DNA from: Bacteroidota bacterium
Lineage (GTDB): Bacteria > Bacteroidota > Bacteroidia > B-17B0 > Aurantibacillaceae
Assembly (NCBI GenBank): GCA_013298715.1
Contig: JAAFIQ010000001.1
Location: 372,001 to 436,000 of the forward strand
DNA: 64,000 nucleotides
Direction of reading: 5' to 3'
A program made the position numbers and the translations under genes. This document shows positions 1-64,000 of the stretch, one piece after another. The notes beneath the pieces are model-generated. The model did no database searches and was not told where the DNA came from. It worked only from the letters and a program-made list of their open reading frames with translations. Numbering within the stretch: position 1 is the stretch's first letter; each line of letters starts with the position of its first letter.

Positions 1-220
1 TGCAAAGTTTTTTGAACTTTTTTGAGAAAATCCTTACAGATAAAAATAGATTTTTCTTTGCGTTTTTAGCTTCATAAAAATTAACTGACTCGTCTTTAGC
101 CCTGCTTGCCGCAGACAGGTCAGCTTGAAGTATTTCTATACATCTTCACTTCGCTGCCTGTGCCCGCCGAAGGCACGTAGGCAGGTCAATTCAGTTAATT
201 TTTATACATTTTGAGTGAAC
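1..220. repeat. MITE-like palindromic repeat, copy 1 (left end outside window)
   Basis: This non-coding stretch closely matches 11114-11306. Both copies share a perfect 15-bp inverted repeat, ATAAAAATTAACTGA at 74-88 and its complement at 191-205, around a GC-richer core. The core has a nested hairpin at 155-183 (TGCCTGTGCC pairing with GGCAC and AGGCA around a 2-nt bulge). The right end is TTTTGAGTGAAC at 209-220, which is the terminal inverted repeat of copy 2. By comparison with copy 2, about 67 bp of the left end lies before the window. There is no coding capacity, so if mobile it must be moved in trans. Confidence 0.75.
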
Positions 221-332
221 TTTAAGTAGATTTTCTCGCCTAATGTAAAACTAAGCATACAATAAATGTAATTTGTTATCGTGTGTAATTGACATTAACC
301 ATTCATGTTTAAACGAAGCCTAATTTGTTAAT
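221..332. other. intergenic, nothing recognised
   Basis: This AT-rich spacer lies between the repeat and the 3' end of cysS. I see no ORF, strong hairpin or RNA gene in it. Confidence 0.5.
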
Positions 333-1868
333 CTATAACTTCCAGCTTGTTCCTTCTTTGCCATCTTTAATAGTAACACCAGCCTCAACTAATTTATCAC
401 GTATTAAATCGCTTTGAGTAAAGTTTTTATCAGCTTTTGCTTTGGTTCGCATTTCTAAAACTAAATCCATTACTTTATCTAAAACTGCATTTGCCTTATT
501 GTTTTCTTCTTCTCGTTTCAAGCCCATTATATCAAACACAAAATTGTCAAAAATTAGCTTTAACAAATCAATATCAGATTGACTCAAATTAGTTTTTTTA
601 TCGTTGCACGAATTTATAATTCTCACCGCTTCAAATAAATTAGCAATCAGCACCGAAGTATTAAAATCATCGTTCATGGCATCGTAACATTTTTGCTGTA
701 ATGCTTTAATGTCAATAGCTTCGCCAAAGTTAGCGCCTGCGGTTAAACCAAGTAAAGTTTTATAAGCCTCCATTAAGCGTTCGTAGCCTTTTTCGCTTGC
801 TTGTAAGGCCTCGTTACTAAAATCAAGCGTGCTTCGGTAATGGGTTTGCATCATAAAAAATCTTACCGCCATTGGGCTAAACGCTTTTTCAAACAATGGA
901 TGTTTTCCTTCTAATACAGCCTGTGATGGCGTTGCGCTTGGAGAGTTATCTGCTAATTTTTTACCAGTAAATAACTCTACTGGTAAAAACACATTGCCCA
1001 ATGAGCGCGACATTTTTTGTCCGTTTAACGTTAGCATGTTTGTGTGTACCCAGTAATTAACAGGCGTTTTGCCGCAACAGCCAACACTTTGCGCAATTTC
1101 ATTTGTATGATGGGTTGGTATTAAATCCATGCCACCACCGTGTATATCAAATTGTTCGCCTAAATATTTTGTACTCATTGCGCTACACTCGATGTGCCAG
1201 CCAGGAAAACCTTCGCCCCACGGCGAATTCCAACGCATGATGTGTTCAGGCTTAGCTTTTTTCCAAAGTGCAAAATCCAGTCGGCCTTTCTTCTCTTGTT
1301 GGCCATCTAACTCACGTGTGTTATCTAACTGGTCTTCTAAACTTCTTCCTGAAATTACACCATAGTTATTTGTTTTTGCAAATTTCTCTACATCAAAATA
1401 TACGTTTCCATCCTCAACATAAGCCAAACCATTGTCAATAATTCTCTGCGTCATTTCAATTTGCTCAATTATATGTCCTGAGGCAGTTGGCTCAATGCTT
1501 GGCGGTAGTGTGTTTAGCAGAGCCATTACTTCTCTAAAACCAAACGAATACCGTTGTACAATTTCCATTGGTTCTAATTGTTTTATGCGTGCTTGTTTCC
1601 CAATTCTGTCTTCGCCTTCACCAGCAACCTCATCTTCTAAATGCCCAACATCAGTAATATTTCTAACATACCTAACTTTGTAACCCAAATGAAGTAAGTA
1701 TCTAAACATAATATCAAATGAGGTAAACGTTCTGCAGTTGCCAATATGAACATCGCTATAAAGGGTAGGGCCGCATACATAAAACCCTACAAATGGTGCA
1801 TTAATTGGCTTAAATTCTTCTTTTTTTCGAGTAAGTGTGTTGTAAATAAATAAGGGTTGTGTAATCAT
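333..1868 (-). CDS. cysS: cysteinyl-tRNA synthetase
   Basis: Class I aminoacyl-tRNA synthetase of 511 residues that charges tRNA-Cys in the cytoplasm. Visible signatures are the CGPT segment with the first zinc-ligand Cys (residue 32), the HIGH-type motif HIGN at 41-44, the GWHIECSAMS segment with a second zinc Cys, the HTNEIAQS segment with the remaining His/Glu ligands, and KMSRS as the KMSKS loop. The C-terminal part matches the anticodon-binding helical domain. Slightly longer than the E. coli enzyme (about 460 residues) because of short insertions around the KMSRS loop. The ATG start is followed directly by the conserved N-terminus. A TATATTTG box lies a few bases upstream. It is monocistronic as far as can be seen. 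Confidence 0.97.
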   Translation of the reverse strand: MITQPLFIYNTLTRKKEEFKPINAPFVGFYVCGPTLYSDVHIGNCRTFTSFDIMFRYLLHLGYKVRYVRNITDVGHLEDEVAGEGEDRIGKQARIKQLEPMEIVQRYSFGFREVMALLNTLPPSIEPTASGHIIEQIEMTQRIIDNGLAYVEDGNVYFDVEKFAKTNNYGVISGRSLEDQLDNTRELDGQQEKKGRLDFALWKKAKPEHIMRWNSPWGEGFPGWHIECSAMSTKYLGEQFDIHGGGMDLIPTHHTNEIAQSVGCCGKTPVNYWVHTNMLTLNGQKMSRSLGNVFLPVELFTGKKLADNSPSATPSQAVLEGKHPLFEKAFSPMAVRFFMMQTHYRSTLDFSNEALQASEKGYERLMEAYKTLLGLTAGANFGEAIDIKALQQKCYDAMNDDFNTSVLIANLFEAVRIINSCNDKKTNLSQSDIDLLKLIFDNFVFDIMGLKREEENNKANAVLDKVMDLVLEMRTKAKADKNFTQSDLIRDKLVEAGVTIKDGKEGTSWKL

Positions 1869-1872
1869 AAAA

Positions 1873-1880
1873 CAAATATA
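1873..1880 (-). promoter_or_regulatory. candidate -7 box for cysS
   Basis: The reverse strand reads TATATTTG, matching the Bacteroidota -7 consensus TAnnTTTG. It lies only 4 nt from the start codon, which would give a very short or absent leader. No clear -33 TTTG is seen at the expected spacing. Confidence 0.35.
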
Positions 1881-1917
1881 ACAAATAGAAAATAAATTTA
1901 ATTTATTTTTGTTTCTG

Positions 1918-2484
1918 CTATTTATTGCTTTTTAATTGCACACTAATTGTGTTTTTTTCGTAAACATTTAACGCTTCTATTTCTGAAATAATTTTTACCT
2001 GCCATTCGCGTTGTTTTTTGCCGTTCATACTCCCGTCTGTTTCTTCGTCGTAAAGGTCTTGATAAACATCCATTTCCTTTTCAATTACTTTAAAAATAGA
2101 ATCGCTTTTTAGTTTGAGTTCGTTGTAATTTTTATAAGAATTTTCTTTTATACGCTTTCTAAATTTTCGAGCATATAATTCTACTATATCAAAGTGTTTT
2201 TGTTCGTGAGCTAAAACTTCATCATTTGCCCATTCAACTTTTTTCCAAGAATCGTAACAATAAAAAATAGCGTCAATTTTTACTTCATACGTTTTTGAAT
2301 TAATTTCAAATATATTTTTATCTAAATTATAAACGGTACTTGCTGCTGCAAATCGCTTTTGTGGTTTACCTTTAAAGTCATTCCAAGTAAGTTTTCTACT
2401 TTTATTCCAATAGATGTATTTGTCATCTGATTGAAAACTAAAAGTGAAAACTAGAAGTGATGCCCATAAAAAAAAATACTTCAT
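1918..2484 (-). CDS. exported DUF922-like putative zinc protease
   Basis: Protein of 188 residues with an N-terminal signal sequence (about residues 1-18, hydrophobic FFLWASLLVFTFSF). The mature part has the zinc-protease-like motif HEQKHFDIVE near residue 92 and a downstream acidic helix (YDEETDGS) that resembles the DUF922 family of predicted secreted Zn-dependent proteases. The YWNKSRKLTWNDFKGKP stretch near the N-terminus is also typical of that family. No substrate is known. It lies between cysS and an acidic hypothetical gene on the same strand, with no sign of a shared pathway. Assignment rests on the HExxH-like motif and overall layout. Confidence 0.6.
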   Translation of the reverse strand: MKYFFLWASLLVFTFSFQSDDKYIYWNKSRKLTWNDFKGKPQKRFAAASTVYNLDKNIFEINSKTYEVKIDAIFYCYDSWKKVEWANDEVLAHEQKHFDIVELYARKFRKRIKENSYKNYNELKLKSDSIFKVIEKEMDVYQDLYDEETDGSMNGKKQREWQVKIISEIEALNVYEKNTISVQLKSNK

Positions 2485-2545
2485 GTGTATTAACTATAGA
2501 GTTAAGTATGGTGAGCAATCATATATTATTATCTCCCTTTTCAGT

Positions 2546-3964
2546 TTAATGTATCTCTCCTTCAGAATTTATTTCTAAAAAACTCATTATATCTTTTTGT
2601 TTGAGTGCTGTTAACGCAGACCTGAGTGCAATAAAGAATTCATGCCCTTTTATTTTTAATTTTGCCATTTGGTGCAAGCACTTATCTGCTTCTTGCACCT
2701 GATTATTCGCTGCAAAAGCAAAGCCATTCAATAATAAGAAGGCGCCAATTTCACCAACATGATAATCTTTTCCCATAGGGTTTGTTTCATAAAAATTTAG
2801 TGAAGGTTCTATTCTAAATGGCAAATCTTCTAATAGTTCATTAGCTGTTAAAGGTTCTTCTAGCGATAAATAAAAATGCGAAAGCAATTTGGCTTTAGCA
2901 AAAAGTGAATCGGGGAAATTATTATAATGCTTCAGAAAAATTATATTTAATTTTTCAAGATCATCGAAGTAACATTCCTCTAGAAGCTCATAAATGTTTT
3001 GATCGTTCGGATATCTGTTATTTAGTAACTCAATAACTTTTTCAATGTCTTGATCGTTTTCGTCCATAAGAACTTCAATATCTTCATCTAAGTCCTCATA
3101 ATCTGACATATAATCGTAAATGGATTCTTTTTTATTAGAGGTAACAGGGAGTAAAATTGTTATTGCATCCATTTTTTGGTGGTGTTCTTTAAATACTGTA
3201 TCGTACAGCGAGTCCATATTCATGTGTACGGCAACTTCTGATTCTTTACTGTATTTAAGTAATATCTCTGAAATTTTTTCATTTGCGGTTTCGTACTCTT
3301 CATTCGTGGTTGCGCTTAATTCCTCAATTAAATCTACATCTTCCAATTGGTAGTAATAAGGGGCGTCGTCATCATTTAACTCTTTCAATTTTTCATAAAT
3401 TTCGCTCTCTTCTGAATCATCTAAACCATAATAATTATCTATAAATGTAAATCCATCTTCGCCAAAGTTTTTCTCTAAAATATTCAGTTCTTTATTTCTG
3501 TTTTCGTTGTGATTTATTACAAGATGCGGCTTTCCGTTTAAACCGAATTCAAAATACATCAATTCAATTGCGTCCGTATCCTCATCTAAAACAAGCTGTG
3601 TATCTTTAAATGATTTGTGTGAGGTTAATCCTATTTCTTCGCAATAAGCATCTGCACCATAAACTAAATTGTGAGCAAACTCATAACTCACTTCTTCTAA
3701 ACCATCATCACTATCTATAACCTTACTCATAAAATCGCTCTCAAATAAATTAAAGAAAAAAATACTATCCTTAATGCCCAAGCAATACAAATCAACTAGG
3801 TAAAAACCAGCACTGATATTCCCATTTTTATGTTTACGACTAACTATTACATTTGCTATACCAAACTCTTGATAATTGGCGGTTGCCCAACATTTATAAA
3901 TTGGTAATTTACGTGCATTGCCTTTTCTTAAATAGCCATTTGCAGATAGTATGTCTTGTTTCAT
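2546..3964 (-). CDS. conserved hypothetical acidic protein
   Basis: Protein of 472 residues without a signal peptide or membrane segment. The N-terminal third contains a conserved-looking block (ARKLPIYKCW, then NVIVSRKHKNG, then FYLVDLYCLGIKDS) that I have seen in uncharacterised Bacteroidota proteins. The middle is very acidic (runs of D and E around residues 195-320). The C-terminal third is helical and leucine/alanine rich, compatible with degenerate TPR-like repeats. Function is not known and I do not infer one. It is expressed away from leuS neighbours on the same strand, with an 85-bp gap to leuS. Confidence 0.75.
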   Translation of the reverse strand: MKQDILSANGYLRKGNARKLPIYKCWATANYQEFGIANVIVSRKHKNGNISAGFYLVDLYCLGIKDSIFFFNLFESDFMSKVIDSDDGLEEVSYEFAHNLVYGADAYCEEIGLTSHKSFKDTQLVLDEDTDAIELMYFEFGLNGKPHLVINHNENRNKELNILEKNFGEDGFTFIDNYYGLDDSEESEIYEKLKELNDDDAPYYYQLEDVDLIEELSATTNEEYETANEKISEILLKYSKESEVAVHMNMDSLYDTVFKEHHQKMDAITILLPVTSNKKESIYDYMSDYEDLDEDIEVLMDENDQDIEKVIELLNNRYPNDQNIYELLEECYFDDLEKLNIIFLKHYNNFPDSLFAKAKLLSHFYLSLEEPLTANELLEDLPFRIEPSLNFYETNPMGKDYHVGEIGAFLLLNGFAFAANNQVQEADKCLHQMAKLKIKGHEFFIALRSALTALKQKDIMSFLEINSEGEIH

Positions 3965-4049
3965 GAATGTTTAATTTTATGAATTAACTTTTGTTTTGTA
4001 AAAGTGCTTCAGCAAAAATAAACCTTCTTTGAAAACTTTTTTGAAAAGA

Positions 4050-7028
4050 TTACACCACGATATTCACAATTTTTTTAGGAACAATAATTACTTTTTTAGG
4101 TGTTTTTCCTTCTAGGTATTTTTGTACATCTTCACGAGCCATCACCTCTTGTTCAATTTGTTGTATGGTGTGTGTTGCTGGAAACTCAATCTGCAAGCGG
4201 GTTTTACCATTAAATGAAATAGGGTAATTGAAGGCATCGTCTACCAAATAGGTTTCGTTATACATTGGAAACTCAGCAAAAGCAATACTTTCGGTATGAC
4301 CTAATTGTTCCCACAACTCTTCGGTAATGTGCGGTGCGTAAGGCGAAATCAATATTAATAGCGGTTCTAAAATAGCACGTTTGTTGCATTTTAAATCGGT
4401 AAGTTCATTTACACAAATCATAAAATTACTAACCGAGGTGTTAAATGAAAAGCGTTCAATATCCTCCGTAATTTTTTTAATGGTTTTGTGTAAGGTTTTT
4501 AATTCGGCTTTTGTTGGCTCATCCTCTGTCAGGCTGAGCGAAGTCGAAGCCTGGTAGAACAAACGCCATAATTTTTTTAAGAAACCACTCACGCCAGTTA
4601 TTCCATTTGTGTTCCAAGGTTTGCTTTGCTCTAAAGGACCTAAAAACATTTCGTATAAGCGTAAAGTATCAGCACCAAATTTTTCGCAAATGTCGTCGGG
4701 AGAAACAACGTTCCATTTCGACTTGGACATTTTTTCTGTTTCTGAAACCAACCTAACTTGACTTTTATCATTCTTTATAAATCTGTATAACTCAGCTTGA
4801 TTATCTAAAGAGCTAAGGGATTTACTCCAAGAATTATAATCCAAAATTTCGTTATCAACAAATTCAATCGAAATTCTTCTTTTTGAAAACCATATGGTTT
4901 CTTCAGTTATCTCTTCTAAAATGAAAAATGAAGGATTTGGAGAATTAGGAAATGCCTCAGATTTCTCATCTCGGGCTTTTAAAATCTTTGCTTTCAAATC
5001 CCCGAAAGGCAATTTATTTGCAAGGTAATCATTTACAACGTCAGCAGATAAATAAACATTATGATAAATATCAATTGAAGAAGTTTTTGTTATTATTTGG
5101 TATACAAAACTAGAATTGCCCTGTATCATCCCTTGGTTAATCAACTTTTTAGCGGGTTCATCAATATTGATATAACCAAGGTCTTTTAAAAATTTAGTCC
5201 AAAACCTAACGTATAGCAAGTGCCCGGTAGCGTGCTCACTGCCACCAATGTACAAATCAACTTGTTGCCAATAATCTGCTAATTTTTTATTTAAAAATTC
5301 TTTTTTATTGTGAGAATCCATGTAACGTAAAAAATACCAGGAGCTACCTGCCCAGCCAGGCATGGTAGAGTGTTCGTAGTCAAAAATCCCCTCTTTTTTC
5401 CACGAAGAAGCGGCGCGTGCCAATGGTGGTTCGCCATCTTCAGTAGGTAAATATTTATCTACTTCGGGCAATACCAATGGCAATTCACTTTCATCTAAAG
5501 CATAAGGCACTCCGTTTTTATAATAAATGGGTATTGGCTCGCCCCAGTAACGTTGGCGACCAAACACCGCGTCACGCAAACGGTAATTGGTTTTTCCTTT
5601 GCCTATATTTTGTTGTTCTATTTCGCTAATTGCTTTTTTAATGGCTGTTTTTACATCTAAGCCATTTAAAAAATCAGAGTTAATGAGCGTGCCTTCTTTT
5701 TCGCCCCAAGCCTCTTTATTAAAATCGTGTTCTTTTGTTGGTTCAATAACTTGGGGTAAATCTAAGCCAAAGTGTTTTGCAAATTTGTAATCACGCTCGT
5801 CGTGCGCTGGCACTGCCATTACCGCACCTGTGCCATAACCGGCCAGCACGTAATCGCCTACCCAAATAGGAATTTGTTTACCAGTAAAAGGATGCTCAAC
5901 ATAAGAACCTGTAAAAACACCTGTAATTTTATTTACATCGGCTTGGCGTTCGCGTTCACTTCTGTTTTTTGAAATGGTTACGTATTCTTCAACGTTTTGT
6001 TTATGCTCAGGTGTGGTTAAAACACTCACCAAATCATGCTCTGGTGCAAGGGTTACAAAAGATACGCCGAATATTGTGTCGGGGCGAGTGGTGAAGACTT
6101 CTACCTCGCTTCTCGATACGCCTTCATTCTTCAGGCTACTCGAAGTGACATCAATTTTAAATTTTAAAGATGTTCCTTCGCTTCTTCCAATCCAATAGCG
6201 TTGACTTTCTTTTAAACTTTCCGTCCAATCTAAGGTATCTAAACCATCTAATAAACGCTGGGCATAGGCGGTGATGCGCATGCTCCATTGTTTCATTAAC
6301 TTGCGCTCAACAGGGTGGCCGCCGCGTTCGCTAACGCCATCTTTTACTTCGTCGTTGGCTAATACAGTTCCTAAGGCCGGACACCAGTTAACATAAGCCT
6401 CACCCAAATAAGCCAAGCGGTATTTCATTAAAATATCCGATTGTTCTTTTTCTGAATAAGCTTTCCAATCGTTTGCAGAAAAAGGTTTTACATCTTCATC
6501 GCAAACAGCATCAACGTTAGCATTGCCATTCGATTCAAATGCTTTAATAAGCGTTGAAATATGTTCTGCTTTATCGGCTGTTTTATTATACCAACTATTA
6601 AAAATCTGAATAAAAATCCATTGTGTCCATTTGTAGTACTCAGGGTCTGAGGTACGTACTTCTCTATCCCAATCAAAACTAAAACCAATTTTATCCATTT
6701 GCTGGCGATAGCGCGTAATGTTTTGCTCGGTTGTTATTTTAGGATGCTGACCAGTTTGTATGGCATATTGCTCTGCGGGCAAGCCAAAACTATCGTAACC
6801 CATAGGATGTAACACATTAAACCCTTTGTGGCGTTTGTAACGCGCCATAATATCGCTAGCAATGTATCCTAATGGATGCCCAACGTGCAGACCTGCTCCA
6901 CTGGGATATGGGAACATATCCAGCACATAATATTTTGGTTTGTCGCCACCATCTTTTGCAGCAAAGGTTTTATTGTTAGCCCAGAAATTTTGCCATTTTT
7001 TTTCTATTTCGGTAAAATTATATTCCAT
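4050..7028 (-). CDS. leuS: leucyl-tRNA synthetase
   Basis: Class I synthetase of 992 residues charging tRNA-Leu. It shows the HIGH-type motif HVGH in PYPSGAGLHVGHPLGY, the CP1 editing domain (TTRPDTIFGVSFV and GYGTGAVMAVPAHDERD), the catalytic GSEHATGHLLY block, and EKMSKSKWNV. The ATG at 7028 is chosen over an upstream in-frame ATG (7064) because MEYNFTEIEKKW matches the family start and a TATCTTTG promoter box lies between the two. It is longer than usual. Part of this is the Bacteroidota-specific insertion before KMSKS. Two other stretches (DNA 4527-4552 and about 6105-6151) look like small dispersed repeats read in frame. Confidence 0.97.
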   Translation of the reverse strand: MEYNFTEIEKKWQNFWANNKTFAAKDGGDKPKYYVLDMFPYPSGAGLHVGHPLGYIASDIMARYKRHKGFNVLHPMGYDSFGLPAEQYAIQTGQHPKITTEQNITRYRQQMDKIGFSFDWDREVRTSDPEYYKWTQWIFIQIFNSWYNKTADKAEHISTLIKAFESNGNANVDAVCDEDVKPFSANDWKAYSEKEQSDILMKYRLAYLGEAYVNWCPALGTVLANDEVKDGVSERGGHPVERKLMKQWSMRITAYAQRLLDGLDTLDWTESLKESQRYWIGRSEGTSLKFKIDVTSSSLKNEGVSRSEVEVFTTRPDTIFGVSFVTLAPEHDLVSVLTTPEHKQNVEEYVTISKNRSERERQADVNKITGVFTGSYVEHPFTGKQIPIWVGDYVLAGYGTGAVMAVPAHDERDYKFAKHFGLDLPQVIEPTKEHDFNKEAWGEKEGTLINSDFLNGLDVKTAIKKAISEIEQQNIGKGKTNYRLRDAVFGRQRYWGEPIPIYYKNGVPYALDESELPLVLPEVDKYLPTEDGEPPLARAASSWKKEGIFDYEHSTMPGWAGSSWYFLRYMDSHNKKEFLNKKLADYWQQVDLYIGGSEHATGHLLYVRFWTKFLKDLGYINIDEPAKKLINQGMIQGNSSFVYQIITKTSSIDIYHNVYLSADVVNDYLANKLPFGDLKAKILKARDEKSEAFPNSPNPSFFILEEITEETIWFSKRRISIEFVDNEILDYNSWSKSLSSLDNQAELYRFIKNDKSQVRLVSETEKMSKSKWNVVSPDDICEKFGADTLRLYEMFLGPLEQSKPWNTNGITGVSGFLKKLWRLFYQASTSLSLTEDEPTKAELKTLHKTIKKITEDIERFSFNTSVSNFMICVNELTDLKCNKRAILEPLLILISPYAPHITEELWEQLGHTESIAFAEFPMYNETYLVDDAFNYPISFNGKTRLQIEFPATHTIQQIEQEVMAREDVQKYLEGKTPKKVIIVPKKIVNIVV
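4527..4552. repeat. short dispersed-repeat-like sequence inside leuS
   Basis: The plus strand reads TGTCAGGCTGAGCGAAG and continues into TCGAAGCCT. This resembles the short interspersed repeats common in intergenic Bacteroidota DNA. Here it is in frame within leuS and encodes the low-complexity segment around ASTSLSLTEDE, near the start of the anticodon-binding region. Confidence 0.5.
6105..6151. repeat. second repeat-like insertion inside leuS
   Basis: This stretch has CTTCTCGATACG and CTACTCGAAGTGACAT blocks of interspersed-repeat character. It is translated in frame as the serine-rich segment DVTSSSLKNEGVSRSEVE, just before the conserved TTRPDTIFG of the editing domain. The composition is unlike the flanking codons. 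Confidence 0.45.
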
Positions 7029-7042
7029 AATTATAAGGATTA

Positions 7043-7071
7043 CAAAGATAAAATTTTGAAACAATTATCAA
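7043..7071 (-). promoter_or_regulatory. leuS promoter candidate
   Basis: The reverse strand has TATCTTTG at 7050-7043 and a TTG at 7071-7069, separated by 18 nt. This fits the Bacteroidota TTTG-N19-TAnnTTTG promoter closely. It supports the leuS start at 7028. Confidence 0.5.
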
Positions 7072-7300
7072 TTTACCAGTAGAAATAATTATTAATTAGA
7101 GTGAACAAAGCAAAGATTATTGAACTTGTGATGAATTTTTTACATATAACTATACCATAGTGTTACTAAATTTTAAGTGAATAGTGATTTTAAGGTTGTT
7201 TTTGGCGAAAATTTAATCTTACACGAAGTAGCAGATAAAATTTAAACTAATTATGTTTGTTATTTGAAATCATTAACCGCACTTTAAATTAGTTAATACT

Positions 7301-7726
7301 ATGAAATCAGAAATACGTAAACTATATAACTTTGCGCACAAAGAAAAGGGCCAGTGTGATGAAATAATAAATTTATGTGAAACTAAAAATGACTTGTTTA
7401 GTTTAGGTTATTTTGCTGCGGCAAAAATGGTATCCAGCAAATATTTTTTAAATCCTTTTGTAATAATTAAAGTTTTTAATGAAGGTAGAACGTTGCTGGA
7501 AAAGCTAATAACAGAAAATGTAGGTGATGTAGAATTGCGTTATTTAAGGTATACAATTCAAATGAATACACCAAAGTTTGTTGGTTATGATAAATGCAAA
7601 TTGGAGGATAGAGAGATTCTCATCAATTTTATTAGATCAAGTCAAGATTTGGATTTGAAGGAACATATACTCTTTTATTTAAAAGACACGAATGATGTTT
7701 TATCGGAGGAAAAAGACGTACATTAA
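7301..7726 (+). CDS. conserved hypothetical protein
   Basis: Soluble protein of 141 residues with no signal peptide. The pattern NPFVIIKVFNEGRTLLEKLI followed by DVELRYLRYTIQMNTPKF resembles a small helical family that I associate with Bacteroidota hypothetical proteins, but I cannot name a domain. It converges on, and overlaps by 4 bp, the PAS-LuxR regulator gene on the opposite strand. A TATGTTTG box at 7252-7259 could be its -7 element. Function unknown. Confidence 0.65.
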   Translation: MKSEIRKLYNFAHKEKGQCDEIINLCETKNDLFSLGYFAAAKMVSSKYFLNPFVIIKVFNEGRTLLEKLITENVGDVELRYLRYTIQMNTPKFVGYDKCKLEDREILINFIRSSQDLDLKEHILFYLKDTNDVLSEEKDVH

Positions 7727-8553
7727 ATCCAACCATTCTCCTTTGCTAATACAACAACTTCAGTCATACTTTTACACCCTGTTTTATTTAGAATGCTTTT
7801 GCGTTGTGTATTTAAGGTCTCTATACTTCTATTTGATCTGACAGCAATTTCTTTCCTTGAACAGCCTTTGTGTACAAATGAAATAATTTCCATTTCTTTA
7901 GATGTAAGGTTAAAATTATCTGGTAATTCTGTTAATGGATAAAAACGTTCATATATTTTTTCCCACTTACCTTTACTATTTTGGTGAGTTATGCGGCAAA
8001 ATAATTCTTTCTTCTGGTGAATATCGGTAATATCAGTTACAGTACCAATCAACATTAATGGATTTCGGTTTTCATCAATCATTAAAAAGGAAAATTGTTG
8101 CATTAACATTTTGTAATCTCCATTTTTTTGTTTTAATCTGTAATTAAAAGCCGTTTTGATCTTATCATATGAAAAATTAGTTTTAGCCAACGTAAAAGTC
8201 ATGCCATCAACAAAAACAGAATTAACAACTACTGTAGCGTCTTTTGGATGCATTAAGTTCATGTAATCTGTCGCACTCATTCTGGTAAGCTCATCGGCCT
8301 CATAACCTTCAACTTCTAAGGCATTTGAGCTTACAAAAGTGATTTGATCTTTTCTTAAATCAACCACAAATACAACCGAGTCCAAGTAGCCGATTACTGG
8401 ATTGTCGTCATTTAAAGCTAGTATTTGTTTTTCAAAGTCAGGAACCCGCTCAGCTTCAAGAAAAATTTTTGCCTGTTTTATGTAATCTACCAAGTTTTGC
8501 AAGAGCTTAATGAGGCTATAAAATTTATCACCATTAATGGTTATTGTAAGCAA
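7723..8553 (-). CDS. PAS domain / LuxR-type HTH transcriptional regulator
   Basis: Protein of 276 residues. Residues about 55-180 form a PAS fold: VVFVVDLRKDQITFVSSN, then YMNLMHPKD, then the PAC-like end MLIGTVTDITDIHQKKE. Residues about 215-276 form a LuxR/GerE helix-turn-helix (LTSKEMEIISFVHKGCSRKE, then SNRSIETLNTQRKSILNKTG). No phospho-acceptor receiver domain is present, so the PAS domain probably senses the signal directly. The only start codon in this frame upstream of the PAS fold is a TTG at 8553. A TATTTTTG box overlaps it, so the true start may be further inside. Confidence 0.88.
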   Translation of the reverse strand: MLTITINGDKFYSLIKLLQNLVDYIKQAKIFLEAERVPDFEKQILALNDDNPVIGYLDSVVFVVDLRKDQITFVSSNALEVEGYEADELTRMSATDYMNLMHPKDATVVVNSVFVDGMTFTLAKTNFSYDKIKTAFNYRLKQKNGDYKMLMQQFSFLMIDENRNPLMLIGTVTDITDIHQKKELFCRITHQNSKGKWEKIYERFYPLTELPDNFNLTSKEMEIISFVHKGCSRKEIAVRSNRSIETLNTQRKSILNKTGCKSMTEVVVLAKENGWI

Positions 8554-8574
8554 AAATAATTAAAAATAATTTTG
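8544..8574 (+). promoter_or_regulatory. candidate promoter in divergent intergenic gap
   Basis: TTG at 8544-8546 and TAATTTTG at 8567-8574 are 20 nt apart, and the ATG of the small downstream gene follows at 8583. On the other strand TATTTTTG lies at 8558-8551, so the 29-bp gap may hold back-to-back promoters. Confidence 0.4.
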
Positions 8575-8582
8575 TTGCATAA

Positions 8583-8783
8583 ATGAAAACACATGCCAGT
8601 ATAATTGAAATCGAAGCGTTAATGACTATTTCAAGAACAGCTAATTATAAGGGGTTGAAAGAGTTACTATCAAATTATAATTTCACTAATTTGTGTTTAA
8701 AACACGCACTTTTTGAATTAGGCGTTTATCATAATCATAAACCAACACCTGAAAGCCAAGAGTTTAAAGAAAAAAAATTTTAG
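8583..8783 (+). CDS. small hypothetical protein
   Basis: Ordinary-looking small protein of 66 residues, mostly helical by composition with a basic C-terminus (EFKEKKF). It has an ATG start preceded by a candidate TAATTTTG box, and sits 43 bp before a secreted-protein gene on the same strand. It is divergent from the PAS-LuxR gene, which makes it a plausible target of that regulator; this is inference from position only. No family is recognised, and it could be a chance ORF. Confidence 0.45.
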   Translation: MKTHASIIEIEALMTISRTANYKGLKELLSNYNFTNLCLKHALFELGVYHNHKPTPESQEFKEKKF

Positions 8784-8825
8784 AGCTTTTAATACACAAA
8801 CAACAAAATCTAAACCATAAATAAA

Positions 8826-9785
8826 ATGACGACAACCAATAGCACACAAAATCCATCCGAGTGTTTAAAAAATTTAGCAAAGCCATTTATAATGATAACT
8901 TTAGTTAGTTGTTTTGCTATTCAAACAGCTTATAGCCAAGTTCCAGCATTTCCTTCTATAGACGATGCGTATGCTAAAGTAAAACTCGCCGATTTTGCAG
9001 AAGATATTTTGAAGGAAACAGGACTTCCGCACACAACTTTTAAACTATTGCCGAAAACACAATACATGTCTGAATTAAATGGTAGTGCGAATATTGATAA
9101 AACCTACTTTAATGCCTATGCAAGTCCAAGAAGCCAAGAGCTTTATTATAAATCAGCGCCTAACTATCCTAAAGATGAATGTGACATATATTTTTGTGCA
9201 GTGTCGCCTAAAAAGGGAGACGAAGAGTATAAATCAATTTCTTTTAAGGTAACGTATTCTAGATTAAATAATGACGTAGTTGGGCAGTTATGGAAGTTTA
9301 AAAGAATAAAGTTTACAGGCTTTTATACTTACAATAAAAAGAAAAGTAGTCCTAAGGATTTGGCCAGTGAGCTTTTAAGTATATTAATGCTTTCTAAATC
9401 AGGAAGTAATGATGAGGAAGTCAATGTTAATGGTAATACGGTATCGTTATACTACACGTTTGGGCACTTTGCTAAAATCGACTCAATTACCCTAAATACT
9501 GAATTTACATATGATAAAACATTTAATGTTTATGGCGTTAATTATAAACCTTTCACGCCTAAGCGTTACAGTTATTTGGCAGACGAGCCTGCAACAGTAT
9601 CACCCTATATTGCCAGAATTAGCGTTTCTTATGAAAACCCAGGGGGAAAAGATATCATGAAAGCAATTCGAAAGGATTGGGATGGAGAACCAATGGGCAA
9701 TCCAATTGTTACAGATAAGAAATATAAAACCGGAGAAAGCGCAGACTTTAAGGATATTTATCAAAAGTTTTCTGAAGAAAATTAA
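8826..9785 (+). CDS. exported hypothetical protein
   Basis: Protein of 319 residues. A hydrophilic lead of about 20 residues is followed by a hydrophobic signal segment (PFIMITLVSCFAIQTAYSQ), so either the signal peptide has a long n-region or the start lies at a later Met near residue 24. The mature part is rich in Lys, Tyr and Asp with alternating beta-type patterns. No known domain is recognised. It is downstream of a 66-residue gene and upstream of a strong hairpin at 9806-9834. Confidence 0.7.
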   Translation: MTTTNSTQNPSECLKNLAKPFIMITLVSCFAIQTAYSQVPAFPSIDDAYAKVKLADFAEDILKETGLPHTTFKLLPKTQYMSELNGSANIDKTYFNAYASPRSQELYYKSAPNYPKDECDIYFCAVSPKKGDEEYKSISFKVTYSRLNNDVVGQLWKFKRIKFTGFYTYNKKKSSPKDLASELLSILMLSKSGSNDEEVNVNGNTVSLYYTFGHFAKIDSITLNTEFTYDKTFNVYGVNYKPFTPKRYSYLADEPATVSPYIARISVSYENPGGKDIMKAIRKDWDGEPMGNPIVTDKKYKTGESADFKDIYQKFSEEN

Positions 9786-9805
9786 ATGAGGGGTATAAAG
9801 CCTAA

Positions 9806-9834
9806 GCAGACAGTTCTTTTCTTGAACTGTCTGC
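9806..9834. terminator. perfect 11-bp hairpin, probable bidirectional terminator
   Basis: GCAGACAGTTC and GAACTGTCTGC form a perfect 11-bp stem around a 7-nt loop, between two convergent genes. A T-rich tract is not clear on either side, so termination is inferred from position and stem strength. Confidence 0.55.
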
Positions 9835-9959
9835 GATTAAGGAACTGTAAGGATTTCCAGAATAATCCTGTGTAAGAAATCCTAACAGTTGCTAAATAGA
9901 GATTATTCGAATAAGGCGTCTGTTTATCGATAACATTGGTCACCATTATATAAATACGA

Positions 9960-10943
9960 CTAAACAGCCGCAAAATTATGGGCAACCTCTTCTAACACAT
10001 CGTGTAGCTCATTGTAGTTTTGTAATGTTACTAACTTAGTTCTGGTTTCTTTAAAGTTGGCTATTCCTTTAAAGTAGTTAGCGTAGTGGTTGCGCATTTC
10101 AAGTAAGCCTAGTTTCTCGCCTTTCCACTCAACAGATTTTTTTAAATGTGTTTGGCAAACCTCAACTCTGTTTTGCATGGTTGGTTTAGGTAAATGATCT
10201 CCCGTTTTAAAAAAATGTTTTATCTCATTAAACACCCAGGGGTAGCCAATTGCTGCGCGGCCAATCATAATGCCATCTACGCCATACGTATTTTTATATT
10301 CTAGTGCCTTTTCAGGACTATCAATATCACCATTTCCAAAAATCGGAATTTTTATTCGTTGATTATTTTTTACCTCCGCTATGTATTTCCAATTTGCACT
10401 GCCTTTATACATTTGAGCACGTGTTCGTCCGTGTATTGTTAATGCTTGCACGCCAACATCTTGGAGGCGTTCGGCAACTTCCATAATGTTTATGCTCGTA
10501 TCATCCCAACCTAAACGTGTTTTTACAGTAACTGGTTTAGTAGTTCCTTTAACTACAGCTTTAGTAAGCCGAATCATTAAATCAACATCTTTTAAAACGC
10601 CAGCGCCAGCGCCTTTACAAACAACTTTTTTTACTGGGCATCCAAAATTAATATCAACCAAATCTGGATTTGTGGCATCAACAATTTTTGCGCTCATTTC
10701 CATAGCATCTTCATCACCTCCAAAAATCTGAATGCCAATTGGTCGTTCGTAATCAAAAATATCGAGCTTTTGTCGGCTTTTTATGGCATCACGAATAAGG
10801 CCTTCGCTGCTAATAAATTCAGTATACATTAAATCTGCGCCGTACTGTTTACACACATATCTAAACGGGGGATCACTCACATCCTCCATAGGTGCTAACA
10901 ACAAAGGAAATTCAGGAAGTTGTATGTTGCCGATTTTTATCAC
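9960..10943 (-). CDS. dusB: tRNA-dihydrouridine synthase, DusB type
   Basis: FMN-dependent enzyme of 327 residues that reduces uridine in the D-loop of tRNA. It shows APMEDVSDPPFR at the N-terminus, the catalytic-Cys segment NFGCPVKKVVCKGAGAG, TVKTRLGWDD, IHGRTRAQMYKG and the phosphate-binding FGNGDI/GRAAIGYPW blocks of a TIM barrel, followed by the C-terminal helical tRNA-binding part. The start is a GTG at 10943, in good agreement with the family N-terminus. It is flanked by a repeat-rich gap upstream and a hairpin region downstream. Confidence 0.95.
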   Translation of the reverse strand: MIKIGNIQLPEFPLLLAPMEDVSDPPFRYVCKQYGADLMYTEFISSEGLIRDAIKSRQKLDIFDYERPIGIQIFGGDEDAMEMSAKIVDATNPDLVDINFGCPVKKVVCKGAGAGVLKDVDLMIRLTKAVVKGTTKPVTVKTRLGWDDTSINIMEVAERLQDVGVQALTIHGRTRAQMYKGSANWKYIAEVKNNQRIKIPIFGNGDIDSPEKALEYKNTYGVDGIMIGRAAIGYPWVFNEIKHFFKTGDHLPKPTMQNRVEVCQTHLKKSVEWKGEKLGLLEMRNHYANYFKGIANFKETRTKLVTLQNYNELHDVLEEVAHNFAAV

Positions 10944-11046
10944 AGCTGTAAAGGTAGTGATATAAGTTTTACACTTTGATTAAAATATTGTGTCTAAATA
11001 AGTTTTTACCAAGATATCTTTTTCAAGCAGTAACTGCTCGACTATT
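10944..11046. other. intergenic upstream of dusB
   Basis: AT-rich DNA without ORF or obvious promoter consensus. It forms the left flank of the MITE-like element. Confidence 0.4.
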
Positions 11047-11310
11047 TAGGGTTCACTCAAAAACGTAAATATGACAATTGATAAGAGATGTAAGGGTTAA
11101 ATCCATTTTTAGGGGCAAAGTTATTTAACCTCTTTTGAGAAAATCCTTACAGATAAAAATAGAGTTTTATTTGTGTTTTTGGCTTGATAAAAATTAACTG
11201 ACTCGTCGTTAGCTCAGCTCGAGGTATTTCTATACATCTTCACTTCGCTGCCCGTGCCCGCCGTAGGCAGGTCGATTCAGTTAATTTTTATACATTTTGA
11301 GTGAACCCTA
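11047..11310. mobile_element. MITE-like element, copy 2 (complete)
   Basis: A 264-bp non-coding unit bounded by a perfect 16-bp terminal inverted repeat: TAGGGTTCACTCAAAA at 11047-11062 and its complement at 11295-11310. Inside is a second perfect inverted repeat of 15 bp (11187-11201 and 11277-11291) around a GC-richer hairpin core. The right-hand 190 bp is closely related to bases 1-220. Immediately after the right end, TAGGGTTTGCTCATAAAC (11312-11329) resembles a diverged further copy of the terminal repeat. No transposase is present in the window. Confidence 0.75.
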
Positions 11311-11390
11311 TTTAGGGTTTGCTCATAAACTCAAAAATCTTTTTTCTTTTAACTTTTTTTCTTGAATAAAAAAAGTTACAAAAAAATCAA

Positions 11391-11555
11391 GTCGCCGCAA
11401 ACGCCCACCCGCACTTAATTTTTCTTGAAAATTCAATCGACGTGAATTTTATTTTGCTAAGAAAATTCTCGAAAGCAAAATAAAAAAACGGCAAGCGACC
11501 TCGATGAATTTTCAAAGAAAAATTAATTCTCGCCTTCCTAGCCCCGAGCGGCGAC
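11391..11555. repeat. large imperfect palindrome (about 165 bp)
   Basis: Nested inverted repeats share one centre. GTCGCCGC at 11391-11398 pairs with GCGGCGAC at 11548-11555. An arm of about 26 bp at 11414-11439 pairs with 11500-11526 with small mismatches. TTTTATTTTGCT at 11446-11457 pairs with its perfect complement at 11473-11484. The ends are GC-rich in an otherwise AT-rich region. It is unrelated to the MITE-like element next to it. It could be a cruciform-forming mobile repeat or a structured RNA. Confidence 0.65.
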
Positions 11556-11764
11556 AGACCAGCGCGCAAAATCCGTCATCGTACAAAACGTAAAAAAAGT
11601 AATCACTTTCAATAAATTAATACCAGCCTTTTTTATGAATTTACTGGCTTTTCTGCTATTTTACCTTACAGAATTTTAAATATTTCAACTCTAAGTCTTG
11701 CTATTGTTGACTTTTTGGTTATTGAATAAGCCCTATTTAAACTTTCTAATAATGGAGTTTGGAC
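11556..11764. other. intergenic downstream of rng
   Basis: Bases following the palindrome up to the 3' end of the ribonuclease gene. AT-rich, no ORF, no clear terminator seen. Confidence 0.4.
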
Positions 11765-13321
11765 TTAAACCAAAATCTCTTCCATATCTTTTGTAAAAAA
11801 TTTGTATTCCATAAAACCATAGCTGGTCATCGGTTGAATTTTTACCCATTGTTTAAATTCAAAATACCATTTCCACTGCATGCTTTTAAACCATTTGCCT
11901 TTAGTAATAAATGCTTCAATGTATGGATGAACTTGTAATGTAATTCCTTTTTGGTTTTGCTCTTTAATTATAAAACGTAAGGTGTTTTGTATTTGATCTG
12001 CAAACAATAAACTTGGCTGCACCTTGCCTGTTCCGCCGCAACTAGGGCAGGTTTCAAGCACTTCTACATTTACCTCGGGACGTAAACGCTGGCGAGTAAT
12101 TTGTATTAAACCAAATTTACTTGGAGGTAAAATATTATGCTTAGCTCTATCGCTGCGCATTTCTTCTTTTAATTTATCGAAAAGCAATTTGCGGTTATCG
12201 GCATTGTGCATGTCGATAAAATCTATTACAATAATACCGCCCATATCACGCAACTTTAATTGGCGTGCTACTTCTACAGCCGCTTCTAAATTTACTTCAA
12301 GTGCATTTTCTTCTTGGCTACTATCGCTTTTTGCTCGGTTACCACTATTCACATCAAACACGTGTAACGCCTCTGTATGCTCAATTACAAGATAAGCACC
12401 ACTTTTCATGTGCACGGTTTTACCAAACAAACTTTTTATTTGTTTTTCTACGCCATGCGCATCAAAAATAGGGATTTTGCCATTGTACGATTTTACAATG
12501 TCTACTTTATCAGGGGCTATAGTTTTTACGTAAGTCTTTAAATCTTCGTAAAGTTTGGTATCGTTAATGTGAATTGCATTAAAACTATCGTTTAAAAAAT
12601 CACGCAAAATAACGTTGGTTCTATCTACCTCGCCCAACACACGCATCGGTGGTTGCGATTCTTTTAAAGATTTATAGCACTCTTCCCAACGGGTAGTAAG
12701 ATCCTTTAAATCTGCTTCAAGTTCTGCTACTGATTGATTTTCTGCTACTGTACGCACTATTACACCAAAGTTTTTTGGTTTAATAGATTGCATTAATTCT
12801 TTTAAGCGATTTTTTTCTTCAAAATTTCTGATTTTTGATGATACAGAAATTTTATCAGCGAAGGGAATTAAAACTAGGTACCTGCCGGCAAGGCTTATTT
12901 CAGTGGTAATACGAGGTCCTTTAGCGCTAATTGGTTCTTTGGCAACTTGCACTAAAACATTTTGTCCGGATTTAATAATGTCGTTAATTTTTCCATCCTT
13001 ACTAATGTCCGCTTCGTTTTTAAAGTACATTAAGTTGCTTGAATTTTGTTTGCCGCCTTGTACAGTGTTTACATATTTAATTAATGAGTTGGCTTGAGGG
13101 CCCAAATCTAAGTAATGTAAAAATGCATCTTTTTCGTAGCCTACATCTACAAATGCTGCATTAAGGCCTGTCATTACCTTTTTTGCTTTTCCTAAATAAA
13201 TATCACCTACCGCAAATTGCGAATTATTTTTTTCGCGATGCAACTCTACTAAACGTTTTTCGTTAAGTAGGGCTATTACAACTTCGTTAGGCGTGGAATT
13301 AATTATTAACTCTTTAGTCAC
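11765..13321 (-). CDS. rng: ribonuclease G/E family
   Basis: Endoribonuclease of 518 residues acting on rRNA precursors and mRNA. It has an S1-like domain near the N-terminus (GDIYLGKAKKVMTGLNAAFV), the RNase E/G catalytic domain with the two metal-binding aspartates in VFDVNSGN and IVIDFIDM, and the zinc-link CPSCGGTGK. GTG at 13321 (VTKELIINSTPN) is preferred because the family begins this way. A GTG seven codons upstream (13342) is the alternative. It is followed upstream by the 29-residue gene, the TPR gene and HU on the same strand, a known Bacteroidota neighbourhood. Confidence 0.94.
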   Translation of the reverse strand: MTKELIINSTPNEVVIALLNEKRLVELHREKNNSQFAVGDIYLGKAKKVMTGLNAAFVDVGYEKDAFLHYLDLGPQANSLIKYVNTVQGGKQNSSNLMYFKNEADISKDGKINDIIKSGQNVLVQVAKEPISAKGPRITTEISLAGRYLVLIPFADKISVSSKIRNFEEKNRLKELMQSIKPKNFGVIVRTVAENQSVAELEADLKDLTTRWEECYKSLKESQPPMRVLGEVDRTNVILRDFLNDSFNAIHINDTKLYEDLKTYVKTIAPDKVDIVKSYNGKIPIFDAHGVEKQIKSLFGKTVHMKSGAYLVIEHTEALHVFDVNSGNRAKSDSSQEENALEVNLEAAVEVARQLKLRDMGGIIVIDFIDMHNADNRKLLFDKLKEEMRSDRAKHNILPPSKFGLIQITRQRLRPEVNVEVLETCPSCGGTGKVQPSLLFADQIQNTLRFIIKEQNQKGITLQVHPYIEAFITKGKWFKSMQWKWYFEFKQWVKIQPMTSYGFMEYKFFTKDMEEILV

Positions 13322-13484
13322 GCTATAGTATTTTAAAAGCACGGTATATTAGACCATGCATGGTTAGTAAATTTAAGCAATAATTTTTTTAAGATTAATT
13401 GCCTACAATAGCAACAACGGAACAGGTTTTTACCTTTCCGTTATTACATGGTTTTTTAGAAATAACTAATTAAGAATTACTTAA

Positions 13485-13574
13485 TTATTTTTTCTTATGA
13501 CGATTCTTCCTTAAACGTTTTTTGCGTTTATGAGTCGCCATTTTATGTCTCTTTCTTTTCTTTCCGCTTGGCAT
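13485..13574 (-). CDS. 29-residue highly basic conserved protein
   Basis: The ORF begins MPSGKKRKRHKMATHKRKKR and ends in three lysines, with ATG at 13574 and TAA at 13485-13487. Very similar mini-proteins starting MPSGKKRKRHK are found across Bacteroidota. The composition, with almost half Lys or Arg plus His, is that of a ribosome- or RNA-binding peptide. I infer ribosome association but cannot show it. It is too short for most gene callers. It lies between rng and the TPR gene, all on the same strand. Confidence 0.8.
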   Translation of the reverse strand: MPSGKKRKRHKMATHKRKKRLRKNRHKKK

Positions 13575-13599
13575 AAAATTTAATTTATTGGTTTATAAT

Positions 13600-14415
13600 T
13601 TATTTTTTTAGTTGTTCTATGTACTTTTTTATTTCTATTTGAGCTGTAACATCAGTAGTTTTATTGGCATATTTTGTTAAAACCTCAACTGTTTTTTCTT
13701 TATTACCTAATTGTTCGTAAGCATCGGCCAAATGCAAGTAAGCCTCAATGTAATTACTATCTATTGCTACTACTTTATTAAAACGTGCTATTGCTTTATC
13801 TAATTGGCCACTTTTAATTGACAAAAAAGCAAAAGTAAGTTGTAGTTTTACATTGTTGCTATCTGTTTTTTCAATTTCTTTAAGCCTGCTTACACCATCC
13901 ATTGGATTGTCGCTCGCTTCAACGTAACAACTTGCCAGCATAATTCTGCCATCTATATTGTTTGGTTCAAGCTTTAATCCGTTTGTATAACAACGCATGG
14001 CACTTCCATAAAGCAGTGGTGACTGTGTGTTATCTTTTACAAATTCGTTGGAGTAATAATAACGATTTCCAGCTTTAAACCAAGTTTCGGCAGTATTTTC
14101 AGCAACAGCTTTCTTCTCAAAAAAATGAGCGGCTAATTCTGGGCGCTTTAGTTTATCCCAAAAAGTAACCAAACTATCAAAAGCATTGGCGCTTTGATAT
14201 TTTGTATACAAACTCATTAACTCGGGGCTTAAATTTTTTGAAGCCATACTTTCGTATAAATTCAAATTAGCATTTAAGTTTACCGCTTTTTTAGCGGCAG
14301 TATTAGCTGCGTTTGCAAATTTGTTTTCTTTGCTAACTTTAGGTAAAAAATATAAAAGAACGGTTAATAATACAGCGCCCAACACCAAAACTATGCGTGA
14401 TACTTTGGCGCTCAT
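13600..14415 (-). CDS. membrane-anchored TPR protein
   Basis: Protein of 271 residues with one N-terminal transmembrane segment (about residues 7-25, IVLVLGAVLLTVLLYFLP). It then has a periplasmic or cytoplasmic helical domain with at least three TPR-like repeats between about 140 and 260 (NIDGRIMLASCYVEASDNP, VKLQLTFAFLSIKSGQLDK and NYIEAYLHLADAYEQLGNK). It probably mediates protein-protein contacts. It begins 5 bp after the HU gene stop and is likely co-transcribed with it. Specific role unknown. Confidence 0.85.
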   Translation of the reverse strand: MSAKVSRIVLVLGAVLLTVLLYFLPKVSKENKFANAANTAAKKAVNLNANLNLYESMASKNLSPELMSLYTKYQSANAFDSLVTFWDKLKRPELAAHFFEKKAVAENTAETWFKAGNRYYYSNEFVKDNTQSPLLYGSAMRCYTNGLKLEPNNIDGRIMLASCYVEASDNPMDGVSRLKEIEKTDSNNVKLQLTFAFLSIKSGQLDKAIARFNKVVAIDSNYIEAYLHLADAYEQLGNKEKTVEVLTKYANKTTDVTAQIEIKKYIEQLKK

Positions 14416-14420
14416 TATCT

Positions 14421-14732
14421 TTAATCAATGTTTTTAACAGGTTCGGCGGTTTTAACATTGCGTTTTACTCTATCCGCAAATGTTTTGCTTGCTTTAAACG
14501 CTGGTATGTAATGTGCTGGTATTACTACAGTTGTATTTTTAGAAATATTACGTCCAATTTTTTCGGCACGTTTTTTTACTAAAAAAGTACCAAATCCTCT
14601 TAAATACACATTTTTACCTTCAACCATGTTGTTTCTTATAGTTTTCATAAAAGCTTCAACGGTGGCTTGAACGGCCATTTTTTCTATTCCTGTTTTTTCT
14701 GAAATCTCGTTTACAATATCTGCCTTTGTCAT
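14421..14732 (-). CDS. HU/IHF-family DNA-binding protein
   Basis: Histone-like protein of 103 residues. It shows the N-terminal helices (TKADIVNEISEKTGIEKMAV), the beta-arm start VYLRGFGTFLVKKRAEKIGR and the proline-containing tip IPAHYIPAFKASK typical of HU/IHF. A short C-terminal tail of about 12 residues beyond the core is present. It binds and bends DNA and is generally a nucleoid protein. It has a well-placed candidate promoter upstream and leads a small operon with the TPR gene. Confidence 0.95.
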   Translation of the reverse strand: MTKADIVNEISEKTGIEKMAVQATVEAFMKTIRNNMVEGKNVYLRGFGTFLVKKRAEKIGRNISKNTTVVIPAHYIPAFKASKTFADRVKRNVKTAEPVKNID

Positions 14733-14780
14733 TTTATTAATTTATTAAAAATCAATTAATTGAATTTTAAAATTGGGGTG

Positions 14781-14810
14781 CAAATATAATGCTTTATATC
14801 ATATTTGAAA
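14781..14810 (-). promoter_or_regulatory. HU gene promoter candidate
   Basis: The reverse strand reads TATATTTG at 14788-14781 with TTTC at 14810-14807, 18 nt apart. The -7 box fits the consensus fully and the -33 box matches three of four bases. Confidence 0.5.
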
Positions 14811-14857
14811 ACTATTTTAAGTTTTTTTACTGGCTAATGCCTAAATTGCGCTAAATA

Positions 14858-15934
14858 TTGAAAGAAACAGAACAAAATAGCTGGTTTAGCAAGGAAATAA
14901 TAGCTTGGTATAAGAAAAACAAGCGTGATTTGCCTTGGAGGAATCAAACAAATCCTTACTTTATTTGGCTTTCTGAAATTATTTTGCAGCAAACCCAAGT
15001 GGCTCAAGGCTTGAGCTATTATTATAAATTTATTACACACTACCCTACTATTTTTGATTTGGCAAAAGCTAAAGAAGATGCTGTTTTAAAAGATTGGCAG
15101 GGCTTAGGCTACTACTCAAGGGCCAGAAATTTACACGCATCGGCAAAATATGTGGTTAACGAGCTTGGCGGCGTATTCCCACAATCATTCGAGGAAATAA
15201 AAAAACTAAAAGGAGTGGGCGATTACACTGCCGCAGCCATTGCAAGTTTTGCTTACAATTTACCACATGCTGTTGTAGATGGCAATGTTTATAGGGTTTT
15301 AAGTCGTGTGTTTGGAATTGAAACACCGATTGACAGCACATTGGGAAAAAAAGTATTTCAAGAGTTAGCAACAACCTTACTAAACCCAAAACTGGCAGCA
15401 CAACACAACCAAGCCATTATGGAATTTGGATCGCAGCAATGTAAAGTTGTGCACCCTGGTTGCCAAAATTGTGTATTACAAAATAAATGTTTTGCATTTA
15501 CAAACAATAAAATAGATTTATTTCCTACAAAAGAAAAGAAAGCAAAAATTACACAACGCTTTTTTACATATATAATTTTTGTTGATGAAGAAAAAAACAC
15601 AGTGATTTATAAAAGAGATAAAAACGACATTTGGCAAGGCTTGTATGAATTCTTTTTGATTGAAGATAAGCACTTGCCGACCTTTGATGAATTATTAAAT
15701 AATAAAGTTGTAAAGCAAAATTTTAAAAGGAATACTTCTATTATTAAACATGTAGTTTTAAAAAAACACATTCTATCACACCAACATTTGTACGCACAAT
15801 TTTTTATTGTTAAGGTAGAGAAACTGAATTCTAAAACAGGTTTAGTTGTTAAACTATCACAACTTAGCAATTACGCGTGGCCCAGATTGATAGATAAATT
15901 TTTTGATGTTTGCTCGCTTCAAAATATTTGCTAA
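14858..15934 (+). CDS. mutY: A/G-specific adenine glycosylase
   Basis: Base-excision repair enzyme of 358 residues that removes adenine opposite 8-oxoguanine. The helix-hairpin-helix LKGVGDYTAAAIAS precedes the catalytic Asp141 in VVDGNVYRVLSR. The catalytic Glu is E40 in WLSEIILQQTQ. A 4Fe-4S cluster site C195-x6-C202-x2-C205-x5-C211 is complete, and a NUDIX-like C-terminal domain follows. The start is TTG at 14858, because an upstream in-frame ATG (14837) is cut off by a TAA. It is divergent from HU. Confidence 0.95.
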   Translation: MKETEQNSWFSKEIIAWYKKNKRDLPWRNQTNPYFIWLSEIILQQTQVAQGLSYYYKFITHYPTIFDLAKAKEDAVLKDWQGLGYYSRARNLHASAKYVVNELGGVFPQSFEEIKKLKGVGDYTAAAIASFAYNLPHAVVDGNVYRVLSRVFGIETPIDSTLGKKVFQELATTLLNPKLAAQHNQAIMEFGSQQCKVVHPGCQNCVLQNKCFAFTNNKIDLFPTKEKKAKITQRFFTYIIFVDEEKNTVIYKRDKNDIWQGLYEFFLIEDKHLPTFDELLNNKVVKQNFKRNTSIIKHVVLKKHILSHQHLYAQFFIVKVEKLNSKTGLVVKLSQLSNYAWPRLIDKFFDVCSLQNIC

Positions 15935-15939
15935 TTTTG
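15909..15939 (+). promoter_or_regulatory. strong promoter for the YceI-DUF5777 genes
   Basis: TTTG at 15909-15912 and TAATTTTG at 15932-15939 are separated by exactly 19 nt, the ideal Bacteroidota spacing. The ATG of the downstream gene is at 15966, giving a leader of about 20 nt. It overlaps the 3' end of mutY. Confidence 0.65.
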
Positions 15940-15965
15940 ACTAACATTTATTTAAATCACTACCT

Positions 15966-16520
15966 ATGAAAAAAACTTTATTTTCCTTTTCGCTAATTAT
16001 AGCTTTTACCCAAATTAATGCTCAAATATTTATGGCGAAAAGTGGTGGCACACAAATAACCTTCTTCTCTAAATCGCCGTTAGAAGACATTGATGCCACA
16101 AATAAAGGCGCTTTAATTGTTTTAAATAGTAGCACTAATGATTTACAGGTAAAAGTGAGCATAAGTAATTTTAAATTTAAAAATGCACTAATGGAGGAGC
16201 ACTTTAATGAAAATTACATGGAAACTGAGAAATTTCCAAACGCTGTTTTTAAAGGAAAAATTAATGAAAAAATAGATTGGACCAAAGATGGCGAATCTAA
16301 AATAACAATTACTGGTAAAATGGAAATGCATGGTGTTACCAAAGATGAAACTTATACAGGCACCGTTAAAAAAGTTGGTAACGAATTAACTTTAAACGGA
16401 GGTTTTAAAGTGAAAGTGGCAGATTATGGCATTAAAGTTCCTTCATTATACGTAAAAAACATTGCAGAAGTTGTAGATGTTGATGTTAAAAGTATTTTAG
16501 AGCCTTACGTAAAGAAATAA
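15966..16520 (+). CDS. YceI-family periplasmic lipid-binding-like protein
   Basis: Protein of 184 residues with a signal peptide (LFSFSLIIAFTQINAQ, cleavage near residue 19). The mature part shows YceI-type features: FNENYMETEKFPNAVFKGKI followed by TITGKMEMHGVTKDETYTGT. The YceI fold is a lipocalin-like barrel that binds isoprenoid or fatty-acid ligands; the ligand here is not known. It lies 6 bp upstream of a DUF5777 barrel gene, behind a well-formed promoter. This pairing recurs in Bacteroidota. Confidence 0.9.
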   Translation: MKKTLFSFSLIIAFTQINAQIFMAKSGGTQITFFSKSPLEDIDATNKGALIVLNSSTNDLQVKVSISNFKFKNALMEEHFNENYMETEKFPNAVFKGKINEKIDWTKDGESKITITGKMEMHGVTKDETYTGTVKKVGNELTLNGGFKVKVADYGIKVPSLYVKNIAEVVDVDVKSILEPYVKK

Positions 16521-16526
16521 AAATTT

Positions 16527-17474
16527 ATGATTAAAAAACTTATCGTTTTTAGCGCTATTGCACTTGGCGTTTCAACTAATTTATTAGCACAAGATGATTT
16601 ACTAAGCTTGGTTGAAGAGCCTAAAGCAAAAAAATCAGAAAAAGTTTATGCCACTTTTAAAACGTTAAAAATTGGCAATGCGCAAACCATAGAAACCGTA
16701 AAAAAACATCATTTAGATTACCGTATTAGTCACCGTTTTGGGAATTTATACGATAATACCACGCCAAACCCCTTAAATGACGCGGCGCAAACAGGTTTTG
16801 GTTTTGATAATGCTGCTGATATTAGAAACAGTTTAGAATACGGGATACTCGATAATTTAAGCGTTGGTATAGGCAGAAGCCGTATGAATAAATTGGTAGA
16901 CGGAACTGTAAAATATAGAATTTTAACCCAAACTACCGATTTTAAAATCCCCGTATCGGTTTGTTTTTATGGCAGCATGGGTTATACACATAAAACAACT
17001 AAAGAAATATATTCAGGTGTTATAAAAGATTTTAACACAAAAGAATCGCACCGAGTAAGCTATGTTTCGCAATTAATTATTGCAAGTAAAGTAGCGCGCT
17101 TTTTATCTGTAGAAGTGTTGCCAACATACATACACCGTAATTTTATTAAAGATGCTATAAACACAAATAATAGTGAAAAAGATATAAATGGTATGTTTTC
17201 TATAGGCATTGGCGGACGCTTGCGTGTTACAAAACGTTGTTCAGTAATTGGCGATTATTTTTATAACACAGCGCCATTCTTCACTAATAATCCTAACGTA
17301 TTTAATCCATTATCATTAGGTTTTGAAATGGAAACCGGCGGACACGTTTTTAGTTTGTTTTTTACCAACGCAAGCGGCTTGGTTGAAAACAATTATTTAA
17401 CTGGAACTACGGATTCTTGGTCTAAAGCGCAAGTGAAATTTGGTTTCAGTATTTCTCGTACTTTTGCGTTATAG
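16527..17474 (+). CDS. DUF5777-type outer-membrane beta-barrel protein
   Basis: Protein of 315 residues with a signal peptide (LIVFSAIALGVSTNLLAQ). The sequence carries the features I associate with DUF5777: TIETVKKHHLDYRISHRFGN, NSLEYGILDNLSVGIGRSR, and amphipathic beta strands ending with an aromatic near the C-terminus (FSISRTFAL, with a terminal hydrophobic). It is probably an outer-membrane barrel. Substrate or partner is unknown. Genetically linked to the preceding YceI gene and the following DUF4271 gene. Confidence 0.85.
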   Translation: MIKKLIVFSAIALGVSTNLLAQDDLLSLVEEPKAKKSEKVYATFKTLKIGNAQTIETVKKHHLDYRISHRFGNLYDNTTPNPLNDAAQTGFGFDNAADIRNSLEYGILDNLSVGIGRSRMNKLVDGTVKYRILTQTTDFKIPVSVCFYGSMGYTHKTTKEIYSGVIKDFNTKESHRVSYVSQLIIASKVARFLSVEVLPTYIHRNFIKDAINTNNSEKDINGMFSIGIGGRLRVTKRCSVIGDYFYNTAPFFTNNPNVFNPLSLGFEMETGGHVFSLFFTNASGLVENNYLTGTTDSWSKAQVKFGFSISRTFAL

Positions 17475-17475
17475 C

Positions 17476-18195
17476 ATGAGTTTAACAGAGCACGTTTTTT
17501 ATAATCACCAATTAAAAGTTACTCAATTCACATCCTATTCAATGGCAAACAAAAGTTTAGTTTGGCCATCTGTATTATTTTTTATCTTATTAATATTAAT
17601 TATTGTTGTAAAGAATTCAGCTCTTAACAATGTTTTAAAAATTTTCAAATCCACCACTAATAATCAAGCATGGCAGCAATACTTGCGTGAAGATGGTACA
17701 AACATAAAATCACATAATTTAGTTTTAGTAGGAATTTATTTGCTTACACTAACCTATTTTGTTTATAAAATTAATACATATTATAATTTGGTGTTTGTTA
17801 GCTTTAGCAGTTTGTGGCAATATTTGTTTTTGCTTGGCGTTTTTTTATTGTGTTTACTTTTAAAATTTATGGCAAATTTCTTTATTGCACGAATTACAAA
17901 TAGCCTTGAGGTTATAAGTAATTACCAAACTTATACCTTGCTTATTAATCAAGCATTCGGTGTAATTTACTTCCCAATGTTTGTGCTAATTGAGTTTGCG
18001 GGTTTTAATTCATTCCATCTTTTAACGGTATGTTTAAGCTTATATCTCCTGTCAATTCTAGTAAAATGGATAAAAGGTAGCATAATTTGTATAACAGAAT
18101 ATAGGATAGGAATTTTGCAAACTTTTTTGTACCTTTGCGCCCTAGAACTTTTACCATTTTTAGTAATAGTAAAGTTTAGTGTTGAAACCTTTTAA
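17476..18195 (+). CDS. DUF4271 multi-pass membrane protein
   Basis: Protein of 239 residues with about five to seven hydrophobic segments. ATG at 17476, directly after the previous stop, is chosen over an in-frame ATG inside the preceding gene. The family is common in Bacteroidota next to the uroporphyrinogen-III synthase gene, as here, and has no assigned function. It is probably in one transcript with hemD 12 bp downstream. Confidence 0.8.
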   Translation: MSLTEHVFYNHQLKVTQFTSYSMANKSLVWPSVLFFILLILIIVVKNSALNNVLKIFKSTTNNQAWQQYLREDGTNIKSHNLVLVGIYLLTLTYFVYKINTYYNLVFVSFSSLWQYLFLLGVFLLCLLLKFMANFFIARITNSLEVISNYQTYTLLINQAFGVIYFPMFVLIEFAGFNSFHLLTVCLSLYLLSILVKWIKGSIICITEYRIGILQTFLYLCALELLPFLVIVKFSVETF

Positions 18196-18207
18196 TTAAA
18201 AAAGTAA

Positions 18208-19395
18208 ATGGCTAAAAAAGCTACAAAAAAAATTGCTAGTAAAGCAAACAAAAAAACAGAGTCGAAAAAAAAAGTGACTAGCCAAAAAGCGAAAACAAAA
18301 AAAATCACTCCAAAAAAAATTGAAGCTAAAATAGTAAAAGCAAAAAAAAGTTTAGCTAAACCTAAATCAACAAAAAAGGTAGCAAGTAAACCAATTAAAA
18401 AAGTAAAGACTGTTACTAAAACACCTAAAAAAGTAACTGGTAGCCCTATCAAAAAAGTTGATACTAAAATAAATCTTGTAAAAGTATCAGCTAAAAAGGC
18501 ACCTAAAAAAATTATTGCAGGAACAGATTATAAAGAACAAATAAATAATTTAGATTCAATAAAAAAGCAAAGAAAATCGGCTAAAAAACCTATAATTACC
18601 TTGCCTCCACCCCCTGTTATTGAGGTGAGTAATTTCCCTAAAAATAAAATTAAAAACGTTTTAATATCTCAACCTAAACCTGCTGAACCTGATAAGAACC
18701 CTTATTTAGATTTAGGAAGTAGATATGGTTTGAATATAAATTTTCGTCAGTTTATTAAAGTTGAAGGATTAAGCTCTCAAGAATTTAGATTGCAGCGCAT
18801 TGAGATATTACATTATGGAGCCGTTATCCTAACAAGTAAACTTTCGGTTGATCATTACTTTAGAATTTGTAATGAAATGCGTGTTACGGTGCCAGATAGC
18901 ATGAAGTTTTTTTGTATAAATGAACAAACAGCGTATTACCTTCAAAAATACATACAATACCGTAAACGCAAAATATTTTTTGGTCACGGTACAATGTTAG
19001 ATTTAGTAGATGTAATTAGAAAAAATAAAGAAGAGAAATTTTTACTACCAGTTAGCGACGTACACAAAGAACAAATTGTTGACTTTTTAGATGAATTAAA
19101 AATAACTTATACTAAAAGTGTCTTTTATAAAACTGTAAGTGCAAACCTAAGCGATATGAAAAACTTAAATGAGTATGATTTATTAGTTTTCTTTACGCCT
19201 GCTGGAATAAAATCATTAAAACAAAATTTCCCTAACTTTAAACAAGGCAATACACGCATTGCGGCTTTTGGTCACACTGCGGCACAAAAGGTAAAAGAAC
19301 TGGGTTACAGATTAGATATTTTTGCTCCAAACCCTTTTAACCCAAGCATGAGTGGCGCAATTAATACTTATTTAAAAGAATCGAATAAGCGTTAA
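18208..19395 (+). CDS. hemD: uroporphyrinogen-III synthase with lysine-rich N-terminal extension
   Basis: Protein of 395 residues. The C-terminal 245 residues match HemD (KNVLISQPKPAEPDKNPY at about 149, then FFTPAGIKSLKQ and RIAAFGHTAAQKVKELGY), which closes and inverts ring D in tetrapyrrole synthesis. About 150 extra residues at the front are extremely rich in Lys, Ala and Thr and are probably disordered and nucleic-acid or membrane-surface binding. The first ATG is supported because the lysine-rich region is continuous. It ends convergently with rnpA, overlapping by 4 bp. Confidence 0.92.
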   Translation: MAKKATKKIASKANKKTESKKKVTSQKAKTKKITPKKIEAKIVKAKKSLAKPKSTKKVASKPIKKVKTVTKTPKKVTGSPIKKVDTKINLVKVSAKKAPKKIIAGTDYKEQINNLDSIKKQRKSAKKPIITLPPPPVIEVSNFPKNKIKNVLISQPKPAEPDKNPYLDLGSRYGLNINFRQFIKVEGLSSQEFRLQRIEILHYGAVILTSKLSVDHYFRICNEMRVTVPDSMKFFCINEQTAYYLQKYIQYRKRKIFFGHGTMLDLVDVIRKNKEEKFLLPVSDVHKEQIVDFLDELKITYTKSVFYKTVSANLSDMKNLNEYDLLVFFTPAGIKSLKQNFPNFKQGNTRIAAFGHTAAQKVKELGYRLDIFAPNPFNPSMSGAINTYLKESNKR

Positions 19396-19757
19396 TATAA
19401 TTTTTCGCTTGCTAATAATCTCAAAAGAGCTTCGTTAATTTCAACAAAGCTCTTTTCGTTTTTATGAGTGTATATAAAAGCCAACAATAATTTCTTATCG
19501 TTTAACCTTTTATAAAAATCGTTTTTTGTTAGGCGGTATGCTTCTTTTAGCCTTCGTTTTAATATGTTGCGCTTATTGGCGCGCTTAAACAATTTTTTAG
19601 GAACAACAAACATAGCTTGTGTGTTTGAAAACGTTGGTGGCGCTTCAAAAAAAATTAGTTTTAATCCGCCACCCGAAACAGATTTTCCTTTGTTAAACAA
19701 TAAATCAATATAAATTTTACTGCAAAGGCGTTCTTGTTTATTAAAAGTGTTTTTCAA
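19392..19757 (-). CDS. rnpA: ribonuclease P protein component
   Basis: Small basic protein of 121 residues that binds RNase P RNA and helps cleave tRNA 5' leaders. The RNPA signature is visible in FKRANKRNILKRRLKEAYRL, together with LCSKIYIDLLFNKGKS at the N-terminus. Length is normal. It is not next to rpmH here, unlike in many other bacteria; its start lies opposite bTHX. Confidence 0.95.
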   Translation of the reverse strand: MKNTFNKQERLCSKIYIDLLFNKGKSVSGGGLKLIFFEAPPTFSNTQAMFVVPKKLFKRANKRNILKRRLKEAYRLTKNDFYKRLNDKKLLLAFIYTHKNEKSFVEINEALLRLLASEKLY

Positions 19758-19812
19758 AATGCTAGCGTATAAAGATAATTTTTTTAAATTTATACCCTAA
19801 ACAAAATTAATT

Positions 19813-19959
19813 ATGGGAAAAGGAGATAAAAAATCAAAACGTGGAAAAATTCATATTGGAACTAGCGGTGTTAGCCGTCCACGTAAAAAAAAGAAACCTG
19901 CTAAAAAAGCAGCCACTAAGGAGGCAGCTCCAAAGAAAGCCGCTAAAAAAGCAAAATAA
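19813..19959 (+). CDS. 30S ribosomal protein bTHX
   Basis: ORF of 48 residues beginning MGKGDKKSKRGKIHIGTSGV and ending in an Ala/Lys-rich tail. The first 25 residues match the Bacteroidota THX family, a small basic protein that sits in the head of the 30S subunit. Start is ATG at 19813, stop TAA at 19957-19959. It is followed by an intrinsic terminator and transcribed divergently from rnpA. Confidence 0.88.
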   Translation: MGKGDKKSKRGKIHIGTSGVSRPRKKKKPAKKAATKEAAPKKAAKKAK

Positions 19960-19964
19960 AAAAG

Positions 19965-19992
19965 AAGTTGCCGTTATTAATGGCAACTTTTT
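19965..19992 (+). terminator. intrinsic terminator after bTHX
   Basis: AAGTTGCC and GGCAACTT form a perfect 8-bp stem around a 9-nt loop, and the stem runs into a T tract (five T at 19988-19992). It is 5 bp after the bTHX stop codon. Confidence 0.75.
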
Positions 19993-20001
19993 CATTTAAA
20001 A

Positions 20002-20487
20002 ATGAATCTTGAAGAGTTTAATATTCAAGCTCAAAAACAAAAAAAGAGCAACAAAGAGTTTTATACTGCTTTAAAAAAAGGCAAAGTAAAAGATTTAGAT
20101 ACACATTTCCATAAGTTACACAACCACGAGTTTGAAAAAACAGATTGTTTAGCCTGTGCTAATTGTTGCAAAACAACATCGCCCATTTTTTATCAAACAG
20201 ATATAGAGCGTGCCGCAAAAGGCCTTAAAGTAAACCCTGGAGATTTTATTAAAACGTATTTAGAAATGGACGAAGAGGGTGATTTTGTATTTAAATCTGC
20301 CCCCTGCCCTTTTTTACAACAAGATAACCGATGCAAAATATATAAATATCGCCCAACAGCCTGCAAAGAATACCCACACACTGATAGAAAAAACGTGCAT
20401 CAAATTTTAGACCTCACTTTTAGAAACACGCTTGTTTGCCCTGCGGTTTTAAACATAACAGAAAAATTAAAAACAATTATAACCTAA
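20002..20487 (+). CDS. YkgJ-type cysteine-cluster protein
   Basis: Protein of 161 residues with the conserved cysteine spacing of the YkgJ/CxxCxxCC family: CLACANCC, then CPFLQQDNRCKIYKYRP, then CKEYPH. The cysteines probably bind zinc or an iron-sulfur cluster. The enzymatic role of this family is not established. Followed by a 198-residue LURP-one-like gene only 3 bp downstream, so the two are likely one transcript. Confidence 0.9.
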   Translation: MNLEEFNIQAQKQKKSNKEFYTALKKGKVKDLDTHFHKLHNHEFEKTDCLACANCCKTTSPIFYQTDIERAAKGLKVNPGDFIKTYLEMDEEGDFVFKSAPCPFLQQDNRCKIYKYRPTACKEYPHTDRKNVHQILDLTFRNTLVCPAVLNITEKLKTIIT

Positions 20488-20490
20488 CAA

Positions 20491-21087
20491 ATGGAAAATT
20501 TAAATTACCCTTTACTATTAAAATTTAATATTGCCACACTAGCAAACGACTTTACAGCAAGCGATGCAAGCGGAGCAACTGTGGCTTATGTAAAACAAAA
20601 AATGTTTAAGCTAGTAGACGAGATAAATGTGTTTAGCAACGAAAACATGCAACAACAATTGTTTCAAATTAAAGCAAACAAATGGATTGATTTTTCGGCA
20701 GCCTACACATTTACAAGTAATATGGGCACAGAGGTTGGTAAAGTAGCCCGCAAGGGTTGGGCCAGCATTTGGAAAGCCCATTACGAAGTTGTAAATCCGC
20801 TCGGCGTAAGTGATTACACCATAAGAGAAGAAAATGCCTTTATAAAAGTACTGGATGGTATTTTTAGCGAAATACCAATTATAGGCATGCTAACTGGTTA
20901 TGTGTTTAACCCTAGCTACATAGTAACCAACGCATCTGGACAAACAATTTTGCGTTTAAAAAAACAAGCCTCGTTTTTTGGAAGAACATTTAGCATTGAA
21001 CAAGTAAGTGAAGTAAACAAAAAAGATAACGCACGTTTGCTACTTGCACTTATGATGATGATTTTGTTAGAGAGAAGAAGGGGTTAG
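20491..21087 (+). CDS. LURP-one/phospholipid scramblase-like protein
   Basis: Protein of 198 residues without signal peptide. It has repeated beta-strand blocks (FNIATLANDFTASDASG, YVKQKMFKLVDEINVF, YEVVNPLGVSDYTIREE, FNPSYIVTNASGQTILRLKK) in the order seen in LURP-one-related / tubby-like barrels. The C-terminus carries one hydrophobic helix (LLLALMMMILLERRRG). Function in bacteria is unclear. Fold assignment is by pattern. Confidence 0.65.
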   Translation: MENLNYPLLLKFNIATLANDFTASDASGATVAYVKQKMFKLVDEINVFSNENMQQQLFQIKANKWIDFSAAYTFTSNMGTEVGKVARKGWASIWKAHYEVVNPLGVSDYTIREENAFIKVLDGIFSEIPIIGMLTGYVFNPSYIVTNASGQTILRLKKQASFFGRTFSIEQVSEVNKKDNARLLLALMMMILLERRRG

Positions 21088-21098
21088 TCAAGGTTGAT

Positions 21099-21123
21099 AA
21101 CAAGTTAGGTTTTAAAACTTGTT
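21099..21123. repeat. 8-bp hairpin in short intergenic gap
   Basis: AACAAGTT and AACTTGTT are perfect complements around a 9-nt loop. They lie between the LURP-one-like gene and the 845-residue gene. There is no T tract, so a terminator role is only possible. Confidence 0.4.
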
Positions 21124-21167
21124 AAATCGAAATGACAAATAGGTGCATTTTAATTTATTTTTAACTA

Positions 21168-23705
21168 GTGAGAAAATTACTTCCAAAAATCATTTTTTTT
21201 CTGTTAGTTGCTTTTGCCATTGCGTCTGGTACTTTTGCATACCTGTACTTAAAAAAGATAAAAACCCCAACAACGGATGCTGTTGCGCTAATGCCAGATA
21301 GCTGTTTGGTATATGCTCAAAGCAAAAATTTAAAAAATTTACTAGAACAAATCAATTCTCAAAACATAATTTTTGATAAACTTAAATCAAACGGATTTTA
21401 TAATAAGTTGTCGCGTGAGTTAGTTTGGATAGATTCGCTTTTGAATTCTGCAAGTATCACTAAACTTAATTTACCAGAAAACACCATACACTTTGCATAC
21501 TATAATAACTATAAAGATTGGATAATCACCAGCAATTTTAGTTTAATTAATGCTAAAGATATAGAAAACACATTAGTAACTACTTTAAATGCTAGTTCAA
21601 GTGAAACGCATTATTCATTCAAAACTAGCTCAAACCAAATAGCATATTGTGTTTTTTTTAAAGGTGTTTTAATTTTTTCAAACAACCAAGATTTATTACA
21701 AAAATGTATTGATAAAAACAACAAACTAATTACCAATTCAAATTTTAAAGAATTTTATGCAAGCACTAAAACCAATTCAGACGTAACTTTTTTTATTAAT
21801 CATCATTTAATTAATACGTGCGAAATAAAACTTTCTGCAATTAAAAACCTTAAGTATGAAACGCTTACAATTAATTTAGAACCCTCGTCAATTGCCGCCA
21901 ATGGTTATTTGAATACCGATAGCACTTGTATTTTAGAATTATGCAAAGGCATTAAACCAATAGCTTTTAATGATGATGAAGCATTGCCCAGTTCAGCAAT
22001 AGAGTTTACAAAATTTACTTTTAACAATAATCACTTAGGCAAAGCTAATTATTGGGAGACAATTAACGATTCTGCGCTTTTTGATATGCGACAAGAGTTT
22101 TATGCAAACTTTAACTCATCTTTAACCGAATTTAAGGTCAGAAATCAATTCCAATCACAACTACTTGTTAGTGTTGATAATGCTGGTCTTTTACAAAAAC
22201 ACTTGGGCTTTATTTGCGATTCGTCCTTCTTATACAACACATATAAAATTTATGTTTTAAAAAAGAAAAGCCAATTATTTTACCCCATCTCTGAAACAGA
22301 ATTTGGGTACTTTACATACGGAAGTAATTCCATTTGCTTTTCTGTAAATTTAGTAGATGCGCTAAGCTACGCAAATATGATACAAGAAGGAAAGACATTG
22401 TCGAAAAATGTTTCGTTTATAGCTTATAAGGCGCAGCAATTGAGTGAAGCATACAATTACATTCATTACCATAGTCCGAATGGTAGTGGCGGAACAATAA
22501 ATAATTTTATTCGCTTGGAGAAAAGTGCTTATCAAAATTTTAAGCATTTTTCTTACACATTAGTTAACTATAAAAACAATTTTAAATCACGTGCAAATTT
22601 AAAGTACGAAAGCGAAAATGAGGCAGCGCCAATAAATAGTTTGTGGCAATGCAGATTAGATACTACACTATCTGGAGAAATAAATTCGTTTTATAACCAC
22701 AACACAAAACAAAACGAAATTGTGGTTCAGGATAATTTTAATCAACTTTACTTAATAGATAACAAAGGAAATACACTTTGGAAAACAAAATTAAACGAGC
22801 AAATTTGCTCGAAAATTTATAAAGTTGATATTTTTAAAAATGGCAAATTTCAAATGTTATTTAATACCGAAAATTATTTGCATTTGGTGGATAGAAATGG
22901 TAAGTACGTGAGTGGATATCCTGTGAAACTACCTGATGCTGCCACAAACCAACTAAGTTTATTTGATTACGATAACGAGAAAAATTACAGAATATTTATT
23001 GCTTGTAAGAATAAAAAAATTTACAATTATACCATTTACGGCTTAAAGCAAGAGGGCTTTTTGCCATTTGTTTGTGATAACAACGTTAAGCTACCTATGC
23101 ACTATGTAAAAGTGGGCTTAAGCGATTATATTGTGGCAGTTGACGAACTTGGTAAAATATACACCATTAGCAGAAAGGGCGAAGGGCGAATTGGTTTAAA
23201 AAATAAAACTATTGAAAATTGCTCAGAGTTTTTTGTAGATGCTTCTAACAGTATTAATAGTACGTTTTTAGTTTATGTTGATACCAAGAACGACGCACTA
23301 CATAAAATATCTTTCTCGGATAAAAAAGAATTAGTAAAATTAACCAACCCAATACCAAATGCAAACATCCAATTTGATTTGTTGGATGAAAATAGAACAA
23401 TGGATGTGTTAGTTAGTAATCAAAACCAATTGTTAGGTTACGACTTTAATGGTAATTTAATCTTTGAGAAGGACTACAAACTCGAAGAACCAAGCAAATC
23501 TGTTTTTTTTGGAAATGAAAATGTATCATACCTCGCAACTTATTTTGAGGTAAGTAAACTGATTAAAGTTTCAAATCTCACTTCTAATAAAATTCTATCG
23601 TTCGAGGCAAGCGCAAAGCCACTATTTTATAATTTGTTTAACGATAATAAACCTTACTTAATATATGCAAACGGAAGTTTTATTAATTGTTGTGCGTTAT
23701 ATTAG
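21168..23705 (+). CDS. large membrane-anchored hypothetical protein with propeller-like C-terminus
   Basis: Protein of 845 residues starting at a GTG. One N-terminal transmembrane helix (about 8-28) is followed by an extracytoplasmic domain of about 450 residues whose start (VALMPDSCLVYAQSKNLKNL) is reminiscent of DUF3352-type proteins. The last 350 residues contain repeated short beta motifs (YLIDNKGNTLWKTKL, HLVDRNGKYVSGYPV, IYTISRKGEGRIGL, LLGYDFNGNLIFEKDY) that suggest a PQQ-like beta-propeller. No catalytic motif is visible. Function unknown. Confidence 0.7.
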   Translation: MRKLLPKIIFFLLVAFAIASGTFAYLYLKKIKTPTTDAVALMPDSCLVYAQSKNLKNLLEQINSQNIIFDKLKSNGFYNKLSRELVWIDSLLNSASITKLNLPENTIHFAYYNNYKDWIITSNFSLINAKDIENTLVTTLNASSSETHYSFKTSSNQIAYCVFFKGVLIFSNNQDLLQKCIDKNNKLITNSNFKEFYASTKTNSDVTFFINHHLINTCEIKLSAIKNLKYETLTINLEPSSIAANGYLNTDSTCILELCKGIKPIAFNDDEALPSSAIEFTKFTFNNNHLGKANYWETINDSALFDMRQEFYANFNSSLTEFKVRNQFQSQLLVSVDNAGLLQKHLGFICDSSFLYNTYKIYVLKKKSQLFYPISETEFGYFTYGSNSICFSVNLVDALSYANMIQEGKTLSKNVSFIAYKAQQLSEAYNYIHYHSPNGSGGTINNFIRLEKSAYQNFKHFSYTLVNYKNNFKSRANLKYESENEAAPINSLWQCRLDTTLSGEINSFYNHNTKQNEIVVQDNFNQLYLIDNKGNTLWKTKLNEQICSKIYKVDIFKNGKFQMLFNTENYLHLVDRNGKYVSGYPVKLPDAATNQLSLFDYDNEKNYRIFIACKNKKIYNYTIYGLKQEGFLPFVCDNNVKLPMHYVKVGLSDYIVAVDELGKIYTISRKGEGRIGLKNKTIENCSEFFVDASNSINSTFLVYVDTKNDALHKISFSDKKELVKLTNPIPNANIQFDLLDENRTMDVLVSNQNQLLGYDFNGNLIFEKDYKLEEPSKSVFFGNENVSYLATYFEVSKLIKVSNLTSNKILSFEASAKPLFYNLFNDNKPYLIYANGSFINCCALY

Positions 23706-23723
23706 GAACTTAATTAAAAAAAT

Positions 23724-24932
23724 TTACGAATAATTAAACTCCCCAAACTCACTTTTAATGGTAAGTTGTTTACCAAGTCCTTTTTCTACTCTTCCAATTA
23801 TTTGCGCATTTACATTATATTTTTTAGAAATAGAAATAATGTTATTTGCAAATTCTGGGTCTACGTATAATTCCATTCGATGGCCCATATTAAATACTTT
23901 ATACATTTCTTTATAATCTGTATGGCTTTGTTGGTGTATGGTTTTAAACAATGGCGGCACTTCAAATAAATTATCTTTTATTACAATTAAATTGTCAGGT
24001 AAAAAATGTAGCACCTTGGTTTGGGCGCCTCCGCTGCAGTGTACAATGCCATTAATATTTTTTGTACCCAACGTTGTAATAATTTCTTTTATAATTGGCG
24101 CATACGTTCTGGTAGGCGATAAAATCAATTTTCCTGCATCAATTTTTTCATTTAAAATTTCACCTTTTTCATTCGTATAGCTTACGTCTAATTTATCTGT
24201 TAGGTTCAAAGAGCCTGTGTAAACAACGGCATCAGGTAAATTACTATCAAAACTTTCAGGAAATAATTTCGCTAAATTTTTATTAAACACATCGTGGCGT
24301 GCGCTTGTAAGGCCGTTGCTTCCCATGCCGCCGTTATATTCAGCTTCGTAACTTGCTTTTCCGTAACTACACAAACCTACAATCACATTCCCTTCTTTTA
24401 TATTATGATTTGATATCACTTTTTCTCGTTCCATGCGGCATACTACGGTGCTGTCTACAATTATGGTTCTAACCAAATCGCCAACATCAGCAGTTTCTCC
24501 GCCGGTAGAAAAAATACCTATTCCAGTATCTCTTAAATTTTGTAAAACTTCTTCTGTGCCGTTTATTAATGCTGACAGCACTTCTGCGGGGATTAAATTT
24601 TTATTTCTTCCAATTGTACTCGAAAGTAAAATATTATCTGTTGCTCCAACACAAATTAAATCATCAACATTCATTATAACTGCATCTTGGGCAATCCCTT
24701 TCCAAACGCTTAAATCGCCGGTTTGTTTCCAATACATATACGCTAACGACGATTTTGTGCCAGCACCATCTGCATGCATTACAAGGCAATGGCTATCGCT
24801 ATTACTCAACAAATCAGGCACTATTTTGCAAAATGCTTTTGGGTATAACCCTTTATCTATTTTAGAAATTGCAGCGTGTACATCCTCTTTTCCAGCCGAT
24901 ACGCCACGCAGTTGGTATTTACTATCACTCAT
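23724..24932 (-). CDS. purM: phosphoribosylformylglycinamidine cyclo-ligase (AIR synthetase)
   Basis: Protein of 402 residues of the PurM family, which makes aminoimidazole ribotide from FGAM with ATP in purine synthesis. Visible are the N-terminal YQLRGVSAGKEDV, the VMHADGAGTKSSLAYMYW segment, QDAVIMNVDDLICVGATDN, and the glycine-rich TGGETADVGD. The length (about 50 residues over the E. coli enzyme) and sequence type are those of the Bacteroidota form. ATG at 24932 with a TAGATTTG box 19 nt upstream. Confidence 0.9.
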   Translation of the reverse strand: MSDSKYQLRGVSAGKEDVHAAISKIDKGLYPKAFCKIVPDLLSNSDSHCLVMHADGAGTKSSLAYMYWKQTGDLSVWKGIAQDAVIMNVDDLICVGATDNILLSSTIGRNKNLIPAEVLSALINGTEEVLQNLRDTGIGIFSTGGETADVGDLVRTIIVDSTVVCRMEREKVISNHNIKEGNVIVGLCSYGKASYEAEYNGGMGSNGLTSARHDVFNKNLAKLFPESFDSNLPDAVVYTGSLNLTDKLDVSYTNEKGEILNEKIDAGKLILSPTRTYAPIIKEIITTLGTKNINGIVHCSGGAQTKVLHFLPDNLIVIKDNLFEVPPLFKTIHQQSHTDYKEMYKVFNMGHRMELYVDPEFANNIISISKKYNVNAQIIGRVEKGLGKQLTIKSEFGEFNYS

Positions 24933-24951
24933 TATGAATTTATTACAAGCT

Positions 24952-24959
24952 CAAATCTA
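24952..24959 (-). promoter_or_regulatory. candidate -7 box for purM
   Basis: The reverse strand reads TAGATTTG, matching TAnnTTTG, 19 nt before the ATG. No clear -33 element at the ideal spacing. Confidence 0.35.
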
Positions 24960-25027
24960 AAAAATAATATTGTTTAAAATTTAAAGTTTTATAACTATTT
25001 GTTTAACTGTATTTTTAAAAGTGTTTT

Positions 25028-25035
25028 TATCTTTG
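25028..25035 (+). promoter_or_regulatory. candidate -7 box for marC
   Basis: TATCTTTG lies 11 nt before the ATG at 25047 and inside an upstream in-frame extension that starts with TTG. Its position argues for the ATG as real start. Confidence 0.4.
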
Positions 25036-25046
25036 CGCAAGAATTT

Positions 25047-25667
25047 ATGGGGTTTTTAGCGTTATTATCTGCACTTGTATCGGTGCTTAATCCAATTGGA
25101 GCGGTGCCAATGTTTATTTCTTTTACAAGTAATAGAACTGTGCCAGAAATAAAAAGAATTGCAATTAAATGTAGCATATATGTGTTTATCATTTTACTTG
25201 TTTCATTTTTGTCAGGAAATTTTATCCTCGATTTTTTTAATATAAGTATAAACAGTATGAAAGTTGCAGGTGGTTTAATTATGCTATTAAGCGGAATTGC
25301 ATTTTTAAGTAACAAAAACGATAACCACAAAGGAATCGATAGAAAAATTAAAATTGAGGCAATTGAAAAAGAAGATATTTCATTTACACCTTTGGCAATG
25401 CCTCTTTTGGCTGGCCCAGGAAGTATGTCTTACCTAATATCATTAAATATTGTAACGCTTACCACGCAACAAATTATTATAACCGTATTGGCAATTCTAT
25501 CAGTATCGGTGTTAATTTTAATTATTTTACAAGGCTCGCGTTTTGTAAATAAGGTTATTGGAAACTCAGGCATGGTAGCACTTTCACGTATAATGGGTTT
25601 TTTTGTTATGTGTATTGGTGTAGAGTTAATTTACCGAGGAATAGTAAACTTTTTAGCCCAGCAATAA
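25047..25667 (+). CDS. MarC-family integral membrane protein
   Basis: Protein of 206 residues with about six transmembrane segments. It has the family pattern LVSVLNPIGAVPMFISFT near the N-terminus and PLAMPLLAGPGSMSYLISL in the middle. MarC proteins are conserved; their transport role is not established and they are not multidrug pumps as once named. ATG at 25047 is chosen over a TTG at 24999 because of the promoter box between them. It is followed by mqnA after one base, so likely an operon. Confidence 0.9.
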   Translation: MGFLALLSALVSVLNPIGAVPMFISFTSNRTVPEIKRIAIKCSIYVFIILLVSFLSGNFILDFFNISINSMKVAGGLIMLLSGIAFLSNKNDNHKGIDRKIKIEAIEKEDISFTPLAMPLLAGPGSMSYLISLNIVTLTTQQIIITVLAILSVSVLILIILQGSRFVNKVIGNSGMVALSRIMGFFVMCIGVELIYRGIVNFLAQQ

Positions 25668-25668
25668 T

Positions 25669-26421
25669 ATGTTAAAAGTTTCTATTGTAAATTACACCAA
25701 CACCTTACCTTTTCGCTACGGTTTAAAATATTTTGCTAGTGAGTTACAAATTGATTTGCAGGAAGACATTCCAAGTATCTGTGCTCAAAAATTACAATTT
25801 AATCAAGTGGATTTAGCCTTGGTACCGGTTGCTATTTTACCTACTTTAAAAAATTATTTTATAGAAACCGATTTTTGTATTGGTGCAGATGGCGCCGTTG
25901 ATAGCGTAAAACTGTATAGCCAAGTGCCATTAAATGAAATTAGAACCATTACGCTCGATTACCAATCTAAATCTTCCATAACGCTCACAAAAATATTAGC
26001 CAAAAATTTTTGGAAAATTAATCCAGTATACATACAAGCGCAACCTGATTTTGAAAAAAATATCTCTGCCACAAATGCTGCGGTTGTTATTGGGGATAGA
26101 ACATTCAATCTTAACAACACCATTGCTTACGAATACGATTTAGCTCTTGAATGGAAAAAATTTACTTCACTACCTTTTGTATTTGCCGCCTGGGTAAGTT
26201 CAAAAAAGTTAGATGAACAGTTCATTTCAACATTTAATAAAGCGTTAAGTTTTGGATTACAAAACACTACTAACGCCATTGAGGCATCGCTAAGCCTTCT
26301 CCCTACCAGTAAAGAGATTACTGAAGATTACCTAACAAATAAAATAAGTTATAATCTTAACCAAAATAAACTTGCGGGTTTAAATTTATTTTTAGATTAC
26401 ATCAAAAAAGAAGCAATTTAA
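25669..26421 (+). CDS. mqnA: chorismate dehydratase, futalosine pathway
   Basis: Protein of 250 residues of the MqnA/MqnD periplasmic-binding-like fold. MqnA dehydrates chorismate to 3-enolpyruvylbenzoate, the first step of the futalosine route to menaquinone. Visible are SIVNYTNTLPFRYGL at the start, FNQVDLALVPVAILP, CIGADGAVDSVKLYS and TLDYQSKSSITLTKIL. The N-terminal SIVNYTNTLP and DSVKLYS blocks favour MqnA over MqnD. It starts 2 bp after marC. Confidence 0.85.
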   Translation: MLKVSIVNYTNTLPFRYGLKYFASELQIDLQEDIPSICAQKLQFNQVDLALVPVAILPTLKNYFIETDFCIGADGAVDSVKLYSQVPLNEIRTITLDYQSKSSITLTKILAKNFWKINPVYIQAQPDFEKNISATNAAVVIGDRTFNLNNTIAYEYDLALEWKKFTSLPFVFAAWVSSKKLDEQFISTFNKALSFGLQNTTNAIEASLSLLPTSKEITEDYLTNKISYNLNQNKLAGLNLFLDYIKKEAI

Positions 26422-26468
26422 GTCTGATAAATTTTTGCAAAATGTTTTAATTTATTGGCTTCAAAACG

Positions 26469-26476
26469 TATATTTG
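26469..26476 (+). promoter_or_regulatory. candidate -7 box for the 1498-residue gene
   Basis: TATATTTG 20 nt before the ATG at 26497, with TTTA 19 nt further upstream as a weak -33 element. Confidence 0.35.
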
Positions 26477-26496
26477 TTAGTATTAGTATTGAATGT

Positions 26497-29400
26497 ATGT
26501 TTAAAAAAATTATATACCTCACCTTTTTTCTTTCGTCTTTTACTGCCCAAATAAAAGCTCAAAAATTTACACAATTTGCAAATGATACCGGGAAATTTGT
26601 TCGCGATTTAGATTTTTATTTTTTTGAGAACTCAGTAAATAAAGAAGAAGCAAAAAATTACATTAAGCAATTTGAAAAGTTATGGAAAGAAAACATAATT
26701 GCAGGATACTTTAAAGAAGTTTCTATTAAAACTGCAAACGCTATGTTAGCAAAGCGTATGAAACCTTACCCATATTTTTATGGCTATCTTAATACACTCA
26801 TCAATTGCGTTACCTTAAAACAAAGCACAGAAAACTTTGAGAATTGGCAAAAATGTGTCGATAAATTTCTTGCTGGTAAATCTAACCGAGGCGTTCAAGA
26901 ATATTTTGAAATGAGCGAGAACATGTTTAAGAATAATGTGTTTTACAAAACACCATCTTACATTTATTATTCTGTTGAGCAAACCTATAAATTTGAGTAC
27001 GATACAATACCAAAAGTAATTTTTAATAACATCACCTTAGCTGGCGTTAACCCACGTGGAGATAGTATCGCTATAGAAAAAACATCTGGAACTTTCTATC
27101 CAACCAGTGGTAAATTTGTTGGTAAGGGTGGTATTGTTAGTTGGGAACGCGCAGGGCTCGATAAAGAAGTTTTCGCATCACTTAAACGCTATACGATTGA
27201 TTGTAAAACTGGCTCGTATTCCTCGGATAGCGCAACATTTACTGGCAAACAATATTTTGATAAACCTCAAACTGGCCGTGTAATGGATAGAATTATTACA
27301 CAGAATGGGGAAACAACCTACCCTCAATTTGATTCCTATAGCAAACGTATTTTAACACCCAATATTTATCCTGATGTAGATTATGAAGGTGGCTTCGGAA
27401 TGCGTGGTAATAAATTTGTTGGCTCTGGTTCAACCGCTAATCCCGCAAAAATAATTTTTAAACGAAACAACAAACGTTTTTTAGAAGTAAGCGCACGTGC
27501 GTTTGGAATTAGTAAAGAAAAAATGGTTGCTGCTCCTGGTGCCATAAAATTCTTTTTGGATAAGGATACAATATATCATCCAGGTTTAAGTGTTACCTAT
27601 CAAGTTGATAAACGACTACTCACAATTTTACGTGGCGATGACGGTTTACAAAAAACACCTTTTTCAAATTCCTTTCATCAGTTCGATATGCACTTTGAAC
27701 AAATAGTTTGGAAGATAGATGAGCCTTTAATGCAATTTAATTTCTTACCAAATAATTTTCAAGGTGAAGCATTTTTTGAATCGAGTGATTTTTATAGTAA
27801 GGCCAAAGCCGATGTGCTGAAAGGGATTGAGAACGTAAACCCAATTTATAAAGTTGCAGAATTTTATAACACAAATAACAAACCCCAAAGTTTTACCGTG
27901 GTTGATTTAGCAAAATATATGAAGTATTTGGCGGTAGACTTGCGCCCACTCGTTTTTAAAATGGCAACTTTTGGTTTAGTGTATTTTAATCCAGAAACCG
28001 ATGTTATTACTGTTCGCCAGCGACTGTTTGATTATGTTGAAAATGGCCGACACAAACACGATTACGACATCATTACACTCCACTCTGTGTTGCCTGGTAA
28101 AGATAATGCAACCATGAATTTAATGAATTATGATATTACGGTGCGGGGCGTAAAATCTGTATTGTTAAGCGATACACAAAAGGTATTCATGTTTCCAAAA
28201 AATCAAGAAATTGTTTTAAAGAAAAACAGACGTATGGATTTTAGCGGTACTGTAGCTTCGGGTAAGTTTGAGTTTGTAGGTAAAGATTATATTTTTGATT
28301 ACGATGAGTTTAAAATAAACATGAAAACCATCGACTCAATTAAAATTTATGTTGAGGCATTTGAGCCAGACATCAACGGAAACATTCCATTCAAAAAAGT
28401 ACAAACACTAATTGAAAATGTAAATGGAGAATTGCGCATTGATGCTCCAAAAAACAAAAGTGGCTATGGCAAAGCCCCTACATTTCCTAGCTTTAAAAGT
28501 TTTAAAGATAGTTATGCTTATTATGATAAACGCCAAACGTTTAAAGGTGTGTACAACCGCGATAAATTTTATTTTAAGTTAGACCCATTTAGTATTGATA
28601 GTTTAGATAATTTTAGAAATGAAGGATTAAAGTTTGAGGGTAATTTTGCTTCTGCCGGAATTTTTCCAACCTTTAAAGAAACGCTTAGTTTACAAAAAGA
28701 TTATTCACTTGGCTTTATTCGTAACACCCCTCCTGGAGGCTTTGATGCGTATGGTGGAAAGGCAAAGTTTAATAATGAAATAAGGTTAAGCAATAAAGGC
28801 TTACGTGGCGGTGGCGATTTGGATTTTAGTAGTAGCCATTCTGTTTCATCCGATTTTATATTCTTTCCAGACAGTATGAATGGAATTGCAAACACCTTTG
28901 ATGTTAAGGAAGGAGATGCCCCAGAATTCCCGCCAGCACACGGAGATACCGTTCGTTTACATTTCATGCCATACAAAGAGTTGCTTCAGGCATTCGATCA
29001 AAAAAAACCGTTTATTGCTTATAAAGAAAAAGTTCAGTTTAGAGGGCGTTTTGATTTAACCAATAAAGAACTTACTGGTAATGGTAGAGTTGATTTTGAA
29101 AAAGCGGATTTAAACTCAGGAAAAATTTTATTTGTAAAACGTAGATTTTTCAGCGACACTTCAAATTTCCACTTAAAAGCCTTTGATGAAGAGGGTTTCA
29201 CCTTTAGTACCGTAAATGTAAATGCAAAAATAGATTTTGATAAACGTGAAGGAGAATTTATTTCTAACGGTAAGGGAAGTTACGTTAAGTTCGATAAAAA
29301 TCAATATATAGCCTACATGGATAGGTTTAAATGGTTTATGGATAAAGAAGATATTGAGTTGGGCGATACACAAAAAAAATTAGATGTTGATAAGTCAGAA

Positions 29401-30993
29401 TCTGGACTCGATTTAGAAGGCCCACAATTTATTAGCGTGCATCCAAAACAAGATTCCTTACGCTTTTTCGCTCCCGGCGCAAAATACAATTTACGTAAAT
29501 ACATCATTAATTGTAAAAACGTTCCGTTTATAGATGTAGCCGATGCCCGTGTATTTCCTGATAACGGAGATGTTACCATTTTTAAAAATGCGGTTATGGA
29601 CACCTTGCGTCGCTCAAATATTTTAGCAAACACAGTAACGAAGTTTCATAATATTAGAAACGCTACAACAAATATTTACGGTCGCAGAAGTTACCTTGCA
29701 AGTGGCGAATACCAATACTTAGATGAGAACGATAAACCTTATCTTATAAATTTTAAAACCATCAAACCTGATACATCTGGCCAAACAATTAGTGAGGGTG
29801 AAATTCCTGAAAAAGAAGGATTCAAATTCAACGATTACTTTAGTTTTGCTGGAAAGGTTTATTTACAAGCAACACAGCAATTTTTAACCTTTGATGGAGG
29901 AACAAAAATTGTGCATAACTGTAATAAAATTGGTAAATCTTACCTAAAATTTACAGGAGAAATTAATCCAAAAGAAATTTACATTCCAATACCTGGTTCT
30001 GCAATAGACATGAATGGCGCAGCTGTTGGTACAGGCTTATTCTATAATTTAGATACAAATATGATTTATTCTTCATTCCTATCATTACAAGGCGGAAGAA
30101 GTGCCAAGCCTGTAATTGAAGCAGAAGGCGTTTTGTTTTACGACAAAGAAAATCAGATGTACGAAATTTCTAATAGAGATAAATTAACTGAGATGAGTTT
30201 GCCAGGAAATTATGTTAGTTTAAATACTAGCAATTGTATTGTAAGTACTGAGGGCAGATACGACATTAGCAAAGATTTGGGTCAAATTAAATTAAATTGT
30301 ATTGGAAACGCCTTGCACAGCAATACCAACGACAGTATAAATTTTAACTTAATGATGATTTTCGATTTCTTCTTTGATAATGGTTTAACAAAAAAAATGG
30401 GGAAAGATTTCGAAATTTATTTAGGAAGTTTAAGCCCAACACCTTTTGAGGGCGATTTATTAAATCATGGATTAATTGAATTATTGGGCAAAGAGCGTGG
30501 CGATAGGGCTTTATCAGAATTAAATTTATATGGTAATTACAAAAAATTTCCTGATGAGTTAGAAAAACCTATTGTTTTAAACGATGTAAAATTAGTTTAT
30601 AGTAAAAACACAAAGTCATATATATCACAAGGAGCAATAGGTTTGGGCAACATTGGTAAAACAGAAATTTTTAGATACTTGTCTGAAAATAGTGTAATGC
30701 AAATTCAGAAAAAACGTGGTGGCAAAGATATTTTGGATATATACCTAGAGGCTGACCCTAATACGTGGTACTATTTTAATTACACCAACCAAGTTATGCT
30801 TGTGGCAAGCAGCAACCAAGCCTTTATGAAAGATTTAAAAGAAATGAAAAGCAAAAATAAAAAAATGGAAGTTGAAAAAGGACCATCTTTTAAATTTGGT
30901 GAAACTAGCGACAGAAAAAAAGACGTATTTTTAGATAAGATGAAAAAAGAAAGAGCGCAAATGGGCGGGGGCGAAAAGAAGGAAGAAGAATAG
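26497..30993 (+). CDS. very large exported hypothetical protein
   Basis: Protein of 1498 residues with a signal peptide (IIYLTFFLSSFTAQIKAQ). ATG at 26497 is preferred over a TTG at 26455, since a TATATTTG box (26469-26476) lies between them. The mature part is beta-rich with many repeated patterns of the form FEGNF, FRGRFDLTNKELTGNGRVDF and GKFEFVGKDYIFDYDEFKI that recall lipid-transport or OstA-like beta-jelly-roll stretches. The last 50 residues are a charged, lysine-rich tail. I know similar-looking long proteins only as uncharacterised Bacteroidota proteins. No transmembrane barrel end (C-terminal aromatic) is seen, so periplasmic or surface location is likely. Confidence 0.8.
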   Translation: MFKKIIYLTFFLSSFTAQIKAQKFTQFANDTGKFVRDLDFYFFENSVNKEEAKNYIKQFEKLWKENIIAGYFKEVSIKTANAMLAKRMKPYPYFYGYLNTLINCVTLKQSTENFENWQKCVDKFLAGKSNRGVQEYFEMSENMFKNNVFYKTPSYIYYSVEQTYKFEYDTIPKVIFNNITLAGVNPRGDSIAIEKTSGTFYPTSGKFVGKGGIVSWERAGLDKEVFASLKRYTIDCKTGSYSSDSATFTGKQYFDKPQTGRVMDRIITQNGETTYPQFDSYSKRILTPNIYPDVDYEGGFGMRGNKFVGSGSTANPAKIIFKRNNKRFLEVSARAFGISKEKMVAAPGAIKFFLDKDTIYHPGLSVTYQVDKRLLTILRGDDGLQKTPFSNSFHQFDMHFEQIVWKIDEPLMQFNFLPNNFQGEAFFESSDFYSKAKADVLKGIENVNPIYKVAEFYNTNNKPQSFTVVDLAKYMKYLAVDLRPLVFKMATFGLVYFNPETDVITVRQRLFDYVENGRHKHDYDIITLHSVLPGKDNATMNLMNYDITVRGVKSVLLSDTQKVFMFPKNQEIVLKKNRRMDFSGTVASGKFEFVGKDYIFDYDEFKINMKTIDSIKIYVEAFEPDINGNIPFKKVQTLIENVNGELRIDAPKNKSGYGKAPTFPSFKSFKDSYAYYDKRQTFKGVYNRDKFYFKLDPFSIDSLDNFRNEGLKFEGNFASAGIFPTFKETLSLQKDYSLGFIRNTPPGGFDAYGGKAKFNNEIRLSNKGLRGGGDLDFSSSHSVSSDFIFFPDSMNGIANTFDVKEGDAPEFPPAHGDTVRLHFMPYKELLQAFDQKKPFIAYKEKVQFRGRFDLTNKELTGNGRVDFEKADLNSGKILFVKRRFFSDTSNFHLKAFDEEGFTFSTVNVNAKIDFDKREGEFISNGKGSYVKFDKNQYIAYMDRFKWFMDKEDIELGDTQKKLDVDKSESGLDLEGPQFISVHPKQDSLRFFAPGAKYNLRKYIINCKNVPFIDVADARVFPDNGDVTIFKNAVMDTLRRSNILANTVTKFHNIRNATTNIYGRRSYLASGEYQYLDENDKPYLINFKTIKPDTSGQTISEGEIPEKEGFKFNDYFSFAGKVYLQATQQFLTFDGGTKIVHNCNKIGKSYLKFTGEINPKEIYIPIPGSAIDMNGAAVGTGLFYNLDTNMIYSSFLSLQGGRSAKPVIEAEGVLFYDKENQMYEISNRDKLTEMSLPGNYVSLNTSNCIVSTEGRYDISKDLGQIKLNCIGNALHSNTNDSINFNLMMIFDFFFDNGLTKKMGKDFEIYLGSLSPTPFEGDLLNHGLIELLGKERGDRALSELNLYGNYKKFPDELEKPIVLNDVKLVYSKNTKSYISQGAIGLGNIGKTEIFRYLSENSVMQIQKKRGGKDILDIYLEADPNTWYYFNYTNQVMLVASSNQAFMKDLKEMKSKNKKMEVEKGPSFKFGETSDRKKDVFLDKMKKERAQMGGGEKKEEE

Positions 30994-31028
30994 CATTTTC
31001 CTTTTCTAAAAATTCTACTAAAAATATG

Positions 31029-31036
31029 TAACTTTG
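31029..31036 (+). promoter_or_regulatory. candidate -7 box for tyrS
   Basis: TAACTTTG lies 5 nt before the tyrS ATG, implying a very short leader. No convincing -33 box. Confidence 0.3.
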
Positions 31037-31041
31037 TCTAT

Positions 31042-32325
31042 ATGTTAAGCAATTTTGTTGAAGAATTAAGATGGCGTGGCGCTTTGCACGATAGCATGCC
31101 TGGAACCGAAGAACTTTTAAATAAAGAATCTGTTACTGGTTATATTGGTTTTGACCCCACTGCCGATTCATTGCACATTGGCAGCCTTGTTCAAATTATT
31201 ACATTGATGCGTTTTCAAAAAGCTGGGCATAAACCAATTGCTTTAATTGGTGGCGCTACCGGTATGGTGGGCGACCCAAGTGGCAAAAGCGCTGAAAGAA
31301 ATTTATTGGATGAAGAAACCTTAAATAAAAATGTTACAGGCTTAAAAAATCAATTACAACATTACCTTGATTTTAATTCTTCACAAGCAAATGCCGCTGT
31401 TCTTGTAAATAATTACAATTGGATGAAGAACTATTCGTTCATTCATTTTATTCGCGATATAGGAAAATACTTGAACGTAAGTTACATGATGGCAAAAGAT
31501 TCTGTAAAAAATCGTTTGGATAATGGTATGAGTTTTACAGAATTTAGTTACCAATTGTTACAAGCCTATGATTTTTTATACTTGTTTCAAAACCAGAATT
31601 GCAAACTACAAATGGGTGGCAGCGACCAATGGGGCAATATTACAAGCGGTACCGAATTAATTGGTAAAAAAAATGTAGGTAATGCCTTTGCTTTAACCAC
31701 ACAATTAATTAAAAAAGCAGATGGTACAAAATTTGGGAAAAGTGAGGATGGTAATGTTTGGTTAGATAAAACCAAAACAAGTCCATATAAATTTTTTCAA
31801 TTTTGGATTAATACAGCTGATGCCGATGTAGAAAATTTTATTAAGCTCTTTACGTTTTTAAATAAAGAAGAAATTGAAGCATTAACTGCCGAACACAATA
31901 AAGACAAAGGCCGTAAACTATTGCAAAATGAATTAGCAAAACACGTTACAGTTTTAGTTCATGGAGAGGCAGAATACAAAGCAGCGGTTGAAACAAGTCA
32001 AATATTATTTAAAGGCACACTTTCTGATTTAGAAAAATTAAGTACAGAAACCTTTTTAGATGCAATGAACGGTGTGCCACAATTTACCATTACACGTGAT
32101 AAAATTGTAACTGGTATTAATGTTGCAGAATTATTAGTAGATGTTACAAACATGTTACCAAGTCGCACCGAAGCGCGTAAGCTTATTACTGGTGGTGGCA
32201 TAAGCCTTAATAAAGCAAAACTCGAAAGTAGTGATGTTATTGTAAACGAAAGTTTTTTAATCAATAATAAATACATTTTAGTATCTAAAGGCAAACGACA
32301 CAATTATTTATTAGTTGTAAACTAA
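31042..32325 (+). CDS. tyrS: tyrosyl-tRNA synthetase
   Basis: Class I synthetase of 427 residues charging tRNA-Tyr. The HIGH motif is HIGS at residues 45-48 in the context FDPTADSLHIGSLV. The KMSKS-type loop is KFGKS in TKFGKSEDGNVWLD. The tyrosine-binding QMGGSDQWGNI is intact, and an S4 RNA-binding domain closes the C-terminus (LPSRTEARKLITGGGISLNK). Its TAA overlaps the rpoN ATG by one base, so the two are translationally coupled or at least co-transcribed. Confidence 0.97.
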   Translation: MLSNFVEELRWRGALHDSMPGTEELLNKESVTGYIGFDPTADSLHIGSLVQIITLMRFQKAGHKPIALIGGATGMVGDPSGKSAERNLLDEETLNKNVTGLKNQLQHYLDFNSSQANAAVLVNNYNWMKNYSFIHFIRDIGKYLNVSYMMAKDSVKNRLDNGMSFTEFSYQLLQAYDFLYLFQNQNCKLQMGGSDQWGNITSGTELIGKKNVGNAFALTTQLIKKADGTKFGKSEDGNVWLDKTKTSPYKFFQFWINTADADVENFIKLFTFLNKEEIEALTAEHNKDKGRKLLQNELAKHVTVLVHGEAEYKAAVETSQILFKGTLSDLEKLSTETFLDAMNGVPQFTITRDKIVTGINVAELLVDVTNMLPSRTEARKLITGGGISLNKAKLESSDVIVNESFLINNKYILVSKGKRHNYLLVVN

Positions 32326-33809
32326 TGGCACTTAAGCAAACTCAAAATTTAAAGCTTTCGCAAAAGCTATTACCACAACAAATTTTATTAATGAAATTGT
32401 TGCAATTGCCTACGCTTGCCTTAGAAGAACGCATTAAAGAAGAGTTGGAAGCCAACCCGGCATTAGAAGAAGATGCCGAAGCAAACACAGAAGAAGAAAT
32501 TTACGAGAACGATAAAGTTGAAAGCGAAGAGGAGTTTGATGAAAACGGCGAACTGAATGAAAAGGAAGATGCCATAACTACCAACGATGTAGAGATGGAA
32601 GATTACATGGATGATGAAGAGTTGGATTCTTACAAATACGAAATAAGTAACAAAGGCGCAGACGATGATAGCCGCGAATATGTGGTTGTTGAAGGGCCAG
32701 GCTTTCAAGAATTATTAGAACAACAATTGGGCTTGCGTGATATTACTGAAACAGAGTACGTAATTGGTACTTATCTTATTGGTTGTTTGGATGAAGATGG
32801 TTACATACGCCGCGAATTAGATTTGATTGTGGATGATTTAGCATTCAATCATAACCTTACAACCACTTTAGCTGAGATTGAAAAAGTTTTAGGAATTATT
32901 CAAACCTTCGACCCTGCTGGTGTTGGTTCACGTAGTTTACAAGAATGTTTACTAATACAACTTCATCGTAAAACAGAAAAAACAAGCGATGTGTTGCAAG
33001 CTATTGAAGTAGTGAAGCACCACATGGAAGAGTTTAGTAAAAAACATTACGATAAAATTTTAAAACGCTTAAATATTGATAACGAGCAACTAAAAGAAAT
33101 TATTGAAACCATTAAACACCTTAACCCACGCCCAGGCAGTAACGATAGTAAAGAAAATAACAGCAGCGAAATTATTCCTGATTTTATTGTGGCGGTAAAT
33201 GATGGTAAGCCTGAATTAAGTATTAATGGTAGAAATTTACCAGATTTAAAAGTAAGCAAGGATTATATTGAAATGCTGAAAGAATATAGCAAGAGCAAAA
33301 ATAAAGATGCTAAAGAAGCCACAGGATTTATAAAAAGTAAAATTGAAACAGCAGAGTGGTTTATTGAAGCACTTCAGCAACGCTACTCAACCATGACTTT
33401 ATGCATGAATTGCATTTTAGAATTACAGGAAGAATACTTTATTACAGGCGATGAAAGCAAACTAAAGCCAATGATTTTAAAAGATATTGCATCGCGTGTA
33501 AACTTAGATTTATCAACGGTTTCGCGTGTGGCAAACAGTAAATACGTGCAAACACCTTATGGTACGTTTTTATTAAAAACATTTTTTAGCGAAAGCATGA
33601 GTACCGATAGTGGTGAAGAAGTAAGCAGTAGAGAAATTAAAAAAATACTGAGTGATTTAATTGATAACGAAGATAAGCGCCATCCACTCACCGACGAAGA
33701 ACTTTGCAAGCTTTTAACAGACAAAGGCTATAACATAGCTCGCCGCACCGTTGCCAAGTACCGTGAGCAATTAGAAATTCCTGTTGGCAGAATGCGTAAA
33801 GAGGTTTAG
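32325..33809 (+). CDS. rpoN: RNA polymerase sigma-54 factor
   Basis: Protein of 494 residues. Region I is glutamine and leucine rich (LKLSQKLLPQQILLMKLLQL), followed by an acidic region II, a core-binding domain, a helix-turn-helix (DIASRVNLDLSTVSRVANSK) and the RpoN box ARRTVAKYRE at about 472-481. Sigma-54 needs AAA+ activators, none of which lies in this window. The acidic stretch at about 50-110 is longer than in E. coli. Directly coupled to tyrS. Confidence 0.96.
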   Translation: MALKQTQNLKLSQKLLPQQILLMKLLQLPTLALEERIKEELEANPALEEDAEANTEEEIYENDKVESEEEFDENGELNEKEDAITTNDVEMEDYMDDEELDSYKYEISNKGADDDSREYVVVEGPGFQELLEQQLGLRDITETEYVIGTYLIGCLDEDGYIRRELDLIVDDLAFNHNLTTTLAEIEKVLGIIQTFDPAGVGSRSLQECLLIQLHRKTEKTSDVLQAIEVVKHHMEEFSKKHYDKILKRLNIDNEQLKEIIETIKHLNPRPGSNDSKENNSSEIIPDFIVAVNDGKPELSINGRNLPDLKVSKDYIEMLKEYSKSKNKDAKEATGFIKSKIETAEWFIEALQQRYSTMTLCMNCILELQEEYFITGDESKLKPMILKDIASRVNLDLSTVSRVANSKYVQTPYGTFLLKTFFSESMSTDSGEEVSSREIKKILSDLIDNEDKRHPLTDEELCKLLTDKGYNIARRTVAKYREQLEIPVGRMRKEV

Positions 33810-33839
33810 AAAAAAGAGGACTTCAAAATTTTTAAAATC

Positions 33840-35354
33840 TTACAATTTTGCTAACGCCGACTCTAATCTCGAAATAGTATTTTCTTTACCAATTAACGCT
33901 AGCATATCAAAAAGTTGAGGGCCGCCACCAACACCAGTTACAAGCACACGCAGTAATTGCATATCTAGTTTGCCAATGCTTGTTTGTGCTTTTGCAAATT
34001 CATCATGCAGTGTAGTTGAATTCCAATCATTAATTCCTTTAAATACATCTGCCAATTTTGCAAATAAATCTTTGCTACTGTCGTTCCACTTTTTTGCAAT
34101 AACTTTTTCGTCGTAGGTAATTGGGGCTTCAAACACATACTTTCCTTGTTCCCAAAATTCGTGTGTAAACTGAACTTTTTCTTTTACCAACTTACAAAAG
34201 TTTAAAATAAAATTATCATCCTTTGTTATTCCTTTAGCAATAAGTGTTGGTTTAAATTCGTTAGCAAGCTCCTCGTCTGTTTTATGGCGCAGGTATTGTT
34301 GGTTAAACCATTTTGCTTTTTCAGGGTCAAACTTAGCGCCGCTCTTGCTTACGCGTTCAAACTCAAACAAACTGCACATTTCTTCAAGGCTCATTATTTC
34401 CTTATTATCGCCCGGGTTCCAACCTAACAAAGCTAAAATATTTATAAAAGCTGCACTATAATAACCACTTTCTTTATAACCAACAAAAGGTTCTGCCTCA
34501 CGTGGATCTTTCCAACTTAATGGAAATACAGGGAAACGGGCTTCGCGCTTACTAATTTTTCCATTACCATCCGGATTCAAAATTAATGGCAAATGAGCCA
34601 GTTTTGGCATTTCATTTTCTAACCCCAAATAACGATAAATTAAAATATGTGCTGGCGCGCTTGGCAACCACTCTTCGCCACGAACCGCGTGACTAATTTG
34701 CATTTCAATATCATCTACAATATGCGCCAAGTGGTAAGTTGGCATACCATCACTTTTTAACAATACCTTATCATCAACTTGGCTTGAATTTACAGTAACC
34801 CAACCCCTTATAATGTCATTAAAACGGATGTCTTCATTACGTGGAACTTTAAGACGCACAACATATGGTGCATTACTTTCCAATAATTTTTTTACCTCAT
34901 CCTCAGGCAGGGTAAGTGAGTTACGCATGTTTTGCCTTGTAATGGCATTGTATTGTGGTGCTGTAACCTTTGCTGCTTCTAAACGTTTGCGCATTTCATC
35001 AAGCTCCTCACTTGTGTCAAAAGCATAGTAAGCATGGCCACTTTCAATTAATCTATCGGTGTATTTTTTATAAATTCCTAACTCCTTACGTTCACTTTGG
35101 CGGTAAGGCTTATGGGGGCCATCTCCAAAACCCACGCCTTCATTAGGTTCTATACCACACCATTTAAGTGCATTTATAATATAATCCTCAGCCCCTTCTA
35201 CAAAACGGGTTTGATCAGTATCTTCAATACGCAAAATAAAATCGCCATTATGTTTTTTGGCAAACAAATAATTAAATAATGCCGTACGCACACCACCCAT
35301 GTGTAAGCCTCCAGTTGGGCTTGGCGCAAATCTTACTCTTACTTTTTTTTCCAT
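33840..35354 (-). CDS. gltX: glutamyl-tRNA synthetase
   Basis: Class I synthetase of 504 residues. FAPSPTGGLHMGG gives the HIGH-type motif (HMGG at 18-21) and KISKREARFP is the KMSKS-type loop. The anticodon-binding domain follows (KSGAKFDPEKAKWFNQQYLR). The start at 35354 (MEKKVRVRF) is preferred over an upstream in-frame ATG at 35381, because a TATCTTTG box lies between them. Converges with rpoN with a 30-bp gap. Confidence 0.95.
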   Translation of the reverse strand: MEKKVRVRFAPSPTGGLHMGGVRTALFNYLFAKKHNGDFILRIEDTDQTRFVEGAEDYIINALKWCGIEPNEGVGFGDGPHKPYRQSERKELGIYKKYTDRLIESGHAYYAFDTSEELDEMRKRLEAAKVTAPQYNAITRQNMRNSLTLPEDEVKKLLESNAPYVVRLKVPRNEDIRFNDIIRGWVTVNSSQVDDKVLLKSDGMPTYHLAHIVDDIEMQISHAVRGEEWLPSAPAHILIYRYLGLENEMPKLAHLPLILNPDGNGKISKREARFPVFPLSWKDPREAEPFVGYKESGYYSAAFINILALLGWNPGDNKEIMSLEEMCSLFEFERVSKSGAKFDPEKAKWFNQQYLRHKTDEELANEFKPTLIAKGITKDDNFILNFCKLVKEKVQFTHEFWEQGKYVFEAPITYDEKVIAKKWNDSSKDLFAKLADVFKGINDWNSTTLHDEFAKAQTSIGKLDMQLLRVLVTGVGGGPQLFDMLALIGKENTISRLESALAKL

Positions 35355-35360
35355 AAGCTG

Positions 35361-35368
35361 CAAAGATA
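35361..35368 (-). promoter_or_regulatory. candidate -7 box for gltX
   Basis: The reverse strand reads TATCTTTG 7 nt before the gltX start at 35354. This would give a nearly leaderless message. Confidence 0.4.
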
Positions 35369-35413
35369 GTAATAGTTGCATTAAAAAAATAAAAGAGTTA
35401 ATTTTATATAGAA

Positions 35414-36724
35414 ATGAAAAAAAAACTTTTAATACTTTGTTTACTTATTATTACACAAACAAATGCGCAGCTAGATAGTATAAAACGCATTTTAAGAATG
35501 AATATTAATGACTCCATTAAAATTCAGAAAGCAATTTATTATATTGATTATGCCAATTTAGATTTCGCAGAAAAAATTAGCTTATTAGATTACCTAGAGA
35601 ACAATTCTCCAATCTCCAAATCAAAAAAAACACAAGGTTTTTATTTATTCCAAAGAGGTCAACTTTACTACGATTATTCTAAGTATGATGAAGCCGTAAA
35701 TTTTTTGTATAATGCCTTACCTTTGGCAGAAGAAACAAACGACTATTGGTTGCAAAGTAAAGTGTACAATTATTTAGGTATTATTTTTTCAGACCAAGGA
35801 AATAATAAAAAGGCCGTTTCATATTTTAAAAAAACATATGAAATAGCCCTTAAGCTAAATGATATCAACCAACAGTTTGTTTCTGCCAATAATTTGGCTG
35901 TAGATTTAACAGTGTTAGGAGAACACCACAAAGCAATTTATTATTTAGGGAAGGCGGAAGAAATTTTACGTAATAAAAAGACCAAGACGAGTAGGAATTA
36001 TTTGTTGTCAATTTTTGGCAATAAAATGGAATCATATATGGCTTTAAAAGATGAGGCTAATACAAAGGCTCAGCACGATTCGATTGAAAGCAGATTCAGA
36101 TTAGCGCAGAACCACCTTACTGAAGATAGTATAAGTTATCACCATTTTATGGGGGAATATTTTGTTTTTAAAAACGATTACAAAACTGCATTAAACTATT
36201 TTGAGAAAAACATAAAGATTGTTCCAGAAAATGATTACAACGAAAAAATTAAATTGTATAAAAATTTACAGCTTTGTTACGTAAAAACGAATAACTATCA
36301 GATGGCCTACAAGGCAAGTTTAATACGCGATGGGTATAAAGATAGTATTTCAGGTCAGGATATATTGCGGAAATCTGTGGAGCAAGAAGGGAAATACAAT
36401 AACTTAAAAATTGAAAACGAATTGCAAATAAGCAAACTAAAAAACGCGAACGATGATTTAAAATTAAAGCGAAACAAAATAATTATGTTGTTTGGCTCCT
36501 TATTTACGCTATTGCTTATTGCAGGACTAGTTGTTTTTTATCGTTTATATAAAGATAACAAACGAAAAAATTTATTACTTACAGAAAAGAATGAAATTAT
36601 TGAAGAAAAGCAGAAAGAAATTTTGGCAAGCATACGCTATGCAAAACGCATACAAGATTCCTTATTACCTTCAAATAAATATTTAGCGAATAAAATTGCA
36701 AAAAAAGATAATGGCAGTAGATAA
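35414..36724 (+). CDS. TPR membrane signalling protein, apparently without output domain
   Basis: Protein of 436 residues with a signal peptide (KLLILCLLIITQTNAQ) and about six TPR units between residues 65 and 300 (for example YYDYSKYDEAVNFLYNALPL and KVYNYLGIIFSDQGNNKKAV). A transmembrane helix (about 356-376, IIMLFGSLFTLLLIAGLVVF) and a cytoplasmic coiled coil ending EEKQKEILASIRYAKRIQDS then follow. In related proteins this linker, with its SIRYAKRIQ motif, leads into a SpoIIE-type phosphatase. Here translation stops about 20 residues later, at codons overlapping the next gene. Confidence 0.85.
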   Translation: MKKKLLILCLLIITQTNAQLDSIKRILRMNINDSIKIQKAIYYIDYANLDFAEKISLLDYLENNSPISKSKKTQGFYLFQRGQLYYDYSKYDEAVNFLYNALPLAEETNDYWLQSKVYNYLGIIFSDQGNNKKAVSYFKKTYEIALKLNDINQQFVSANNLAVDLTVLGEHHKAIYYLGKAEEILRNKKTKTSRNYLLSIFGNKMESYMALKDEANTKAQHDSIESRFRLAQNHLTEDSISYHHFMGEYFVFKNDYKTALNYFEKNIKIVPENDYNEKIKLYKNLQLCYVKTNNYQMAYKASLIRDGYKDSISGQDILRKSVEQEGKYNNLKIENELQISKLKNANDDLKLKRNKIIMLFGSLFTLLLIAGLVVFYRLYKDNKRKNLLLTEKNEIIEEKQKEILASIRYAKRIQDSLLPSNKYLANKIAKKDNGSR

Positions 36725-37049
36725 AGATTTTTTTGACCAAGTTTATCAGGTAGTTAGATTAATTCCGAAAGGAAGAGTTACAAGTTATGGTGCAATTGCA
36801 AAGTATTTAGGCACGCCAAAAAGTAGCCGAGTGGTTGGCTATGCAATGAACGCCGCACATGGTAAAACCCCTAAATTACCAGCTCATAGAGTTGTTAATA
36901 GAAATGGCATGCTAACTGGCAAAAACCATTTTGAAACACCAACCAAAATGCAAGAATTATTAGCCAAGGAATATATTGAAGTAAAAAACGATACAATAAT
37001 TAATTTTCATAAACTTTTTTGGGATCCTACTGTTGAGTTGGAAATTTAA
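36711..37049 (+). CDS. alkyltransferase-like (ATL) DNA-repair protein
   Basis: Protein of 112 residues matching the C-terminal domain of O6-alkylguanine-DNA alkyltransferases (VRLIPKGRVTSYGAIAKYLG with the DNA-binding HTH). The usual PCHRV active site is PAHRVV (residues 57-62), so the acceptor Cys is Ala58. Such ATL proteins bind alkylated bases and hand them to nucleotide excision repair. ATG at 36711 (MAVDKDF) is favoured over TTG at 36696. It overlaps the preceding gene by 14 bp. Confidence 0.9.
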   Translation: MAVDKDFFDQVYQVVRLIPKGRVTSYGAIAKYLGTPKSSRVVGYAMNAAHGKTPKLPAHRVVNRNGMLTGKNHFETPTKMQELLAKEYIEVKNDTIINFHKLFWDPTVELEI

Positions 37050-37147
37050 TTAGTGAGAGTGCTGCTCTGCTTAAAAATCAAAAATAACATTTATTATAAG
37101 TTAGTCATTACCGCTTTTTTGTTATTTTTATGGTTTAATCGTAAACT

Positions 37148-39394
37148 GTGTTTAAATCTAACAAATACCTTAAATGGCTTTATATTCTTACACTTGGGCC
37201 GGTGTTATGTATTTTTTTAGTTTTATTTTTAATTAGTATTGGTCTATTTGGCGAACTACCAAAGGTTGATGAATTGCTTAACCCAAAAAACAATTTGGCA
37301 ACTATCGTTTATAGCGGTGACATGAAAATTTTAGGGAAATACTATAGTGAAAATCGGGTAAACGTTCGCTTTCATCAATTAGATAAAGATTTAGTAAACG
37401 CTTTAATAGCAACTGAAGATGCCCGTTTTTATGAACACAGCGGCGTAGATATAAAAGCACTTGGACGAGGGATTACTGGCGTATTTGTTGGAGGCAAAGG
37501 CGGTGGAAGCACCATTACGCAACAGTTAGCTAAAATGATGTTTCCGCGCGAAAATTTAAGTAAACCGGCTCTCATAATTAGAAAAATGAAAGAATGGATT
37601 ATTGCCACTCGTTTAGAAAAGTTATACACCAAAGATGAAATTATGGCGTTGTACCTAAATAAGTTTGATTTTTTAAACTTAGCGGTAGGTGTAAAATCGG
37701 CAGCACAAATATATTTTAACCGTAACCAAGATAGTTTAAAAATAGAACAAGCCGCTATGCTAATTGGTATGGCAAAAAATCCCGCATTGTTTAATCCAGT
37801 TAGTACTCGCAGAAAAGATACAACTTTGCATAGACGAAATGTTGTACTCAGCCAAATGGTTAAATATGGCTATCTTACAAAAGAAAAATTTGACAGTTTA
37901 AAAAAATTACCACTCGGTTTATCCTTTAAGCCCGAAGATCATAACGATGGTTTAGCCCCTTATTTTAGAGAATATTTGCGCGATAATTTTATGAAAGATT
38001 GGTGCGAAAGGCATGTGAATCCTGAAACTGGAAAGCCTTATAACATTTACAAAGATGGTTTAAAAATTTACACTACCATTGATTCAAGAATGCAAATACA
38101 CGCCGAAGCCGCTGTTAATGAGCACATGCGCGATTTGCAAAAGCAATTCAGTAAAGAGTGCTTAACTAAAAAAAATGCACCTTTTGCTTGGAATGTAAGT
38201 AAAGACGAGATTAAACGAATAATGGAATCGTCTATAAAAAGAAGTGATAGATATAGGTCAGCAAAAAAACAAGGCCTAAGTCACGAAAAAATTGTAGCAA
38301 CCTTTTACGAAAAAGTGCCAATGCGGGTTTACAGCATAAGAGGAGAGATTGATACGATAATGACTCCGTACGATAGCATTAGGTATTACAAATCTTTTTT
38401 GCAAACAGGTTTTATGGCAATGGAACCACAAACGGGCTATGTTAAGGCTTGGGTGGGCGGCATTAATCACAAACATTTTAAATACGACCATGTAAAAGTT
38501 AGCCGTAGGCAAGTAGGTTCAACCTTTAAAGCCTTTGTATATGCACTTGCCATTCAAGAAGGTATGTCGCCGTGCGAACAGGTGCCGAACGTGCGCACTT
38601 GTATTGAAACACCAGACGGAAAACAATGGTGCCCTGATAACAGCGACGGCATGAAAGGTACAGGACAAATGGTAACTTTGCGTAAAGCCTTAGCCAACTC
38701 AATAAACTTTGTTACGGCGGCGCTCATGAAAAAATATGGACCAAAAGCCGTAATTGATTTAGTAAAACGATTAGGAGTAACTAGCGATATACCCGAAGTG
38801 CCAAGTATTTGTTTAGGAACGCCTGACATCAATGTGTTTGAAATGGTTGCCGCTAATAGTACTTTTGCTAACAAAGGAACTTATATTCAGCCAACATTTA
38901 TTACACGTATTGAAGATAAAAACGGAAAAGTGTTAGAAGATTTTATACCTAAAAGCGATGAGGTGTTGAGTGAAGAAAAAGCTTACACAGTAATTCAATT
39001 AATGAAAGGCGTGGTAATAAGCGGTACAGGCAGCAGGTTGCGTGGCCCAAAATATAAATTAACAAATGATATTGCGGGTAAAACAGGCACTACACAATAC
39101 AACGCAGATGGTTGGTTTATAGGCTTAACACCCGATTTAGTTGGAGGTGTATGGACAGGCGGTGAAGATAGGAGTGTACATTTTAATAGCACTGCCGACG
39201 GACAAGGAGCTAGTATGGCTCTACCAATATGGGGTAAATTTTTTAGAAAAGTTTATGATGATACTAAGCTGAAGGTGAGCAAAAATCCTTTTCCTCGCCC
39301 AAAAAATTTAGACCCAAATTTAGAAATGGATTGTAGCAAATATGAAGCACAAGAAAACGATGGAATTCCAAACGGGAATGAGTTTGATGAATAA
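37148..39394 (+). CDS. class A penicillin-binding protein (PBP1A type)
   Basis: Bifunctional peptidoglycan synthase of 748 residues with one N-terminal membrane anchor (about 10-33). The glycosyltransferase domain shows EDARFYEHSGVDIKALGRGI and GGSTITQQLAKMMFPR. The transpeptidase domain has the catalytic Ser in QVGSTFKAFVYA (SxxK), SIN (SxN), and GKTGTT (KTG). Start is GTG at 37148. Monocistronic with a 63-bp gap to the CoA-transferase genes. Confidence 0.95.
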   Translation: MFKSNKYLKWLYILTLGPVLCIFLVLFLISIGLFGELPKVDELLNPKNNLATIVYSGDMKILGKYYSENRVNVRFHQLDKDLVNALIATEDARFYEHSGVDIKALGRGITGVFVGGKGGGSTITQQLAKMMFPRENLSKPALIIRKMKEWIIATRLEKLYTKDEIMALYLNKFDFLNLAVGVKSAAQIYFNRNQDSLKIEQAAMLIGMAKNPALFNPVSTRRKDTTLHRRNVVLSQMVKYGYLTKEKFDSLKKLPLGLSFKPEDHNDGLAPYFREYLRDNFMKDWCERHVNPETGKPYNIYKDGLKIYTTIDSRMQIHAEAAVNEHMRDLQKQFSKECLTKKNAPFAWNVSKDEIKRIMESSIKRSDRYRSAKKQGLSHEKIVATFYEKVPMRVYSIRGEIDTIMTPYDSIRYYKSFLQTGFMAMEPQTGYVKAWVGGINHKHFKYDHVKVSRRQVGSTFKAFVYALAIQEGMSPCEQVPNVRTCIETPDGKQWCPDNSDGMKGTGQMVTLRKALANSINFVTAALMKKYGPKAVIDLVKRLGVTSDIPEVPSICLGTPDINVFEMVAANSTFANKGTYIQPTFITRIEDKNGKVLEDFIPKSDEVLSEEKAYTVIQLMKGVVISGTGSRLRGPKYKLTNDIAGKTGTTQYNADGWFIGLTPDLVGGVWTGGEDRSVHFNSTADGQGASMALPIWGKFFRKVYDDTKLKVSKNPFPRPKNLDPNLEMDCSKYEAQENDGIPNGNEFDE

Positions 39395-39457
39395 TAATTG
39401 AAGATTAAGCGAATAACTAACTAAAAATAAAAGTATTGTAAATAACTAAAATAATTT

Positions 39458-40168
39458 ATGATTAACAGAGTGGTAAAAAATGCCGAAGAGGCGCTAAAAG
39501 ACATCAAAGACGGAATGACCCTAATGGTTGGTGGTTTCGGACTTTGTGGTATTCCAGAAAACAGCATTGCCCAATTGGTAAAAATGGGGGTAAAAAATTT
39601 AACATGTATAAGTAACAATGCAGGCGTTGATGATTTTGGTTTAGGTTTGTTATTGCAAACCAAACAAATAAAAAAAATGATTTCATCTTATGTTGGCGAG
39701 AATGATGAATTTGAGCGCCAAATGTTGAGTGGTGAATTAGAAGTTGAATTAGTGCCACAAGGTACTTTAGCCACACGCTGTATGATGGCTGGCTATGGTA
39801 TACCATTTTTTCCAACTCCAGCTGGTGTAGGTACAGAAGTTGCAATTGGGAAAGAAGTGCGAAGTATTACTTTTAGAGGCGAAACAAAAGATTACTTAAT
39901 GGAAAAAGCATTTGAAAGTGATTTTGCAATTGTAAAAGCTTGGAAAGGAGATAAAGCAGGAAATTTAATTTATAGGAGTACTGCTCGTAATTTTAATCAG
40001 CCAATGGCAATGGCAGGTAAAATAACAATTGCCGAGGTAGAAGAATTAGTAGAGGTTGGAGAATTAAATCCAGATCATATTCATACTCCTGGGATATTTG
40101 TAAATAGAATTTTTAAAGGTGAAAAATACGAGAAACGAATTGAGCAAAGAACTGTAAGAAAAAAATAA
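39458..40168 (+). CDS. 3-oxoacid CoA-transferase subunit A
   Basis: Protein of 236 residues of CoA-transferase family I, alpha subunit (ScoA/AtoD type). Visible are [16 protein letters not shown] (CoA-binding GxGxxG region), [15 protein letters not shown] and [14 protein letters not shown]. Together with subunit B it moves CoA between succinyl-CoA and acetoacetate or a related acid. The B gene is not directly next to it: a membrane protein gene lies in between. Confidence 0.93.
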
Positions 40169-40277
40169 CTTGGTTTAGGGGTTTAATCCATAGTCTCACA
40201 AATAAAAATTGGATTGTACTTTGTTTTGAAATTAATGGAAGGAAATTGAGAGTTAAATACATATCAAATATAGTTTG

Positions 40278-41678
40278 ATGACTGTTATAATTAATAAAAA
40301 TAAGTATTTCAACTCATCTTTAGTCATTCTAATTGGGGTGCTTATCCTTTCTTTAGTAGGCTTCTATAATGGATACCCGCTTGTTTACAGCGATACCGGA
40401 ACATATATCTATAGCGAATTCGAATCTTTTATACCAAAAGACAGACCAATTTTTTATGGCTTATTTTTAAAATTATTTAGTTTTAAAACATCGTTTTGGT
40501 TTGTTATTTTAGTTCAAAATTATTTAACAGCATTTATTATTTACATCACTTTAAAATCAATTGAAATTATTGATGGAAAGTTGAACACTATTTATTACTC
40601 TATTGTTTTATTTCTTACAGTTTTTACTGGTATAGCCTGGTATTCTAACCAATTGATGCCCGATTTTCTAACACCAATATTATTTTTAGCGCTATATAAT
40701 TTTATTTTTAATGGTACTCTCAGCTTACTTAGTAAAACTATTCTTGCAGCTCTCATTTTGTTCGCTATCGCTTGTCATTTCTCGCACCTTTTAATATCAC
40801 TTGTTTTTTTACTCGTTTTGTTTTTTGTACTCAAAATCTTAAAGGAAAAACGAGAATTGTATTTTAAAAAATTTGCTCTAGCCTTTACAATTTCAATCTC
40901 AAGCTTTTTACTTATACCCACCCTAAATTTTTTTATTGAAAAAACTTTTATTTTAGGAAAAGGAACTCATGTGTTTTTTATGGCGCATTTGTCAGATACA
41001 GGTATACTTAAAGTTTTTTTAGATGATAAATGCGCTGAAAAAGAATTTTCTGATTGTAAACTTTGCAACGAAAAAGATTCTTTACCGCAAACTTTAGATG
41101 ATTTTTTATGGGCAAAAAATACCTTGGAAAAAACTGGTGGTTGGCATAACAGCAGAAATGAATACACTAAAATTATAAAAGCAAATTTTACTACTTCAAA
41201 ACATCTGTTATCGAATATTGCTCAATCTGCAATTTATGGATGTATACAACTTACAAATTTTAAGGTTGGCAACGGTTTGGTTCAACTCAATTATACTGTT
41301 AGTCCGCCTTATGAGCAAACAAAGTGGCATATGAAGAATGAGGTAAATAATTACTTAAAATCACGTCAAAATGTAGAAATCACCTTAGGTAGCACATTCG
41401 ATTTAATTAATAATTGCCAAGCCTTAATCCTTTTAATTTGTGCGTTTCTCCTAATTCTAAGTATTAAGTTTAAACGCGAATTGGAAAGTAAATCATTACA
41501 ATTAGTCATAGTTTGCACAATTGGAATAATAGTGAATGCTTTTTTTACTGCTGGATTAAACGCACCAAGTGATAGATTTCAGGCAAAAGTAATTTGGTTA
41601 TTACCGTTTGCAATAATCTTAGCAATCATAAAAAATTATACTTTTATTCAAAATAAATTAAAATCACTTAAAAATTAA
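40278..41678 (+). CDS. polytopic membrane protein, possibly GT-C-like
   Basis: Protein of 466 residues with roughly ten hydrophobic segments. ATG at 40278 directly follows an in-frame TTG. The first periplasmic loop carries acidic residues (YPLVYSDTGTYIYSEFE, then PKDRPIFYGLFLK) in an arrangement like the first loop of GT-C glycosyltransferases. The rest shows no family motif I can name. It interrupts the CoA-transferase gene pair and has a 106-bp gap before it but only 4 bp after it. Confidence 0.75.
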   Translation: MTVIINKNKYFNSSLVILIGVLILSLVGFYNGYPLVYSDTGTYIYSEFESFIPKDRPIFYGLFLKLFSFKTSFWFVILVQNYLTAFIIYITLKSIEIIDGKLNTIYYSIVLFLTVFTGIAWYSNQLMPDFLTPILFLALYNFIFNGTLSLLSKTILAALILFAIACHFSHLLISLVFLLVLFFVLKILKEKRELYFKKFALAFTISISSFLLIPTLNFFIEKTFILGKGTHVFFMAHLSDTGILKVFLDDKCAEKEFSDCKLCNEKDSLPQTLDDFLWAKNTLEKTGGWHNSRNEYTKIIKANFTTSKHLLSNIAQSAIYGCIQLTNFKVGNGLVQLNYTVSPPYEQTKWHMKNEVNNYLKSRQNVEITLGSTFDLINNCQALILLICAFLLILSIKFKRELESKSLQLVIVCTIGIIVNAFFTAGLNAPSDRFQAKVIWLLPFAIILAIIKNYTFIQNKLKSLKN

Positions 41679-41682
41679 AACA

Positions 41683-42342
41683 ATGTTAGACAAAAACGGA
41701 ATAGCAAAACGCATTGCGCAAGAAGTTAGAGATGGTATGTTTGTGAACCTAGGAATTGGAATTCCTACCTTGGTTGCAAATTTTATACCATCAGGAATTA
41801 ATGTAGAACTGCAATCCGAAAATGGAATTTTAGGCATGGGACCCTTTCCATTTGAAGGAGAAGAAGATGCAGATTTAATTAACGCCGGCAAACAAACCAT
41901 AACCTTATTAAAAGGCGCAAGTATTTTTGATAGTGCCACCAGTTTTGGCATGATTCGTTCGCAACGTGTAGACTTAACAATTTTGGGAGCAATGGAAGTA
42001 AGTGAGAACGGCGATATTGCGAACTGGAAAATCCCCGGCAAAATGGTAAAGGGTATGGGTGGCGCAATGGATTTGGTGGCAAGCGCAAAAAATATTATTG
42101 TAGCCATGCAACAAGTAAATAAAGCCGGACAAAGTAAATTATTACCTAAATGCGATTTGCCTTTAACAGGTGTAAACTGCGTAAAAAAAGTGGTAACAGA
42201 ACTAGGCGTTTACGAAATATTACCAACAGGTGGTTTTAAATTACTAGAACGTGCCCCCGGAATAAGCATAGAACAAATAAAAAACGCCACCGCTGGAAAA
42301 CTAGTAATAGAAGGCGATGTGGCAGAGATGAGGGTGGATTAA
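41683..42342 (+). CDS. 3-oxoacid CoA-transferase subunit B
   Basis: Protein of 219 residues, the beta subunit of CoA-transferase family I (ScoB/AtoA type). The catalytic Glu is in VELQSENGILGMGPFP, and GMFVNLGIGIPTLVANF near the N-terminus and KGMGGAMDLVASAKN are typical. It begins 4 bp after the inserted membrane protein gene. The cognate A subunit is 1.5 kb upstream. Confidence 0.94.
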   Translation: MLDKNGIAKRIAQEVRDGMFVNLGIGIPTLVANFIPSGINVELQSENGILGMGPFPFEGEEDADLINAGKQTITLLKGASIFDSATSFGMIRSQRVDLTILGAMEVSENGDIANWKIPGKMVKGMGGAMDLVASAKNIIVAMQQVNKAGQSKLLPKCDLPLTGVNCVKKVVTELGVYEILPTGGFKLLERAPGISIEQIKNATAGKLVIEGDVAEMRVD

Positions 42343-42346
42343 TACT

Positions 42347-42421
42347 AACGGTTTTGGGACTTACGCTACTATAGAGATTTATGAAGCCATGGATGCACCA
42401 ATCAACTATAAATCAGTTTAA
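42347..42421 (+). pseudogene. possible 3' remnant of a lost gene
   Basis: Reading from 42347 gives NGFGTYATIEIYEAMDAP followed by a few residues and TAA at 42419-42421. The composition looks protein-coding rather than random, yet upstream a stop at 42329-42331 closes the frame and no usable start exists. I cannot name the family. It could equally be chance. Confidence 0.25.
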
Positions 42422-42440
42422 ATGGCAATTTTTTAGCAAA

Positions 42441-42773
42441 CTAATATGCGAGTTTTTGATGATTAATTTCCACATTAAATTTTACTTTTGCTCCTAATGC
42501 TTCAAACACTTTAATAATAGTTTCAAACCGAGCATTCTTCACACTATTTTCAATTTTTGAAATTTGTGCTTTTTGAACGCCGACCAATTCACCCAATTGT
42601 TCTTGAGTTAAATTTTTTTCTATTCTAACTTTTTTAATGGCTTGACCTAACAAATCTATCCGTAGTTCATTTTCAAATTCGTCACGATTTTTTGAACCCT
42701 TTTTTCCAATATGCTTATCCAGCATAGCGTCAAGAGAAATGGTTTTGAATTTATTTGATGTTTTATTTTTCAT
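42441..42773 (-). CDS. XRE-family antitoxin (HigA-like)
   Basis: Protein of 110 residues with a Cro/C1-type helix-turn-helix (IKKVRIEKNLTQEQLGELVG followed by VQKAQISKIENSVKNARF). It probably neutralises the toxin encoded by the upstream overlapping gene and represses the pair. ATG at 42773 is preferred over a TTG at 42788. The order toxin-antitoxin is that of HigBA modules. Confidence 0.88.
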   Translation of the reverse strand: MKNKTSNKFKTISLDAMLDKHIGKKGSKNRDEFENELRIDLLGQAIKKVRIEKNLTQEQLGELVGVQKAQISKIENSVKNARFETIIKVFEALGAKVKFNVEINHQKLAY

Positions 42774-43110
42774 TGTTTTTTTCTTCAAGGTATTGTTTTC
42801 GTATTTCTTCTGCTTTTGTAATTTCTTTTGGAGGTGTTTTTTGAGTTTTCTTTAAAATCCCATGCGTTGCAATTACAAAAGTTTTGTTTCCATTTAATTT
42901 AATCCAAAATGAAAAAAGTCTATATGTCTTTTGGTTAAATAGGGTTCTAAATTCCCAAATGTTGTCATTTAACTTTTTAAATAATTCAGGGTCGTTTACA
43001 ACTTGTGCTTTTCTAATATTGTAATAGATTTTATTTCTAGCTTTTTCGTCAAGTTTATCCAAAAACTCAGCGGCTTTAGGTAAAAATTCTACATCAAAAT
43101 TTGATTTCAT
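42763..43110 (-). CDS. RelE/HigB-type toxin
   Basis: Protein of 115 residues with the Gp49/HigB-like pattern FLPKAAEFLDKLDEKARNKI, followed by DNIWEFRTLFNQKTYRLFSFW and FVIATHGILKKTQKTP. Members of the family are ribosome-dependent mRNA interferases. ATG at 43110 is chosen over a TTG at 43125. It overlaps the antitoxin by 11 bp. A candidate promoter and operator lie just upstream. Confidence 0.88.
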   Translation of the reverse strand: MKSNFDVEFLPKAAEFLDKLDEKARNKIYYNIRKAQVVNDPELFKKLNDNIWEFRTLFNQKTYRLFSFWIKLNGNKTFVIATHGILKKTQKTPPKEITKAEEIRKQYLEEKNNEK

Positions 43111-43122
43111 ACAAGAATAATA

Positions 43123-43153
43123 CAAATATACGAATTTCCTAATAGGGAAACAA
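43123..43153 (-). promoter_or_regulatory. promoter and candidate operator of the HigBA-like pair
   Basis: On the reverse strand, TATATTTG at 43130-43123 and TTG at 43153-43151 are 20 nt apart. Between them, bases 43135-43150 read TTTCCTAATAGGGAAA, an inverted repeat with 5-bp arms. A repressor binding there would cover the promoter, as expected for autoregulation by a HigA-like antitoxin. Confidence 0.45.
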
Positions 43154-43440
43154 TTATATTTTAATTGATTTCTATAAACTTAAAAATTAACCTTTAAGCT
43201 ATTGGTGCTAAAAGTTTTGCGATATTTAAATTAGCTAATCTATTAAAAAATTCGCGGTTTGAACGCAGGATTAGGCGGCATTTTGAAAATTCATCTTTCT
43301 ACTCATGCTATACTTACTTACGAAGATATATGTTTTTAGTAAAAGCAAAATAAAAATCTTCTAACTGAAGGGAAGGCAATATTTTAAGATAAAACCCTTC
43401 CTAATCCTAACCCTTGCAATTACTTTTTTTAGTAATAGCT
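43154..43440. other. intergenic between toxin-antitoxin pair and AbiGi-like gene
   Basis: About 290 bp beyond the promoter region without an ORF I would support. A small inverted repeat, ATTACT/AGTAAT at 43419-43436, lies just after the AbiGi-like stop codon and could be a weak terminator. GAAGGG and CCCTTC form another short pair near 43366-43400. Confidence 0.4.
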
Positions 43441-44319
43441 TTAAATATTTTGCAGAATTTGATCAAGAGAAATAAGACGCGTTCCAAGAAGTCTTAGTTC
43501 GTCATACGTTGCTTTGCTTCTATAAATTTCATGAATTTCATCAAGAATTTTAGGGATTTCATAATCATGTCTTACAATTATAAACCTTATGTCATCAGGG
43601 GTAAAGTCTAACTTTAAGCGCGTAGCAAGTTTAATATTTATATATCGCCTTTTAACTGGATCTTTAAAAAAATCTGATTTATATGAATCTTTTACCTCGA
43701 TTGTTTTAAGAAGTTCTTTTGGTGGAACATATCTCCATTCCCTCTCTTCATAAAAATTTTGAATTTCGTCAGAATACTTTTCGTTCCTGTAAATCTTACC
43801 TTCATAAGGTTTTAAATACCTGATAAAATGAGCAAGCTGACCTTGAAGTTCCAGTACTTTTTCAGCGACTTTTAAATTTTCCTGTGTCTTATGAGATTCA
43901 ACAAAGCGTTGAACTTCGTTCGGCAATTGACTCAAATAATTATTTTCGTTTGACTCATTTTTGTTATCTTCTATATCAAAAAAAAGTTGTAGTTGGTCGC
44001 TCAAAGATTTAAGTATTTCAGAGGTCGTCGAATTTGGATAAACGTAATGAACTGGACTTACTTGATTTCTTATCCCCCAGAATTTACTTAATCCGATCGC
44101 ATAACTTCCATAAGCTGCAGTATGATTCTTTATCTGAGATAAAGGTATATCGCAAAAGCAAGTCATTGGAACAACCAACTCGGATGTTCCTTTGTCAAGT
44201 ATAGTGTCGAAAATTTCAAGACTATAACGCACATAAAATCTTCTATTCAAAATAGAAAGTAAATTTTCCTTTGTTGGAGTAAAATGAAAAAGTGTATTTG
44301 CACTTATCGAATTTGTCAT
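43441..44319 (-). CDS. AbiGi-like abortive-infection antitoxin protein
   Basis: Protein of 292 residues. It shows the pattern I associate with AbiGi: LFHFTPTKENLLSILNRRFY at the start, then TCFCDIPLSQIKNHTAAYGS and AIGLSKFWGIRNQVSPVHYV, a helical middle, and YEEREWRYVPP near the end. AbiGi is the antitoxin half of the AbiG phage-defence pair. No AbiGii-type toxin gene lies beside it, so it is an orphan or has another role. Neighbours on one side are a toxin-antitoxin pair. Confidence 0.7.
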   Translation of the reverse strand: MTNSISANTLFHFTPTKENLLSILNRRFYVRYSLEIFDTILDKGTSELVVPMTCFCDIPLSQIKNHTAAYGSYAIGLSKFWGIRNQVSPVHYVYPNSTTSEILKSLSDQLQLFFDIEDNKNESNENNYLSQLPNEVQRFVESHKTQENLKVAEKVLELQGQLAHFIRYLKPYEGKIYRNEKYSDEIQNFYEEREWRYVPPKELLKTIEVKDSYKSDFFKDPVKRRYINIKLATRLKLDFTPDDIRFIIVRHDYEIPKILDEIHEIYRSKATYDELRLLGTRLISLDQILQNI

Positions 44320-44351
44320 AAAGTTACTACTAACTAATCGCTAAATGGAAT

Positions 44352-44894
44352 CTACCAATCCTCTTTGCCCAAATCGTCGCTAGCAACTTTCATAGTTTCT
44401 TTTATGTTGGATGCTATGCTGCCTGCATATTTTAGGGCTTCGCCTTTTAGTTTTTTCCAAATAATCTCGTTCATAGCCATGCTGCCACAACTTGGTACCA
44501 CATTCTCAAGTTCGCCGCCGCTTGTGTTGCCACTTGTGCTTGTGTGCTTCATTTGATTGACGGTGTAACGGTATTTGCTATCCTTACATTCAATAATCAC
44601 TTTCATGGTAATCTTTCCGGTATAATCACACTCCGGATTTAATTCTTTTGGTTTTACAGAAAAAGTTGCCACACACTCCGCTTTGCTTCCGGTTGTAACG
44701 CCACTGCTTTTGCCATACTTGGGGTTTTCAATCTTTACCCAGTTTACAGCTCGTTTTAATAATTCTGATGAAGGAACTGAATCACTTAAAGTAATAACTT
44801 CTGTAATTTTTATTTCTTTATTAGCCTGAGCCTTGCTCGTTAGTGAATAAAGTAAACAGAAAAGAGTAAGTATTTTTATAAAACTTTTTTGCAT
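44352..44894 (-). CDS. exported DUF4468-like protein, paralogue 2
   Basis: Protein of 180 residues with a signal peptide (FIKILTLFCLLYSLTSKAQ). ATG at 44894 (MQKSFIKIL) is favoured over the ATG at 44921, which lies inside the previous gene. The mature part has LLKRAVNWVKIENPKYGKSS, ITMKVIIECKDSKYRYTVNQ and PSCGSMAMNEIIWKKLK, resembling DUF4468 TBP-like domains. It is clearly paralogous to the upstream gene 5 bp away. Function unknown. Confidence 0.75.
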   Translation of the reverse strand: MQKSFIKILTLFCLLYSLTSKAQANKEIKITEVITLSDSVPSSELLKRAVNWVKIENPKYGKSSGVTTGSKAECVATFSVKPKELNPECDYTGKITMKVIIECKDSKYRYTVNQMKHTSTSGNTSGGELENVVPSCGSMAMNEIIWKKLKGEALKYAGSIASNIKETMKVASDDLGKEDW

Positions 44895-44898
44895 AGAA

Positions 44899-45594
44899 CT
44901 ACCATTCATCTTTATTAGCATCTAGTTCTTCTTTCATTCTTAGCTTAATATCATCTGCCGCAAGTTTCGCAAAGGCAGCACTTTCAGATTTAATATGTTT
45001 CCATGTAATATCATTTACTTTCATAGAGCCACACTCAGGTACTTTTGCATAAATATCACCACCGCTCATGCCAGGTTTATTGGCTTTGTGTTTTATGTTT
45101 TTAATAATGTAACGGTATTTGCCTTCTTTTGCCTCTATTGTTAAATCCATCGTAATTTTTCCATCTACATCATTTTCAGGATTTAAAACTTTTTGTTTAA
45201 ACACAAATGCCAATGTACAATTTACATTACTCCCCGTATTGGTGCCATTCGATTTTTCGAACTTTGTATTTTTTAAATTGTACCAAGCTTGTGCGCGTTT
45301 TACAATCTCCGCTAATGGAGCGGGCATTGTGCTAGGTAAAGTATCAGGTGTTGCTTCTTCTACAGGTGGTTCTACAACAATTTGTTCGGCTTTCTTTTTC
45401 TTTTTCCCTTTTTGCTCTGTTGCTACAGGTTCTACTTTTGGTGCAGGTGCTGGTTTAGGAGCGTACTTAGCGCGTTCAACTTCAAGTGTTACTACTTCTT
45501 TTATTGTATTATCGCCTTGCGGGTTTTTAGTTTCTTGTGCGGCTAAAATTAAATTTATGGTAAGGAAAATAATTGCTAATACTGATTTCTTCAT
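44899..45594 (-). CDS. exported DUF4468-like protein, paralogue 1
   Basis: Protein of 231 residues with a signal peptide (VLAIIFLTINLILAAQ). Residues about 35-90 form a proline, lysine and glutamate rich linker (KPAPAPKVEPVATEQKGKKK). The C-terminal domain aligns with the next gene over its whole length: EIVKRAQAWYNLKNTKFEKS, ITMDLTIEAKEGKYRYIIKN and PECGSMKVNDITWKHIK. A tandem duplication with a linker difference. No function inferred. Confidence 0.75.
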   Translation of the reverse strand: MKKSVLAIIFLTINLILAAQETKNPQGDNTIKEVVTLEVERAKYAPKPAPAPKVEPVATEQKGKKKKKAEQIVVEPPVEEATPDTLPSTMPAPLAEIVKRAQAWYNLKNTKFEKSNGTNTGSNVNCTLAFVFKQKVLNPENDVDGKITMDLTIEAKEGKYRYIIKNIKHKANKPGMSGGDIYAKVPECGSMKVNDITWKHIKSESAAFAKLAADDIKLRMKEELDANKDEW

Positions 45595-45604
45595 TTTAAA
45601 CTAA

Positions 45605-48013
45605 TTAATAATTTTTTGGATAAGAATTTGGATTCACTTCGTTCATTAAATTGTAAACTGCATCAAACACATCGTCAGCATTTGGTTTACTAAAATAATC
45701 ACCATCGCTACCATAAGCTGGTCGGTGTTCTTTGCTGGCTATAGTTAACGGCGCAGAATCTAGATAATTATAAGCTTTTTGTTCTTCTACAATTTTTTGA
45801 AGTATATAAGCACTTGCTCCCCCCGGCACGTCTTCGTCAAGCACAACCAATCTGTTTGTTTTTTTAACTGATTCAACAATGCTATTGCTAACATCAAACG
45901 GTATCAAGGTTTGTAAATCAATTAGCTCAACACTAATGTTTTTTTCGTTTAGTAATTTTATGGCTTCTTGCGCAATTCTTACAGAACTGCCATATGTAAC
46001 CAATGTAACATCAGTGCCTTGCGTTAATGTTTCAATAACACCTAATTTAATTTTGTATTCGCCAAAATTGCTTGGTTGATTTTCTTTTAAACGGTATGCG
46101 TTTAATGGTTCTATAATAAGCGCTGGTTCATCTGCTTGTAATAACGTGTTGTAAAAGCCCGATGCTACTGTCATGTTACGTGGCACACAAATATTAATTC
46201 CTCGGCAGGAATGCACAATCATTCCCATGGGTGAACCGCTATGCCAAACGCCTTCAAGTCGGTGGCCACGTGTACGAATTATTACTGGTGCTTTTTGTGT
46301 TCCTTTAGTACGCCACTGCACAGTTGCTAAATCATCGCTCATTAATTGCAAAGCGTATAACAAATAATCTAAATATTGAATTTCGGCAATTGGGCGTAAG
46401 CCACGCATAGCAAGACCAATGGCTTGGCCCATAATGGTTGCTTCTCTAATGCCTGTATCAAACACACGGTGTTCTCCATACTTGGCTTGCAAGCCTTCTA
46501 AACCTTGATTAACGCCACCAATTTTTCCTGAATCTTCACCAAAAATCATAACCTCAGGATATTTACTTAAAATAGCATCAAAGTTATCGCGTAAAATTTC
46601 TCTTCCATCCACTTGTTTTGCATCTACATAAAGTACCGCGTTTCCATCAATATTAGCAACACGGTTATTTGATTGAGAATACAAATGAGAACCATAGCGG
46701 CTATTATTTTCTTCGCGTTCGTTCTTTAACCAGTTAACCAAAGCCTCTCTGGTGCTACTATCTAGGCCTATTGTATTTCTTAAAGCCAATTTTGCGGCTG
46801 TATGAATGTCTTTTCTTATTGGCTCTTTAATACTTTTTAGATTTTGAATAATAGCCTCGTTGCTTGAATGATTTAGCGCAGAGATTAAATCACATACTTG
46901 CGCTACCTCATTTTTTATTGGATTGAGGTAATCTGTCCAAGCGGTTGTTTTTGCAGTTTTTACAGATTCTTTAGCTGCCTCTTCAATTGCATCTAACTCT
47001 GTTTGATTAGCGATAGCGTTTTCAATAATCCACTCGCGCATCTTTTTAACGCAATCAAAATCTGATTCCCATTGTAAACGCTCTTTGCTTTTATATCTCT
47101 CATGGCTTCCACTTGTACTATGGCCTTGCGGTTGGGTAACTTCTTCTACATGTACTAAAACTGGCACATGTTCTTCTCTACAAACTTTTGCTGCTTTTTC
47201 GTATGTTTCGCAAAGGTGTGCATAATCCCAGCCTTTGGTTTTAAATATTTCGTAACCTTTAGTGTTTTCGGTTCTTTGAAAACCCTTTAAAACTTCGCTA
47301 ATACTTTCTTTTGTGGTTTGAAATTTTTTAGGAACTGAGATACCGTGTCCGTCATCCCAAACGCTTATTAGCATTGGTACTTGTAAAACACCAGCGGCGT
47401 TGATACTTTCCCAGAACAAACCTTCGCTGGTACTTGCATCGCCAATGGTGCCAAAAGCAATTTCATTTCCTTTGTTACTAAATTGGTTATATGGTGCAAC
47501 ATGCAAATCTTTATTAATTTTATAAAAATGTGAAGCATAAGCCAAACCCAATAAACGTGGCATTTGCGAGGCTGTAGGAGAAATATCTGAACTTGAGTTT
47601 TTTTGATTAACTAAAGCTTTAAATGTCCCATCTGAATTTAAACTGTGGGTGCCAAAGTGCCCACCCATTTGTCTTCCAGCACTCATTGGCTCATAGCTTA
47701 AATCAGTATGGGCATAAAGACCAGCAAACCATTGTTGTAAGTTAAGTGCGCCAATGGCAAACATAAAAGTTTGGTCGCGGTAGTAACCACTTCTGAAATC
47801 ACCGTTATTAAATACCTTGCTAAGGGCTACTTGCGCCAATTCTTTTCCATCGCCAAAAATGCCAAACTTAGCTTTGCCAGTAAGCACTTCTTTTCTGCCA
47901 AGTAAACTTGCTTGCCTGCTTTCGTTTATTAATTTAAAATCAGCTAATACAATTTTTTTAAAGTCATCAAAACTTAATTTACCTGAAATTGTTGCTGTAT
48001 CTTGTTGAGCCAT
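45605..48013 (-). CDS. 2-oxoacid dehydrogenase E1, fused alpha and beta subunits
   Basis: Protein of 802 residues. The N-terminal half is E1-alpha with the thiamine-diphosphate site (FGTIGDASTSEGLFWESINA). The C-terminal half is E1-beta (VMIFGEDSGKIGGVNQGLEG, FDTGIREATIMGQAIGLAMR and IAEIQYLDYL). It decarboxylates a branched-chain 2-oxoacid or pyruvate and passes the acyl group to an E2 lipoyl protein that is not in this window. The fusion is usual in Bacteroidota. A TATATTTG box lies 20 nt upstream of the ATG. Confidence 0.92.
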   Translation of the reverse strand: MAQQDTATISGKLSFDDFKKIVLADFKLINESRQASLLGRKEVLTGKAKFGIFGDGKELAQVALSKVFNNGDFRSGYYRDQTFMFAIGALNLQQWFAGLYAHTDLSYEPMSAGRQMGGHFGTHSLNSDGTFKALVNQKNSSSDISPTASQMPRLLGLAYASHFYKINKDLHVAPYNQFSNKGNEIAFGTIGDASTSEGLFWESINAAGVLQVPMLISVWDDGHGISVPKKFQTTKESISEVLKGFQRTENTKGYEIFKTKGWDYAHLCETYEKAAKVCREEHVPVLVHVEEVTQPQGHSTSGSHERYKSKERLQWESDFDCVKKMREWIIENAIANQTELDAIEEAAKESVKTAKTTAWTDYLNPIKNEVAQVCDLISALNHSSNEAIIQNLKSIKEPIRKDIHTAAKLALRNTIGLDSSTREALVNWLKNEREENNSRYGSHLYSQSNNRVANIDGNAVLYVDAKQVDGREILRDNFDAILSKYPEVMIFGEDSGKIGGVNQGLEGLQAKYGEHRVFDTGIREATIMGQAIGLAMRGLRPIAEIQYLDYLLYALQLMSDDLATVQWRTKGTQKAPVIIRTRGHRLEGVWHSGSPMGMIVHSCRGINICVPRNMTVASGFYNTLLQADEPALIIEPLNAYRLKENQPSNFGEYKIKLGVIETLTQGTDVTLVTYGSSVRIAQEAIKLLNEKNISVELIDLQTLIPFDVSNSIVESVKKTNRLVVLDEDVPGGASAYILQKIVEEQKAYNYLDSAPLTIASKEHRPAYGSDGDYFSKPNADDVFDAVYNLMNEVNPNSYPKNY

Positions 48014-48033
48014 ATTAAAATACCTTAGTATAC

Positions 48034-48041
48034 AAATATAA
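48034..48041 (-). promoter_or_regulatory. candidate -7 box for the E1 gene
   Basis: The reverse strand reads TATATTTG 20 nt before the ATG at 48013. No clear -33 TTTG. Confidence 0.35.
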
Positions 48042-48125
48042 GGGAATAGGTTAATTTTAAAAAATTTATTTCGTTATTTTTAGGCAAAATTTAAGAAAGA
48101 AATTTAACATTAAACTTAGCTTAAC

Positions 48126-49187
48126 ATGGAAAAAAATAATGACAAAATTATACCTACTATTTTTTTGTTGAGCGTAATAAATGCTTTGTTAATACCTGTT
48201 GTATTATTAATAATTCATAGTGTTTTTGGACTTACTAATTTTGCTGCATTAGCCTTACTTATAGCCTTTGCCACATTTATTTTATCGTTCTTAATGTGTT
48301 ATGTTTTTTATTTTTATAAAATTTCAAAAGTGATTGATAACCTTGCAAATAAAATAAGTAATAAGTTTTTAAGCAACGAAATTCCCAAGAGAGTTAATCA
48401 GCTTGAAGAGCATGATAGCATAAAAAATTTAGAGGAGAAAGTTGATCACCTAATAGAATCGCGCCAGTACGAGTTAGAGCAGTTTGAAAATCTTGATAGT
48501 TATAGAAAAGAATATTTAGGAAATGTTTCGCATGAGCTTAAAACACCTGTTTTTAATATTCAAGGATACATAGATACATTGCTGAATGGAGGTTTGGAGG
48601 ATAGTGCCATTAATATTGACTTTTTAAAGAAGGCAGAAAAAAGTATTGATAGATTGATTCATATTATTGATGACTTAGAAACGATTACCCAGCTTGAAAC
48701 AGGTGAACTGCATTTAGAAATTGATGACTTTGATATTGTGGGATTGTGTCGGGATGTATACTCTGCGCTGGAACTCATTGCCTCAAAAAAAGGAATAAAA
48801 TTAGAACTTGCAAAACGTTACGAAAAGCCTATTTATGTGATTGGTGATAAGTTTAGAATTAGGCAAGTATTAGTAAATTTAATTACCAATAGTTTAAAGT
48901 ATGGTAAAGAAAATGGCAAAACATTAATAACAATAGATTATTTAAAGGATGACATAGTAATTAAAGTAAAGGATAATGGTGTGGGGATTGCCTCAAATCA
49001 TTTACCGCGTTTATTTGAGCGGTTTTATAGAGTTGATAAGGGGCGTAGCCGCGAGCAAGGGGGGACTGGCTTAGGCTTAGCCATTGTAAAACATATTTTA
49101 GAGGCTCACAAAAAATCTATCATCGTTGAGAGTAAAATTGGTGAAGGAAGCGTGTTTACTTTTTCGTTGGAGGCAGCTTCGAATTAA
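48126..49187 (+). CDS. sensor histidine kinase (PhoR-like), orphan
   Basis: Protein of 353 residues with two N-terminal membrane helices (about 10-30 and 38-64) and almost no periplasmic loop. The HisKA domain has the phospho-acceptor His136 in LGNVSHELKTPVFNIQGYID. The HATPase domain has the N box LVNLITNSLKYG and G boxes (VKDNGVGIASNHLPRLFERF and GGTGLGLAIVKHIL). It has no HAMP or PAS domain and no response regulator next to it. Converges with polA by 4 bp. Confidence 0.93.
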   Translation: MEKNNDKIIPTIFLLSVINALLIPVVLLIIHSVFGLTNFAALALLIAFATFILSFLMCYVFYFYKISKVIDNLANKISNKFLSNEIPKRVNQLEEHDSIKNLEEKVDHLIESRQYELEQFENLDSYRKEYLGNVSHELKTPVFNIQGYIDTLLNGGLEDSAINIDFLKKAEKSIDRLIHIIDDLETITQLETGELHLEIDDFDIVGLCRDVYSALELIASKKGIKLELAKRYEKPIYVIGDKFRIRQVLVNLITNSLKYGKENGKTLITIDYLKDDIVIKVKDNGVGIASNHLPRLFERFYRVDKGRSREQGGTGLGLAIVKHILEAHKKSIIVESKIGEGSVFTFSLEAASN

Positions 49188-52027
49188 TGCGCCTCTAACC
49201 AATTATTGCCGGTGCCCATTCCAACTTCAACCGGCACATTTAATGGTAAAGCAGTTTGCATGCATTTTTCGATAATTGGTTTTAAGGTTTCCAACTCTGG
49301 TTTGTAAACATCAAAAATTAATTCATCGTGTACCTGCAAAATCATTTTTGATTTAAAGTTATGCTTTTTGATTTCTTCAGAAATATTTATCATAGCTACT
49401 TTAATCATATCTGCTGCGCTGCCTTGTATTGGCGCATTAATAGCGTTTCGCTCAGCAAAGCTGCGCACTGTGGCATTGTTACTGTTAATGTCACGTAACC
49501 AACGTTTACGGCCTAATAACGTTTTTACATAGCCGTTTTCGCGTGCAAAATTTATTTGCTCATCCATGTAACTTTTAATTGCGGTGTATTCTTTAAAATA
49601 ATTGTCAATTAATTGTTTTGCTTCGGCTCTTGGAATATTTAGGTTGTCTGCCAATCCAAATGCACCTTGGCCATATATAATACCAAAATTTACACTTTTT
49701 GCTTTATAACGCATTTCTTTTGTAACCTCTGCTTCGCTTATGCCATAAACCTTTGCGGCGGTGGCTGTGTGAATATCTTTGTTTGAATTAAATGCTTCGC
49801 ACATATTTTTATCGCCACTAATGCTGGCAACAATACGTAATTCTATTTGCGAATAATCGGCGCTTAACAAAGTGTACTCTTCGTTACGAGGCACAAATGC
49901 TTTACGAATTTGTTTTCCGCGCTCGGTTCTTATAGGAATATTTTGAAGATTAGGATTATCGCTACTTAAACGCCCTGTTACAGCAACCACTTGATTAAAA
50001 CTTGTATGTATGCGTTTGGTATTAGTATTTACAAGCTCTGGCAAGGTATCAACGTAAGTAGATTTCAATTTAACTAATTCTCTATAATCTAAAATTTTTG
50101 AAACTATAGGATGTACGTTTTCTAATTTACTCAACACATCTTCACCTGTAGCATACTGACCTGTTTTTGTTTTTTTAGGTTTGTCAACAATTTTTAAGTA
50201 GTCGAATAAAATTTCGCCAACTTGTTTTGGTGATGACACATTAAATTTTGTGCCAGCTAGGTTTTGAATTTCAGTTTCTACAGTAACTATATCAGTTGCT
50301 AATTGTGCCGAAAAATCAGTTAAGGTTTTTACGTCTAAATTTATTCCTTCGCGTTCCATATCTGCCAACACTTTTATTAGTGGCACTTCTACGTTATTAA
50401 ATAAGGTTTCAACTTCAGCCTTTTGAATTTCAGGAAGAAAATGATGTTTTAATTGCAAGGTAACATCGGCATCTTCGGCAGCGTATTCTGTAATTTTTTC
50501 TATTGCTACATCGCGCATGCTTATTTGGTCTTTCCCTTTTTTACCAATCAATGTTTCTATGCTTACTGGTTGATAATTTAAATAGGTTTGAGAAAGCACA
50601 TCCATATTATGACGCATATCGGGCATAAACAAAAAGTGCGCTACCATGGTGTCAAATAATTTATTTGAAATTCTAATTCCGTAATTACTTAAAATGTGAT
50701 AATCGTATTTTATATTTTGTCCAATTAACGTTTTTGAAGTATCTGAAAAAATTGGTTCGAATTGTTTTAATAAGTGGATAGCTTGGTCTTTATCTGGCGA
50801 AACTGGCACATAATAAGCCTCTAAAGGTTTAACAGAGAAAGATAATCCAACCACTTCAGCATTCAAAACATCTAAACTTGTAGTTTCGCTATCGAAACAA
50901 AATTCAGTGTTTGAACTTAAAATATTAATTAATTCATTTATTTTTTCAGGTGAATCTACAAGGATGTAGTTGTGTGAAACATCGGCAATTGTTTTATAAA
51001 TCGGTGCTGCTTCTACCTCAACACCTTCACTGTTTTGCTGGTTAAAAAAATCGGCAGTGCTAAACAAATCACCTTGACCATTGCTTGATTTTGCTTTATA
51101 GTTTTCTGTTGCAGTAGTAATTTTTTCTTTTCCGCCAATATCCTCATTCAACACTTTTTGCGCAATGGCTCTAAATTCGAGCTCTGCAAATAATTCGCGC
51201 AAGGCATCTTTATTTACAGGTTTTAAAGTAAGTGCTTCTTCATTTAATTCAATTGGACAATCTAAAATAATTGTGGCCAGGCGTTTGCTTTGTATAGCCA
51301 TTTCTTTGTTAGCTTCAACCTTCTCTTTCATTTTACCTTTTAGTTTATCGGTATTTTCTAAAAGATTTTCTATGGTTCCAAATTCTTTAATAAATTTAAT
51401 TGCGGTAACTTCGCCAACACCTGGAATTCCAGGGATGTTATCAACCTTATCTCCCATTAAACCTAATATATCAATTAACTGCGCAACATTCGATATTTCC
51501 CACTTTTTGCAAATCTCCTCTACACCTTGAATTTCAACACCATTGCCTAAACGTGCAGGTTTATATATAAATGTATTTTCATCTACTAGTTGCCCATAAT
51601 CTTTGTCAGGAGTCATCATGTAAGTTGTGAAGCCTGCTAATTCTGCTTTTCGAGCTAACGTTCCAATTACATCATCCGCCTCATAGCCTGGCAATCCTAT
51701 TACTTCAATATTAAATCCTTTAATTAAATCTATAATTAGTGGGATAGATTTTCTTAAATCTTCTGGCATTTCTTCGCGGTTGGCTTTGTAAGCCTCAAAC
51801 TCAATATGTCTTTGGGTAGGCTCTTCTGTATCAAACACAACTGCAATATGGCTTGGTTTTTCTTTGTTTAAAATTTCTAACAAGGTATTACAAAAACCAA
51901 AAATTGCGCTGGTGTTAAATCCTTTAGAGTTAATCCGTGGATTGTTACTAAAGGCAAAATAACTGCGGTAAATTAATGCAAAGGCATCGAGCAGAAATAA
52001 CTTTTTTGGTGTATCTTTTGTAATCAT
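49184..52027 (-). CDS. polA: DNA polymerase I
   Basis: Protein of 947 residues with a 5' nuclease domain (about 1-300, LFLLDAFALIYRSYFAFSNN, GYEADDVIGTLARKAE), a 3'-5' exonuclease domain with an intact DxE motif (FCFDSETTSLD) that should be active, and a family A polymerase domain (motif A LLSADYSQIELRIVASISGD, motif C QVHDELIFDV). ATG at 52027 (MITKDTPKKLFLLDA) is the best match to relatives; ATGs at 52060 and 52069 are alternatives. It serves in repair and Okazaki processing. Confidence 0.96.
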   Translation of the reverse strand: MITKDTPKKLFLLDAFALIYRSYFAFSNNPRINSKGFNTSAIFGFCNTLLEILNKEKPSHIAVVFDTEEPTQRHIEFEAYKANREEMPEDLRKSIPLIIDLIKGFNIEVIGLPGYEADDVIGTLARKAELAGFTTYMMTPDKDYGQLVDENTFIYKPARLGNGVEIQGVEEICKKWEISNVAQLIDILGLMGDKVDNIPGIPGVGEVTAIKFIKEFGTIENLLENTDKLKGKMKEKVEANKEMAIQSKRLATIILDCPIELNEEALTLKPVNKDALRELFAELEFRAIAQKVLNEDIGGKEKITTATENYKAKSSNGQGDLFSTADFFNQQNSEGVEVEAAPIYKTIADVSHNYILVDSPEKINELINILSSNTEFCFDSETTSLDVLNAEVVGLSFSVKPLEAYYVPVSPDKDQAIHLLKQFEPIFSDTSKTLIGQNIKYDYHILSNYGIRISNKLFDTMVAHFLFMPDMRHNMDVLSQTYLNYQPVSIETLIGKKGKDQISMRDVAIEKITEYAAEDADVTLQLKHHFLPEIQKAEVETLFNNVEVPLIKVLADMEREGINLDVKTLTDFSAQLATDIVTVETEIQNLAGTKFNVSSPKQVGEILFDYLKIVDKPKKTKTGQYATGEDVLSKLENVHPIVSKILDYRELVKLKSTYVDTLPELVNTNTKRIHTSFNQVVAVTGRLSSDNPNLQNIPIRTERGKQIRKAFVPRNEEYTLLSADYSQIELRIVASISGDKNMCEAFNSNKDIHTATAAKVYGISEAEVTKEMRYKAKSVNFGIIYGQGAFGLADNLNIPRAEAKQLIDNYFKEYTAIKSYMDEQINFARENGYVKTLLGRKRWLRDINSNNATVRSFAERNAINAPIQGSAADMIKVAMINISEEIKKHNFKSKMILQVHDELIFDVYKPELETLKPIIEKCMQTALPLNVPVEVGMGTGNNWLEAH

Positions 52028-52123
52028 GTTGTTGAATATTAGTTTATTTTTATCTAGCATTTTTAGCAAGATAAATGGTTGCGTTTTTGGTTAAGTAATT
52101 TTTGTGAGCAACAAGCTATTTTT

Positions 52124-52678
52124 TTAATTTGGTCGTTTGTTATAAGCACTAATTACTTCGGCCGCACTTTTTTCATCAATTTCTTTTTCTCCTTTGTATT
52201 CGTTTGCATAGCCTGCGGCACCGCTCATCATTTCTTGTAATTGTTTTTTGAATTTTTTTGGATTAACGTCAGTCATTTTTTTATCGCCTTTTTTCATTAA
52301 AAAATATTCTGGCACGTAAGACGTTTCATTCATTTTTACTTCTTCAAAAATCATTTTATACATACTTATTTCGCCAGTAACTATTATCTTATAATACTTT
52401 TCTTCGCCACCAATATCCATTGCTGCGTAATTATTAATATCAAAACCATACGCTTTTACTTTATTTGGCTTATATGTTTTTTGAACGCCTTGTGCATCTT
52501 TAAAAATTACTTTGTTATGGTAATCAAACTCTTTTTTTGGATTTGTTTTCACCTCGCCTTTTATTGTATCTCCAGCAAGAGGCACAATATAACCTTTAAT
52601 AAAATTTTGTTGTGCATTAATTTTTGTAACTACTAACGTTGCTGATATTAGCAAAGTATGTTTAAGAAAATTGTACAT
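52124..52678 (-). CDS. exported hypothetical protein
   Basis: Protein of 184 residues with a signal peptide (LKHTLLISATLVVTKINAQ). The mature part begins NFIKGYIVPLAGDTIKGEVK and includes YKPNKVKAYGFDINNYAAM and MYKMIFEEVKMN, a beta-rich pattern seen in several uncharacterised Bacteroidota exported proteins. The C-terminus is charged and helical. Function unknown. It stands 96 bp after polA on the same strand. Confidence 0.75.
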   Translation of the reverse strand: MYNFLKHTLLISATLVVTKINAQQNFIKGYIVPLAGDTIKGEVKTNPKKEFDYHNKVIFKDAQGVQKTYKPNKVKAYGFDINNYAAMDIGGEEKYYKIIVTGEISMYKMIFEEVKMNETSYVPEYFLMKKGDKKMTDVNPKKFKKQLQEMMSGAAGYANEYKGEKEIDEKSAAEVISAYNKRPN

Positions 52679-52779
52679 ATTTTTAAATTTAAAATTTAAA
52701 TATGCGCAAATTATTTAATGAAATGAATAAGAAGTTGTTAAGATTTTTTAAGAGCGTGTAATCAACTTGGTTGTGGAAA

Positions 52780-53484
52780 CTATCTAAATTCTTTTCTCCC
52801 ATAAACCGGAAAATCATTAATAAAGTTGGTTATAGTTTCTACACTCAAGTGTTTGCCTTTGTTCTGTTTGATAAAGGAAGCGTAGGCTTCAGGGTCTGTC
52901 CATTTTTCAATGCTTGTTTTTTGCTCTGTTTCTGCCGCTAAACTTTTTAATTGATATCCTAAGCCCACTTCAATCATGCGCATTTCAACGTCGTATTCAA
53001 ATTTTTTTAATTGACCTCTTGATAATTTTTTTAACCCGTGTGCCATTAAACTAAAAAAACCACTTGTACTATACTCATCTATTCGGGTTATTTCACGACC
53101 AATTAATCCTATCTTGGAATTAACGTTTAAATAATTTACGCTAACTGAATCTAATGTGTTTCCGAAATTTTTGCCAATATATATTTTATAAACTCTATTT
53201 ATGGGTTTTTTGAATAGATTTAAAAAAATTGACTTAGTTTTAATTATGTTTTTTTGTTTTTGTGTTATTAATTTAATTTTTTTGTAGCGCATGTTTGGAA
53301 AAAAATTTGTGCAAATTATTACACAATTTTTTTCTGCAATACTGTTACTGCTGTCAGATTCTATTTTATTTAATGAATCGATTGCGGTTGCAATTAATTC
53401 AGCAGTAAAATTTTTAGTGTAAAGGGGTTGTGAAAGACATATAAAAGAACTTAAAAGTAATATGAGGATTAAAATAAATTTCAT
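52780..53484 (-). CDS. exported hypothetical protein
   Basis: Protein of 234 residues with a signal peptide (FILILILLLSSFICLSQ). The mature part is basic and hydrophilic with no cysteines of the zinc-finger type and no motif I recognise; the middle reads ISVNYLNVNSKIG-like strands in a lysine-rich background. Function unknown. Divergent from the EamA transporter gene. Confidence 0.65.
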   Translation of the reverse strand: MKFILILILLLSSFICLSQPLYTKNFTAELIATAIDSLNKIESDSSNSIAEKNCVIICTNFFPNMRYKKIKLITQKQKNIIKTKSIFLNLFKKPINRVYKIYIGKNFGNTLDSVSVNYLNVNSKIGLIGREITRIDEYSTSGFFSLMAHGLKKLSRGQLKKFEYDVEMRMIEVGLGYQLKSLAAETEQKTSIEKWTDPEAYASFIKQNKGKHLSVETITNFINDFPVYGRKEFR

Positions 53485-53511
53485 TACTCAAAAATAATCA
53501 TTTCTTGCAAA

Positions 53512-53519
53512 TACCTTTG
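53512..53519 (+). promoter_or_regulatory. candidate -7 box for the EamA transporter
   Basis: TACCTTTG lies 26 nt before the ATG at 53546 in the divergent gap. No clear -33 box at the ideal distance. Confidence 0.35.
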
Positions 53520-53545
53520 TTTAAAAAAAACATATTTTTACGCTT

Positions 53546-54424
53546 ATGGTTTACATTATACTTACAATCACTTTAAGTGTTTTATTACTTGTTTTTTTTA
53601 AACTTTTTGAAACATTTAAAATTAATACGTTTGGTGCAATTGTAATAAATTATTTTGCCGCAGCCATTACAGGCTTTATATTTTCTTTGGGAGATGCTAG
53701 TTTTAAAGATAGTTTTGAGCCAAATTTACTAGCTTATGCTGTTCCTTTAGGCTTATTGTTTATTTCTATTTTTTATTTAATATCTCAAACGGCTCAAAAA
53801 ATTAATATCGCTACAGCAAGTATTGCTAATAAAATGAGTGTGGTTATTCCAGTTGTATTCGCTATTATTTTTCTTAATCAAACATTAAATACCCAAAAGG
53901 TTTTTGGTATTTTATTGGCGCTTGTTGCGGTCTATCTGAGCACGCGCGTAAAATCAAGCACTGAGTTAAATAAAAAATTAATTTACTTGCCAATTGCAGT
54001 TTTTTTTGGAAGCGGCGCTATTGATGTAATTTTAAATTTAGTAAACGTTAACTGCATAACTAACCCTGCTCAAAATGCGGTGTTTAGTATATTAACCTTT
54101 ATGGTGGCCTTTTTTGCAGGACTACTTGTAATAACATACACTGTAATTTTTAAAAACAAAGATTATTTAAAAGAAGTATTAACTCTTAAAACAATTATTG
54201 CAGGTGTTTTATTAGGCATACCAAACTACTTTAGCATTTACTTTATTTTTAAAGCACTTGATACAAAACTTCTACAAGGTGCTGAATTATTTCCGGTGTT
54301 AAATTTATGTAACGTAGCACTTGCAGCTGTAGTGGGTTGGCTGTGTTTTAAAGATAAGCTTTCAGTAGTTAATGTTGTTGGGATAATATTGGCCTTAGCT
54401 TCAATTATTTTAATTGCATTTTGA
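53546..54424 (+). CDS. EamA/DMT-family transporter
   Basis: Integral membrane protein of 292 residues with ten predicted helices in two repeats, typical of the drug/metabolite transporter superfamily (MVYIILTITLSVLLLVFFKL at the start and FKDKLSVVNVVGIILALASI at the end). Substrate cannot be inferred. Its stop codon overlaps the ATG of the YigZ gene (TGATG), suggesting translational coupling. Confidence 0.88.
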   Translation: MVYIILTITLSVLLLVFFKLFETFKINTFGAIVINYFAAAITGFIFSLGDASFKDSFEPNLLAYAVPLGLLFISIFYLISQTAQKINIATASIANKMSVVIPVVFAIIFLNQTLNTQKVFGILLALVAVYLSTRVKSSTELNKKLIYLPIAVFFGSGAIDVILNLVNVNCITNPAQNAVFSILTFMVAFFAGLLVITYTVIFKNKDYLKEVLTLKTIIAGVLLGIPNYFSIYFIFKALDTKLLQGAELFPVLNLCNVALAAVVGWLCFKDKLSVVNVVGIILALASIILIAF

Positions 54425-55032
54425 TGTTTTATAACTCTTACTTCACAATTGGCCAACAGGCACAGGCTATTTTTAAAGATAGAGGTAGTAAATTTATTGG
54501 TTCCATTCACAACGTTGAAAATGAAACGGAAGTAAAACTAATTTTATCAAAAATAAAAACAGAGCACCCTGGCGCAAACCACTATTGCTATGCGTGGCGC
54601 ATTGGAAAAAATTACGATGCTTACAGAACAAATGATGACGGTGAACCAAATAATACTGCGGGTAAGCCAATTTTTTCTGTTATTCAAAGCAATAACTTAA
54701 CCAATACATTAATTGTTGTAACGCGTTATTTTGGAGGAACACAGTTAGGTGTGCCTGGCTTAATAAATGCCTATAAAACAACAGCTGCTGAAACGCTTGC
54801 ACTAACTACTATTGTTGAACTTCAGATACAACTCGATTTTGAATTACAATTTAATGTAGATGAGTTAAGTGCCGCCATGTTATTATTAAAACAACTAAAT
54901 GCAACTATCAAGAACCAAGAATATAGTTTAGACAACGTTTATAAGATACAATATAGTATAGACAAAACTAAGCATGAATTACTTTTAAACAAACTTAGCA
55001 AACACTATACGTTTAAGCTAAAAGAAGTATAA
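54424..55032 (+). CDS. YigZ/IMPACT-family protein
   Basis: Protein of 202 residues. The N-terminal UPF0029/IMPACT domain shows FKDRGSKFIGSIHNVENETE, HYCYAWRIGKNYDAYRTNDD and VVTRYFGGTQLGVPGLINAY, and a C-terminal ferredoxin-like domain follows. ATG at 54424 overlaps the transporter stop. The biochemical role of YigZ is not settled; IMPACT proteins act on translation control in eukaryotes. Confidence 0.9.
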   Translation: MFYNSYFTIGQQAQAIFKDRGSKFIGSIHNVENETEVKLILSKIKTEHPGANHYCYAWRIGKNYDAYRTNDDGEPNNTAGKPIFSVIQSNNLTNTLIVVTRYFGGTQLGVPGLINAYKTTAAETLALTTIVELQIQLDFELQFNVDELSAAMLLLKQLNATIKNQEYSLDNVYKIQYSIDKTKHELLLNKLSKHYTFKLKEV

Positions 55033-55050
55033 ATTTACACCCACGAAAAA

Positions 55051-55989
55051 ATGAAACTGAATTACACCCTTTTAAAAACTATGTGCCATATACCTGCCAC
55101 AAGCGGTAACGAAGGCGCTATGACAAATTTTTTATTAAACTATATTAAAACAAATAGTGCCTCTTGGAAAACTAAACCCAAAGTTTTTGCAGGTAAAGGC
55201 TGGCAAGAAAATATTGTTTTGGTTTTTGGAAAGCCTACCACGGCAGTGTTTGCACATATTGATAACATTGGTTTTACAGTAAGGTATGGTAATCAATTGG
55301 TGAAAATTGGAGGGCCAGTAACGAGCGATGGATTTTTACTACACGGCACAGATAGCAAAGGAAATCAATTAGCTGAGTTAAAAACTATTACTGATAAAAA
55401 AAGCGGATTTAAACAATTAACCTACAAAGCTAAACGTGATTTTGATAGAGGTACAGATTTAAGTTTTGTAGCTAATTGGCGAGAGGATGAAGAGTATGTG
55501 CAATGTTGCTACATGGATAATAGACTTGGTGTTTTTACAGCACTAGAATTAGCTAAAACGTTAAAAAACGGTGTTATTGTATTTAGCACTTGTGAAGAGC
55601 ATGGTGGAGGAAGCGTATCCTTCATTCAAAAATTTTTAGCAGAAAAATATAAAATCTCTCAAGCCTTAATTTGTGATATATCTTGGATTAGCGATGGCGT
55701 AAGTTTTGCTAAAGGCCCTGTAATTAGTTTGCGCGATAGTTTGGTACCACGTAAAGTGTATATTGATAAAATTATTGCCATAGCTAAAAAGAATAAATGC
55801 GCATTTCAATTAGAGGTGGAAGGCAGTGGTGGTAGCGATGCTAAAGAATTACAAATGGCCGCTTACCCTTGGGATTGGTGCTTTATTGGTGCGGCCGAAG
55901 ATAATGTACACACACCAAATGAAAAAGTTCACAAAAAAGATATTGAAGGCATGATAAAATTGTATGAGGTGTTGATGAAGGAGCTGTAA
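55051..55989 (+). CDS. M42-family metallo-aminopeptidase-like protein
   Basis: Protein of 312 residues of the M42/M20-like zinc peptidase clan. Candidate metal ligands are His in AVFAHIDNIGF, Asp in CYMDNRLGVFTALELAK, Glu in STCEEHGGGS, Asp in ALICDISWIS and the terminal His in EDNVHTPNEKVH. The cytosolic family releases N-terminal amino acids or acts on short peptides. Third gene of a short run with EamA and yigZ, 18 bp after the latter. Confidence 0.88.
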   Translation: MKLNYTLLKTMCHIPATSGNEGAMTNFLLNYIKTNSASWKTKPKVFAGKGWQENIVLVFGKPTTAVFAHIDNIGFTVRYGNQLVKIGGPVTSDGFLLHGTDSKGNQLAELKTITDKKSGFKQLTYKAKRDFDRGTDLSFVANWREDEEYVQCCYMDNRLGVFTALELAKTLKNGVIVFSTCEEHGGGSVSFIQKFLAEKYKISQALICDISWISDGVSFAKGPVISLRDSLVPRKVYIDKIIAIAKKNKCAFQLEVEGSGGSDAKELQMAAYPWDWCFIGAAEDNVHTPNEKVHKKDIEGMIKLYEVLMKEL

Positions 55990-56045
55990 TTGGCTATGCG
56001 TTTTAATCTTAGTGACCTCCTTACACTAAAACTAAATTTTGTCTA

Positions 56046-56375
56046 TTAGTTTTGGATTGCCTTGAGTAGTTCACTCAGCTCCTTATCGGTAAGATTTTCT
56101 TTTTCGGATTTATCATAAATCGAGAGTAGATAAACAGTCTCATTGGTAACAACAATATTTGTAATAATTCTTGCTCCACCGCTTTTACCCTTTCCTTTAG
56201 AAGCAATGGAGATACGAATTTTAAAACAATTTTTCCCAATTGCAGTGCCTTGTTCAGGATTTTCTTTTAGTTCATATACCAGTTGTAAAAGTTCTGTTTT
56301 TAGCGAAATATATTTTTTGATGAGCCTTTTGGCTTGCTTTTCAAAAATCTCAATGGTCTTTACCTTATAGCTCAT
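56046..56375 (-). CDS. RelE/ParE-type toxin of a second TA pair
   Basis: Protein of 109 residues of the RelE/ParE superfamily (KTIEIFEKQAKRLIKKYISL, then CFKIRISIASKGKGKSGGAR and VYLLSIYDKSEKENLTDKEL). The family members cleave mRNA on the ribosome or inhibit gyrase; which applies here is unclear. It overlaps the upstream antitoxin by 11 bp. Confidence 0.85.
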   Translation of the reverse strand: MSYKVKTIEIFEKQAKRLIKKYISLKTELLQLVYELKENPEQGTAIGKNCFKIRISIASKGKGKSGGARIITNIVVTNETVYLLSIYDKSEKENLTDKELSELLKAIQN

Positions 56376-56571
56376 TTAAAAAATCTTCGGCATTACGTGC
56401 CTTCTTTTTACCAGCTTTAATCAATTTCATTTCTTCAACTGCCTCTTTGATCTCCTCCATTAGCAGAGCTTTTGCATCTGTAAGCGGTTTGGCCTTTACA
56501 TAAGAAATACTTCTTAATACTTCAATTAGTGAAGCAGCTTTATTGTCTGGAATGTCCAATAATACTTTCAT
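56365..56571 (-). CDS. antitoxin of the second TA pair
   Basis: Small protein of 68 residues with a likely N-terminal strand for DNA binding (MKVLLDIPDNKAASLIEVLR) and a C-terminal helical, charged toxin-binding part (IKEAVEEMKLIKAGKKKARN). Antitoxin-toxin order with 11-bp overlap. The family name is not certain. Confidence 0.75.
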   Translation of the reverse strand: MKVLLDIPDNKAASLIEVLRSISYVKAKPLTDAKALLMEEIKEAVEEMKLIKAGKKKARNAEDFLNEL

Positions 56572-56804
56572 TGTATTAATTATTTATTGGTAAATACCTA
56601 TTCGATTTTTAATTTTTTGAGTTAATCTTGCTTTGTAATAGAAAAAAACGTGAAATATCTTTAAAATCAAATATACAATAAATTTTTGAAATTTTTGTTA
56701 TTGGTTTCCTCCTTTAGCAGGATAGCTAACTATTGAAACAATCTTTTTTTGTTTACGAATCGTGGTTTGTATAAGATTGTTAATTAAAAACATATACCAG
56801 CTTA

Positions 56805-57860
56805 TCAATGCAAAATTTTAAACACCAATTCCTTTAGTAATTCTCCATTTGGTATACTCGCATTGTCTATCCCTTTACTTTTTAAATCGGCTTGTTTTAG
56901 GTAAGAAAAAATATGTTTTAATTTTAGAGTTGAATAGTTTGCGGCTGCTTTAGCATAACCATCCACAAAAAACGGATTAACACCCAAAGCGCTTGCTGCG
57001 GCAAATTTACTTTTATCTGTTATAAAATGGTACTTTAATATTTTCGAGAAATAACCATACAAGGAGCTTAAAATTAAAACGCTTGGATGTTCTTTTTCGT
57101 TTGCGGCAAAGTAATTTACAATTTGGTTAGCTTTTAAAACATCTTTTTTTGCAAGTGCATCCTGTAATTCAAAAACATTATAATCTTTACTAATTCCAAT
57201 GTTATCCTGTATTAGCTCCGCCGTAATTTCATTCCCTTCAGGTAAATTGATTAAAAGTTTGTCAATTTCATTACTTATTTTACTTAAATCATTTCCTAAA
57301 AACTCTGCTAATAAAAAAGTTGCTTTTGGGTTAATTTTATAATTCTTTTCTTTTACCAAATTGGTTATCCATTCGGGTAACTGATTATCGTACAACTTAT
57401 TACTTTCAATAAAAACAGAGCTTTTTTGCAAGGCTTTCGCAATGGCACTCCTCTTATCAATGCTTTTGTATTTAAAAGCAAAAACTAATATTGTAGTTGG
57501 TTGTGGGTTTTGCAAATACGTAATTAATTGTTGTGTGCTTGAATTACTGTTTCCTTTGCTCGTATCTCCCCCATCGGCACTTTTATTAAATTCTTTTATG
57601 TTTTGTGCTTCTTTAACTATTACCACTTGGTAATCGCTCATCATAGGAAATTGTTTGGCAAGCCCTAAAACACCTGTTAAATCAACATCTTTACCATAAA
57701 CAACATTCTGGTTAAATTCTCTGTCTGCTTCATCTAAGGCATTATACTCAATATAATCACTTAACAAATCTATATAATAAGCCTCCTCGCCACAAAAAAA
57801 ATAAACAGGCTTAAAAATTTTCCGTTTTAAATCAAGGAGTATTTGGTTTACTTCTTTCAC
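56805..57860 (-). CDS. holA: DNA polymerase III delta subunit
   Basis: Protein of 351 residues of the HolA clamp-loader family (FKPVYFFCGEEAYYIDLLSD at the start, DYQVVIVKEAQNIKEFNKSA, FLGNDLSKISNEIDKLLINL). It wrenches open the sliding clamp. The ATP-binding site is degenerate in the family. The start lies directly at the stop of the histidine kinase gene upstream (57861). Confidence 0.9.
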   Translation of the reverse strand: MKEVNQILLDLKRKIFKPVYFFCGEEAYYIDLLSDYIEYNALDEADREFNQNVVYGKDVDLTGVLGLAKQFPMMSDYQVVIVKEAQNIKEFNKSADGGDTSKGNSNSSTQQLITYLQNPQPTTILVFAFKYKSIDKRSAIAKALQKSSVFIESNKLYDNQLPEWITNLVKEKNYKINPKATFLLAEFLGNDLSKISNEIDKLLINLPEGNEITAELIQDNIGISKDYNVFELQDALAKKDVLKANQIVNYFAANEKEHPSVLILSSLYGYFSKILKYHFITDKSKFAAASALGVNPFFVDGYAKAAANYSTLKLKHIFSYLKQADLKSKGIDNASIPNGELLKELVFKILH

Positions 57861-59840
57861 TTATAGTTTTGTTAGTTCAAGCAAATAACTTGTGCCGTTT
57901 GTTGTATCTACTTTCATGTTAGCATTAAGTTGTTCTGATAAAATTTCAATTAATTCCAATCCCATAGATTTTGATTCAGAGTCGAAGTGCTTTTCTTTAA
58001 GACCAACACCGTTATCGCTAATTCTTAGAAAGGTGCCGTTGTTCTCTTTATAAAGTGCCACTTTTATGGTACCATGATTATTGGGGAAAGCGTGTTTGTA
58101 GCAATTGGTAAGTATTTCGTTTATTATTAACCCTAGTGGCACTGCGTTATCAATTGATAATCGTTTTTCTAATTCTTCAATTTCAACAACTAATTTTATA
58201 TTAGAAGTAGGGATAGTTGCTTCAATTTGATATACTAATTTTTCTACGTAGCTACTTAGCACCACCGTTGATAAATTCCCTTTTTGATAGAGCATTTGAT
58301 GCGTAAGCGCTATGGATTCAATACGTTGCTTGGCTTCTGTTAAAATTGATTCCGTTTTTTCGTCAAGCGATTTACCAATTTGTAAACTAAGCATACTGGT
58401 AATAATTTGTAAATTATTTTTTACGCGGTGATGAATTTCTTTAATTAATAATTCTTTTTCTTTAAGCGAATTTTCAATTTGTAAATTTTGCTGATAAATT
58501 TTCTGATTCACTGCCGATAACTCTAACTCGCGCTTTTTTACAAAATTGTTATTTAAAACTAAGAATATTATAATGGCAATAAGCATAAAAATACCAGCTA
58601 CTAAATAGGCTCTGTATGTTTTTTGTTTAGCGTCTTGTAAAGCTATCGCTTTTAATTCTTCACTTTTTTCTTCTAACTGTTTTTCTTTTTGTTCAACATT
58701 AAATGCAACCTCCTCGTTTACTATCTGCCGTTCCTTTTCAAGAGAAATAACACTGTCTTTTAACTCAATGTATTGTTTATAAATAAGATTAGCTTGCTTT
58801 TCATTACTTGTATTGGAGTAGTAGTTTGCTTTTGCGAGTAAGTATTTTAAAACACTCGTTCTTGGTAAATCTCTTCTCTTTAAAATAATTTCTGAGCTAT
58901 CTAAGTATTTTCTTGCAAGCGTGTGATTGTTTAATTTACTATAACATTCTGCAATAATGTTGTAACTGTTTAAAGCGCTCTCAAATTGTAACGATATTAA
59001 ACTAAAATAAACATCGTTTTTTAATAGAGGAATAGCTTTTTTAAACTCGCCTTTATTGAACAAACTGTAACCTAAATTCCCATCAATTAACCCTGAATAA
59101 AAAACCAGATTACTTGTGCTTTTCTCCGAGAAAGGCATTTTTTCTAATACCTGTTTGGCCTTTAAAAAATAAAATTCTGCACTATCCGATTTTTTTAAAC
59201 TGTTAAAAAAAACGCCTAGGTCATTATAAAAATAAATTTTGGATACGGGATTGCTACTATTTGAGTCGAGTTTAAACTCAGTTCTCCTTTCAGCAATGGC
59301 CTCTGATAATAATCCTAACATACTGTACATAGTACTTCTAGAGGTACCTTTATTTAATACCAACTCGGCGGGCTTACGTTTAATATTAGATTCTAAAATT
59401 CTATTTATATTAAACGCTCTTCTTAAATCTTTTATTTTTACTAAGCACTCTTTTAAACTTAATAAAGTTATTAACGAATCTTTAATATTATCTGAATGAT
59501 TAACTAAACAGTTTTCTAATATATAAATTGCTTTTGCATAATTTCCGTTACTTATTTCAATTTCAGAATCTATTTTATCGAACAAAAATTTCGCTTCCTT
59601 GCTTTGTGTGTTTTGATAAACCGATTTTTTTATCGCATCTAAGGTATCTTTAATTAACGGATAAATTTCTTTAATACTCTCGAACTTAACATCGGCTACT
59701 AATTTTACTTTTTCTTTTTTATTTGAAGAATTAAATTTTTTATAAAACTCCTCTTGATTAATTTGAGCATTTAAGCATACTACTCCAAAAAGAAAAAATA
59801 ATAAATATGTAATTCTCTGATTCAAGTTTATCCTGCCCAT
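57861..59840 (-). CDS. TPR sensor histidine kinase (HisKA_2 type)
   Basis: Protein of 659 residues with a signal peptide ([17 protein letters not shown]), TPR-like repeats over about 60-380 (for example [18 protein letters not shown] and [20 protein letters not shown]), a transmembrane helix (about 410-430, [20 protein letters not shown]), a HisKA_2 phospho-acceptor [20 protein letters not shown], and an HATPase domain ([34 protein letters not shown]). It overlaps the ComM gene by 13 bp and abuts holA. No response regulator is adjacent. Confidence 0.93.
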
Positions 59841-61369
59841 CCTTCCCTATCTAAACTACGGTATTGTATAGCTTCTGCAATGTGGGTTGTTTCAATAGTT
59901 TCCGAATTCTCTAAATCTGCAATGGTTCTTCCTACTTTTAAAATTCTGTCATAAGCCCTAGCGCTCAATCCTAAACGTTCCATTGCATTTTTAAGCAAAG
60001 TGTTCCCCGCTTCATTTAAGCTACAGTAAGTTTTTAAATCGGCAGTGCGCATTTGTGCGTTGCAATACACACTTTCATTTTTTTCAAAACGTTGGCTTTG
60101 TTTTAATCGTGCAGCTATTACTCTTTCTCTAATTTTAGCGCTCGTTTCACTTGTTTGTTGTTTGCTTAGCTCGCTAAAAGGAACAGGGGTAACCTCAACA
60201 TGTAAATCAATTCTATCCAGCAATGGGCCGCTAATTTTAGTTAAGTATTTTTGAACGATGCCTGGCCCACAAACACATTCTTTTTCTGGGTGATTATAAA
60301 AACCACAAGGGCAAGGATTCATACTAGCAACCAACATAAAACTTGCCGGATAATCAACCGTAAATTTTGCACGACTTATATTTACAACTCGGTCTTCAAG
60401 CGGTTGGCGCATTACTTCTAACACGGTGCGTTTAAATTCTGGCAATTCATCTAAAAATAGAACACCGTTATGTGCTAAGCTAATTTCGCCTGGTTGTGGA
60501 TTATTTCCACCACCAACAAGCGCTACATCGCTTATAGTATGGTGCGGACTTCTAAAAGGGCGTTGTGTAATTAATCCTTTTCCGCCTTTTCCAGTTCGCC
60601 CAGCAACACTGTGTATTTTAGTCGTTTCAAGAGCTTCTTCAATTGTAAGTGGGGGTAATATACCCGGCAAACGTTTGCTCAGCATGGTTTTTCCGGCACC
60701 TGGCGGGCCAATTAAAATTACGTTATGTCCGCCAGCTGCCGCAATTTCTAGCGAACGTTTTATATTTTCTTGCCCTTTTACATCCGAAAAATCGAATTCA
60801 GAATTAAATACTGGCTCATTAAACAAGGTAGATAAATTGGCTTTTACTTGCGTTAACTGAGCATCACCACGCAAAAACGATATAAGTTCTTTTAAATTAT
60901 TGACTGCTAAAACTTCTAAACCATCTACCACAGAGGCTTCTGAGCAATTATCACTTGGTAAAATAATTCCTTTAAAACCATCTTTTTTTGCTTGCAATGC
61001 AATTGGCAAAACGCCTTTTATTGGCCTTACCTCGCCATCCAAAGCAAGTTCGCCCATAATGGCATATTCGGTTATTAAATCATTAGGAATTTGTTCGTTT
61101 GCAGCTAAAATACCTGTGGCAATAGGTAAATCATAGGCAGACCCTTCTTTTCTAATATCTGCTGGGGCTAAATTTACCGTTATTTGTTTACCCGGAATTT
61201 TTAAGTTGATTTGTTTTAATGCAGTGTCAATACGTTGTTGACTTTCTTTTACAGCGCTGTCAGGCAACCCAACCATGTAAAAATTAACGCCGTTACCTAT
61301 ATTTACTTCTATAGTAATTTTTGTGGCACTTATCCCATGCACAGCATATCCAAATGTTTTTACAAGCAT
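59828..61369 (-). CDS. ComM/YifB-family AAA+ ATPase
   Basis: Protein of 513 residues with a Lon-like N-terminal domain, Walker [16 protein letters not shown], Walker [12 protein letters not shown], and the cysteine-rich zinc segment [18 protein letters not shown] typical of Mg-chelatase-like YifB proteins. ComM is a hexameric helicase that aids branch migration in natural transformation in other bacteria; the role here is inferred from family. Divergent from a small exported-protein gene. Confidence 0.93.
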
Positions 61370-61407
61370 TTCAACGCCAAATTAGCGTTTTTATCTTATA
61401 TAAAGTA

Positions 61408-61439
61408 TTTTTAAATACGTATTTTTTTCTGTATGTTTG
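61408..61439 (+). promoter_or_regulatory. candidate promoter for the 145-residue exported protein
   Basis: TTTTT at 61408-61412 and TATGTTTG at 61432-61439, 19 nt apart. The box lies inside an upstream in-frame ATG extension, so it supports the start at 61460. Confidence 0.45.
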
Positions 61440-61459
61440 AAAGGATAAAAACTTATTTA

Positions 61460-61897
61460 ATGAAAAAGATTATTTTGTTAGCCTTGGCGTTTTGTACGCT
61501 AACCATAAATGCCCAAGAAGAAAAAGCACCAGAGCTAAATTGCTATAACAAGTGGGCTGCGAAGTTTGAAGATAGAGGTGCCGAGGAGGTAAAAGATGGT
61601 GTTTACGATGATGTAATTATTACAAACAGACAAGGTAATAAAGCAATTTGCAACAACGGCAAAGCGGAAGTTTTAAAAGGAAAAATTTTGAAGTTTTATA
61701 TTTTGTTAAGTGATGGTTCTTATGAAGAAGTAAAACGCACTTGGAAAAATAAAACCAACGAAAATGTTACTATTATTAACGGTATAAGCAAAACATATGT
61801 TAGTGCGCACAATGAGTTAATTAATGTGCTATGGATTAAAAAAATTAAACCTAAAAAAGCCAAGCCTACAGTTGCTCCAGAACCTACAGATGATTAA
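61460..61897 (+). CDS. small exported hypothetical protein
   Basis: Protein of 145 residues with a signal peptide (KKIILLALAFCTLTINAQ). ATG at 61460 is preferred over the ATG at 61433, which overlaps a promoter box. The mature domain (CYNKWAAKFEDRGAEEVKDG, VIITNRQGNKAICNNGKAEV, YILLSDGSYEEVKRTWKNK) has one pair of cysteines and no family I can name. The C-terminus is lysine and proline rich. Function unknown. Confidence 0.75.
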   Translation: MKKIILLALAFCTLTINAQEEKAPELNCYNKWAAKFEDRGAEEVKDGVYDDVIITNRQGNKAICNNGKAEVLKGKILKFYILLSDGSYEEVKRTWKNKTNENVTIINGISKTYVSAHNELINVLWIKKIKPKKAKPTVAPEPTDD

Positions 61898-61907
61898 TAA
61901 TTAATAA

Positions 61908-62639
61908 ATGGAGCAGGCAGAGTGGTTTAAAGATTGGTTTGATTCGCCATACTATCATTTACTTTACAACAAAAGAAATTTAAGCGAAGCCGAATTTTTT
62001 ATTGAGAATTTGGTTAACAAATTACAATTGGCTCAAAATTTAAAAGTATGGGATTTAGCTTGTGGTAAAGGAAGGCATGCGGTTACCTTAAACAAATACA
62101 ATTTACAAGTTACTGGCACTGATTTATCAAGAAATAGTATTAGCGAAGCAAAGAAAAATGAATCTGATACTTTAGATTTTTTTGTACACGATATGCGTTT
62201 GCCTTTTAGGTTTAATTATTTTGACGCCGTATTTAATTTATTTACAAGCATCGGATACTTTGAAAATAGAAATGATAATTTTAAAGTATTTGATAGTGTT
62301 TACAAAGCACTTAAACCAAATGGTGTTTTTTTAATAGATTTTTTAAATCAGAATTTGATTTCATGTAATGGAAATACAATACTTGTGGAGCAAAGAGAAA
62401 ATATTACCTTTAAAATAAATAAACGTATTGAGCATAATAGAGTACTTAAAAAGATTAATTTTGAAGATGGAGATAAGAAGTACTATTTTGAAGAAAAAGT
62501 AGACTTGCTTAAAAAAAGCGACTTTTTAGAATTCGCTACCAGCGTTGGGTTTAAGCTGGTTAATAGTTTTGGGAATTATAGTTTAGATGCATACAATGAA
62601 TCTACTAGCGAGCGTCTAATTTTATTATTTAAAAAATAA
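61908..62639 (+). CDS. class I SAM-dependent methyltransferase
   Basis: Protein of 243 residues. The SAM-binding motif I is VWDLACGKGRHAVTLNKYN, with the acidic ribose contact in VTGTDLSRNS, motif II FFVHDMRLPFRFNYFDAVFN, and a substrate part with a Tyr/Phe-rich C-terminus. The substrate is unknown. It is 10 bp after the exported-protein gene and 1 bp before the ZIP transporter, so probably one transcript. Confidence 0.88.
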   Translation: MEQAEWFKDWFDSPYYHLLYNKRNLSEAEFFIENLVNKLQLAQNLKVWDLACGKGRHAVTLNKYNLQVTGTDLSRNSISEAKKNESDTLDFFVHDMRLPFRFNYFDAVFNLFTSIGYFENRNDNFKVFDSVYKALKPNGVFLIDFLNQNLISCNGNTILVEQRENITFKINKRIEHNRVLKKINFEDGDKKYYFEEKVDLLKKSDFLEFATSVGFKLVNSFGNYSLDAYNESTSERLILLFKK

Positions 62640-62640
62640 A

Positions 62641-63378
62641 ATGACAATTTTATTAGCAATAGTTTGTTTGGCATTGCCTATTATTATAAGCGGGAGTATT
62701 GCATTACTAATAAAAATTAATCAAGGTAATTTAAAATTAGTGTTGGCGTTAAGTGCTTCTTATTTATTTTCAATATCAATTATGCACTTGTTGCCTGAGG
62801 TTTTTCAAACAACACAAAATGGTAAACAAATTGGATTATTTATTGTTATTGGTTTTTGTCTTCAATTAATAATTGAGTCATTCAGCACTGGAATAGAGCA
62901 CGGACACGCACACGCGCATAACACTTCTTGCAAAAACCATTTACCGCATGGAATTATAATTGGCCTATTACTTCATTCATTGCTCGAAGGTCTGCCTATT
63001 TATAATCCACTTGCATCAAACAAAGTTTCTCCAATAAATTTTCAAATAATTTTAGGATTAGCTATGCATAACATTCCTATTGCAATAACATTTGTTACGC
63101 TGCTAAGAGAACATAAAACCTCAAAACAGAAAAATATATTCTTACTCATTATGCTCTCTGCAATGGCGCCATTGGGACTTTTAATAAGCTATGCGCTGCA
63201 TAATATAGGTTTAGGTACAATTATTAATTTTAGTAATATTGCTTTTGCTATTGTAATAGGAATATTTTTACACATAAGCACTGCTATTATGTTTGAAACA
63301 AGCGAGAACCACAGGTACACGTTTAAAAAAATAGCAGTATTACTTATAGGCGTTAGCTTGGCATTTCTTTTAAGTTAA
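62641..63378 (+). CDS. ZIP-family metal transporter
   Basis: Integral membrane protein of 245 residues with about eight helices. The loop after helix 3 is rich in His (GIEHGHAHAHNTSCKNHLPHG). Helix 4 has HSLLEGLPI and helix 5 has MHNIPIAITF, which carry the metal-binding His/Glu/Asn typical of ZIP proteins. It probably imports zinc or another divalent metal. Co-transcribed with the methyltransferase and followed by priA after 3 bp. Confidence 0.9.
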   Translation: MTILLAIVCLALPIIISGSIALLIKINQGNLKLVLALSASYLFSISIMHLLPEVFQTTQNGKQIGLFIVIGFCLQLIIESFSTGIEHGHAHAHNTSCKNHLPHGIIIGLLLHSLLEGLPIYNPLASNKVSPINFQIILGLAMHNIPIAITFVTLLREHKTSKQKNIFLLIMLSAMAPLGLLISYALHNIGLGTIINFSNIAFAIVIGIFLHISTAIMFETSENHRYTFKKIAVLLIGVSLAFLLS

Positions 63379-63381
63379 TTT

Positions 63382-64000
63382 ATGAAGCCTACTTTTTTTG
63401 TAGATATTATTGTGCCTTTGGCTGTACCACTTAAATATACCTATAGGGTGCCACAAGAACTAATAGTAGACCTAGAGGTTGGAAAGCGTGCCTTGGTTCA
63501 GTTTGGTAAATCGCGTATCTATACTGGCATTATTTATTCAATTCACGAACAAGCTCCAAAAAATTATACAGCAAAATACATAGAAGCCATTTTAGATAAT
63601 AAGGCAATTGTAACAAAAGAGCTCTTAAATTTTTGGGAGTGGATTGGTTTTTATTACTGCTCTGCTCCTGGCGAGGTTATGAATGCTGCCCTGCCAAGTG
63701 GCTTAAAGTTAAGTAGCACTTCGCATATTCAACTAAATGCTGAATTTAATTTAGAAGAAGTTGATCATGCTTACTTTAACGAGAAAGAACATAAACTACT
63801 AGACGCTTTGAATCTTACGCCTAGCTTAAGTTTTGATGATGTTATAAAACTGTTAAACATTAAAACCATTCAACCAACTATAAATAGTTTAATTAAAAAA
63901 AATGCAATTTTAATTTACGAAGAAGTAAAAGATAAGTACAAACCCAAGTTACAGGCATACGTTGCACTAAACGAAAAATTTAAAGAAGAGAGTGAACTTC
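63382..64000 (+). CDS. priA: primosomal protein N' (PriA), 5' part
   Basis: The first 206 residues are present; the gene runs off the window. They begin MKPTFFVDIIVPLAVPLKYT and contain the PriA 3' DNA-binding domain pattern (VGKRALVQFGKSRIYTGIIY, then WIGFYYCSAPGEVMNAALP) and a winged-helix-like part. The helicase core lies beyond the end. PriA restarts stalled replication forks. It starts 3 bp after the ZIP transporter gene. Confidence 0.92.
   Translation, partial: MKPTFFVDIIVPLAVPLKYTYRVPQELIVDLEVGKRALVQFGKSRIYTGIIYSIHEQAPKNYTAKYIEAILDNKAIVTKELLNFWEWIGFYYCSAPGEVMNAALPSGLKLSSTSHIQLNAEFNLEEVDHAYFNEKEHKLLDALNLTPSLSFDDVIKLLNIKTIQPTINSLIKKNAILIYEEVKDKYKPKLQAYVALNEKFKEESEL

Follow-up and report, generated by a model that had tools for sequence, protein, structure and literature searches.

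The window analyzed here is a 64,000-bp stretch of a Bacteroidota contig (C1, 372001-436000), in which a non-coding repeat at 11047-11310 is flanked by genes for Dus and RNase E/G, each encoded on the minus strand. No ORF of at least 90 aa in the window ORF list overlaps it. Two inverted repeats reported in the initial annotation, a perfect 16-bp terminal pair (11047-11062 and 11295-11310) and a perfect 15-bp inner pair (11187-11201 and 11277-11291), were both read directly in the window sequence. The same annotation had proposed a unit of 264 bp. The unit was indeed a non-coding repeat, but comparison of copies placed its boundaries at 11049-11308, which gives an element of 260 bp with the 14-bp terminal repeat GGGTTCACTCAAAA; this element was named family A. 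The outer TA on each side is target DNA and not element, because it is part of a 6-bp duplication, TATTTA. A near copy had been placed at 1-220. This copy (L021) does have its left end outside the window, running 64 bases past the edge, but its last base is 222. The copy at 11049-11308 lacks one of two 19-bp palindromic modules, module A. No transposase gene is found nearby, as had been stated.

A second non-coding repeat, family B, lies directly to the right of element A and has TATTTA on both sides, and the order in the window is TATTTA-A-TATTTA-B-TATTTA. The family B end, GGGYTTGCTC, resembles that of family A. Three other nearly full-length copies of family B (L373, L371, and L369) were found among the source-genome loci compared, and the L371 copy has TAAATA on both sides. 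A scan for the family B end with up to 2 mismatches gave nine sites, two of which were family A ends.

Table 1. Features of elements A and B and of the copy at the start of the window
Feature	Position	Strand	Basis
Second copy of element A, with both 19-bp modules	1-222	+	Genome search, copy alignment
Right target-site duplication TAAGTA of the window-start copy	223-228	.	Copy flanks
Left target-site duplication TATTTA	11043-11048	.	Window sequence and copy flanks
Element A proper, 260 bp, non-coding	11049-11308	+	Ends from comparison of 39 full copies
Left terminal inverted repeat GGGTTCACTCAAAA	11049-11062	+	Sequence, copy comparison, end scan
Inner inverted repeat, left arm; stem of right-hand hairpin	11187-11201	+	Sequence, fold, copy alignment
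19-bp palindromic module B; block present or absent among copies	11253-11271	+	Copy alignment
Inner inverted repeat, right arm	11277-11291	-	Sequence, fold, copy alignment
Right terminal inverted repeat	11295-11308	-	Sequence, copy comparison, end scan
TATTTA, right duplication of element A and left duplication of element B	11309-11314	.	
Second MITE-like element, family B, 419 bp, end GGGTTTGCTC	11315-11733	+	Sequence, end scan, copies
TATTTA, right duplication of element B	11734-11739	.	

Copies and target sites in the source genome

The source genome (4.01 Mb in 46 contigs) was searched by DNA match, and the best 40 of 95 candidates were scored. At least 43 match rows were obtained for the family A unit. 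The many further copies expected in the initial annotation were thus borne out: the unit occurs at about 40 places rather than at two only, and the ends of the other copies coincide with the terminal repeats rather than departing from them. Thirty-nine full-length copies of 222-286 bp were re-examined with their flanks, and all of them start and stop at the GGGTTCACTCAAAA terminal repeat or a close variant. Three further copies are partial, and an insertion of about 1.5 kb interrupts one of them (L040). Relics are also present, as are forms of 150 bp that have lost internal sequence (L102 and L103). When one mismatch was allowed, GGGTTCACTCAAAA had 91 sites in the source genome, compared with 2 for the reversed pattern.

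The flanking duplications for which a check had been proposed were found at 27 of the 39 full copies, as identical 6-mers, mostly TAnnTA, outside GGG...CCC. The commonest were TAATTA (8/27) and TATTTA (5/27). A perfect duplication was absent from the other 12 copies, among which there are tandem or nested copies and shifted ends. Family A is short and without a transposase gene, has a terminal inverted repeat that marks the boundary of the repeat, is dispersed in many copies, and has a target-site duplication of constant length, all of which are criteria for a MITE. It is a real element of this ordinary kind, and it is well delimited.

The duplicated 6-mers were compared between related copies. 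Five copies that are 97-99% identical (L014, L015, L016, L017, and L020) have five different 6-mers, and the 6-mer was common to 5 of 60 copy pairs with at least 95% identity, while it was common to 49 of 351 among all pairs of the 27. Since near-identical copies have different 6-mers, the duplication is made afresh at each insertion and not inherited, which points to a DDE-type transposase and argues against a tyrosine recombinase. A recombinase of the latter type might otherwise move the element, with the ends and TAnnTA serving as a core site with a 6-bp spacer; in one genome of the same genus (G034), a tyrosine recombinase gene (PF00589) does occur in the region of a diverged end. However, although the left and right 6-mers agree in most copies, they are not carried along from copy to copy, and such change is the opposite of what is expected of a recombinase carrying its core sequence. 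The G034 recombinase gene lies, as judged by eye, beside a tRNA-like sequence. Within 10 kb there is just one more end-like site, an arm of a small hairpin (L333, 5361) without TAnnTA, and a search of 40 genomes of the genus gave relatives of the ORF between the recombinase gene and the end at the G034 ends only. We give this explanation almost no credence.

In G034 the recombinase gene (L333, 6165-7333) is split between two frames and is likely to be the remnant of an island. The ORF beside the diverged G034 end was rejected as a gene: Pfam gave nothing in it, it is similar only to G034 ends, and the similarity was taken as non-coding because DNA identity is 73% and protein identity 57-59%.

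Related empty sites were found for three copies. The joined flanks of L016, L023, and L034 align across the junction to uninterrupted copies of other repeats, with best alignments of 89% over 55, 81% over 103, and 84% over 104 bases, respectively; the flank-match rows for L001, L003, and L022 are not empty sites, since each arose from a copy matching its own neighborhood. Many copies, fixed ends, fresh 6-bp duplications, related empty sites, and a bias toward the 3' ends of genes all support the MITE reading of the initial annotation. Family A is thus very probably a MITE whose 14-bp ends are recognized by a transposase supplied in trans, which makes a 6-bp staggered cut at TAnnTA; within this model, we infer the DDE chemistry and the action in trans. 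Such a transposase would join the element to the target at the cut, and the 6-bp stagger would cause each insertion to duplicate 6 bp of target DNA.

Two other repeats were seen beside family A copies. Another dispersed repeat of the source genome is a target for family A copies, in the flanks of L004, L100, L107, and L109. At L026, a short palindrome, GGGTTGAAACAACC, bounded by TAnnTA, lies directly on each side of the family A copy.

Gene context, fold, and palindromic modules

Gene context was counted for 41 copies with genes on both sides, where a gene was an ORF of at least 100 aa and one copy at a contig edge was dropped. Convergent genes flank 26 of these copies, tandem genes 14, and divergent genes 1. 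As background, 26 of 157 TAnnTA sites in gaps fall in convergent gaps (binomial p 2e-11); this background is small (71 gaps from the window and 12 other source-genome loci) and not fully independent, and its loci were chosen for end-like sequences, with one (L366) overlapping the window, so that part is counted twice. The duplication overlaps a stop codon, with the stop kept, in 8 of 39 copies, compared with 11 of 198 background sites (p 0.001). A stop can survive insertion because the TAnnTA of the site is followed by the G with which the element starts. This is seen at the start of the window, where the gene to the left of L021 encodes a 254-aa iron-sulfur protein (PF13085 and 4Fe-4S families) and its ORF ends in a TAG made of the duplication and the first G of the element; the gene to the right encodes cysteinyl-tRNA synthetase. 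When the element was removed in silico, 3 of 39 sites were inside an ORF of 109-189 aa. Not every site is therefore harmless, and a few insertions may have interrupted genes. Under the MITE model, insertions would survive mainly behind genes, and insertion into a TAA or TAG stop could keep the stop codon.

As a single strand, the unit is predicted to fold into a terminal stem and a right-hand hairpin. The RNA fold has -74.5 kcal/mol (z -4.35) and the DNA fold -39.5 (z -5.31), and in each case none of 200 dinucleotide shuffles folded as well, which, together with the match rows in the source genome, dismisses chance as the origin of the inverted repeats. In an alignment of 41 right halves, 36 of them distinct, the cells of the named stems are paired in 96.6% of cases, compared with 27-44% when the stems were slid. 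Four stem pairs are changed on both sides. The slid control also reached 4, and compensatory change is therefore weak evidence for RNA.

The initial annotation had offered a structured RNA or a transcription boundary as an alternative, and the unit might be retained because it acts where genes end, either as a structured RNA or by bounding transcription in both directions. The convergent position of 26 of 41 copies, the pairing of the inner stems, the doubly changed pairs, and the strong fold could all be counted for it. However, the unit has no Rfam match and no terminator-like site, the doubly changed pairs are matched by the control, and the distribution is sparse, a match being present in 3 of 59 relatives when 12 candidates were scored in each genome. 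Loss of harmful insertions would also produce the gene-end bias. The alternative gained no support from the Rfam and terminator searches, and we consider a function of this kind quite improbable.

The inner hairpin is flanked by two 19-bp palindromic modules, each of which a copy either has in full or lacks altogether (e.g., L007, L011, and L036). Among the 39 copies, 16 have only module B, 11 have both, 9 have neither, and 3 have only module A; two of these three (L039 and L041) look like A/B fusions in the alignment. The four module states need 18 changes on a tree of the remaining columns, compared with a shuffled mean of 19.3, and so hardly follow ancestry as drawn in this tree, which is well supported in just 5 of 36 inner branches. 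The 19-mer sites listed are all in family A copies or a relic (L101), save one in a family B fragment (C27:6484).

Elements with the same end and the search for a transposase

A diverged copy of the unit was found in three of the 59 other relatives, all three from the same genus. In 395 genomes drawn from the class, TANNTAGGGTTCACTC was present in 6, the source genome included; by coordinates, two of these six are G064 and G065, described below, and the one site in G217 resembles a coding region. When GTDB was scanned for TAGGGTTCACTCAAAA, at least 96 stretches were obtained. Sites of TAGGGTTCACTC numbered 38 in G063 (LF-bin-173), 23 in G064 (RIFCSPLOWO2_12_FULL_35_15), 54 in G065 (BWOrgControl_Nextera59_MAG1), and 8 in G066 (Dive96_bin10.128), with 0-2 for the control. 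Paired ends in G063-G065 delimit elements of 284-542 bp and two longer ones of 1473 and 1758 bp, and the TAnnTA flanks are identical in 11 of 19 element pairs. G034 has 10 left and 8 right ends, identical within each set, at a distance of about 120 bp from the ends of contigs, so that the interior falls outside the assembled sequence compared; the 6-mers of all 8 right ends have partners among the left ends, across contigs. Multicopy elements that have this end and duplicate 6 bp thus occur in four other Bacteroidota genomes (G034 and G063-G065).

The elements of G063-G065 and G034 have an 18-19-bp end, GGGTTCACTCAAWAAGTC, in common. The family A unit had no match at E 0.01 to the G034 ends or to the elements sampled from G063-G065 (1-2 elements per genome). 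Weak interior likeness, in comparisons run with the low-complexity filter off, was seen between G063 and G064 (75% over about 59 bases), between the right end of G034 and G063 (74% over 39), and between family B and G064 (68% over about 100 bases), and some of the non-A elements may therefore share ancestry. Because these other Bacteroidota elements share ends and not the interior of the unit, we infer that mobility in trans, as first suggested, is the best explanation.

The initial annotation had also called for a transposase gene bearing the ends of the element, and none was seen in any of the sets searched. End scans of the source genome, a draft assembly, did not reveal any transposase gene enclosed by the two ends, and neither did the end pairs of the 96 GTDB stretches, for 63 of which ORFs were listed, few of these being compared with families. 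In viral contigs, the end-specific patterns gave 0 and 7 stretches; 33 viral stretches with one end had no exact paired end within 4 kb and no transposase copy. Plasmid and phage records had no match to the unit. Parent elements of MITEs can be lost.

Two longer elements were considered as autonomous copies and rejected. L205 (1758 bp) has both ends and a TAATTA duplication, but its transposase is of the IS110 family: at 2346-4103 of L205, comparison with L218, which has an uninterrupted copy, shows an IS110-family element nested within a MITE of a Bacteroidetes MAG. QMITE2 of Coxiella likewise has an IS1111/IS110-type element inside a MITE, in an unrelated host; this likeness to L205 is drawn from the description in the accessible text (PMC10969869). 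None of the ORFs listed for L240 (1473 bp, both ends) is transposase-like by eye.

The leading named rival for the parent is the ISAzo13 family (PF07592), a Bacteroidota branch of which would have to cut with a 6-bp rather than a 3-bp stagger. At L206, about 20 bp separate a GGGTTCACTCAAAA end from the 3' terminus of the gene for an ISAzo13-family transposase (E 9.7e-114); this end, the only one on its contig, was selected through identity of the 14-bp sequence. At L231 a 62.5%-identical fragment of an ISAzo13 transposase stands beside the end. The 14-bp end thus adjoins a transposase in Desulfobacterota, and two other ISAzo13-like copies, both on plasmids (ISStsp1 and Microvirga), also start with GGG, while a third (L375, viral) has a listed inverted repeat, giving candidate ends, without a GGG start. 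However, the shared end is not independent evidence, because both groups were found through the same exact end, and the duplications differ. Records of the Desulfobacterota type have exactly TTA in 8 of 11 distinct element pairs, ISStsp1 has TTA, and Microvirga has TAA, compared with the 6-bp TAnnTA of family A. Both flanks are available in 9 Bacteroidota rows of the same flank table, and the duplication is 6 bp in 5 of these and exactly 3 bp in none. Unpaired ends in a Salinivirgaceae MAG, also of the Bacteroidota, mostly follow CTTA-like left flanks, which argues against a clean split by phylum. According to the accessible text of one source, MITEs usually keep the duplication length of the parent (PMC6382973), and this counts against ISAzo13. 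For an ISAzo13-derived MITE, the shared end is thus present, having been selected for identity, and the 3-bp duplication is not. In tblastn, no ISAzo13 gene was found in the Bacteroidota stretches compared. Plasmids gave 166 ISAzo13 records, with no Bacteroidota among the first 60 of 166; phages gave none, and viral contigs gave 1. An ISAzo13 transposase as the mobilizer is therefore rather unlikely. ISAzo13 is a known enzyme family with ends of this kind, but, because its cut length differs and MITEs usually match their parent, it is no more than a candidate parent of the 6-bp class.

We tentatively consider that a widespread, undescribed group of Bacteroidota transposases, with ISAzo13-like ends and a 6-bp cut at TAnnTA, might move the end-only families A, probably B, and those of G034 and G063-G065, and that the choice of target and the first base of the element might allow insertion into stop codons with the stop preserved.

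Described MITEs of the Bacteroidota share some features with family A. MITECca01 of Cardinium is also short (about 240 bp), non-coding, multicopy, and IS-like at its ends; in the accessible text of its description, its parent, ISCca4 of the IS982 family, is in the same genome and has similar ends (PMC9769881), whereas no parent was found for family A. BrickBuilt and 464/PgRS of Porphyromonas gingivalis are likewise Bacteroidota MITEs with similar ends and a differing remainder; as far as their accessible description goes (PMC4596501), their ends are IS5-like (GAGACCTTTGCA) with duplications of varying length, whereas family A has GGGTTCACTC and 6 bp. No description of the GGGTTCACTCAAAA end or of the TAnnTA duplication was found in the literature within the search, outside which most subscription papers lie. 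A text search for GGGTTCACTC gave, among the matches listed, titles unrelated to bacterial mobile elements.

Family A is a clean bacterial MITE family: its end is exact, its duplication is 6 bp long, it markedly prefers the ends of genes, and it contains interchangeable 19-bp palindromes. Several Bacteroidota genomes have elements with this end but show no parent, and finding the enzyme is a well-posed task for which the ends, the target, and candidate genomes are now given. Stop-codon-compatible insertion would help to explain how elements of this kind attain a high copy number at low cost.
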